The position numbers and the translations under genes are program-made. Source: Candidatus Peregrinibacteria bacterium (GTDB lineage Bacteria > Patescibacteriota > Gracilibacteria > UBA1369 > LOWO2-01-FULL-3). Taken from it: a stretch of 33,899 bases of DNA. Where the stretch lies: contig JAPLYN010000004.1 in the NCBI GenBank assembly GCA_026395515.1, forward strand, positions 1 to 33,899, read 5' to 3'. The notes under the pieces are model-generated. The model was not told the origin of the DNA. It did no database searches and saw only the letters and a list, made by a program, of their open reading frames with translations. Positions 1 through 33,899 of the stretch are shown in pieces. Positions within the stretch are counted from its first letter, which is position 1; each line of letters starts with the position of its first letter.

Positions 1-1
1 A

Positions 2-577
2 AAGAAGAATGTCGTAGCGATTACACCAATTGTTGAAAATTTGATTAATGCAAAAGCTTTCAGACCTTCAGATATTATTACTATGCTTTCCGGTCATACA
101 GTGGAGATTACGAATACCGATGGAGAAGGTCGTCTAATTCTTGCTGATGCCATTACTTACGGTCAGAAATTTGACCCTAAGTATATGCTCAGCATTGCGA
201 CGCTTACAGGCGCTGTTTCTGTCGCTCTCGGCGATCGTTATGCCGGTATCCTAGGAAATACGCCAGAATTACAAGATATGCTCTCAGACGCAGGAAAACA
301 GGTGGATGAACTTGTTTGGCCTTTGCCAATTCACCCAGATTTCAAAAAGAAATTAAATAGTACTGTTGCCGATCTTAAAAATAGGGATCCTGCTACTTTC
401 CGTCTTGCTGGAACAGCGAAAGGAGCCGCATTCTTAAGCAACTTCTACGGCAAAAAAGAATGGTGCCACATCGATATTGGAGGTACAGCTTTCACCAGCG
501 ACCCACAAGAATTCCAAACCATGGGAGCAACTGCTCATGGATTAAGACTTCTTTTGAGATTTATTGAAAATCTTTAG
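2..577 (+). CDS. pepA: Leucyl aminopeptidase (M17 family), 5'-truncated
   Basis: This is the C-terminal catalytic part of a cytosolic M17 dinuclear-metal aminopeptidase, which removes N-terminal residues from peptides. The reading frame is open from base 2, so the gene begins upstream of the window; the first in-frame ATG at 41 is internal. The family signature NTDGEGRL is present (usually NTDAEGRL; its Asp and Glu bind metal), preceded by the conserved SGHTVEI and followed by LADAITY. The later stretch with ATLTGA and the C-terminal GTAFTS and GATAHGLRLLLRF segments also match the family. The gene ends TAG and overlaps the stop of the convergent trxB by 3 bp. The family assignment is secure; the exact substrate preference cannot be seen. 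Confidence 0.95.
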   Translation, partial: KKNVVAITPIVENLINAKAFRPSDIITMLSGHTVEITNTDGEGRLILADAITYGQKFDPKYMLSIATLTGAVSVALGDRYAGILGNTPELQDMLSDAGKQVDELVWPLPIHPDFKKKLNSTVADLKNRDPATFRLAGTAKGAAFLSNFYGKKEWCHIDIGGTAFTSDPQEFQTMGATAHGLRLLLRFIENL

Positions 578-1509
578 AACCCATCGCCACTCGTACACAC
601 ATGAAATGCGTGATAAGACGCAGTCACGGCTTCAGCAGATCCTGTGATGGCTTGTTTGAATTCTGAATCACAACAGTCTCCAGCGGCAAATACTCCGTGC
701 ACATTTGTCTCGCTCTTGCGATTTATAATGATTTCTTTTTTAGCATTCAAAGCCACTCCCAAACCGCTAGCCAATTCCGTCTGTGGATCCTGGCCAATCG
801 CCATAAAAATTCCCTGCATCTCAATTTCCTTTCCTGACATCGTGCCTTCACCAGCTTTGAACTTCACTTTTTCCATACTCTTAGTGCCAGAAATAGATTC
901 TACTTCTGTCTTATAGAGGATTTCGATTTTTGGATTTTTGGAAATTCTTTGAGCATTCAAAGGTTCTGCTCTCAAGAAATCTTTACGCACAATTAAATAA
1001 ACTTTGCTCGCATGTTCACTCAAGAAAATGGCTTCCTTAGCAGCACTATCTCCGCCACCAACTACCGCCACAACTTTATTTTTGAAGAAAGCTCCATCAC
1101 AAAGTGCGCAATAAGAAACACCTTTATTTTCGAATTCCTTTTCACCAGGAACTCCCAAATGTTTATGCTTTGTACCAGTCGCAATCAAAACAGTTTTGCT
1201 AATATATTCTCCGTCTGAAGTAGTAGTTTTGAATTGAGGATATCCATTCGCATCTGGTAGTTTCTCAATTTTTGAAACAATTTCATTTTTAATTTCTGCG
1301 CCACTTGCTTCAGCATGTGAATATAGATTCATCGCTAAATCTGGACCAGAAATACTAATCACTCCCGGCCAGTTTTCTACTAAATGAGTAGTAGTGATAA
1401 GTCCCCCAGGTAATTCAGCAAAAACTAAAGTCTTAAGTCCTAAACGTGTCGCATACATTCCAGCAGAAAGTCCGCTGCATCCACCTCCAATAACAATAAA
1501 ATCGTACAT
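574..1509 (-). CDS. trxB: Thioredoxin reductase (FAD/NAD(P)-dependent)
   Basis: A low-molecular-weight thioredoxin reductase of 311 residues, the usual family length. It would pass electrons from a nicotinamide cofactor through FAD to a redox-active CxxC and on to thioredoxin in the cytoplasm. The FAD-binding GGGCSG motif is at residues 8-13, the redox pair CALC at 134-137 (usually CATC), the nucleotide-binding GGGDSA at 151-156, and the C-terminal FAD motif GVFAAGDC is present. The segment after the nucleotide-binding motif reads VRKDFLRA, where NADPH enzymes usually carry HRRxxxRA, so cofactor preference may differ. It lies 24 bp downstream of the NifU-like gene on the same strand and is probably cotranscribed with it. 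No Shine-Dalgarno site precedes the ATG. Confidence 0.95.
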   Translation of the reverse strand: MYDFIVIGGGCSGLSAGMYATRLGLKTLVFAELPGGLITTTHLVENWPGVISISGPDLAMNLYSHAEASGAEIKNEIVSKIEKLPDANGYPQFKTTTSDGEYISKTVLIATGTKHKHLGVPGEKEFENKGVSYCALCDGAFFKNKVVAVVGGGDSAAKEAIFLSEHASKVYLIVRKDFLRAEPLNAQRISKNPKIEILYKTEVESISGTKSMEKVKFKAGEGTMSGKEIEMQGIFMAIGQDPQTELASGLGVALNAKKEIIINRKSETNVHGVFAAGDCCDSEFKQAITGSAEAVTASYHAFHVCTSGDGF

Positions 1510-1533
1510 AGAATAAAAATTAATTAATCGCTG

Positions 1534-2121
1534 CTATTTTATACCACCAAAGGCAGTCTTTTTTCTATTCAGAATTTCCACCACTCTTCCTATACAGCTA
1601 TTACAGCCAGTCCCGGCGCCAGTGACCGCGCTCAGAGATTCCAGAGTATTATGACCTTTTTCAATTGCTTCCTGAATATCCAAATCAGTCACATGGCGAC
1701 AGTGACAAATTACTGTCTCCGTAGCCTTGCGAAGTCTTTCCTTTTGCTTAGTGTTTTCAAAGTAATTTACTATCGCTTTTTTCACAGCCCTAAGCGCCGG
1801 AATTGCGAACATGTCTTGTGGATGAATATTTTCATTGAGCATAGAAAAAATATCTTTTTCTTTTAACTTCAATGCATCCTCAATAAACATTCCTCCATTT
1901 TCATTCAACATCTCTGCGAGTTTCTCGGTGTATTTGCGCAAATTATCTTCGCCTTCAAAACTCCATTTGAATTCTTCAATTGCATCAAACTCCGGAATTT
2001 CTCGGTCACGACGAACCTTAATCCAAGTTTTTATTAAAGTTTTTGCATCAGCTGATTTACTTTTGCCAAAGCCATCGCTCATGTGAGTTTCCGCTTGCTG
2101 TACTGATAATTCATAATTCAT
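1534..2121 (-). CDS. NifU-like protein: degenerate IscU-type domain plus BFD-type [2Fe-2S] domain
   Basis: A protein of about 195 residues. The C-terminal third is a BFD-like [2Fe-2S] domain with CxC (ICHC) and, 31 residues later, CxxC (GCNSC), the cysteine spacing of NifU and bacterioferritin-associated ferredoxin. The N-terminal two thirds align by eye with the IscU/NifU scaffold fold (KTWIKV, a GGMFIEDALKL segment where NifU has GKTIEEAL, and ALRAVKKAIVNY), but the three scaffold cysteines are missing. It therefore probably no longer builds clusters and may act as an electron-transfer or regulatory partner. I chose the ATG at 2121 over the one at 2148 because a perfect TATAAT box lies inside the first codons of the longer version. 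It stands first in an operon with trxB. The domain reading is mine; the BFD part is the firmer half. Confidence 0.75.
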   Translation of the reverse strand: MNYELSVQQAETHMSDGFGKSKSADAKTLIKTWIKVRRDREIPEFDAIEEFKWSFEGEDNLRKYTEKLAEMLNENGGMFIEDALKLKEKDIFSMLNENIHPQDMFAIPALRAVKKAIVNYFENTKQKERLRKATETVICHCRHVTDLDIQEAIEKGHNTLESLSAVTGAGTGCNSCIGRVVEILNRKKTAFGGIK

Positions 2122-2130
2122 GATGGCCAC

Positions 2131-2136
2131 ATTATA
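2131..2136 (-). promoter_or_regulatory. -10 box of the NifU-like/trxB operon
   Basis: A perfect TATAAT on the minus strand lies 9 nt before the ATG at 2121. Transcription would begin within about two bases of the start codon, giving an essentially leaderless mRNA. No convincing -35 was found. Confidence 0.6.
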
Positions 2137-2251
2137 ACAATTCGCCATGAAAATACCATCTTCACAACTCCATCTGTCCAGAATTTAGAAAAAATTTAAG
2201 AAAATTTTAACTTTGTTTGTTACAAATAACTCGCGTCATAGGAAATACGCA

Positions 2252-2364
2252 GAAAATAAAACTCGTAGACCCCGCTCAATGGAGATGCCCATCTACCCCA
2301 TGCTAAGCCATGGCGTCGCACGAATTGTACGACACAAACTTGAGCGGGTTAGTCTACGGATGAC
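2252..2364 (-). ncRNA. Candidate structured RNA with a cloverleaf-like fold
   Basis: Bases 2264-2270 and 2271-2279 pair perfectly with 2352-2358 and 2340-2348, giving a 16-bp closing helix with a single 3-nt bulge (2349-2351). Inside it are three hairpins: 2283-2294 (AGAT/ATCT), 2298-2313 (CCATG/CATGG) and 2315-2333 (GTCG..AC/GT..CGAC with one C-A mismatch). The minus strand is favoured because the closing helix is followed there by the U-rich tail AGTTTTATTTTCT, and a -10-like TATGGT lies just upstream at 2376-2371. I do not recognise a known RNA family. A small mobile element with terminal inverted repeats is the main alternative. Confidence 0.5.
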
Positions 2365-2390
2365 GCCACTACCATAAAAAATAATTATGC

Positions 2391-2396
2391 TATAAT
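2391..2396 (+). promoter_or_regulatory. -10 box of hicBA
   Basis: A perfect TATAAT lies 28 nt before the ATG at 2425. It overlaps the upstream ATG at 2395, which therefore cannot be the start. There is no clear -35. Confidence 0.6.
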
Positions 2397-2424
2397 GAAC
2401 ACAGTCATTTTAAAAAGATTCTCA

Positions 2425-2628
2425 ATGATAAGTTTTAAAGTCGAAAAAGATGGGGAAAAATTCCACGCTTTTTGTCCTGAACTTACAGGCTGTCATACCT
2501 TCGGAGATAATCCAGAGGAGGCCTTAAAGAATCTCAAGAATGCGGTTTCATTATATCTAGATAACGAATTGGAGGAGCAAACCTTCGATTATCTAATTAA
2601 TGAAGCCAAAAAGAATGTCAAAATATAA
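2425..2628 (+). CDS. hicB: HicB-type antitoxin, short form
   Basis: A 67-residue HicB-family protein that should bind and neutralise the HicA mRNA interferase. It shows the family's partial RNase H-like fold: an ISFKVEKDGEKFHAFCPELTG strand-rich start, the typical CPELTGCHTFGDNPEEAL turn and helix, and a short acidic C-terminus. There is no C-terminal ribbon-helix-helix or HTH domain, so it probably cannot repress DNA alone. The start at 2425 is preferred because a -10 box overlaps the upstream ATG at 2395. The order is antitoxin first, and the 3' end overlaps hicA by 14 bp, which suggests translational coupling. Confidence 0.85.
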   Translation: MISFKVEKDGEKFHAFCPELTGCHTFGDNPEEALKNLKNAVSLYLDNELEEQTFDYLINEAKKNVKI

Positions 2629-2818
2629 CCTTTCACCTCGGAAATTAATTAAACTACTCCATGAAAATGGTTTTCATTTCATTCGTCAAAATGGAAGCCA
2701 TGCTCTATTTAAAAATTTCGACAAAAATCTTAAAGTCATTGTGCCAATACACTCAAAAGATATTCCCACAGGCACTCTTCTTGCTATCTTAAAAGACGCA
2801 AAAATAAAAATTATGTAA
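2615..2818 (+). CDS. hicA: HicA-type mRNA interferase toxin
   Basis: A 67-residue HicA toxin with a double-stranded-RNA-binding-like fold that cleaves mRNA. The family hallmarks are all present: SPRKLIKLLHENGF at the start, RQNGSHALF containing the catalytic histidine, VPIHSKDIPTGTL, and the closing ILKDAKI helix. The toxin therefore looks intact. An upstream in-frame ATG at 2600 exists, but 2615 gives the normal family N-terminus. It overlaps the end of hicB and ends 60 bp before the next gene's ATG. Confidence 0.88.
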   Translation: MSKYNLSPRKLIKLLHENGFHFIRQNGSHALFKNFDKNLKVIVPIHSKDIPTGTLLAILKDAKIKIM

Positions 2819-2837
2819 TATTTCATCTCGCCCGTGG

Positions 2838-2843
2838 TATACC
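2838..2843 (+). promoter_or_regulatory. Extended -10 promoter of the secreted Lys/Ala-rich gene
   Basis: The sequence TGGTATACC, an extended -10-like motif, lies about 35 nt upstream of the ATG at 2879. The leader is A/T-rich and has no Shine-Dalgarno site. Confidence 0.4.
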
Positions 2844-2878
2844 CTCACGAAAGTTCTTAATTTTTAACAAAAATATTT

Positions 2879-3460
2879 ATGAACACTAAACGTCTAGTAT
2901 CAGTAGTAATGATTCTTGGTTTAATGGCTACCAATATGGCTCAAGCTTTTGCTGATACTATTGTTAGTACTCCAAGCGATCCAGTCACAAATTCTACAAC
3001 TGTTCAAACAGAACATAAACTTGCTAAAGAAACTCGTGATGCTGCTAAGAAAGCAGAAAAAGCAAAAAAGCAGGCAGAGAAAGATGCAAAGAAGGCTGAG
3101 CTTGCAAAGAAAAAGGAGGCTAGAGCTGCAATCAGCGCTCAAGATCTAGTTTGCATGCAAACAGCAGTAGCTATTCGTGAGACTGCTGTAGTAAGCTCTT
3201 TCGATACATACTTCACAACTTTAAAAACAGCTTTGACTACAAGAATGGATGCTTTGAAAGCTGCTTGGGCTTTGACAGATGCAACTGCTCGTCAGGAGGC
3301 TGTGAAAAAAGCTTGGAGTGACTTTGATGCTGCGATGAAAGGCGACAGGGAAACTTTAAAAACAGCGAAGAAATCTGTTTGGGATGCTTTCCAGACTAGC
3401 AAGAAAACATGTCATGCGGCTGATGACGCTAAAGATTCTAAAGACGACACAAATTTATAA
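2879..3460 (+). CDS. Secreted Lys/Ala-rich coiled-coil protein, function unknown
   Basis: A 193-residue protein with a clear Sec signal peptide (cleavage probably after AQAFA, about residue 25). A Ser/Thr-rich linker is followed by a highly charged AKKAEKAKKQAEKDAKKAEL-type helix at about residues 50-80. The C-terminal half is a predicted helical domain bounded by two cysteines (in LVCMQTA and KKTCHAA), which could form a disulfide. The protein ends in an acidic tail. It is monocistronic, with its own promoter and a terminator 30 bp downstream. It was not recognised as a named family; a secreted or envelope-associated helical-bundle protein is as far as the sequence goes. Confidence 0.75.
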   Translation: MNTKRLVSVVMILGLMATNMAQAFADTIVSTPSDPVTNSTTVQTEHKLAKETRDAAKKAEKAKKQAEKDAKKAELAKKKEARAAISAQDLVCMQTAVAIRETAVVSSFDTYFTTLKTALTTRMDALKAAWALTDATARQEAVKKAWSDFDAAMKGDRETLKTAKKSVWDAFQTSKKTCHAADDAKDSKDDTNL

Positions 3461-3491
3461 TAGAATACGAACCAATAGGGAATAGCGGAAT

Positions 3492-3523
3492 GGCCCTGAT
3501 GAAAGTCAGGGTCATTTTGTTTG
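3492..3523 (+). terminator. Rho-independent terminator
   Basis: CCCTGA (3494-3499) pairs with TCAGGG (3506-3511) around a short loop and is followed by the T-rich tract TCATTTTGTTT. It closes the Lys/Ala-rich secreted-protein gene. Confidence 0.8.
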
Positions 3524-3553
3524 ACTAATCATTAAATTTCGTTATGGTATAGC
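3521..3553 (+). promoter_or_regulatory. Promoter of the DUF1501/diheme operon
   Basis: TTGACT at 3521-3526 is followed by TATGGT at 3543-3548 (16-bp spacer) or TATAGC at 3548-3553 (21-bp spacer). The 3586 ATG follows an A/T-rich leader without a Shine-Dalgarno site. The exact -10 is uncertain. Confidence 0.45.
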
Positions 3554-3585
3554 CAATTCATACAATAATTATCTTAATACTTTAA

Positions 3586-5034
3586 ATGGCTTTAGAAGGA
3601 TCACAATCCGAATCTCAAATATGGTTTCCTCAGGGGATGGATCTTCCATTTGAGCATATGCCAAACTTGGCAGGTGCAGATCTAGAGAGACTCACTGCCG
3701 AAGTAAATGGCGAGGCTGATCCTCGTACTCTAGAAGATTCCGGAGTTTCCAGACGTACTATTTTGAAAATGATGGCAGCTGCGGCAGGTTATACACTATT
3801 CAGATCAGCTCCAGCTTATGCCGACGCACCAGCCACTCTCAATACTGGTACAGGTGGTCCAGACTACGATCCTAAGTCTGTTTTCCATATTACTATTTCT
3901 GCTGTAGGAGGAATGGATCATATTTATACGCCATATGGATGGAATGTAGCTTCGAATATTCAACAAGGTCAGCTAAAAGGTGTTCCTTCGAATTTGTTTC
4001 CGGGCGCATTTAATTTCCCTGTCACTCCAGGTGCTACACCTACAGATCATTTTTTGAACATGTACGCTAAGGAAATGCTCCTTATTCGTCAGCATCAATT
4101 AACAAATGGTCACCAACAAGGAGAATTAGAAGCCGCAGTAGGAAGTACAACTGATATGCGTATGCCAGATAATATGGCGATTTTGGCTGCTCAAGATATG
4201 CCTGGTTCTGCTTTGGCCTATGTCACAGGTGGAGGAATTACTACTTTCCCAGCTGAAGTAATTGCCCCTAGTGATTTGAGTAATCTCGATTCATTCAAAG
4301 CTCTCGCTGATCCAAATGAATTAGATCCTAAAAATCCAAATTTAAATTCAAAGGCTCTTGCTGATAAATCTTTAGCGGATGTTTATGTAAGACGTAAAAA
4401 TGAATTTGATAAACAAAGATCTAATAAGCAATTATTACCAAAAGTTCGCGCTCGTGCAGGAGAACGTTTTACTGCGCAGGGAATTAGAGACAAGATGAAT
4501 CAGTTTTTGAATATTATTGGAACTGTTCAAACAAAATATAAAAATAATCAAATGGTTGCTGGTGGAGTAATTGCCATGAATCTCTTTCAGTTAGGGCAGA
4601 CTCGAGCAGCAAAATTTGAAATGGGTGGCTATGATACTCATGGAGATCCGGCTGGTGCTCAGACTATCCAGAGAAATTTAATTTTGTACCAAAATATTCA
4701 TTTATTGAAACTTGAAGCCGCAGCTATGGGCATTCCACTTTGTATTACTGTGGAAAGTGATTTTGGCCGTATAAATATGGGATCGGGAACAGGTCTTTCT
4801 GCTCATCATGAAGTAGGACATACCATGATTATTCATCCTTATATAAATGGTCCTCGTTTAGTAGGAGTGACTGATGCAAACAAGAAACTTGCTGGAACAA
4901 ACAATGCTACTGATACTAAATATTACGAAAAAGATATTGCCGGAACAAAGGATGCAAAACTCGCCGGACATGATCTCACCTTAACTACAGTAAGCACTCA
5001 AGATGCTGTAAGAAAAGCTTTAAAAGCTGCATAA
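3586..5034 (+). CDS. DUF1501-family protein, Tat-type signal
   Basis: A 482-residue protein of the DUF1501 family, a branch of the alkaline phosphatase/sulfatase-like fold whose biochemical role is not established. A twin-arginine motif SRRTILK sits at residues 55-61, after an unusually long 54-residue hydrophilic lead. It is followed by an Ala-rich hydrophobic stretch and a likely cleavage site near SAPAYA (residue 79), so export of a folded protein is expected. Family motifs include GGYDTHGD at about 347-354 and ESDFGR at 390-395, with AHHEVGH at 406-412 where the family usually has a histidine near the end of the metal site. The next gene starts 6 bp downstream and encodes a c-type heme lipoprotein, an arrangement like planctomycete and myxobacterial DUF1501/cytochrome pairs. 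Base use is host-like, not GC-rich. Confidence 0.82.
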   Translation: MALEGSQSESQIWFPQGMDLPFEHMPNLAGADLERLTAEVNGEADPRTLEDSGVSRRTILKMMAAAAGYTLFRSAPAYADAPATLNTGTGGPDYDPKSVFHITISAVGGMDHIYTPYGWNVASNIQQGQLKGVPSNLFPGAFNFPVTPGATPTDHFLNMYAKEMLLIRQHQLTNGHQQGELEAAVGSTTDMRMPDNMAILAAQDMPGSALAYVTGGGITTFPAEVIAPSDLSNLDSFKALADPNELDPKNPNLNSKALADKSLADVYVRRKNEFDKQRSNKQLLPKVRARAGERFTAQGIRDKMNQFLNIIGTVQTKYKNNQMVAGGVIAMNLFQLGQTRAAKFEMGGYDTHGDPAGAQTIQRNLILYQNIHLLKLEAAAMGIPLCITVESDFGRINMGSGTGLSAHHEVGHTMIIHPYINGPRLVGVTDANKKLAGTNNATDTKYYEKDIAGTKDAKLAGHDLTLTTVSTQDAVRKALKAA

Positions 5035-5040
5035 AATTTT

Positions 5041-7740
5041 ATGGATAAAATAGACTTTAGATCACAACCAGACGTTCAACGAACTCCAACTAGCGTTCCA
5101 AATAAACCATGGAATTCTGGCATAATGAACACAATCTCAAAACTTCGCAGTTCTCTCGGAATGATGGCTGCATTAGGAGTGATTAGTGGAACCGCTGCCT
5201 GTGGACCTACTGGAAATTCAGATAAATTTGGAGATAGTGCACAGATGCAAGGTGATGGATGGACTGGAGATTCCGCTTCTGCCGACAATTCAGGAGGCGA
5301 TGGATCCGGCACTGACGGAGACGCAAATATCGATACGAATATTGATCCACAAACCGGTTTAGTAATTTGTGATAAACAAGATCCCCTGACAGAACAATTT
5401 TTGGGACTAAGTGAAACACTAGAACAATGTAAGGGTTGTCATACCGAGAATGGTGCTTGGAGATGGAATACTAGTTCGCCTGCAGCCTTGAAAGATTCCA
5501 TGGGTAGTTTTAGTAAATTTGCTCGTATGAGAGCCGACAATGGACAGCCGTTTATTGTCGAACTTCCTCAAGGTCAAACAACTGTTGCTGGAGTAGTTAT
5601 TAAGCACCAAGGTGGTCATCGAGATTTATCAGAATTGGATAAACAGATGCTGACTTCATATGCTGAATCTTTAGAATCACATGATGCAAAAAATGGCACG
5701 AATTCAGCACTGCCAGAAATTAATACAAATTGTAATGACGGACAATTGCATATTACTCAGGAAGAATTTTTTCAGACTGTAGAGATGCTTTCCAATCCAG
5801 AAGTTCTAGCAAAATTTCTACGTATGTTCGCTCCGAGTTTGCCTGAGAATGCTCCTAACGTAGATTCAGACGAAGCTCTTGCCGCAAATATTCGTCAAGC
5901 CACTCATACTCCGGCATTTTATAAATGGTTGGAAAATGAATTTAATTATCTTACTGGAGCTAGAAGACTTAGTGGGAAAAACGATGCGATAGATTCTTTG
6001 ACGAAAATGATTCCAAGCTTGAAGGCAAATTTAGTTGGTGCAGATAATGCTGATGTGGCCGACAGTTTGAATGACTTACTTTTGTATATTGCTTTTAATG
6101 AATTGCCACTTACAGAATTGCTCAAGGCTCAATATATTATTTTGCCTGGAGAAAAAATGAATAAGGATGATCCGAATTTCAATATTGCTGCACATTTAAT
6201 TAAAGTTCCTGTTAATGAGCCACCAATCGCTGGAATGTTTACTCATCCAGAATGGTTGCACATCAACAATTCTATGGCTTCAAATCAAGATCGTGCTCGT
6301 ACATTAAAGGCTCTGAGATTTGCGATAGATTTTGACATTCTTAGTTTAGGTGCTCAAATGACCCCGGATGACAATAAACAATACAAAGATCCGGTAACTA
6401 TTAATAATCCTGATTGTGCTGGTTGTCATAATGGAAAGGGACATATGGATCAAATCGCGCCGATATGGTCCAGATATCCAGACGTAGATGGCAAATTCGA
6501 TTCTTCGGATAATTTCAAATTTCCAGTCGATCAATTAATAGTTAGTTACAACGGACATAAAATTAATATCAACGCTAAAGATTCTGCCAGACAGTTGATG
6601 ACATTCTTAGTGCTCGATCCAGAAATGGATGAAAGCGCTCCAGATTTCAATCCTGATCGTCAGTATCCTTTTGCGCGTTCAATGTCCAAAATGGTTTATA
6701 AAATGATTACTCATAATGAACCACTTACTCGTCCTGCTGCCGGTGAGGCTAATTACGATGATAAATTATTGAGATATAATGCTGAGAGCGGATTCTTCAG
6801 AGACATGGCTAAATTTTTGAAAGCTAATAAATATAATCTTCGTGAATTGGTGATAAAAATGGTGATGAGTCCACACTTCCGCGCGAACGGAAATTTGAAT
6901 GCGACTATTACTCCTAATAGAGAAATTCAATTAGAAAATGTTGGTCCAAATTTAATTACGCCTGAAGAATTGGATGTGCGTTTGCATCAATTATTTGGTG
7001 ATGATATTTTTAAATTAGGCATTCACCAAATGGTAATGAAAGATCATTTTGTGGAACTCGGAGGTAGTGATCCTTTGGTTGGAAATAAACGTAATTCTAC
7101 AGGTGATTCTAGTAAAGAATTAGCTCTCAATGCTGTGGCTTTCAAATGTGGAGCTGCTGTGGTTTCTGATCTTTCGAAAGCCCCTGCAGACAGAAAGATT
7201 TTCAATGCATTAACTGGTGGCGCAATTCAAGATTTGAAACCAAAAGTAAATTTTGAGGATGTAGATACTATTCCAGAAGTTGAATTCCAAATGCGTCAGG
7301 TTTTTGTGAGAATTAGACATTTGGCTCTTGGACAATTTAAATTGAGCACAAATGATAAATTGATTGATCAGGATTTCAAGAAATGGTTGGAAATGTGGGC
7401 CCAATACAAAGATGATTTGGGTAGTAAACAAGTTGCTACATTACAACAAAGTGGAAACATAAAAGGGGATCCATATGGAGTAATTCGTACTTGGGAAGCT
7501 TTCATGGTTGATTTGATAGCTAGTTCAAAATTTTATTTTAGTTCACCGGTAGATGATAATACTGAATCAAAGAATGATATTCCAACATTTATGTTGAAGG
7601 CTATGGACGGTGCTCCAGAATCTGTTCATGAAATGGTTGCCGAACATAATGAAAGAGCTGCCAGAGAAATTGTCAGAAAAGAATTGGAAAAAATAGTTAG
7701 TCACTTACTTGCTGGAGGCGAATTAGAAGTTGCAGCTTAA
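5041..7740 (+). CDS. Large exported lipoprotein with two c-type heme motifs
   Basis: An 899-residue protein. A hydrophobic segment at residues 38-53 ends in a lipobox-like TAAC (Cys54). The ATG at 5125 (residue 29) would give a standard-length lipoprotein signal and may be the true start; the ATG at 5041 lies 6 bp after the DUF1501 stop. After Cys54 comes a Gly/Asp/Ser-rich linker of about 45 residues. Two covalent-heme motifs are visible, CKGCH at 130-134 and CAGCH at 459-463. Later segments (about 540-620, with KMVYKMITHNEP and ELVIKMVMSPHFRANG) resemble the layout of DUF1588/DUF1592-type cytochrome proteins of Planctomycetota and Myxococcota. That family link is a resemblance by eye. It probably works at the cell surface with the DUF1501 protein. 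A diheme protein is unexpected in a reduced genome, because heme supply and cytochrome c maturation would be required. Confidence 0.75.
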   Translation: MDKIDFRSQPDVQRTPTSVPNKPWNSGIMNTISKLRSSLGMMAALGVISGTAACGPTGNSDKFGDSAQMQGDGWTGDSASADNSGGDGSGTDGDANIDTNIDPQTGLVICDKQDPLTEQFLGLSETLEQCKGCHTENGAWRWNTSSPAALKDSMGSFSKFARMRADNGQPFIVELPQGQTTVAGVVIKHQGGHRDLSELDKQMLTSYAESLESHDAKNGTNSALPEINTNCNDGQLHITQEEFFQTVEMLSNPEVLAKFLRMFAPSLPENAPNVDSDEALAANIRQATHTPAFYKWLENEFNYLTGARRLSGKNDAIDSLTKMIPSLKANLVGADNADVADSLNDLLLYIAFNELPLTELLKAQYIILPGEKMNKDDPNFNIAAHLIKVPVNEPPIAGMFTHPEWLHINNSMASNQDRARTLKALRFAIDFDILSLGAQMTPDDNKQYKDPVTINNPDCAGCHNGKGHMDQIAPIWSRYPDVDGKFDSSDNFKFPVDQLIVSYNGHKININAKDSARQLMTFLVLDPEMDESAPDFNPDRQYPFARSMSKMVYKMITHNEPLTRPAAGEANYDDKLLRYNAESGFFRDMAKFLKANKYNLRELVIKMVMSPHFRANGNLNATITPNREIQLENVGPNLITPEELDVRLHQLFGDDIFKLGIHQMVMKDHFVELGGSDPLVGNKRNSTGDSSKELALNAVAFKCGAAVVSDLSKAPADRKIFNALTGGAIQDLKPKVNFEDVDTIPEVEFQMRQVFVRIRHLALGQFKLSTNDKLIDQDFKKWLEMWAQYKDDLGSKQVATLQQSGNIKGDPYGVIRTWEAFMVDLIASSKFYFSSPVDDNTESKNDIPTFMLKAMDGAPESVHEMVAEHNERAAREIVRKELEKIVSHLLAGGELEVAA

Positions 7741-7846
7741 TTTCAGGCATGGCTAAAAACTGTGCACGCAAAAAGGACCGAGCGCACGGCGCGAGGGCAC
7801 AACGAAAAAATGTGGCAAAGAAAAAGACAACTCGCAAGGTGTATGG

Positions 7847-7917
7847 CTTTTCCTGGGTACTTGTCGAATGAGGTACCCGATTTATTAGTGGGTCCTTGGT
7901 CGAACGACCTGGAAAAA
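7847..7917. other. Inverted-repeat cluster folding as a three-way junction
   Basis: TTTTCC (7848-7853) pairs with GGAAAA (7911-7916). It encloses two hairpins, GGGTAC/GTACCC (7855-7860 with 7873-7878) and GGTCG/CGACC (7898-7902 with 7905-7909, 2-nt loop). All arms are perfect. It could be part of an RNA or the 3' end of the diheme gene's transcript; the strand is unclear. Confidence 0.45.
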
Positions 7918-7950
7918 GTTTTTGAATTTTATAAATTTTGGGAAATGGAC

Positions 7951-7994
7951 GAAGGGGGCCGGCCGCGGACGCTTGAAATGCGGCCGGCCCCTTC
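7951..7994. repeat. All-GC 12-bp hairpin
   Basis: GGGGCCGGCCGC (7955-7966) pairs perfectly with GCGGCCGGCCCC (7980-7991) around a 13-nt loop. GAA/TTC extends the stem past one bulged G at 7954. Neither side carries a good T tract, so it is not a typical intrinsic terminator. It could still stop convergent transcription from the diheme gene and the cysteine-rich gene. Confidence 0.7.
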
Positions 7995-8101
7995 TCCATT
8001 CTCAGCTCTACGCTCAGAAGTGTTGGCTATTGTGAGATGAGTCACCAACACTCCTGACTTTGCAGCTCAAGCTCCGAAGAAATGGAGCGAGCTTACTGGA
8101 C

Positions 8102-10348
8102 CTATGGCTTCCAGTAGATTTTGAAAGGTTGCCCGTTCTTGGCGGGAAAGCTCTTCGTGAGGACTCCAGGACCCTTCGGCGGCAGGGTATCCCAGACCAG
8201 GAACGCCCAGTATTGTGGGGCGCTATCTATCTTTTCTTTCGTCGTGTTACCAGATGCACCTTGGACCCAGACATTGATCTCACCACCTAACTGCGAGGTG
8301 GTGGTGAAAGTGGCGGAGACTGAGACTGAGACCTCCGCACACTTCAGCAAGTACGGCTTACCGGCCACAGGCACAGGCAGGTTCTGCGCAGAGTTCGGCT
8401 TGTCGGCAGTGTAGAAATCCACCGTAGCCCCGTCATACTGCGCCGAAACATAGATCACGATGGCGGGCTTGTCAGGGCCGCACTCGCTATCCTGGCAGTC
8501 GATCTTGCCGTCGCCGTCGTTGTCCACGCCGTCGCCGCAGATCTCACCGAACCCACATCCCACGATTGTCGTGTGGGAGCAGGTGCCGGTTTTGTCGCAG
8601 GCGTCCGTCGTGCACGGATCGCCATCGTCACACTTCAGTCCAGTCCCACTCGCGCAGGTACCGGCCGAGCAGACGTCGTTCACCGTGCACGCATTGCCGT
8701 CGTCGCATGCCGCGGTGTTGTTGATGAACTTGCACAGGCCCGACGTAGGGTCACACGAATCGTCGGTGCAAGGGTTCTTATCGTCACACACGATCTTCAC
8801 GTGCGTGCAGTTCGCCGGCGGAGTCCCGCTATCGAACGTACACGCATCGCTATCCGCGCATGCTGGATTCGAAACCTTGCAGCTTCCTGCCAGGCAGATG
8901 CCGTTGCCGTTGCAGACCGTCCCCGAGGTGGAGAGGTTTACGCAACCGCCGGCCTGCTTGTCGCACGAGTCCGCCGTGCAGGAGTTGCCGTCATTGCAGT
9001 TCATCGCAGGTCCGCCAATGCAGATCCCGCTTACTCCGCACTGGTCGTTGGTCGTGCAGAAATTGCCATCGTCGCACGCCGCGCCAGCCATTGGAGAGTA
9101 CACGCAGCCCTTGGTCGGGTCACACGTGTCGTCCGTGCAGGGATTGTTGTCGTCGCAGACGGGAGCTACCCCGCCTACGCAGACACCTGACGAACACTTA
9201 TCGCCTAGAGTACACGCGTCGCCGTCATTGCATGCGCTCAAATTATCCGTGTGGACGCAGCCGTTGAGCTTGTCACACGTATCCTTCGTGCAGCCGTTCT
9301 GATCGTCGCAGCTTACCGGTATGTACGTGCACTTCACGCCACTTGCCGGATCGCCCGCGTCTTCGGTACAGGCATTGTTGTCGTCGCACGGCGTGAGGGG
9401 CTTGATTCCCGCACACACGCCGTCCGCTCCGCACACGTCACCCTTGGTGGTCTGATCTCCGTCATTGCACGGAGTACCAGCCATAGAGGCATGCTTGCAT
9501 CCCGTATCGGGGCTACAAGAATCCTTAGTACAAGGATTTGCATCGTCGCAGTCTTTCGCTACCGTACCCGCAGAGCAAGAGCCGTTCTGGCACTTATCGC
9601 CCGTGTGACACATGTCGCCGTCTTCGCAGCTCGACGCATTGTTCACATAGCTGCACTTACCGCTCGTCATATCGCACGAGTCGGTGGTGCAGGGGTTCTG
9701 ATCATTGCACTCGATCACCTTGAACACGCAGCCCTTCGCGGAATCGCAGGAATCTGTCGTGCAAAGGTTGTTGTCGTTGCAGAGCTTGGCAGTACCGGGC
9801 AAACATGCCCCGGCCGTACATTTGTCGCCCGTCGTGCACGCATCGCCATCGTCGCACGGCAGGAGATTGTTCACATGCTTGCAGCCGTCGCCAGCTTGCA
9901 GCGGATCGCACACGTCGGTGGTGCAGTCGTTGCCGTCCGAGCAGTACGTCTGGCCTGAGCCCACGCACATACCCGAAACGCACAAATCACCAGTCGTGCA
10001 CTTGTTTCCGTCGTCACACGCGTCTCCATCGGACTTCTGCGTGTGCGAGCACGAGCCATCGGCGTTCAGAACGTCGACAGTGCAGCTGTTCTGGTCGTCG
10101 CAGGGAGTTGAAGCCCCGTCGACGCCTTCGCTGCGACCATCGCCATCGTCCGTCACGCCGTCGGCCTTGCTGAACACGTCACTACAGCCACCATCACCAC
10201 CGCCGTCGCCGCACAAGGCGTCGCCGTCGTTGGCATGAATGTTGGATGACGTGTTCCCACCTTCGTCTCCACAACTCGCCAATGCGAGAGTGGCGGCCAG
10301 CAGGAGGGCGCTGGCCCATTTCGGATTTCTACTCATCGTGAACCTCAC
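8102..10348 (-). CDS. Cysteine-rich repeat lipoprotein, myxobacterial style, GC-rich
   Basis: A 748-residue lipoprotein. The signal peptide ends in the lipobox LASC (Cys26), followed by a Gly/Asp-rich linker to about residue 82. Residues 83-598 hold 20 tandem units of about 25 residues starting CDDxNxCT, alternating between a DGNACTTGDKC type and a DxNPCTTDSCD type; two units (starting CNDGDQTT and CNGNGIC) are degenerate. Residues about 599-625 contain DNDGDG with nearby cysteines, like the MopE-type metal-binding motif. About 120 residues of probable beta structure close the protein. Such repeats are typical of Myxococcota surface proteins. The gene is clearly more GC-rich than its neighbours and is the only one here with a good Shine-Dalgarno site (GAGG, 8 nt before the ATG). 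Horizontal transfer is likely; an assembly join is the alternative. Function is unknown; adhesion or metal binding is a guess. Confidence 0.85.
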   Translation of the reverse strand: MRFTMSRNPKWASALLLAATLALASCGDEGGNTSSNIHANDGDALCGDGGGDGGCSDVFSKADGVTDDGDGRSEGVDGASTPCDDQNSCTVDVLNADGSCSHTQKSDGDACDDGNKCTTGDLCVSGMCVGSGQTYCSDGNDCTTDVCDPLQAGDGCKHVNNLLPCDDGDACTTGDKCTAGACLPGTAKLCNDNNLCTTDSCDSAKGCVFKVIECNDQNPCTTDSCDMTSGKCSYVNNASSCEDGDMCHTGDKCQNGSCSAGTVAKDCDDANPCTKDSCSPDTGCKHASMAGTPCNDGDQTTKGDVCGADGVCAGIKPLTPCDDNNACTEDAGDPASGVKCTYIPVSCDDQNGCTKDTCDKLNGCVHTDNLSACNDGDACTLGDKCSSGVCVGGVAPVCDDNNPCTDDTCDPTKGCVYSPMAGAACDDGNFCTTNDQCGVSGICIGGPAMNCNDGNSCTADSCDKQAGGCVNLSTSGTVCNGNGICLAGSCKVSNPACADSDACTFDSGTPPANCTHVKIVCDDKNPCTDDSCDPTSGLCKFINNTAACDDGNACTVNDVCSAGTCASGTGLKCDDGDPCTTDACDKTGTCSHTTIVGCGFGEICGDGVDNDGDGKIDCQDSECGPDKPAIVIYVSAQYDGATVDFYTADKPNSAQNLPVPVAGKPYLLKCAEVSVSVSATFTTTSQLGGEINVWVQGASGNTTKEKIDSAPQYWAFLVWDTLPPKGPGVLTKSFPAKNGQPFKIYWKP

Positions 10349-10582
10349 TTAACCCCAGCCCTTTCGGCGCGTGGGGAATTGTTTGGCCTAGACACAGAGA
10401 TCGAGAACGAATGTCCCCGAAACCTCTCTATGCTAGCCGGTTCGCCTCTAGATAGATGCATGCATTTTGAAGGTTTAGCTACTACCCTCAACTTACATAT
10501 ACCTCTCCAGACACTTACGGATTCTTCAGTTGTTACCAACTTTCAGGACCGTCGACATGAAGGCAATAAGTAAAGTCTAGAA
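10349..10582. other. Upstream region of the cysteine-rich gene, no gene seen
   Basis: GC content falls from the island level to the host level across this stretch. I see no coding frame worth calling. It should contain the minus-strand promoter of the cysteine-rich gene, but no convincing -35/-10 pair stands out. Confidence 0.4.
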
Positions 10583-10866
10583 TCTCAAAAACTGCCCGCT
10601 TTTGAATGTGATTCTGAAACTTACATTACCTTCATGATCGACAGCCCTGAAGAGTCGAAACACTAAAACATAAAAATATAAAATTCAAATTACAGCGCAT
10701 TAAAGCACTGTATTACCTTGCGAGTTGTTAAGGAACATCTAACCTTAACTACTTAGTCAGTCCTCAACCCGTCTCAAAGATTTTTGATAAGACAGGGAGA
10801 ATTGACCTCGTCAGAGGTCCATGAACGATCGCATTAAGCGGGCAGCCAATGGACAGTAAAGATTAG
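10583..10866 (-). ncRNA. Candidate structured non-coding RNA, about 280 nt
   Basis: A 10-bp perfect closing helix joins CTGCCCGCTT (10592-10601) and AAGCGGGCAG (10836-10845). Inside are at least five hairpins: 10804-10819 (GACCTC/GAGGTC), 10768-10797 (CCC.GTCT/AGAC.GGG, topped by TCAAA/TTTGA), 10727-10749 (GTTAAGG/CCTTAAC), 10691-10712 (TACAG.GC/GC.CTGTA) and 10638-10658 (TCGAC/GTCGA). On the minus strand a TTGACA/17 bp/TATTGT promoter would start transcription near 10866. There the closing helix is followed at once by TTTTT (10591-10587), as in an intrinsic terminator. No open frame of note lies inside. It lacks the tRNA-like end of tmRNA and the conserved core of RNase P RNA, and it is not a single long hairpin like 6S RNA. 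The family is unidentified. Confidence 0.65.
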
Positions 10867-10872
10867 AGAGTG

Positions 10873-10901
10873 ACAATACATAAAAACTACGTGTTTGTCA
10901 A
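10873..10901 (-). promoter_or_regulatory. Promoter of the candidate ncRNA
   Basis: On the minus strand TTGACA (10901-10896) is followed after exactly 17 bp by TATTGT (10878-10873). Predicted initiation is near 10866, about 20 nt before the closing helix of the RNA. No open reading frame follows, which fits an RNA gene. Confidence 0.65.
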
Positions 10902-11035
10902 TGGAAGGATACGTTGGCTTCCAGATTACATTACATAAGAAAATTGCGAGCACACGGTGCGAGCGCGCAGCAAGCGAAGAGAGTGGCTTTGCCACCGATG
11001 AGTGAAGCGAGCTTATCAAGAATTTTGGGAAAGAA

Positions 11036-11064
11036 AAAACCCGCCTTGCGGCGGGCTTTTTCCC
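11036..11064 (-). terminator. Bidirectional rho-independent terminator
   Basis: The hairpin CCCGCC/GGCGGG with a TTGC loop is flanked by an A run on the left and a T run on the right, so it can end transcription in either direction. It lies about 50 bp after the stop of the minus-strand SLH gene. Confidence 0.9.
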
Positions 11065-11110
11065 CTCATTCCTATGAAAAATGTCATTCGTACTAAAATT
11101 GAATCTTAGA

Positions 11111-13576
11111 CTAGTACCCGTAGTTTACAGGTCCGTAACCTAAAAGGTAGTTGTTGTACATCTTGTACAATACTAGAGCCACCTCACCTCTAGTGATTTC
11201 CTTATCTGGGTTCAAGTAAACTTTAGAACCTGTAGAATAGTTATTTCCGAAGAATCCCATATCGTAAGCAACTCCGGCGAAATCTTTATACCAAGCACTA
11301 TTAGCATCTACGTCAGCGTAGTATGAGAAAGAATAACTTGGAACCTGGTAACCTGTGAAAGCTGCACTACCCTTAAGAGCGAATTTCAAGAACTCTGCTC
11401 TTGAGATGTGTTTGATTACACCTGCGCTACCATCTTTATAACCCTGAAGCATATTATAGAACTTAGCAGTTCTGATGTATGGCATATACCATTGTACTGG
11501 ATCAGCATCCCAGAATCCCTGGTTTGAACCATCGCTAGGTAATAGAGTTATATTTGGGAAAGATTTCAAAACTACTTTAAGTACTTCAGTTCTTGTAATA
11601 GCTGTATTTGGGGCAAATGAACCGTCACCGTAACCTGAGAATATACCTTGCTGTGTTACCCAAGCGATAGCCTGACACATTTCGTAATTCTGGTTAACAA
11701 CGTACTTAGTATCTACGTATCCACCACAATCTTGTGAGTATACAGGTGTAGGTACTGGAGTAGGAGTTGGTGTAGGTGTTGGAGTAGGAGTAGGCTTTGG
11801 AGTTGGCGTTGGTTTTGTAGAAATATATTCACCAGCGTTTCCAATTGCGAATGTTCCTGTTTCAGTTTCTTTATAGTTGTTACCAACCTTAGCAATAATC
11901 TTGTAAGAATATACGCCGTCAGCTAGCATTTTTCCGTTCAAATCACGACCGTCCCAAGAAACATTGTGGTCTCCTGAAGATTGTTCAACGTAATCCATAA
12001 GTGTAGCCTTAGCTTTACCACCTGTAGAGTTACCTTCGTATACAGCCATGAATACTGATGCATCTTGATCTAAAGAGTAATCAAATTCGATAGCTTCACT
12101 TTGCTGGTCATCGTAAACTACTGGATTAGTAGTATCGTTAGTTACGTTAGCTTTTTTATCGCTAACTGTATCTTGAGCAACTTGGAAATTCACGCTCTTA
12201 GTAGCAATCAAATCTTGTGCTGTTTCATTCTTTGCAGTGATTTTGAAATTCCAATCAGTTCCGTTGTCTACCTGAGCACCGTCGATATCACGACCGTCCC
12301 AAGAAACTGTATACCAGTTATTCTTTTGAACTGTTTGTTCGCTAATCAAAGTAGTTTCTTTTTGAGTAGTACCTTTATAAGCTTCAACAGTTACAACAGA
12401 TTTAGCATTAATTTTGAAAACTAAATTTTGCATTTCATTCTTAGAAGGATCGAAAGCGTCTTTGCTTACGAAAGCTTCTACTACTGCTGGCTGAGTATAT
12501 TTAGCAGTAACGTTTTTAGAAACAGTTACTCCGTCAGCGATAATATTAATTGTCCATGTACCTTCGTCGATATAGTTTCCGATATCGTCAGTACCATCAA
12601 AAGTTTCTGTGTAATATCCGCTATCGATATTTTTATCGCTAAGGATTTTTACTACTTTCGTGATGCTACCGTCGTTTCTCTTAGCTTGGATATTTAATGA
12701 TTTAACTTTCTGATTCAATTGATAATGAATGTCTAAACCACCCTTAAGAGGATTCCATGAGCTAGCTGGATCAACGTAAAAGTTTTTTACAGCACCACCA
12801 GTAGAAGGACCACTTGTTAATACTGTTACAGGAGTAGTCATCACGTTAACTTCAGGATCGCTACCACCATTTGTAGAAGTAGTTACCTTAAGTTTGTATG
12901 TACCATCATCAACTACATTTCCATCATCATCTAAACCGTCCCATTCAATTGAGAATGAATCAGCATCGAAGAAAAAGTTTGAATATGCAGGGAAAGTACG
13001 AATAACTGTATTACCTTGCATAATCTGCGCAGTAATAAATCCGTTTTTATCTGTAGTAAAGTAAGCATAAGTATTTCCACCAGTTGCAGGTGAGAAAGTA
13101 GCTGGGTCAAATTTAAGACCAGTAATCTTAGGTGCTAAAGTATTTACAGTAGAAGTCTTAGCAATCTGTTGATTAGAATCTTGTACTACTTCGTTTCCTG
13201 CAGCATCTTTAGTAGCAGCAAAAAACTTAAATGTATAAGTACCGTCTGCAAGGATTGAACCGTTAGTTTGTTTTCCTGTCCAAGTATAATTGATTGTACC
13301 AGCGTTCTTAGCAGTATAGTTATCAAGAGTAGCAATTACAGTACCGTCTTTTGCAATAACGTAAGAATACACGTCTGCATTTTTCAATAATGTAAAACTT
13401 ACAGTAGCTGTTTCTCCTTTTGAAGGATTAATAGTCAACTGTGTAATAGCTTGATTAGAAATATACGTATTATTTACCGGAGGAGTTGCTCCACCTGGAA
13501 GTGGATCGATAGCAAAAACTGTACTTGTAGAAAGCATTACTACTAGACCTAAAGCGGCTAGGAATTTCTTTAACAT
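11111..13576 (-). CDS. SLH-domain surface protein with FlgD-type Ig repeats
   Basis: An 821-residue exported surface protein. It has a Sec signal peptide (MLKKFLAALGLVVML..., cleavage near VFA). At least five FlgD-like Ig repeats follow, each ending in a WDGxDxxGxxxxxGxYxxxI motif (one reads WTGKQTNG, another FDGTDDIG). A proline-threonine linker comes next, then C-terminal SLH domains. The first SLH unit contains GIFSGYGDGSFAPNTAITRTEVLK. SLH domains normally hold proteins on cell-wall-linked polysaccharide, so this is probably an S-layer or S-layer-associated protein. It is paralogous to the next gene (13675-16449) and to the one at 31463-33391. It has its own promoter and terminator. Confidence 0.9.
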   Translation of the reverse strand: MLKKFLAALGLVVMLSTSTVFAIDPLPGGATPPVNNTYISNQAITQLTINPSKGETATVSFTLLKNADVYSYVIAKDGTVIATLDNYTAKNAGTINYTWTGKQTNGSILADGTYTFKFFAATKDAAGNEVVQDSNQQIAKTSTVNTLAPKITGLKFDPATFSPATGGNTYAYFTTDKNGFITAQIMQGNTVIRTFPAYSNFFFDADSFSIEWDGLDDDGNVVDDGTYKLKVTTSTNGGSDPEVNVMTTPVTVLTSGPSTGGAVKNFYVDPASSWNPLKGGLDIHYQLNQKVKSLNIQAKRNDGSITKVVKILSDKNIDSGYYTETFDGTDDIGNYIDEGTWTINIIADGVTVSKNVTAKYTQPAVVEAFVSKDAFDPSKNEMQNLVFKINAKSVVTVEAYKGTTQKETTLISEQTVQKNNWYTVSWDGRDIDGAQVDNGTDWNFKITAKNETAQDLIATKSVNFQVAQDTVSDKKANVTNDTTNPVVYDDQQSEAIEFDYSLDQDASVFMAVYEGNSTGGKAKATLMDYVEQSSGDHNVSWDGRDLNGKMLADGVYSYKIIAKVGNNYKETETGTFAIGNAGEYISTKPTPTPKPTPTPTPTPTPTPVPTPVYSQDCGGYVDTKYVVNQNYEMCQAIAWVTQQGIFSGYGDGSFAPNTAITRTEVLKVVLKSFPNITLLPSDGSNQGFWDADPVQWYMPYIRTAKFYNMLQGYKDGSAGVIKHISRAEFLKFALKGSAAFTGYQVPSYSFSYYADVDANSAWYKDFAGVAYDMGFFGNNYSTGSKVYLNPDKEITRGEVALVLYKMYNNYLLGYGPVNYGY
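11745..11817 (-). repeat. Pro-Thr linker repeat inside the SLH gene
   Basis: A short-period GGAGTA/GGTGTT-like repeat on the plus strand encodes an alternating Pro-Thr linker (TPTPTPTP) between the Ig repeats and the SLH domains. Such tracts can vary in length by slippage; here it is in frame. Confidence 0.75.
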
Positions 13577-13632
13577 ATTTTTTATAAGTTATTTATGAGC
13601 TTAAATATATGTGAAGGGCAATAAAGACATGA

Positions 13633-13660
13633 ATGATACGCGAATTTGAGAATTTGTCAA
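13633..13660 (-). promoter_or_regulatory. Promoter of the 821-residue SLH gene
   Basis: On the minus strand TTGACA (13660-13655), a 16-bp spacer, then TATCAT (13638-13633). The leader of about 50 nt has no Shine-Dalgarno site and ends in an A-rich stretch before the ATG at 13576. Confidence 0.7.
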
Positions 13661-13674
13661 GTATCAATTTACAA

Positions 13675-16449
13675 TTATAACAAACTCTTCAAATGTAATC
13701 TGTAAAGTACCTCAGCAACTTCACCTCTTGTAGATAAAGTATCGATACCAAAGTATCCAGAAGAATCATAATCATATAGGTCTAAGCTGTCTGATTCACA
13801 TATATATTTTCCATACCATGAACCACCAATTGCATCAGTATGAGCAGCTTTACATTGACCATTGATTTGACCAATAGCTCCTGCAGATTTCATTGCTTCA
13901 AAAATCATTTTCAAAGCTTCTACTCTCTGAGTTGAATCATATGGACGAATTGTGTTCTTACCAGCATCACCATTAGCGATTCCTAGACCTTTAGCAGCCT
14001 GTATGTATGGCATATACCATAGACCTGGAGTTACATCGATGAATCCTAGGTTTCCTACAGCTGTTTGAGTCTTGATTCCTAGGGCTTCCATAATAACCTT
14101 TAGAAGTTCTACTCTCGCGATTTGGCTATCAACTCCGAAAGTACCATCATTGTATCCTTTGAAAATTCCTTGTTCTTTCACCCATTGGATAGCTGTACAA
14201 TATTTATTTGTTGTCTTCACATCGCTGAATCCAGCGCATAATTTGCTTGTGCTACCAGTTGAACCACCTTTGCCATCAATCACCACACCAGTACCCACTT
14301 TTCCACCATTGTTTGAGCTGATTGAAGTGCCAGTAGAGCTTCCACTACCTTCTACATCACCCACATTTCCTACAACGAATAATCCTGTTTCAGTATCGCT
14401 TGTAGTTGTATTAGAAATAATTTTGTAAGTATAAAGACCTTTTGAAAGTGTATTTCCATTATCATCTTTTCCGTTCCAAGTGATTACGTGATCACCACTA
14501 TTTTGATCGCTAACATCAAGAAGTGTAGAGACAATAGTTCCTGTGCTTGTGTTTCCACGGTGAATTGTTGCTTTCACATCAGCATTTTCAGAAAGATTGT
14601 AGAATAATTTCATTTCCTGTGTACCATCAGTTACTACAGGGTCCATATAATCTTGAGTAACATTTGATTTAGTGCTGGAAACTTTATCCTCAGCAATATC
14701 AATGCTTACTTTTTTGCTGTTGAAAATATTATGATTAACAGTGTTTTGAGCTAGTACTTTAATATCTAAATTATCGTCGTAGCTATAACCGCTACCATCC
14801 CAGCTTACTGCGTACCATTTATTAGCATCCACAGCCATATCTTCAGTAATATTCTCCTGTTCGCTACCATCTTGCAAAAGTTGAATAGTAACATCTGCAG
14901 CAGTATCTGTACGGAAGAAAATATAAGTAAATTCTCCTTGTTCATTATCAAATTTAGTTTTTGAAACATACACATCATCAATCTTTGGTTTATCGTAAGT
15001 AACGTTGATTGTTTTTGCAGCAATCAAAGTAATAGAACCAATTTTAGATTCGAATTGAATTTTCCAAGAACCTGCGTCTACGTAATCACCATTTGTATCT
15101 GTACCATCCCAATCCACTTCAACATTATTTTGTTTGTCTATGCTTGTTTCAGATTGTAATTCAATTTTATCTGTACCTCTTACTGCGTAAATTTTTAATG
15201 AATCAAGTTTTTGCTTAATATCGTACTCAATCTTCATTTGATCATTTTTACCTGGATCAAAAGTGTATGAAGGGCTGAAAGAAATTCCAGCAATATGTAC
15301 GTTTTCTGTAGATGTAGATGAAGAAGCAGCATTTGTTACTCCAACATTTTGTTCAGAAACCACTACTCCATAATCATTTCTTAGAGTTATAACCACTCTA
15401 TATGTACCTGTTGGAACAGAGCTACCACTAGAATCTCTACCATCCCAAGCAATAGAATTTAATGTATTTGAGCCGTAATTATTATCCTCGTAATTAAGGA
15501 AATAACGAACTTGAGTATTGTCATCTAATGAACGAATTTCTACTGTAACGTAAGTATCAGCAGTATTTGTAAATTTAATTACAACATCTCCATCATTTGA
15601 ATTGTAGCTAATAGGTGACACGCTGAATCCGCTAATTGCTCCTTTGTTAGCACTTCCATAGTCTACATTAATTACTTTAGAGCTTGTTACGTTTGCTGTT
15701 CCTGATTTAGAAGCTGTAATCTTTACATTGTAAACTCCAGGTGTAACTAGTTTTGCAGAATAAATTCCATCCCAAACAAAAGTGTCTGAAATCTTTGATG
15801 AAGCAAAAGTCTTAACAATATTATTTTTAGGATTAATAACTTCAACTAAAACATTGTCCGCAATAACATTTAAATTATATTTGATTTCCAAAAGTTGATT
15901 TCCTCCTTTTTTTGAAGGATCAAAATTTCCACCAGCAATACTAGGCGTTGGATTTACATCAAAGGAATTAATTAAAATTGCAGAAGGAGTCGTAGTAATA
16001 GTAAAGTTCTTTGTTTGTTTATCTTGATTAGTATTTCCACCAGCTACATAATCTACCTCAGTTTCAATTTGATAATCTCCTGCAGGGCACACAGCGCCAG
16101 CATTTCCACATAATGTTTGTCCAGTCACATCCACCGACTTACCATCCCACGCAGGAATTACAGCAGTTGGTGCTGAATTCGCCCAAGTCGCCAAAGTCTT
16201 TACCACAGTTGATCCTTGTATAACCTTCACATAACCATTTGAAGTCGCAGTCTTAGTATTATCGTAAGTCAAAGTAGTAGCCAAAGTCTGCCCCGCACTT
16301 GGATTAAAAGTTTGAGGTGTAGAATTTGCCACTGACAAAGTGAAACTTTGAATAATAGTAGCAGGCACAGTTCCAGCATATGCCGGTAATGTAAATGCAG
16401 AACCAAGTATTGCCCATAGGCAAAGTGCAGATAAAATTTTCTTCAACAT
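13675..16449 (-). CDS. SLH-domain surface protein with FlgD-type Ig repeats
   Basis: A 924-residue paralogue of the neighbouring SLH protein. It has a signal peptide (MLKKILSALCLWAIL..., cleavage near AYA), about six FlgD-like Ig repeats (WDGKSVD, WDGIYSA, WDGRDSSG, WDGTDTNG, WDGSGYS and WNGKDDNG mark their ends), a Gly/Ser-rich linker, and three C-terminal SLH units (first: GIFKGYNDGTFGVDSQIARVELLK; second: LGIANGDAGKNTIRP; third, degenerate, around YDYDSSGYFGIDTLSTRGEVAEVLY). It is expected to coat the cell and bind a wall polysaccharide. The linker is Gly/Ser here but Pro/Thr in the 821-residue paralogue. It has its own promoter, so the pair are probably separate transcripts. Confidence 0.9.
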   Translation of the reverse strand: MLKKILSALCLWAILGSAFTLPAYAGTVPATIIQSFTLSVANSTPQTFNPSAGQTLATTLTYDNTKTATSNGYVKVIQGSTVVKTLATWANSAPTAVIPAWDGKSVDVTGQTLCGNAGAVCPAGDYQIETEVDYVAGGNTNQDKQTKNFTITTTPSAILINSFDVNPTPSIAGGNFDPSKKGGNQLLEIKYNLNVIADNVLVEVINPKNNIVKTFASSKISDTFVWDGIYSAKLVTPGVYNVKITASKSGTANVTSSKVINVDYGSANKGAISGFSVSPISYNSNDGDVVIKFTNTADTYVTVEIRSLDDNTQVRYFLNYEDNNYGSNTLNSIAWDGRDSSGSSVPTGTYRVVITLRNDYGVVVSEQNVGVTNAASSSTSTENVHIAGISFSPSYTFDPGKNDQMKIEYDIKQKLDSLKIYAVRGTDKIELQSETSIDKQNNVEVDWDGTDTNGDYVDAGSWKIQFESKIGSITLIAAKTINVTYDKPKIDDVYVSKTKFDNEQGEFTYIFFRTDTAADVTIQLLQDGSEQENITEDMAVDANKWYAVSWDGSGYSYDDNLDIKVLAQNTVNHNIFNSKKVSIDIAEDKVSSTKSNVTQDYMDPVVTDGTQEMKLFYNLSENADVKATIHRGNTSTGTIVSTLLDVSDQNSGDHVITWNGKDDNGNTLSKGLYTYKIISNTTTSDTETGLFVVGNVGDVEGSGSSTGTSISSNNGGKVGTGVVIDGKGGSTGSTSKLCAGFSDVKTTNKYCTAIQWVKEQGIFKGYNDGTFGVDSQIARVELLKVIMEALGIKTQTAVGNLGFIDVTPGLWYMPYIQAAKGLGIANGDAGKNTIRPYDSTQRVEALKMIFEAMKSAGAIGQINGQCKAAHTDAIGGSWYGKYICESDSLDLYDYDSSGYFGIDTLSTRGEVAEVLYRLHLKSLL

Positions 16450-16482
16450 ATTTTTTTAGGTTATTATAAAGACTGGAGGCCC

Positions 16483-16512
16483 ATACTAAACAATAAGCCC
16501 CTATAAAGTCAA
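16483..16512 (-). promoter_or_regulatory. Promoter of the 924-residue SLH gene
   Basis: On the minus strand TTGACT (16512-16507), an 18-bp spacer, then TAGTAT (16488-16483), about 35 nt before the ATG. Confidence 0.6.
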
Positions 16513-16517
16513 GGGCT
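16488..16517 (-). terminator. Possible weak terminator of the HAD/Wzy operon
   Basis: AGCCC (16496-16500) pairs with GGGCT (16513-16517), followed on the minus strand by TATTGTTT. The stem is only 5 bp. Its loop carries the -35 box of the next gene's promoter. Confidence 0.35.
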
Positions 16518-16536
16518 CTAAAGCTCTAAGGCAAGA

Positions 16537-17394
16537 CTAAAGCAAAGTTTTTATCAGTTTTAGCGTGCCATTTGAGTGCAAAATTCTTTTGCCATTTTCG
16601 TCTTTAACAGATTGAAGTTTTGGATTGTCTGGTAAAATTTCTCCCACTGAATATGGAGTCCCGAAGCGCCCACTCAAAAAATAAAAATCATTTCCTCCAA
16701 CTTGTGCACTATCGCCGACAGTCAAAATTTCGCTGTAGTTAGCATCAAATTCGATTCCTCTATTCGTGGTTAAAAACTTTCCAAATTGTTCCACAGCCTC
16801 GTCTTTATCGCCATTCGCCGGACCAATAATTACACCAATTCCAGAATTTCCCACGTGCACATATTTTGCAAAATCAGGATTTATTTTTTTCAAAACTCCA
16901 AGCACCACATCGTAAATTTTATCAGCCAACTCATAGACTTTATCTATTGCTGGTTTATCTTCGTAGTAAAACTTTGTTCCCATTACCACTACAATTTTAT
17001 GGGCATTGTATAAAATCTCTCCATATTCTTTTACCTCTTCATTCAAAATAGTTCTCAGCTTTTCTCTCTCAATAAATTCATTTGGCCATTCTATTCTATA
17101 AATTTCCTCAAAATCTTTTATTGCAGGATTGAAGTCATAACCAATCGCTCCATTCTCGGCAAAAAGATGTAAATTTTCCATAAAACGTGGTCTCTCTTCG
17201 TCATTCACTTGTTCCAACAATTTAGATAAAGCTCTTTTTTCAAATGATTCTATCTGTCTTCCGGTACAAAACCCTATCGGCATTTTTTGCGATAAATTCA
17301 CCAAGACATCGGCAATTTCCTTAGGAGGAAAGTTTTGTCCTTTCTCGGTTAAAGTACCGTCGAAATCAAACATCGCTGCTTTAAAGTTCATCAT
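16537..17394 (-). CDS. HAD-superfamily phosphatase
   Basis: A 285-residue HAD hydrolase. Motif I is FDFDGTLT (residues 9-16, with nucleophile Asp10 and Asp12). Motif II is the TGR in GFCTGRQ, and motif IV is GDSAQVGGNDF near the C-terminus. The large cap between motifs II and IV suggests the IIB (Cof-like, sugar-phosphatase) group, so a sugar phosphate is the likely substrate; this is inference. It lies 3 bp after the stop of the O-antigen-ligase-type gene and should be cotranscribed with it, which hints at a role in surface polysaccharide synthesis. The start may be the first or second of two adjacent ATGs. Confidence 0.8.
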   Translation of the reverse strand: MMNFKAAMFDFDGTLTEKGQNFPPKEIADVLVNLSQKMPIGFCTGRQIESFEKRALSKLLEQVNDEERPRFMENLHLFAENGAIGYDFNPAIKDFEEIYRIEWPNEFIEREKLRTILNEEVKEYGEILYNAHKIVVVMGTKFYYEDKPAIDKVYELADKIYDVVLGVLKKINPDFAKYVHVGNSGIGVIIGPANGDKDEAVEQFGKFLTTNRGIEFDANYSEILTVGDSAQVGGNDFYFLSGRFGTPYSVGEILPDNPKLQSVKDENGKRILHSNGTLKLIKTLL

Positions 17395-17397
17395 AAT

Positions 17398-19314
17398 TTA
17401 GAATGTTCTCTGGGATCTTAATTCTTTCATTTTATTCAGCATTTTGATCTTTTTAACCTGCAACTCTTTAATTTTGGCCAAATCATCTTTGTCGAAAAGT
17501 GGTGGATTGCTCAGACTCTTAGCAGCTAATAAATCAATCAATTCAGCAGCTGTCTCTACATTCATTGTGTAAGCTGTGAAATGTACATTCATATTTACAT
17601 ATCCGGCATATATATCCAAAAGACTCAACGTTTTCTTTAGAAATTTAGAGAAATCCATTCCTTCATTTTTCTCAGATTTTACCACTTCAATTTTTCCATT
17701 AAATGCTTGTTTGTAGTATTCCAAGTAATATTTAAACTCATTCATTGGATTCAACTTCAAAGCATTCAAAACATCAGTCTCACAGTCACTCGCATTATTC
17801 AAAATATATTCTTCTCCGCAATCCATTTTTGATTTCAAATACCACGCTTCTGCATCTAAAGGATTAATTTTTAATTCATAATCCAAATTTGCAGCTGCAT
17901 CTTGGAAATTTTTCACCTCATATTGGTCTTTAGCCAAAGCCTGGAAATGATCACGTGGATATAAAGAATAATCTAAAGCCTTTTGATTATGGGTGAAGTG
18001 ACTAGCAAATAGAAATACTACTTCCCAAATCGCAATAACAGCGAGAATCACCGAGAAAATTACAGTTGCATTATTTCTGCCTTCATCAGCCTTTTTCACC
18101 ACAATTGATCGTATGAAAATGAGATAAATGAATAGTAGGAACAGATTGGCATAAAAGTTGAAATTATAATCAATCATGTCATGCATAATTCCGCCTACCA
18201 CTGCCAAACTTAAAATGAAAACCATATCTTTTGATTTTTGATCTAGAGTCTTAAATCTCTTCAAAACCGTAACTAAAATTGTAATCAAAAAAGCCAAGAA
18301 ACAAACCATAGCAGGAATTCCATTTTCCACCGTAATCTTCAAGAAAATATTATGAGGGTGATCGGAATTTGCTAAGAAAGTTTTTTGAATTGGATTGTAA
18401 GCATAGCGGAAACTAAATGGCCCCCAACCTAGTAGAGGTTTCTGTATAGACAATTGTATAGCCGCCTTCCAGAATTCGATTCTTTCTTGTTTAGAAGTCA
18501 CGCTTTCATCATTTCCAAAAGTTACTCGCTCTTGGACATTAATGACTTTGTGTTCAAAGCTTCTTGCGTAATTACTCGCGAAAAATATTGCTATCGCCGC
18601 TACAAAAACAGTCACAGCCGTCAAAATCTTTTTCTTATCCATTCTGCGGAAGAAATAAATTCCTAGAAGAACTAATTGTCCTCCGAATACCAACAATGCA
18701 CCTCTTGAGAAGGTGAGTAGCAATGCCGCGATAGTGAAAGCAATTACCACATTTCTCCAATGACTCACTTTTTCGCCACTCTTTAGCAGTAGCACTGGCC
18801 AAGTCATCAATAAGAATAAAGCATAAGCATTTGGCCACACATTGCCATTTCTTAAGATATTAAAGAACGGTCCGAACATTCTCACTTCTTCTAACATGAA
18901 ATAATTCAGAAATCCCATAATCACCGCTATCAAAGTAGACATCTTCACGATTCTCAAGAATTTTTCTTTCCAGTCAATCTGCTGATTAGCATATATAAGA
19001 TAAAGAACCACTACTGATAAAAAGGCTATTACTTCACTAAATCCAATATTCTTAGTTTGAGAGAATGAGAATGAAAGAATTGTAAGTAATCCAAAGATTA
19101 GTAAAAATATTTTCTCCAAGGACACCTGTTCTCTCATCTTTTTATATTCCACCACAGCTAAAATAGCCAAAAGCACACAAAATCCCAAAACTAACGGATA
19201 TTCTGCACCGTAATCATATTTTTTGAATAACGGATTAAATAGGTCCACTACGAAGAATATGCCTAACGCCCAAAGTGAGAAGTTTTCCTTAAAGTTTTTT
19301 AATATATTTTTCAT
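17398..19314 (-). CDS. O-antigen ligase/polymerase family membrane protein (Wzy_C type)
   Basis: A protein of 638 residues with about 10-12 transmembrane segments, followed by a soluble C-terminal part of about 200 residues. The family's periplasmic-loop signature appears as LLGWGPFSFRYAYN followed by SDHPHNIFLKITVENGIPA. Proteins of this type polymerise surface glycans, ligate them to a carrier or glycosylate proteins. The C-terminal region has a TPR-like helix pair (NFQDAAANLDYELKINPLDAEAWYLKSKM region). I chose the ATG at 19314 rather than the TTG at 19422: a TATAAT box lies 6 nt before this ATG, and the longer version would run into the divergent promoter region. The HAD gene follows directly. 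SLH proteins encoded nearby need wall polysaccharide, so a link is plausible. Confidence 0.85.
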   Translation of the reverse strand: MKNILKNFKENFSLWALGIFFVVDLFNPLFKKYDYGAEYPLVLGFCVLLAILAVVEYKKMREQVSLEKIFLLIFGLLTILSFSFSQTKNIGFSEVIAFLSVVVLYLIYANQQIDWKEKFLRIVKMSTLIAVIMGFLNYFMLEEVRMFGPFFNILRNGNVWPNAYALFLLMTWPVLLLKSGEKVSHWRNVVIAFTIAALLLTFSRGALLVFGGQLVLLGIYFFRRMDKKKILTAVTVFVAAIAIFFASNYARSFEHKVINVQERVTFGNDESVTSKQERIEFWKAAIQLSIQKPLLGWGPFSFRYAYNPIQKTFLANSDHPHNIFLKITVENGIPAMVCFLAFLITILVTVLKRFKTLDQKSKDMVFILSLAVVGGIMHDMIDYNFNFYANLFLLFIYLIFIRSIVVKKADEGRNNATVIFSVILAVIAIWEVVFLFASHFTHNQKALDYSLYPRDHFQALAKDQYEVKNFQDAAANLDYELKINPLDAEAWYLKSKMDCGEEYILNNASDCETDVLNALKLNPMNEFKYYLEYYKQAFNGKIEVVKSEKNEGMDFSKFLKKTLSLLDIYAGYVNMNVHFTAYTMNVETAAELIDLLAAKSLSNPPLFDKDDLAKIKELQVKKIKMLNKMKELRSQRTF

Positions 19315-19320
19315 AGGCCT

Positions 19321-19326
19321 ATTATA
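19321..19326 (-). promoter_or_regulatory. -10 box of the Wzy/HAD operon (leaderless)
   Basis: A perfect TATAAT on the minus strand ends 6 nt before the ATG at 19314, so transcription would start at or very near the start codon. It is divergent from the promoter at 19360-19388. Confidence 0.6.
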
Positions 19327-19359
19327 TTCAAAATGGGCAGAAAGTAAGTCTGCTTGAGG

Positions 19360-19388
19360 TTTACGTAACAGATTAAATATGGTATAAT
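19360..19388 (+). promoter_or_regulatory. Sigma-70-type promoter of the three-repeat protein gene
   Basis: TTTACG (19360-19365), a 17-bp spacer, and TATAAT (19383-19388) preceded by TGG (extended -10). The ATG at 19412 follows a short A-rich leader. Confidence 0.75.
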
Positions 19389-19411
19389 AAAGCTTCGCTA
19401 ACAAAAACAAA

Positions 19412-20998
19412 ATGCCAGACAATAAAGAACAAGGTTTCTCTCAGCCACCTGAAGGGAAAAAGGCTAGAAAACTTGACCTCAAAGAAGAAAAATCTAGAAC
19501 TCAAGCCCTAGCTAATTCTGAAGCTCAAGATCTCACCAAGGAAAAATCCATAGACGAAAAAGCCGATGAAATTGTTGCCAGTCTCTGGGAAGCAGGTAGA
19601 AGCCGCGATTCTAAAGGATTGAAGCTTTTCTCTGATCCTAAAATGTCTCCGAATAAAATTGCTAACATTTTTTTAGATACTAAACCGTTTATAATTGAGA
19701 ATCTAAAAAATGGAGCGGAATTTGTTGGATATACAGATGGGGGAATGATTCTAAGTTGGTTTAAGGGTGGAAAAGCTTCGACAGAAATTAATCCGGTGTT
19801 TTTGAAATCTGATGTCGTCAATCTTCTTACTCCTAAGGCCAAATTGGTCCTTAAAAATAAGCAGCTGGAAATAAATGAATCAAAAACAAATGAAGCAGCT
19901 AAGGCTCAATTAGCTTTAATAGCCTCATATTTGAAAGAAACTAATCAAGTTGATAAGAGACTTTCTACCTCACAAATTGAAAAGAGTGACTTCGGGCAGG
20001 AAATGATGGAATTACTCAAAGAAGGGTATAGGAATTCTACGCCTTATGTTTTTCTCCCAGAACAGAACGGCTTCGTTTTAAAGAATTATTTCGGAGGTCT
20101 AACTGATCAGCACTTTGATCTGAGAACTTTTGATAAGAATTTAAATTATCCAAAAGAATCAGCTGAACAGAAAACTGATAAGTTTATTAATGAGGTTATT
20201 CTCCCTTACTTACAGGGACAAAGACCTAATCTTAGCAAGTCAGATATGGCAAAGAGTTTTCTCGTCAGAGAAGAAGTTAAACCAATTTTATTGGCAGGAT
20301 TTGAATCTGGTAAAAAATATGAATTTCAGCAATCTCCAATGAAATTCACTCTTAAGTCCGGAATCTTCGGTTTTTCCGATCAAAAATTCGATTTAAGCAA
20401 ATATGATGAGAATTTAAATATCCAAAAGCCTAAGGATTTAGCAAAAGAAGTTAAATCAGCTAAGGAAATAGAGAATGTGACAAATGAAGAAAAAGATGAG
20501 GATGAAAAATACCGAATAGCTCATGAAGAACAAGCCAGGATTACTGAACTTCAAAAAGCAGAATTCCCTGAAGAAAAAGCTACATACGACAAGATAAAAG
20601 ATGATATGCATCACAAAGGTGAGCTACCAAATTCAGATACAATTAAGGCTCAAATGGAGAGCCTAGCTGCAAAGAACCCAGCTATTGTAAGTTTAAATGA
20701 AAAGGTTGCCCCTGTGTTAGATTATTTGAAAAATGAACTTGCTAGCGGTGAATACACAACCCCTGAAAGTAAAGACGCTTTGATGGACCAAACAAAGAAA
20801 CTTTTTGAGGATGCTGGGGCAGAAGGTCTATGGGAGGATATTGATAAAAACAGTGATCCAAAAACAAAAGCTGCTCTAGACCTTTATGTTGATTTTATAG
20901 ACGCTTTCCCCTTAAGTGTAGGGCTAGAAGAACATGCTCATGAACACGGAGGTCACGAATCTCACGGAGAAGGTTCCCACGAACATGGAACTGAATAA
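19412..20998 (+). CDS. Cytoplasmic three-repeat protein with His-rich tail, function unknown
   Basis: A 528-residue, highly charged protein with no signal peptide or membrane segment. Three tandem units of about 90 residues can be seen at roughly residues 45-150, 165-255 and 255-345. Units two and three share FxLKxxxxGxxDQxFDLxxxDxNLNxxK (as in DQHFDLRTFDKNLNYPK and DQKFDLSKYDENLNIQK). Unit one has a related GGMILSWFKGG core. A charged helical segment follows (about 345-400), then a helical domain. The C-terminus is His/Gly/Glu-rich (EEHAHEHGGHESHGEGSHEH), which could bind metal ions. I recognise no family. It stands alone between a strong promoter and a terminator. Confidence 0.75.
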   Translation: MPDNKEQGFSQPPEGKKARKLDLKEEKSRTQALANSEAQDLTKEKSIDEKADEIVASLWEAGRSRDSKGLKLFSDPKMSPNKIANIFLDTKPFIIENLKNGAEFVGYTDGGMILSWFKGGKASTEINPVFLKSDVVNLLTPKAKLVLKNKQLEINESKTNEAAKAQLALIASYLKETNQVDKRLSTSQIEKSDFGQEMMELLKEGYRNSTPYVFLPEQNGFVLKNYFGGLTDQHFDLRTFDKNLNYPKESAEQKTDKFINEVILPYLQGQRPNLSKSDMAKSFLVREEVKPILLAGFESGKKYEFQQSPMKFTLKSGIFGFSDQKFDLSKYDENLNIQKPKDLAKEVKSAKEIENVTNEEKDEDEKYRIAHEEQARITELQKAEFPEEKATYDKIKDDMHHKGELPNSDTIKAQMESLAAKNPAIVSLNEKVAPVLDYLKNELASGEYTTPESKDALMDQTKKLFEDAGAEGLWEDIDKNSDPKTKAALDLYVDFIDAFPLSVGLEEHAHEHGGHESHGEGSHEHGTE

Positions 20999-21007
20999 TT
21001 TTTCTTA

Positions 21008-21040
21008 CAAAAAAAGGCCCCGCCTCGGCAGGGCCTTTTC
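21008..21040 (+). terminator. Bidirectional rho-independent terminator
   Basis: GGCCC/GGGCC with an inner GCC/GGC pair and one C-A mismatch, preceded by an A run and followed by TTTT. It serves both the three-repeat protein gene and the convergent small membrane-protein gene. Confidence 0.85.
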
Positions 21041-21051
21041 AAATTTGAATA

Positions 21052-21252
21052 TTATTTCTTGCACGCGCATCCACCACATGGGCAGAATCCGCTGATAGCG
21101 TAGAGAAGTACTCCTGCTGGCCACCATTTCATTACGAAGTCACCAAAGCTACTCATGTCTACACCTAGATTTACTAAAAGTAGGGAGAGAGCTGTTAAAG
21201 CAAGAATCATTGGGGCTACCCAACGACATACTGGACATTTAGATCCTTTCAT
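21052..21252 (-). CDS. Small membrane protein with terminal CxxC motifs
   Basis: A 66-residue protein. An N-terminal CPVC (residues 6-9) and a C-terminal cluster CPCGGCAC flank two hydrophobic stretches that probably cross the membrane, so both cysteine sets would face the same side. They could bind zinc or form a redox pair. No homologous family was recognised. It converges on the three-repeat gene at a shared terminator and is divergent from hflX. Confidence 0.65.
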   Translation of the reverse strand: MKGSKCPVCRWVAPMILALTALSLLLVNLGVDMSSFGDFVMKWWPAGVLLYAISGFCPCGGCACKK

Positions 21253-21313
21253 ATTTTTGAGGTTAAATATTACTTAATATTTATCATATCTGTAAAATTT
21301 CCGCAATATCTGC

Positions 21314-21319
21314 TAATCT
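21314..21319 (+). promoter_or_regulatory. -10 box of hflX (leaderless)
   Basis: TAATCT ends 7 nt before the ATG at 21327, with TGTAAA 17 bp upstream as a weak -35. The spacing predicts a leaderless or nearly leaderless mRNA. Confidence 0.45.
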
Positions 21320-21326
21320 GTTGGCC

Positions 21327-22598
21327 ATGAAGAAAACACACCAAGTTAAAGAGAAAATGCGCGCCATTCTTGTGGATGTGATAGATAGTCGCACACCGAA
21401 GGCCGTAGCCGAAAAAAGACTCATTGAAATGGAGAACCTCGTGAATACTTATGGAGGAATTGTTGTGATGAAGGCAATTCAGAAACGCGGCTTGCCCGAC
21501 TACGACACTTATATTGGTAAAGGAAAACTCGAGGAGATAATGAAAATGGGGGAGGAGATTGAGGCAGACATTTTGATTATTAATAATATCCTTAAACCGA
21601 AACAGGTTTTTAATATTGATGAAGCTTTGAGCAAGATTAATATGAAATCTTGGGATCGCGTCGATTTGATTTTGAAAATTTTTGATAAGCATGCCACCAC
21701 TACAGAAGCAAAATTACAGATAGAATTAGCGGCGATTAAGCATATGGGACCGCGCATTTACAATATGGGTATTGAGCTTTCTCAGCAGGCGGGTGCTCGT
21801 GGAACTCTGGGTGGAAGTGGAGAAACCAATATAGAAATTATGAAACGCCATCTCCAGGGCCATGAACTCACACTTCTCAAAAAACTCGAACATTACGAAC
21901 TAATTAATAAGGGTCACCGCGATCGTCGCAAGCGTCAGAATTTTCAGAGTGTGGCGATTGTGGGTTATACCAATGCCGGAAAAAGTTCTCTTCTTAATGC
22001 CCTTACTGGCAAGGAACTTTATATTGCTGATGAACTTTTTGCGACGCTGGATACCAGAGTGGCAAAAATTTATATTAAGCCTGAAACCAATTCAGAGGAC
22101 GGCACTTACATAAGAGGTCGTGAGCTTATGCTTTCCGACACGATTGGATTCATTCAAGATTTACCACCAGATTTAATTCAGGCCTTCAAATCTACTTTAG
22201 CTGAGGCCATCGCTGCGGATCTTATTCTTCACACGATTGATATTAATGATCCTGATGTATTTGAAAAAATTGAGGTGGTTGAAGATATTTTGAAACAGCT
22301 TGGCTTACAAGATCGCAAAAAAATATATGTTTTTAATAAAGTGGATTTACTCGCTCACCGCATAGTTTTTGAAGATGAAGACCAGATTCCAGAAATGAAA
22401 CGCGAAGGTGGATTGGTAAAGGCAGGTGCATACGCTTCGCATATGCTGGGCTGGACCGATCATAAAAAGCACAGCGAGGCCACTAAGTTAGTTAAAGAGC
22501 TCAGTGAAAAATATAGAGAATTCCAGCCTGTTTTTGTTTCTGCTCACCAGAGAGTTAATCTGGAAAAACTTATAAAGGTCATTGATAAAGGTGTTTAA
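21327..22598 (+). CDS. hflX: Ribosome-associated GTPase HflX
   Basis: A 423-residue GTPase that in other bacteria binds the 50S subunit and splits stalled or stressed ribosomes. The N-terminal HflX domain shows the typical DYDTYIGKGKLEEI and DRVDLILKIFDKHATTTEAKLQIELA stretches, followed by the Gly-rich GARGTLGGSGET linker. The G domain has GYTNAGKSSLLNAL (G1), DTIGFIQDLP (G3) and NKVDLL (G4). A short extra segment lies between G4 and the last helix (around GWTDHKKHSEATK). A TTG at 21321 gives two more residues, but the ATG at 21327 fits the promoter better. The gene is monocistronic and divergent from the small CxxC membrane protein gene. Confidence 0.96.
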   Translation: MKKTHQVKEKMRAILVDVIDSRTPKAVAEKRLIEMENLVNTYGGIVVMKAIQKRGLPDYDTYIGKGKLEEIMKMGEEIEADILIINNILKPKQVFNIDEALSKINMKSWDRVDLILKIFDKHATTTEAKLQIELAAIKHMGPRIYNMGIELSQQAGARGTLGGSGETNIEIMKRHLQGHELTLLKKLEHYELINKGHRDRRKRQNFQSVAIVGYTNAGKSSLLNALTGKELYIADELFATLDTRVAKIYIKPETNSEDGTYIRGRELMLSDTIGFIQDLPPDLIQAFKSTLAEAIAADLILHTIDINDPDVFEKIEVVEDILKQLGLQDRKKIYVFNKVDLLAHRIVFEDEDQIPEMKREGGLVKAGAYASHMLGWTDHKKHSEATKLVKELSEKYREFQPVFVSAHQRVNLEKLIKVIDKGV

Positions 22599-22669
22599 TC
22601 TTAAGCCCTTCAAAAGTTAAATTTTTGCTGTGCAAAGTTCCGGCGAATTGCGTTTCTTGGCTTTAGTAC

Positions 22670-22698
22670 TTGCTATTTAAAGATTCATAGTATAGAAT
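22670..22698 (+). promoter_or_regulatory. Promoter of the CxxC/glycine-rich gene
   Basis: TTGCTA (22670-22675), a 17-bp spacer, then TAGAAT (22693-22698). The A-rich leader of about 20 nt has no Shine-Dalgarno site. Confidence 0.55.
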
Positions 22699-22724
22699 GC
22701 AGCTCATTTATTAAAAAAATTACA

Positions 22725-23516
22725 ATGGCTTATAATCCAGGAGGTAGTCAAAGAGGTAACGGAGGTCCACGTTTTGGTGGAGGAAGTGGTGGTAGAAGAT
22801 TTGGTGGCGGCGGCGGATTCGGCGGTGGCCGAGGCGGCGACAGAGGAAGCAGAGGACCTATGGAAATGCACCAAGCTACTTGTGCAGACTGTGGTAAGTC
22901 TTGCGAAGTTCCTTTCAGACCAAGTGGTTCAAAGCCAGTTTTTTGCAGCAATTGTTTCAAATCAAAAGATAAGGACAACGGCGGTAGATCAGACAGAGGT
23001 GGAGATTTTGGCGGCGGAAGCAGCAGAGATTTCGAAAGACGTGAATCACCAAGTGGTGGTCGCAGAAGCTATGGAGATAGAGATTTCTCTGACAGACCTC
23101 CAATGCAGATGCACGAAACAGTTTGCAGCGAATGCGGCAAAGACTGTGAAGTACCTTTCAAACCATCAAGCGATAAGCCAGTTTATTGCAACGATTGTTT
23201 CGATAAAGTGCCAAAGCCTGAGAGAAAAGGTAAGGATGCTGGTAAAGGTTCTGCTGATTTCAATGCTAAGTTTGAAATGTTGAATATCAAATTAGACAGA
23301 ATTTTGAAAGCTTTAGATTCTACTGCTTCTGTTAAATCACACAAAGAAGTTAAGGACGCTGTAAAGGAAGTAAAAGAGATGAAAGAAATGAAAACTTTCG
23401 AAGCTCCAAAGGCAGCTAAAGAAGCAAAAGTTGTTAAAGCAGAAAAAGCTATTCCAACTGAGACTAAGTCAGTAATCAAAAAGGCTAAATCAAAGACAAA
23501 GAAGTCTAAGATCTAA
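22725..23516 (+). CDS. Glycine-rich protein with two CxxC-CxxC zinc-ribbon modules
   Basis: A 263-residue cytoplasmic protein. An N-terminal Gly/Arg-rich (RGG-like) tract at about residues 4-45 is followed by two copies of a zinc-ribbon-like module: CADCGKSCEVPFRPSGSKPV then FCSNC, and later CSECGKDCEVPFKPSSDKPV then YCNDC. A second Gly/Arg-rich linker separates them. The C-terminal third is helical and Lys/Ala/Glu-rich, ending in a very basic KKAKSKTKKSK tail. The module matches the short CXXC-CXXC proteins common in Chloroflexota and CPR bacteria, whose role is not established. RGG tracts, zinc ribbons and a basic tail together suggest RNA or nucleic-acid binding; that is inference. Confidence 0.8.
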   Translation: MAYNPGGSQRGNGGPRFGGGSGGRRFGGGGGFGGGRGGDRGSRGPMEMHQATCADCGKSCEVPFRPSGSKPVFCSNCFKSKDKDNGGRSDRGGDFGGGSSRDFERRESPSGGRRSYGDRDFSDRPPMQMHETVCSECGKDCEVPFKPSSDKPVYCNDCFDKVPKPERKGKDAGKGSADFNAKFEMLNIKLDRILKALDSTASVKSHKEVKDAVKEVKEMKEMKTFEAPKAAKEAKVVKAEKAIPTETKSVIKKAKSKTKKSKI

Positions 23517-23540
23517 TAGTAGAATAAATTGAATAAATAA

Positions 23541-23569
23541 AAATCCCTTCAATACGAAGGGATTTTTTT
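23541..23569 (+). terminator. Bidirectional rho-independent terminator
   Basis: AAATCCCTTC pairs with GAAGGGATTT around AATAC and is followed by T7. The flanking A run lets it also serve the convergent anchored hypothetical gene. Confidence 0.93.
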
Positions 23570-23595
23570 ATTGTCTTTAATTTTTTAAACTCACT

Positions 23596-24267
23596 CTAGA
23601 ATATTTCAAAAGTACTCATGATATTAGCAACTTCTTTTTCCACATTTTTATCTCCTGTAAAGGGCTTGTATGTAATTATGTAGTTATCTGTTTCTTTAAA
23701 TAAAGTGCCGCCGTTTTTCAAATAAAACTTTGGATCAGCAACTTTCCCCTTGAATTTAGAATTCCAAAAAGTTAGGTTGAATCCCATTCCCTCATTTTTA
23801 GTGTCATCGCAGTAATAATTGCCTGCACAAAACCTGTAGCTTGATATTCCTTGTAAGTCAGTGAAAGCTGCTCCATCTGAAGCAGTTAAATCAGATTTTA
23901 TATACCTAATTTCTCCCCAAGGAGAAATACCCTGATATTTAAAGGAAAAGCGCATTGGTAAATTTTTAAAATTATTATTAACAACTACTTTCCAATCTCC
24001 ATTTAATTTTGATGATGAAACGATATAAGTAAATTCGTCTTTAGTTGTTTTTGCTAATTCAAAAAGATCTGAAGCGGGTGATTCTTTTGTCACTTCTTTA
24101 GCTGGCTCTTTAACCTCTTCCTTTAATAATTTTTCTTCTGTAGTTTTTGCTTCCTTGTTGTCCTCTCCTTTTTTCCCTTCACTTTGTTGCCAATAATAAA
24201 CACCTCCTCCAGCAATACCTGCTGAAAGAATAATTACCAAGAGATACTTGAGTATTTGTGATTTCAT
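23596..24267 (-). CDS. Membrane-anchored extracellular protein, function unknown
   Basis: A 223-residue protein with one N-terminal hydrophobic segment (about residues 7-25) that acts as a signal anchor or uncleaved signal peptide. A charged Lys/Glu linker runs to about residue 60, followed by a predicted beta-rich domain (about 65-223) facing outwards. Two cysteines in the RFCAGNYYCDD stretch are seven residues apart and could pair. No family was recognised. The gene shares a terminator with the CxxC gene and lies just downstream of the CAU tRNA on the same strand. Confidence 0.7.
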   Translation of the reverse strand: MKSQILKYLLVIILSAGIAGGGVYYWQQSEGKKGEDNKEAKTTEEKLLKEEVKEPAKEVTKESPASDLFELAKTTKDEFTYIVSSSKLNGDWKVVVNNNFKNLPMRFSFKYQGISPWGEIRYIKSDLTASDGAAFTDLQGISSYRFCAGNYYCDDTKNEGMGFNLTFWNSKFKGKVADPKFYLKNGGTLFKETDNYIITYKPFTGDKNVEKEVANIMSTFEIF

Positions 24268-24296
24268 AGGATGAAATTAATGAATGATTTTTTTAT

Positions 24297-24373
24297 TGGT
24301 GGGTCTGCCTGGACTTGAACCAGGGACCAATCGGTTATGAGCCGACTGCTCTAACCAGCTGAGCTACAGACCC
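24297..24373 (-). tRNA. tRNA with CAU anticodon (Ile2 or elongator Met), encoded CCA
   Basis: Read on the minus strand it gives a perfect 7-bp acceptor stem (GGGTCTG/CAGACCC), a D arm TAGCTCAGCTGGTTAGAGCA, anticodon loop CTCATAA, a TTGGTC variable loop, a T arm CCTGG/CCAGG with TTCAAGT, discriminator A and an encoded CCA (24299-24297). The anticodon is CAT. The anticodon-stem sequence and variable loop look more like tRNA-Ile2 (lysidine-modified) than elongator Met, but sequence alone does not settle it. It is not initiator tRNA, because the acceptor stem begins with a normal G-C pair. Confidence 0.93.
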
Positions 24374-24509
24374 ATGTGTTGAGCGATACTTCAAAGCATC
24401 GGAAGTGAGTTTAATATAAAAACTGATCTAAAGCAAAATTTACATAAATTCATCCTTAGACATTTCCCTTACATAGTTTTAATATCAACTCAACGTAACC
24501 ATTTTTCTC

Positions 24510-24986
24510 ATGCTTTCCACTCTCTTAATCCTATCCATGCTCTCCAAAGTCGGTGATATTGATGGTCACTACATTAGTCAGCTCGACACCAATAAATATG
24601 ATGAACAAACCTACTTTGATATTCAAAAAGTAGATGATAGCCATATTAAATTCCAATCTTTTGCTTATTGGACAGGTACTAATCCAGACAATGTTCACAC
24701 TGGAGTTCTCAATGGAATAATTCCAGTGAAGGATGGCAAAGCTGTATATGAAGAAATGTGGGATACACCAGTTAGCTACACCGCTAATAGTCCAGAAGCT
24801 GTCTATGACCCTAAGCAACCAGAAAAATTCCAAGGCTGTCATGTCGACATTACATTCAAACCAGATTCTTCGCTCAGAGTAGAGGATAATTATCGTTGCG
24901 GCGGTGTGAATGTGACCTTCATGGGTGACTATAAACGCAAATCTTTCAGTATTCCAGAGTGGTTTGAGTTTGATAATCAAAAATAA
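24510..24986 (+). CDS. Hypothetical protein, possibly exported
   Basis: A 158-residue protein of unknown function. The first dozen residues are hydrophobic but too short for a standard signal peptide with a basic n-region, so export is uncertain. The rest looks beta-rich, with two cysteines (in FQGCHVD and NYRCGGVN) that could form a disulfide, which would favour an extracytoplasmic location. The GIY-YIG gene follows 3 bp downstream, so the two are probably cotranscribed. No family was recognised. Confidence 0.6.
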   Translation: MLSTLLILSMLSKVGDIDGHYISQLDTNKYDEQTYFDIQKVDDSHIKFQSFAYWTGTNPDNVHTGVLNGIIPVKDGKAVYEEMWDTPVSYTANSPEAVYDPKQPEKFQGCHVDITFKPDSSLRVEDNYRCGGVNVTFMGDYKRKSFSIPEWFEFDNQK

Positions 24987-24989
24987 AAA

Positions 24990-25235
24990 ATGCCATTCTT
25001 CGTTTATATTCTTAAATGCAAAGATGACACTCTTTACATCGGTTCCACCAATGATTTAGAACGTCGCCTTCATCAGCACAATAATCTCAAATCTGGCGCT
25101 CATTACACGAAAATTAGACGTCCAGTAGAGATGGTTTATTCCAAGAAAATGAGAAGCCTAAGTGCGGCCAGAAAGAAGGAGCATGCCTTAAAAAAACTTA
25201 CTCGCCAAGAGAAGCTGGAGCTAATAAGTCCTTAG
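24990..25235 (+). CDS. GIY-YIG nuclease-domain protein (YhbQ/UPF0213 type)
   Basis: An 81-residue single-domain GIY-YIG protein. The first motif reads FVYILKC, the second LYIGSTNDLERRLHQH with the conserved Arg, and the closing helix contains ARKKEHALKKLTRQEKLELI with the catalytic-type Glu. Its length matches the UPF0213/YhbQ group, small nucleases linked to DNA repair whose physiological role is not settled. It follows the preceding hypothetical gene by 3 bp. Confidence 0.92.
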   Translation: MPFFVYILKCKDDTLYIGSTNDLERRLHQHNNLKSGAHYTKIRRPVEMVYSKKMRSLSAARKKEHALKKLTRQEKLELISP

Positions 25236-25244
25236 TCTATTCAC

Positions 25245-25290
25245 TTGACCAATATTAGTTTAGTAGCTAAGATAATTACTACCTAAACTA
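25245..25290 (+). promoter_or_regulatory. Promoter and probable MarR operator of the ABC exporter operon
   Basis: TTGACC (25245-25250), a 17-bp spacer and TAAGAT (25268-25273) form a good promoter. An inverted repeat TAGTTTAG (25256-25263) / CTAAACTA (25283-25290), extended inwards by TAG/CTA, brackets the -10 box and ends 3 bp before the start codon. A regulator bound here would block transcription. The operon's last gene encodes a MarR-family protein, the natural candidate. Confidence 0.6.
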
Positions 25291-25293
25291 TTA

Positions 25294-27042
25294 TTGATGA
25301 AACCAAGCGATAAACAAATTAAGAACAAACCAAGTCTATTTGGCTTATTGAAAGAATATAAACTCTCAATTTTCAGTTTGGTCATTTTGACCATTATCGG
25401 CAATGCTTTAAATCTTGCTGTGCCAAAGATCATGTCTGCATCTATAGACTCCTTTGCAAGAGGGAACTTCATACTCAGTACTATGGTCACTGAGTTCCTC
25501 ATAGTTTCAATTAGCATTTTTATTTTCACTTATCTTCAATCTATAGTTCAGACCTACGCTTCAGAACGTGTAGCCAGAGATCTACGTACTCAGTTAATTG
25601 CTAAGATTTCAGTGCAAGATTACGCTTATATTCAGCGCGCAAATCCATCTAAGCTTCTAACTAATCTTACTTCTGATGTTGATGCCGTGAAGTCTTTCGT
25701 CTCTCAAGCTATTGCTTCAATTATTTCATCTGTATTTCTTATTATAGGTGCCAGCATTCTTCTCCTTTTGATTAATTGGAAGCTTGCGCTTGCCGTGCTC
25801 GTGACTCTTCCTGTTATAGCTACTGCTTTCTTTGTTATCTTGAAAAAAGTTCGTAAACTCTTCAAGAAATCTCAGGAAGCTGTGGATTGGCTAAACAAAG
25901 TAATTAACGAAAGTATTCTCGGCGCTGCTCTTATAAGACTTCTAAATTCTCAACAATACGAATACCAAAAATTCCTTGCTGCTAATGAGGAAGCAAAAAA
26001 TATTGGTCTCAGCATTTTGAAATTGTTTGCCAGTTTAATTCCAGTAATAGTTTTTATTACCAATCTTTCCACTCTAATAATTCTTACTCTTGGTGGGCAC
26101 TATATTATTAATGGAGCTATGACTTTAGGTGATTTTGCAGCCTTTAATAGCTATCTCGCAATTTTGATTTTCCCAATTCTTGTAATTGGTTTTATGAGTA
26201 ATGTGATTGCTCAAGCCACTGCTTCTTATCAACGTATTTCCGAGGTTCTCAATGCAGAGCACAGAAAAGACGTAGGACACATTGTGAAAAAATTACACGG
26301 AGATATTGAAGTAAAAAACATTACAGTTTCTTTCGGTGAAAAGCACGCCTTAAAAGATGTATCTTTTTCAGCAAAAGCTGGAACTAAAACGGCCATAATT
26401 GGTCCGACAGCTGCAGGAAAAACTCAGTTACTCTATCTTCTTACTGGCTTACTCGCTCCGACTTCCGGCGTTGTGAAATATGACGGCAAGCCAATTGATG
26501 AATACAATAAAATTTCTCTCCACGAACAAGTTGGATTTGTTTTTCAAGATAGCATTATATTCAATCTTACTTTAAGAGAGAATATTGCTTTTAGTAATAC
26601 GGTGAAGGATAAGGATCTAGAATTAGCGATAGAAACTGCCGAGTTAAGTGATTTCATCGATACTCTTCCAAATAAATTAGACACCATAGTTTCAGAACGT
26701 GGTACCAGTCTTTCTGGCGGACAGAAGCAGCGTATCATGCTTGCTCGCGCTCTTACTTTGAATCCGAAAGTTCTACTTTTAGATGATTTTACTTCTCGAG
26801 TAGATACCAAGACAGAACAAAAAGTTCTCAAAAATGTTCAGAAAAATTATCCTGGAATTACTTTGATTTCTGTAACTCAAAAAATTTCTTCCATAGAATT
26901 ATATGATCAAATCATAGTTTTGATGGAAGGAGAAGTTTTGGCTATAGGAACTCATAAAGAACTTATGGAAAATTCACCTGAATACGTCCAGATTTTTAAT
27001 TCTCAGCAAAGCACAAATAACTATGAACTACACACTAAGTAA
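25294..27042 (+). CDS. ABC exporter half-transporter, degenerate-site subunit
   Basis: A 582-residue half-transporter: six transmembrane helices in the first about 310 residues, then a nucleotide-binding domain. Walker A is GPTAAGKTQ (370-378) and the signature is LSGGQ (473-477). Walker B is LLLDD, with Asp498 where the catalytic Glu should be, and the H-loop His is replaced by Gln529. These substitutions are those of the degenerate subunit of heterodimeric exporters such as BmrC or TM287. Its partner is the next gene, which overlaps by 20 bp. Substrates may be drugs, lipids or peptides; they cannot be read from the sequence. Confidence 0.93.
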   Translation: MMKPSDKQIKNKPSLFGLLKEYKLSIFSLVILTIIGNALNLAVPKIMSASIDSFARGNFILSTMVTEFLIVSISIFIFTYLQSIVQTYASERVARDLRTQLIAKISVQDYAYIQRANPSKLLTNLTSDVDAVKSFVSQAIASIISSVFLIIGASILLLLINWKLALAVLVTLPVIATAFFVILKKVRKLFKKSQEAVDWLNKVINESILGAALIRLLNSQQYEYQKFLAANEEAKNIGLSILKLFASLIPVIVFITNLSTLIILTLGGHYIINGAMTLGDFAAFNSYLAILIFPILVIGFMSNVIAQATASYQRISEVLNAEHRKDVGHIVKKLHGDIEVKNITVSFGEKHALKDVSFSAKAGTKTAIIGPTAAGKTQLLYLLTGLLAPTSGVVKYDGKPIDEYNKISLHEQVGFVFQDSIIFNLTLRENIAFSNTVKDKDLELAIETAELSDFIDTLPNKLDTIVSERGTSLSGGQKQRIMLARALTLNPKVLLLDDFTSRVDTKTEQKVLKNVQKNYPGITLISVTQKISSIELYDQIIVLMEGEVLAIGTHKELMENSPEYVQIFNSQQSTNNYELHTK

Positions 27043-28780
27043 ATCTGGGAATAAAGACCAAAAGGGTTCATTTAAAATGGCCGTAAAACGTCTTTTGCCT
27101 TTCATGTCTAAGGAGAAAAAAAGTTTGGCCATTGCCTTTGTTGCGATCATTATTAATTCTTCATCTAATCTTATAGGACCGGTAATTATTAGTTACACGG
27201 TCGATAATTTTATTAAAAATAAAGATTTTCACGGTGTGCTTATTTATTCCTCAATTCTTTTCGTGATTTATTTTGCCGGTCTCATCGCCAGTTACATTCA
27301 GACCAAGACTATGGGCGGAGTAGGGCGTAGAGTGCTATTTAGTCTTCGTAATACGATTTTCAATAAACTTCAGGAGCTTCCGGTCTCTTTCTTTAATCAA
27401 AACAAGGCAGGGGATCTCATTTCAAGAATAAATAGCGATACTGATAAGTTGAATATGTTTTTTTCTCAGGCCTTAGTGCAGTTGGTCGGAAATTTCTTCC
27501 TTATACTGGGTGCTGGAATTTTTCTTTTAACTCTTAATATTCGTCTTGGATCTGCTGCAATATTCCCAGCTTTCTGCGTGCTTGTTCTTACTCAATTTAT
27601 TTCAGCGTGGGTAAAAAGAAAAACTCTCAAAAGTCTCCAAAGTCTTGGTGGAATGAGTGCAGAAATTCAGGAAAGTCTCGAGAATTTTAAAGTAATCGTT
27701 GCTTTCAATCGTCTAGATTATTTCAGAAAAAAATTCAACGAAGCTAACGAAAATAATTACACTGCATCTATTGGAGCCGGTGTAGCTACAAATATTTTTA
27801 TCCCAATTTACGGTCTTGCTTCAAACCTCGCTATATTGATTGTAATCGCTTATGGCGTGACTCTTATCTCAGCAGGCAGCCTTTCTATTGGGTTACTCAT
27901 TGGATTTCTTCTTTATGTGAATAGTTTTTATAATCCTCTTAGACAGCTCGCTTCTCTATGGGCATCTATGCAATTAGCTCTCGCAGCTTTAGAGAGAATT
28001 TCCGAAGTGCTTTCTTTGAAGACGAATATGGAAATAATTTCTGGAAAGAAAACTGCTTCCGATTTAGTAATGGAATTTAAAAATGTTGCTTTCTCTTATC
28101 CAGAAGGGAAGTCTGTTCTCCATAATATTAATCTCGAATTAAAGAAAGGACACACCTACGCTTTCGTCGGTCCAACAGGTGGAGGAAAGACCACTACCGC
28201 TTCTCTTATGGCCCGTCTTTACGACCCTACAGAAGGAATGGTACTTCTTAATGGCAAAGACATTCGCGCCTACGAATCCGCTGAAAGATCAAAGCATATT
28301 GGATTCATCTTGCAGGAACCTTTCTTATTCACAGGTACAGTCCGCGACAACATTCTTTATGGTAATGAAGAATATCTCCATTATTCCAATGATGAATTGC
28401 GCACGGAGTTAGAGAAACATAATCTTTCCAAATTACTCGCGAGATTTGATAAGGGACTTGATACACCAGTAGCCACAAGTGGAGATTCCATCAGTTTGGG
28501 TCAGAAGCAGCTCATCGCTTTCATTCGCGCTGTTTTGAGAGAGCCGGATATTCTTATTCTAGATGAAGCTACGGCCAATATAGATACAGTAACCGAACAG
28601 CTACTTGAGGAAATTTTGACGAAATTACCAAAGGAAACTACAAAGGTAATAATTGCTCACCGCTTGAATACAATTGATAACGCTGATCAAATTTGTTTTG
28701 TGAATGGTGGAGAAATTATTCTCGCTGGATCCATGGAGCATGCACTAGAAATGCTTTTACACGGTAAGAAAAAAAGTTAA
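27023..28780 (+). CDS. ABC exporter half-transporter, catalytic-site subunit
   Basis: A 585-residue partner to the preceding half-transporter, with six transmembrane helices and a nucleotide-binding domain. Walker A is GPTGGGKTT (383-391), Walker B LILDE with catalytic Glu515, and the H-loop His546 is intact. The signature reads ISLGQ (490-494) instead of LSGGQ. Paired with subunit one, this gives one full catalytic site (this subunit's Walker motifs with the partner's LSGGQ) and one degenerate site. The start at 27023 overlaps the upstream gene by 20 bp; an in-frame ATG at 27077 is an alternative. The MarR gene follows by 9 bp. Confidence 0.93.
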   Translation: MNYTLSKSGNKDQKGSFKMAVKRLLPFMSKEKKSLAIAFVAIIINSSSNLIGPVIISYTVDNFIKNKDFHGVLIYSSILFVIYFAGLIASYIQTKTMGGVGRRVLFSLRNTIFNKLQELPVSFFNQNKAGDLISRINSDTDKLNMFFSQALVQLVGNFFLILGAGIFLLTLNIRLGSAAIFPAFCVLVLTQFISAWVKRKTLKSLQSLGGMSAEIQESLENFKVIVAFNRLDYFRKKFNEANENNYTASIGAGVATNIFIPIYGLASNLAILIVIAYGVTLISAGSLSIGLLIGFLLYVNSFYNPLRQLASLWASMQLALAALERISEVLSLKTNMEIISGKKTASDLVMEFKNVAFSYPEGKSVLHNINLELKKGHTYAFVGPTGGGKTTTASLMARLYDPTEGMVLLNGKDIRAYESAERSKHIGFILQEPFLFTGTVRDNILYGNEEYLHYSNDELRTELEKHNLSKLLARFDKGLDTPVATSGDSISLGQKQLIAFIRAVLREPDILILDEATANIDTVTEQLLEEILTKLPKETTKVIIAHRLNTIDNADQICFVNGGEIILAGSMEHALEMLLHGKKKS

Positions 28781-28789
28781 TTAAGCTAT

Positions 28790-29218
28790 ATGAGTAAAAA
28801 CAGAGAGGAGTTACTTCAAAAACTTATAGAAAAAATGATGAGTGTTATGAAAAATATGCACTCGGGTCACTGTTTTCCTTTTGGAGAACTCAAATTAAGC
28901 CGACCCCAAGTATCTATATTATTCTTCATTTCAAAGAGTAAAGACGGCGTTTCATCCAAGGAGTTAGCTGAATTTCTCAATGTTACTTCCGGTGCGATTA
29001 CTCAATTTATCGATCCTCTTGTGGACGAAAAATTGATCAGGAGGGAAGAGGACGAAAATGATAGACGTATTACTAGAATGACTCTTACCGAGTCTGCCAA
29101 GGATAAGATGGCTAAGTTTAAGAAAAGCTATCACAAATCTGTAAGCGCTTCTTTTGATAAATTCAGCGAAGAAGAAATTGTACAGTTCATCACTCTTTTT
29201 AACAAAATTTCCAAATAA
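28790..29218 (+). CDS. MarR-family transcriptional regulator
   Basis: A 142-residue winged-helix regulator of the MarR type. The DNA-binding region spans about residues 40-105: SRPQVSILFFISK, then VSSKELAEFLNVTSGAITQFIDPLVDEKLI, and the wing RREEDENDRRITRMTLTESA with the conserved D-x-R-R-x Arg residues. Flanking helices would form the dimer. It is the last gene of the ABC exporter operon and probably represses it through the inverted repeat at 25256-25290. MarR proteins are usually released from DNA by small ligands, often exporter substrates. Confidence 0.92.
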   Translation: MSKNREELLQKLIEKMMSVMKNMHSGHCFPFGELKLSRPQVSILFFISKSKDGVSSKELAEFLNVTSGAITQFIDPLVDEKLIRREEDENDRRITRMTLTESAKDKMAKFKKSYHKSVSASFDKFSEEEIVQFITLFNKISK

Positions 29219-29243
29219 AAACCCCGCACTCGCGAGGTTTTTA
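29217..29243 (+). terminator. Rho-independent terminator of the exporter operon
   Basis: AACC.CGC pairs with GCG.GGTT around ACTC, with one C-A mismatch, followed by TTTTT. It starts at the marR stop codon. Confidence 0.8.
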
Positions 29244-29262
29244 GAATTCTTATTAATTACTC

Positions 29263-29619
29263 TTATTGGAATAGCATATCCAAGAAACCTTTTGGATCTA
29301 CTCCACCTTTTACGAAATCATCATTACATTTAGCCACGATTTTAGGTACAGCTTCTGCTTCGATAGCATCTTTGTTTGGAACAGCAGCTTTTAATGCTGT
29401 CTTAATAGCTTCATCATCTTTGAATCCATACTTAGCGCTAATTGCTTTCTGCTCAGCTTCTGGAACTTTTCCATCATACTTAGCAGTAGAGCAACCAACA
29501 TCAACCAAAAAATCTGCCATGCTTATAGGCTTACCTGGAACATTATTCTTGTCATTACTTCCACCGCAAGCGGACAAAGTCAAAACACTCACAGCAGCAA
29601 TTGCTAGGAACTTTTTCAT
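29263..29619 (-). CDS. Small lipoprotein, function unknown
   Basis: A 118-residue protein with a clear lipoprotein signal peptide (MKKFLAIAAVSVLTLSAC, lipid-bearing Cys18). The mature part is a helical domain with two cysteines (in VGCST and AKCND) about 65 residues apart that may form a disulfide. No family was recognised. It lies downstream of rpsT on the same strand, separated by a perfect palindrome that may hold a terminator or a promoter. Confidence 0.7.
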   Translation of the reverse strand: MKKFLAIAAVSVLTLSACGGSNDKNNVPGKPISMADFLVDVGCSTAKYDGKVPEAEQKAISAKYGFKDDEAIKTALKAAVPNKDAIEAEAVPKIVAKCNDDFVKGGVDPKGFLDMLFQ

Positions 29620-29640
29620 ACAGAGAGGGGTTATGATTAA

Positions 29641-29658
29641 AAAATTCTATAGAATTTT
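29641..29658 (-). other. Perfect AT-rich palindrome between rpsT and the lipoprotein gene
   Basis: AAAATTCTATAGAATTTT is a perfect 18-bp palindrome. On the minus strand it is followed by more T residues, so it could be a weak terminator after rpsT, and it contains a -10-like TATAGAAT for the lipoprotein gene. Which role applies is unclear. Confidence 0.45.
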
Positions 29659-29951
29659 TACGCTTTTACCTCAGCTTTTGCTCCACCTTTCTGAGCCTTG
29701 CTTAAAGCCAATGCTAATCTTGATTTCTTATTTGAAGCGTTGTTTCTATGGATAAGATTTCTCTTCAAGCACATATCTATTACAGAGAAAGCAGTAGGCA
29801 TGAATTTTACAGCCTCGTCCAATTTACCATCAGTAATAAATTTCATCTGTTTCTTTAGAACTGTCTTCAACTCGTTTCTATGAGGAGCGTTGCGTTCACG
29901 ACGTTTCAATGACTGACGCATCTGTTTCTTTGCTGACTGGATAACTGGCAT
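29658..29951 (-). CDS. rpsT: 30S ribosomal protein S20
   Basis: A 97-residue basic, all-helical protein of the S20 family, which binds 16S rRNA early in 30S assembly. The N-terminus (MPVIQSAKKQMRQSLKRRER) matches the MPxIxSAKKRxR signature. The HRNELKTVLKK helix and the C-terminal HRNNASNKKSRLALAL stretch are also characteristic. It is divergent from maf, with overlapping AT-rich promoter elements in the 43-bp gap. Confidence 0.93.
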   Translation of the reverse strand: MPVIQSAKKQMRQSLKRRERNAPHRNELKTVLKKQMKFITDGKLDEAVKFMPTAFSVIDMCLKRNLIHRNNASNKKSRLALALSKAQKGGAKAEVKA

Positions 29952-29957
29952 TTTCTT

Positions 29958-29975
29958 GTAATTAATATAATATAA
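29958..29975. promoter_or_regulatory. Overlapping divergent -10 elements of rpsT and maf
   Basis: An AATATAATATAA segment reads TATAAT on the plus strand (29966-29971, 23 nt before the maf ATG) and TATATT on the minus strand toward rpsT. The two genes probably share a face-to-back promoter region. Confidence 0.5.
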
Positions 29976-29994
29976 GCCCCGTGATTCTAAGATA

Positions 29995-30633
29995 ATGATC
30001 AGTTTAAGTCAATTAAAAATGAGTGAATCTGCACCAGTCCATCAAAAAGTGACCATTCCAAGGCAAATAGTCCTCGCTTCCCAGAGTCCACGTCGTCGTG
30101 AGCTTCTCGAAGGAATTGGCATAGATTTCTTAGTACATCCTAGCAAATTTGAAGAAAAAGAGACTCACATAACCCCTGAGGAATTAGCCCTACATAATGC
30201 CATGGGTAAGGCCCAGGAAGTAAGCCGTCATTACAAAGACGCCTTGATCATAGGTGTAGATACAGTTGTGGCCTTCAATGAACACTTTTTAGGTAAACCA
30301 AAAGATAGGGAAGACCACAAACGCATCTTGAGAATCCTTAGCAATACTACTCATAAAGTTATTTCTGCTATCTGTATTATCGACACACGCAGTAAGAAAA
30401 ACATCACCGCCATTGAAACCACTTTTGTGACGGTAGAAAAATTAGAAGAATCAGATATTGAAGCCTATGTGGCATCTGGAGAAGGTGATGATAAGGCCGG
30501 TGGATATGCGATTCAAGGACTAGGCTGTCTTTTTTGCAGGAAAATTGAAGGAGATTACTTTAATGTGGTAGGCTTACCAATGTATAGACTTCGCAAACTC
30601 TTGAAGGAATTTGGGATCAAAAAACTGATCTAA
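29995..30633 (+). CDS. maf: Maf-family nucleotide pyrophosphatase
   Basis: A 212-residue Maf/Ham1-fold protein, a cytoplasmic housecleaning pyrophosphatase acting on dTTP/UTP or modified nucleotides. The N-terminal substrate loop LASQSPRRRELLEG, the GVDTVV motif, the LGKP motif and KAGGYAIQG near the C-terminus are all present. A second in-frame ATG at 30019 would remove eight residues and is also possible. The methyltransferase gene follows 5 bp downstream, indicating an operon. Confidence 0.93.
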   Translation: MISLSQLKMSESAPVHQKVTIPRQIVLASQSPRRRELLEGIGIDFLVHPSKFEEKETHITPEELALHNAMGKAQEVSRHYKDALIIGVDTVVAFNEHFLGKPKDREDHKRILRILSNTTHKVISAICIIDTRSKKNITAIETTFVTVEKLEESDIEAYVASGEGDDKAGGYAIQGLGCLFCRKIEGDYFNVVGLPMYRLRKLLKEFGIKKLI

Positions 30634-30638
30634 TAATT

Positions 30639-31385
30639 ATGAACCACACCCCTCTCCAAAAATCTTTTCCCAAAGACTACCTCAACCGTAGTTTATTGAA
30701 AGTGAAAACAATGTTTAGGAAGACAGATGTGAAAATGCTGCTGACTTTTTCGAAAATTGTTCGCCGTTCTAAAGATTCAGAAATTACCGTTCTAGATTTG
30801 GGCTGTGGTTCTGGTACTACTATCGAAGATTTTTGGCAAAAAATGAGTAATCAGAATTGGCGCTACAAACGTCGCCTTCGAGGAAAAAAGCTTAAGACTA
30901 TTGGAATAGATATCAGCCCTCTTCCAGATATGATTCCCAAAAGAGTCTTTAAAACTGCTCCTACTCCTCAGACGGAGTTCATAAAAGCGGATGCAGAAAA
31001 GCTTCCACTTCCTGATAACTCCGTAGATTTTGCCTATTCAGTAGGACTTTTGCGCTACCTCAAAGATCCACTTCGCGCTTTAGAGGAAGGCTATAGAGTC
31101 TTGAAACCAGGAGGAGTTTTCCTTTGGTTGCTCAGCGGATATACAGATATAAGTACCAAGCCAACTATAGAAAAGATTTTAGCCGAAACACCAGATGCCG
31201 CCGACGCTTTCCGCCTTTGTTTTGGCTGGAGTCGTATGAGAGGAACATTGATTTGCACAAAAAAATCATCTTCAAAATTTACCAATTTTCCCTTCAAGCT
31301 CTCCAATTCCTTCAGGAAAAGCATAATACTTCAGCCCACAGACGAATTTTTGGAACACCGAGTTTACTCAAGGAAGGATAGTTAA
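30639..31385 (+). CDS. Class I SAM-dependent methyltransferase
   Basis: A 248-residue methyltransferase of the Methyltransf_11 type. Motif I is VLDLGCGSGTT (about residues 50-60), the acidic GIDISP ends strand 2, ADAEKLPLPDNSVDFAYSV is motif II, and GYRVLKPGGVFLWLL is motif III. The N-terminal helix and a basic insertion after motif I (RYKRRLRGKKLK) may help bind the substrate, which cannot be identified. It follows maf by 5 bp. Confidence 0.88.
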   Translation: MNHTPLQKSFPKDYLNRSLLKVKTMFRKTDVKMLLTFSKIVRRSKDSEITVLDLGCGSGTTIEDFWQKMSNQNWRYKRRLRGKKLKTIGIDISPLPDMIPKRVFKTAPTPQTEFIKADAEKLPLPDNSVDFAYSVGLLRYLKDPLRALEEGYRVLKPGGVFLWLLSGYTDISTKPTIEKILAETPDAADAFRLCFGWSRMRGTLICTKKSSSKFTNFPFKLSNSFRKSIILQPTDEFLEHRVYSRKDS

Positions 31386-31397
31386 TAAACACAACGC

Positions 31398-31432
31398 TTG
31401 ACAAAAATATAGTCGCATGTTATAGTCGCATG
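31398..31432 (+). promoter_or_regulatory. Strong promoter with a tandem -10 repeat
   Basis: TTGACA (31398-31403), a 17-bp spacer and TATAGT (31421-31426). The 12-bp unit TATAGTCGCATG occurs twice in tandem (31408-31419 and 31421-31432), so a second TATAGT sits 13 bp upstream of the correctly spaced one. The ATG inside the second copy (31430) lies too close to the -10 to be the start codon. Confidence 0.75.
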
Positions 31433-31462
31433 CTTATTTCACATATAACCCCTCTAAAATTT

Positions 31463-33391
31463 ATGTGTAAGACTATAAAAAAATGGTTAATTGAAAGGCT
31501 TATCGTAGGATTAGCCCTAGGGACTGCACTGTCAATTTTCGCCTTTATTGGCCAGACAGCTCAGGCCTCTACTCTGATCAGTTCAGATCAGTCTCTTACT
31601 ATTACTAACACTTCCGTCTCTCCAGACGGTTTCGACCCTAATGTAGCTGAAACTACGGCCATTAATTACTGTCTTACGGCTCCCGCTAGTGTAAATGTGG
31701 GTATTTACATGCCAAGCGGTACTAGCTCACAAAAAGTGGCTATTTTGACCCCTAATGTGGCTCAAAACGCTGGTTGTTATAGCGTTATCTGGGATGGTAA
31801 AAACGGTGCTTCTACAGAGGTAGGTACTCCTGGAGAAATCGTCGATAATGGTAAATATTTCTACTATATTGAGGCTAAAAATGCTTATTCTAAGACAACT
31901 TCTACAGATTGGGTAGCCGTAGGTGATGGTCCAAGCTATGGTACTGTTAAATTCATCGATGTTCAGGTTAAAAACCCTATTTTCGACCCTTCAGATAGTC
32001 AAAAAGCTTCTATCAGCTTCACTATCTCTAAGAGTGGATACGTGACTCTTCAGATCAACGATTCTGATAACCTTAAAGTTGTAAAAGTTATAGATAATCA
32101 GTGGTACGAAAAAGGTGAATATACTGCTTACTGGAACGGTGAGGATGATGTAGGTCAGAAAGTAGCTCAAGGTGAATACTCTTACGCTATTAAGCTCGTT
32201 AACGGTGAAGCCGTAGCCAAAGAAACTGGTAAATTAGTCATCAAGAAAGGTTATAATAGCCAGACTACTCAGACTGAAGATCCTCGTATCGAGAACTTCT
32301 ACGCTACTAAAGAAGAATTCGACCCAGGTCGTAAAGAAAAAGAATATATAGTTTTCAATCTTACTGCTAAGGCTGACTTGCAAGTTGCCATCTACGATAG
32401 AGACGACAATTTAGTGAAGAAATTATTCAGCAAACCAGACCAAGAAGCTAAGACCTACCAGATCCAATGGGACGGTGGTGAAGTAATTGGTAAAGATGCT
32501 ACTTATACTTATAGAATTTACGCAAAAAATACTGTTGGTGAAGATACTCAGAAAGGTAAGATCGCAGTTGCTGAAGATAGAAGTGATACAAGCAGAGCTA
32601 ACGTATTCAAGGATTATGTAGATTCTCTTATCTACACTACGAAAGATGGTGACCAAGCTATTAATTTCACACTTGAAAAAGACGCTACTGTTACTGTAGA
32701 AATCCGTGATGAAAAACACTTGGTTGCTACTATCGCTAAAGAAACTACTTTAGCTGAAGGTAACCAAACTATTTACTGGGATGGTAAAGATAAATACGGT
32801 CAGGCTGCTGATGATGGTCAATACATGTATAGAATTACTGCTAAGAATAATGCTGGTAAGGAAGTGGAAGAAGGTAACTTTACAGTAAAGAAATCTGACA
32901 TCACAAATCCTATCACTGGTGAATGTAGCCAATTCAAAGATGTGGATAGCTACAATCAATATTGCAAAGCTATTCAGTGGGCAAGTGCTCAAGGTATATT
33001 CCAAGGATACAATGATGGTACATTCAAACCAAACCAAGCTATCAATCGTGCTGAAGCTCTAAAGGTAATTCTAAAAGCTTTGAAAATTCAGCTTATCTCT
33101 CCAGGCAGCACAGGACTTGGATTCAAAGATACAAATGCTACTCTTTGGTACGGAACTTATGTGAAGACTGGTGTGGCTCTTGGAATCATTCATGGTTACC
33201 AAGATGGTACATTTAAACCAAACCAAATCGTAACTCACTCAGAAGGACAGATTATGTTATTCAGAACTGCAAATTCAAAAGGTGTTTACTATCCTGAATC
33301 TAACGATTACTATCCGACAGCACCAATGACCAGAGCAGAAATGGCAGACATGTTGTACAAGTATTATCAAAATTCATACGAACTAAATTAA
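31463..33391 (+). CDS. SLH-domain surface protein with FlgD-type Ig repeats
   Basis: A 642-residue surface protein and the third SLH paralogue in the window. I chose the ATG at 31463 because the -10 box rules out 31430 and because it gives a standard signal peptide (MCKTIKKWLIERLIVGLALG..., cleavage near AQA). Four FlgD-like Ig repeats follow, marked by WDGKNGAS, WNGEDDVG, WDGGEVIG and WDGKDKYG. Three C-terminal SLH units come last: GIFQGYNDGTFKPNQAINRAE, then GIIHGYQDGTFKPNQIVTHSE, then a shortened unit ending MTRAEMADMLYKYY. The third unit is degenerate. Its DNA is somewhat richer in regular codons than the other two SLH genes. It has its own strong promoter and a terminator. Confidence 0.9.
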   Translation: MCKTIKKWLIERLIVGLALGTALSIFAFIGQTAQASTLISSDQSLTITNTSVSPDGFDPNVAETTAINYCLTAPASVNVGIYMPSGTSSQKVAILTPNVAQNAGCYSVIWDGKNGASTEVGTPGEIVDNGKYFYYIEAKNAYSKTTSTDWVAVGDGPSYGTVKFIDVQVKNPIFDPSDSQKASISFTISKSGYVTLQINDSDNLKVVKVIDNQWYEKGEYTAYWNGEDDVGQKVAQGEYSYAIKLVNGEAVAKETGKLVIKKGYNSQTTQTEDPRIENFYATKEEFDPGRKEKEYIVFNLTAKADLQVAIYDRDDNLVKKLFSKPDQEAKTYQIQWDGGEVIGKDATYTYRIYAKNTVGEDTQKGKIAVAEDRSDTSRANVFKDYVDSLIYTTKDGDQAINFTLEKDATVTVEIRDEKHLVATIAKETTLAEGNQTIYWDGKDKYGQAADDGQYMYRITAKNNAGKEVEEGNFTVKKSDITNPITGECSQFKDVDSYNQYCKAIQWASAQGIFQGYNDGTFKPNQAINRAEALKVILKALKIQLISPGSTGLGFKDTNATLWYGTYVKTGVALGIIHGYQDGTFKPNQIVTHSEGQIMLFRTANSKGVYYPESNDYYPTAPMTRAEMADMLYKYYQNSYELN

Positions 33392-33437
33392 TCATTTGAT
33401 CTTAATTTAAGGTCAAAAGAATATTAGAGGGTAGAAA

Positions 33438-33465
33438 TAGTCACCGAAAGGTGGCTTTTTCTTTT
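33438..33465 (+). terminator. Rho-independent terminator of the third SLH gene
   Basis: GTCACC pairs with GGTGGC (one G-U pair) around a GAAA tetraloop and is followed by TTTTTCTTTT. Confidence 0.85.
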
Positions 33466-33533
33466 CCAAATATTTCCTTCCACTTTGAAAATAATCTTGC
33501 TACTATAAACAAGCATTTTAACCCTCATTCAAA

Positions 33534-33851
33534 ATGTTTAAAACACTCAAAGGTTTACTCGCCGGAATTATTGCTGGTACAGCTGTTGGCGTACTTTTTT
33601 CTCCTAAAAAAGGTAGCGATATTCGTAAAGAATTTAAGAAGGAAATTAAAGGTGGTGGAGTAGGACTTTCTACTGCAAAAGAGACTCTAACTCACATGGG
33701 AAAAGACATTGGAGATACATGCAAAGAAGGCTACGAGAACATTCCTGAAGACAAGAAAAAGGAAGCTGCAAAAGTATTCAAAAAAGCTGAAGGCAAAGCT
33801 AAAAAAGTTTTCAACAAAATAAAGAGTAAAATTGAAGGCAAGAAAAAATAA
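33534..33851 (+). CDS. YtxH-like membrane protein
   Basis: A 105-residue protein with the YtxH/gas-vesicle-like pattern: an N-terminal Gly/Ala hydrophobic segment (LAGIIAGTAVGVLFSPKKG, residues 8-26) followed by a Lys-rich amphipathic helical region. It should be anchored in the membrane with the charged part in the cytoplasm. Family members are often stress-linked, but their function is not known. The start of the next gene may overlap its 3' end. Confidence 0.75.
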   Translation: MFKTLKGLLAGIIAGTAVGVLFSPKKGSDIRKEFKKEIKGGGVGLSTAKETLTHMGKDIGDTCKEGYENIPEDKKKEAAKVFKKAEGKAKKVFNKIKSKIEGKKK

Positions 33852-33899
33852 CACTCCAATTATTGGCATTATTGGTGGCCTAGGACAAATGGGCCGCCT
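33832..33899 (+). CDS. Probable prephenate dehydrogenase, 3'-truncated
   Basis: Only the first 22 or so codons are in the window. They read KNNTPIIGIIGGLGQMGR, an N-terminal Rossmann dinucleotide-binding motif very close to that of TyrA (GGGGQMGR in the E. coli enzyme). The only conventional in-frame start is the TTG at 33832, overlapping the YtxH-like gene by 20 bp; a stop lies at 33820. Another NAD(P)-dependent dehydrogenase is possible with so little sequence. Confidence 0.5.
   Translation, partial: MKARKNNTPIIGIIGGLGQMGR

Follow-up and report, generated by a model that had tools for sequence, protein, structure and literature searches.

The slhB-trxB locus and the GC-rich lipoprotein gene

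The window, which is the whole stretch of 33,899 nt that was analysed, contains an island between the terminator of a gene with an S-layer domain (slhB) and trxB. A gene on the minus strand at 8102-10336 encodes a Cys-rich lipoprotein of 744 amino acids with Dicty_CTDC repeats, and has 60% GC and a third-position GC of 0.72, compared to 0.21-0.38 for the other genes of the window. The slhB-trxB interval (1510-11110) is an insertion hot spot, where some genomes carry islands of differing lipoprotein genes and others have near-empty sites (L060, L062, L063). In G019, G009 and G023 slhB adjoins trxB directly or is separated from it by no more than a small ferredoxin-like gene, and neither a leader nor a GC-rich gene is present. 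The idea that the whole island is GC-rich and acquired was rejected, since the genes at 3586-7740 have a host-like third-position GC of 0.24-0.26. These form a two-gene cluster on the plus strand (3586-5034 and 5041-7740) that has no Pfam match and is conserved in the genus, the first protein having a Tat-like signal. A repeat that is GC-rich and some 80 nt long, with 71-89% identity between its occurrences, lies in or beside the islands at this locus in three genomes (window 10935-11022; L033 6735-6806 and 6810-6894; L056 6377-6452) and is absent from the corresponding place in G002.

The third-position GC of the lipoprotein gene stays at 0.72-0.76 despite a protein identity of only 55-67% (G000, L032, L033), in genomes that are AT-rich. 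Its high GC looks maintained rather than recent, as the proteins of G000, the genome of the window, and G003 are 55% identical and are still encoded with these values. Cys-rich exported proteins of Peribacteria are known to be strain-variable and are reported to be weakly similar to Myxococcus Cys-rich repeats (PMC4736985).

A structured RNA upstream of the lipoprotein gene

The stretch at 10583-10901 had been described in an earlier note as an independent RNA gene of about 280 nt with its own promoter and a terminator-like end, beside a GC-rich gene. Comparison with related sequences indicates that it is very probably the 5' part of a leader of about 530 nt that belongs to the GC-rich lipoprotein gene, and a member of a multi-copy family of 5' leader RNAs. 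That the RNA is structured was confirmed: the stretch folds with an MFE of -99.1 kcal/mol (z -6.0) and none of 100 shuffles folded equally well, and entire leaders fold at z -3.8 to -12.6 in shuffle comparisons across the copies. The predicted promoter is also there, as a sigma-70-type TTGACA-17-TATTGT on the minus strand (10873-10901), which would place the transcription start near 10866. The several internal hairpins are present, and so are the 10-bp helix and the UUUUU that directly follows it.

The proposed length and 3' boundary did not hold. Because conservation and folding continue beyond 10583, the leader is longer than 280 nt; as delimited by fold and conservation it runs on the minus strand from about 10866, the probable start, to 10337, with 519 nt from the P1 hairpin to the ATG. 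Its 3' limit is the Shine-Dalgarno of the lipoprotein gene, whose start codon is at 10336, and both the second strand of a long hairpin and a covarying 3' domain conserved in the genus fall outside 10583-10901. A terminator scan of 10583-10600 was empty and the U run is not kept in the G024, G004 and G021 copies. A stand-alone small RNA with a terminator was rejected, as no terminator was found at the proposed end.

Searches with Rfam covariance models, including raiA, ROOL, GOLLD and OLE, gave no family at threshold in 10583-10901 and, at gathering and permissive thresholds, nothing credible for the element. This agrees with the earlier view that it is not a tmRNA, RNase P RNA, 6S or SRP RNA. 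The sole gathering-level match in the window was a tRNA at 24300-24373, and the RNase P RNA is encoded elsewhere in the same genome. An origin as a group I or group II intron had no Rfam support either.

Copies of the leader in other genomes

Altogether 14 copies were identified in 11 Peribacteria genomes from two families, with no more than three per genome. Among 60 relatives searched at the DNA level, two of the same genus had a syntenic homologue, G002 (97%) and G003 (79%). Their downstream proteins have diverged far more than the RNA, to 67% and 55% identity, respectively. With a covariance model for the 5' core, a copy was detected at the same locus of another genus (G024), and an unfiltered search yielded one copy in G004 and two further ones in the G024 island, each upstream of another lipoprotein gene. 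Five copies, from which long inserts had been removed by hand, served to build a second covariance model, which confirmed the third G024 copy and added G021 (two copies), G017, G028, G020 and G036, the latter from another family. The matches of this model outside its training set had E values of 8e-9 to 4e-5, and under strict filters matches with E<=0.01 were present in 9 of the 353 genomes of the class. The G010 copy was recognised by hand, with GCCUGCAA in the P1 loop pairing with UUGCAGGC in P3. We excluded G018, which gave a weak match (0.02), and G007, whose leader contains the motif CUUUGAAAACUCGC exactly but shows no clear P1, from the count of 14. Matches in G039, inside an arginyl-tRNA-synthetase-like ORF, and in G067, to a pattern lacking matching context, were taken as chance. 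A DNA search of plasmids and a scan of viral contigs found none, and in GTDB contigs the exact core was detected in no genomes other than the two relatives already known.

The homologous leaders thus show the conservation and covariation that the earlier note had suggested looking for in relatives. It was right that a GC-rich gene adjoins the element, but the gene is not a mere neighbour, nor is the element an independent RNA gene: all 14 copies are 5' leaders of such a gene. The leaders have 38-49% GC, and each is followed on the same strand by an ORF of 57-65% GC with a third-position GC of 0.62-0.82. A lipobox was recognised by eye in 13 of the 14 downstream genes. Many of the proteins are Cys-rich, and five of those scanned have Pfam Dicty_CTDC or DUF4215 repeats. 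In G024 three copies precede three different genes, and the copies G036:C1, G021:C4 and G017:C53 lie outside the locus seen in the window.

Conserved structure of the leader

The promoter, TTGAC(A/T)-16/18-TAnnnT, ends 16-18 nt before P1 in 12 of the 14 copies; the exceptions are G036, with a distance of 29 nt, and G021:C4, with an imperfect -10. P1 consists of a 6-bp stem and a loop of 25-27 nt in every copy (in the window 10817-10854, minus strand, GUCCAU:AUGGAC with a 26-nt loop). Its stem shows many compensatory changes, and as many as four different pairs occur at a single position. Standard pairs filled 78 of 78 cells in 13 copies and none of 20000 strand shuffles reached 78, with helices delimited by eye or hand, which favours pairing. 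A descriptor combining promoter, stem, loop length and AUG, composed after the copies were already known, matched 13 copies but no other site in 314 kb, and had no match on the reversed sequence. All copies but one, G010, have the AUG, which keeps its place in the P1 loop (13 of 14). In the window it would begin a possible upstream ORF, MRSFMDL (10811-10834, minus strand), and the peptides from this AUG have 5-38 codons and are not conserved between copies.

The 10-bp helix that had been regarded as closing the RNA is instead a kissing (loop-loop) pseudoknot, formed by CUGCCCGCUU inside the P1 loop (10836-10845) and AAGCGGGCAG in the apical loop of P3 (10592-10601), both on the minus strand. 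In seven copies it pairs in 61 of 70 cells with covariation, and 55 of 20000 shuffles reached 61, where the hand-drawn helix limits again favour pairing. In an independent test, the longest stretch elsewhere in the leader that is perfectly complementary to the P1 loop gave p 0.002-0.035 in six copies of the kissing type. The pseudoknot needs a mismatch in G003 and a G-U pair in G004, and this complement test on whole leaders found no clear pseudoknot of the kissing type in the remaining copies. By sequence comparison, roughly half of the copies have a loop-loop pseudoknot.

Between P1 and P3, folding predicts a hairpin P2, GGUCAAUUCUCCCUGUCUU ... GACGGGUUGAGGACUGACU (10756-10807, minus strand), the size of which differs among copies. 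P3 is a long imperfect hairpin, UCAGGGCUGUCGAUCAUGAAGGUAAU ... AUUGCCUUCAUGUCGACGGUCCUGA (10543-10650, minus strand), with compensatory changes between G000, G024 and G004. The 3' domain of hairpins (10347-10542, minus strand) extends to the Shine-Dalgarno of the gene and has double changes in 9 pairs; its conservation with covariation is confined to the genus, and G024 has a different 3' domain.

A boxA-like motif in the leader

A strongly conserved motif located after P1 in most copies resembles boxA, a signal that assists RNA polymerase in the synthesis of rRNA. In the window it reads GUUCCUUAACAACUCGC (10720-10736, minus strand) and matches GYTCTTTAANA, the published boxA consensus (PMC5725501), at 10 of 11 positions (p 0.023 in its own leader). 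Among 15 leaders, which include G007 and G018, one scored 11/11, five 10/11, four 9/11 and five 7-8/11. A shuffle test on 13 leaders gave a Fisher p of 2.6e-4, with the related copies G000 and G003 both included and the match to boxA having been noticed only after the motif had been seen. The conserved motif extends beyond the length of boxA (ACUCGC), and in G000 the boxA-like part is predicted to be able to pair within a hairpin.

The rrn leaders of the same genomes have GUUCUUUAACAUCUAG between promoter and 16S, and a segment of the type GUUCUUUAACA lies upstream of 16S in all six genomes for which a 16S 5' flank was available; this segment can pair with the 16S trailer as well. In L095, L096, L097 and L098, CUUUAACAUCUAGAAUGUAAUAGAGAA of the rrn leader has its complement, UUCUCUAUUACAUUCUGGAUGUUAAGG, in the region after 16S, so that the boxA-like core overlaps the leader-trailer helix. 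As the segment also lies in this helix, we only infer that it is boxA. NusB (TIGR01951, above cut-off) was found in all 14 genomes tested, including G000. The RNA-binding domain of Rho (PF07497) was found in none of 14 Peribacteria genomes, including G000, while 9 of 14 controls were positive. Antitermination against Rho is therefore disfavoured, and if the leader makes polymerase resistant, it is unlikely to be resistance to Rho.

Discussion

Comparison of the copies establishes, at the level of sequence, the promoter, P1, the pseudoknot in about half of the copies, the motif, P3 and the tie to GC-rich lipoprotein genes. The explanation that we favour, held tentatively and at a little under an even chance, is a cis-acting Nus/boxA leader that would promote elongation by RNA polymerase through GC-rich genes or past intrinsic hairpins. 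It is favoured because of the boxA-like motif, the similar segment in the rrn leaders, the presence of NusB in every genome tested and the precedent of lambda N, where boxA-type complexes resist intrinsic terminators and pausing (PMC10250234). The leader and the gene for the GC-rich secreted lipoprotein would be transcribed together from the sigma-70-type promoter, and NusB-S10 together with the other Nus factors would be loaded onto RNA polymerase by the motif, acting as boxA. The P1/P3 fold may present boxA or add contacts, and the polymerase so modified would read through the long GC-rich gene, neither pausing nor terminating at intrinsic hairpins. Against boxA count the five leaders with only 7-8/11, the lack of the pseudoknot in several copies and the missing Rho RNA-binding domain, which removes the best-known role of boxA.

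A leader that acts on translation or mRNA stability is unlikely. Here P1 would protect the message or hold a ribosome, and translation from the P1-loop AUG would open P1 and the pseudoknot and so couple to expression of the gene. The fixed AUG with an AGG-like sequence upstream, the strong Shine-Dalgarno and gene start downstream and the very stable leader fit such a role, but the variable peptides do not, and the AUG, which G010 lacks, may be kept for structure. Rather unlikely, too, is a riboswitch-like or protein-sensing leader, in which a P1-P3 kissing-loop aptamer would bind a metabolite, an ion or a protein and control translation or early transcription, with the motif being part of the pocket and not boxA. 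The constant P1 loop with its invariant features, the loop-loop pseudoknot and the strongly conserved single-stranded motif are typical of aptamers; however, no conserved expression platform (terminator or sequestered Shine-Dalgarno) was seen, the genera do not share the 3' part, the pseudoknot is missing from several copies and the best motif fits boxA.

The two remaining explanations separate the RNA-like stretch from the gene. The own promoter and strong fold would suit a stand-alone small RNA of about 280 nt that lies next to the gene through synteny only, but this is very improbable given the missing terminator, the structure and conservation that run on to the gene start and the same-strand GC-rich gene after every copy, with three different genes in G024. 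It is extremely improbable that the palindromes are merely RNA-like and mark an insertion or recombination site of the gene island. The locus is indeed a hot spot for insertions, and relatives have empty sites there, but copies occur at other places (G036:C1, G021:C4, G017:C53), the changes obey RNA pairing rules including G-U, and the orientation of promoter and gene is identical in every copy.

Going beyond the Nus/boxA leader itself, Peribacteria without Rho may have a dedicated Nus-factor regulon for surface proteins, although this is doubtful. A portable promoter-plus-leader would give an rRNA-type, pause-resistant polymerase, by which an AT-rich cell could transcribe fast-changing GC-rich lipoprotein genes without these losing their high GC. 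If the motif is boxA, this would be a Nus-factor regulon outside rRNA in organisms apparently lacking Rho, and a role of boxA where there is no Rho to resist becomes testable. Regulatory RNAs described from candidate-phyla bacteria are few, and this leader adds a cis-acting family that occurs in multiple copies. Its hosts are tiny lake bacteria, and the foreign-looking GC-rich genes that it precedes encode variable lipoproteins of the surface, by which cells may attach to others. The leader may control the transcription of these variable surface genes.

The leader is a new RNA family; in the openly licensed literature on noncoding RNA, structured RNA or riboswitches of Peribacteria or Patescibacteria we found no description of it. 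Lambda nut, put and EAR/LoaP are processive antitermination RNAs, cis-acting leaders before genes whose full-length transcription they favour. The Peribacteria leader may be analogous, as it precedes genes that it would help to transcribe in full length, but it differs in having no phage N protein context and no Rfam match to such families. With the large structured bacterial RNAs raiA, ROOL, GOLLD and OLE it shares a long, strongly folded RNA with a pseudoknot, whereas it has no Rfam match, does not stand alone and is a leader of protein genes in all copies. Many of the downstream genes resemble the class of Cys-rich exported proteins reported for Peribacteria (PMC4736985), the available part of which does not mention an RNA leader. 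The boxA leaders of rRNA operons, suhB and ParE-like mRNAs are alike in having a boxA-like motif soon after the promoter and NusB in the same genomes, but a P1/P3 kissing fold is not described for them in the available parts of PMC5725501 and PMC10250234. The Peribacteria leader differs from them also in preceding GC-rich lipoprotein genes, in genomes where no Rho RNA-binding domain was found, and in that its Nus binding is putative. If the motif is boxA, the leader would be a new version of these known leader elements.
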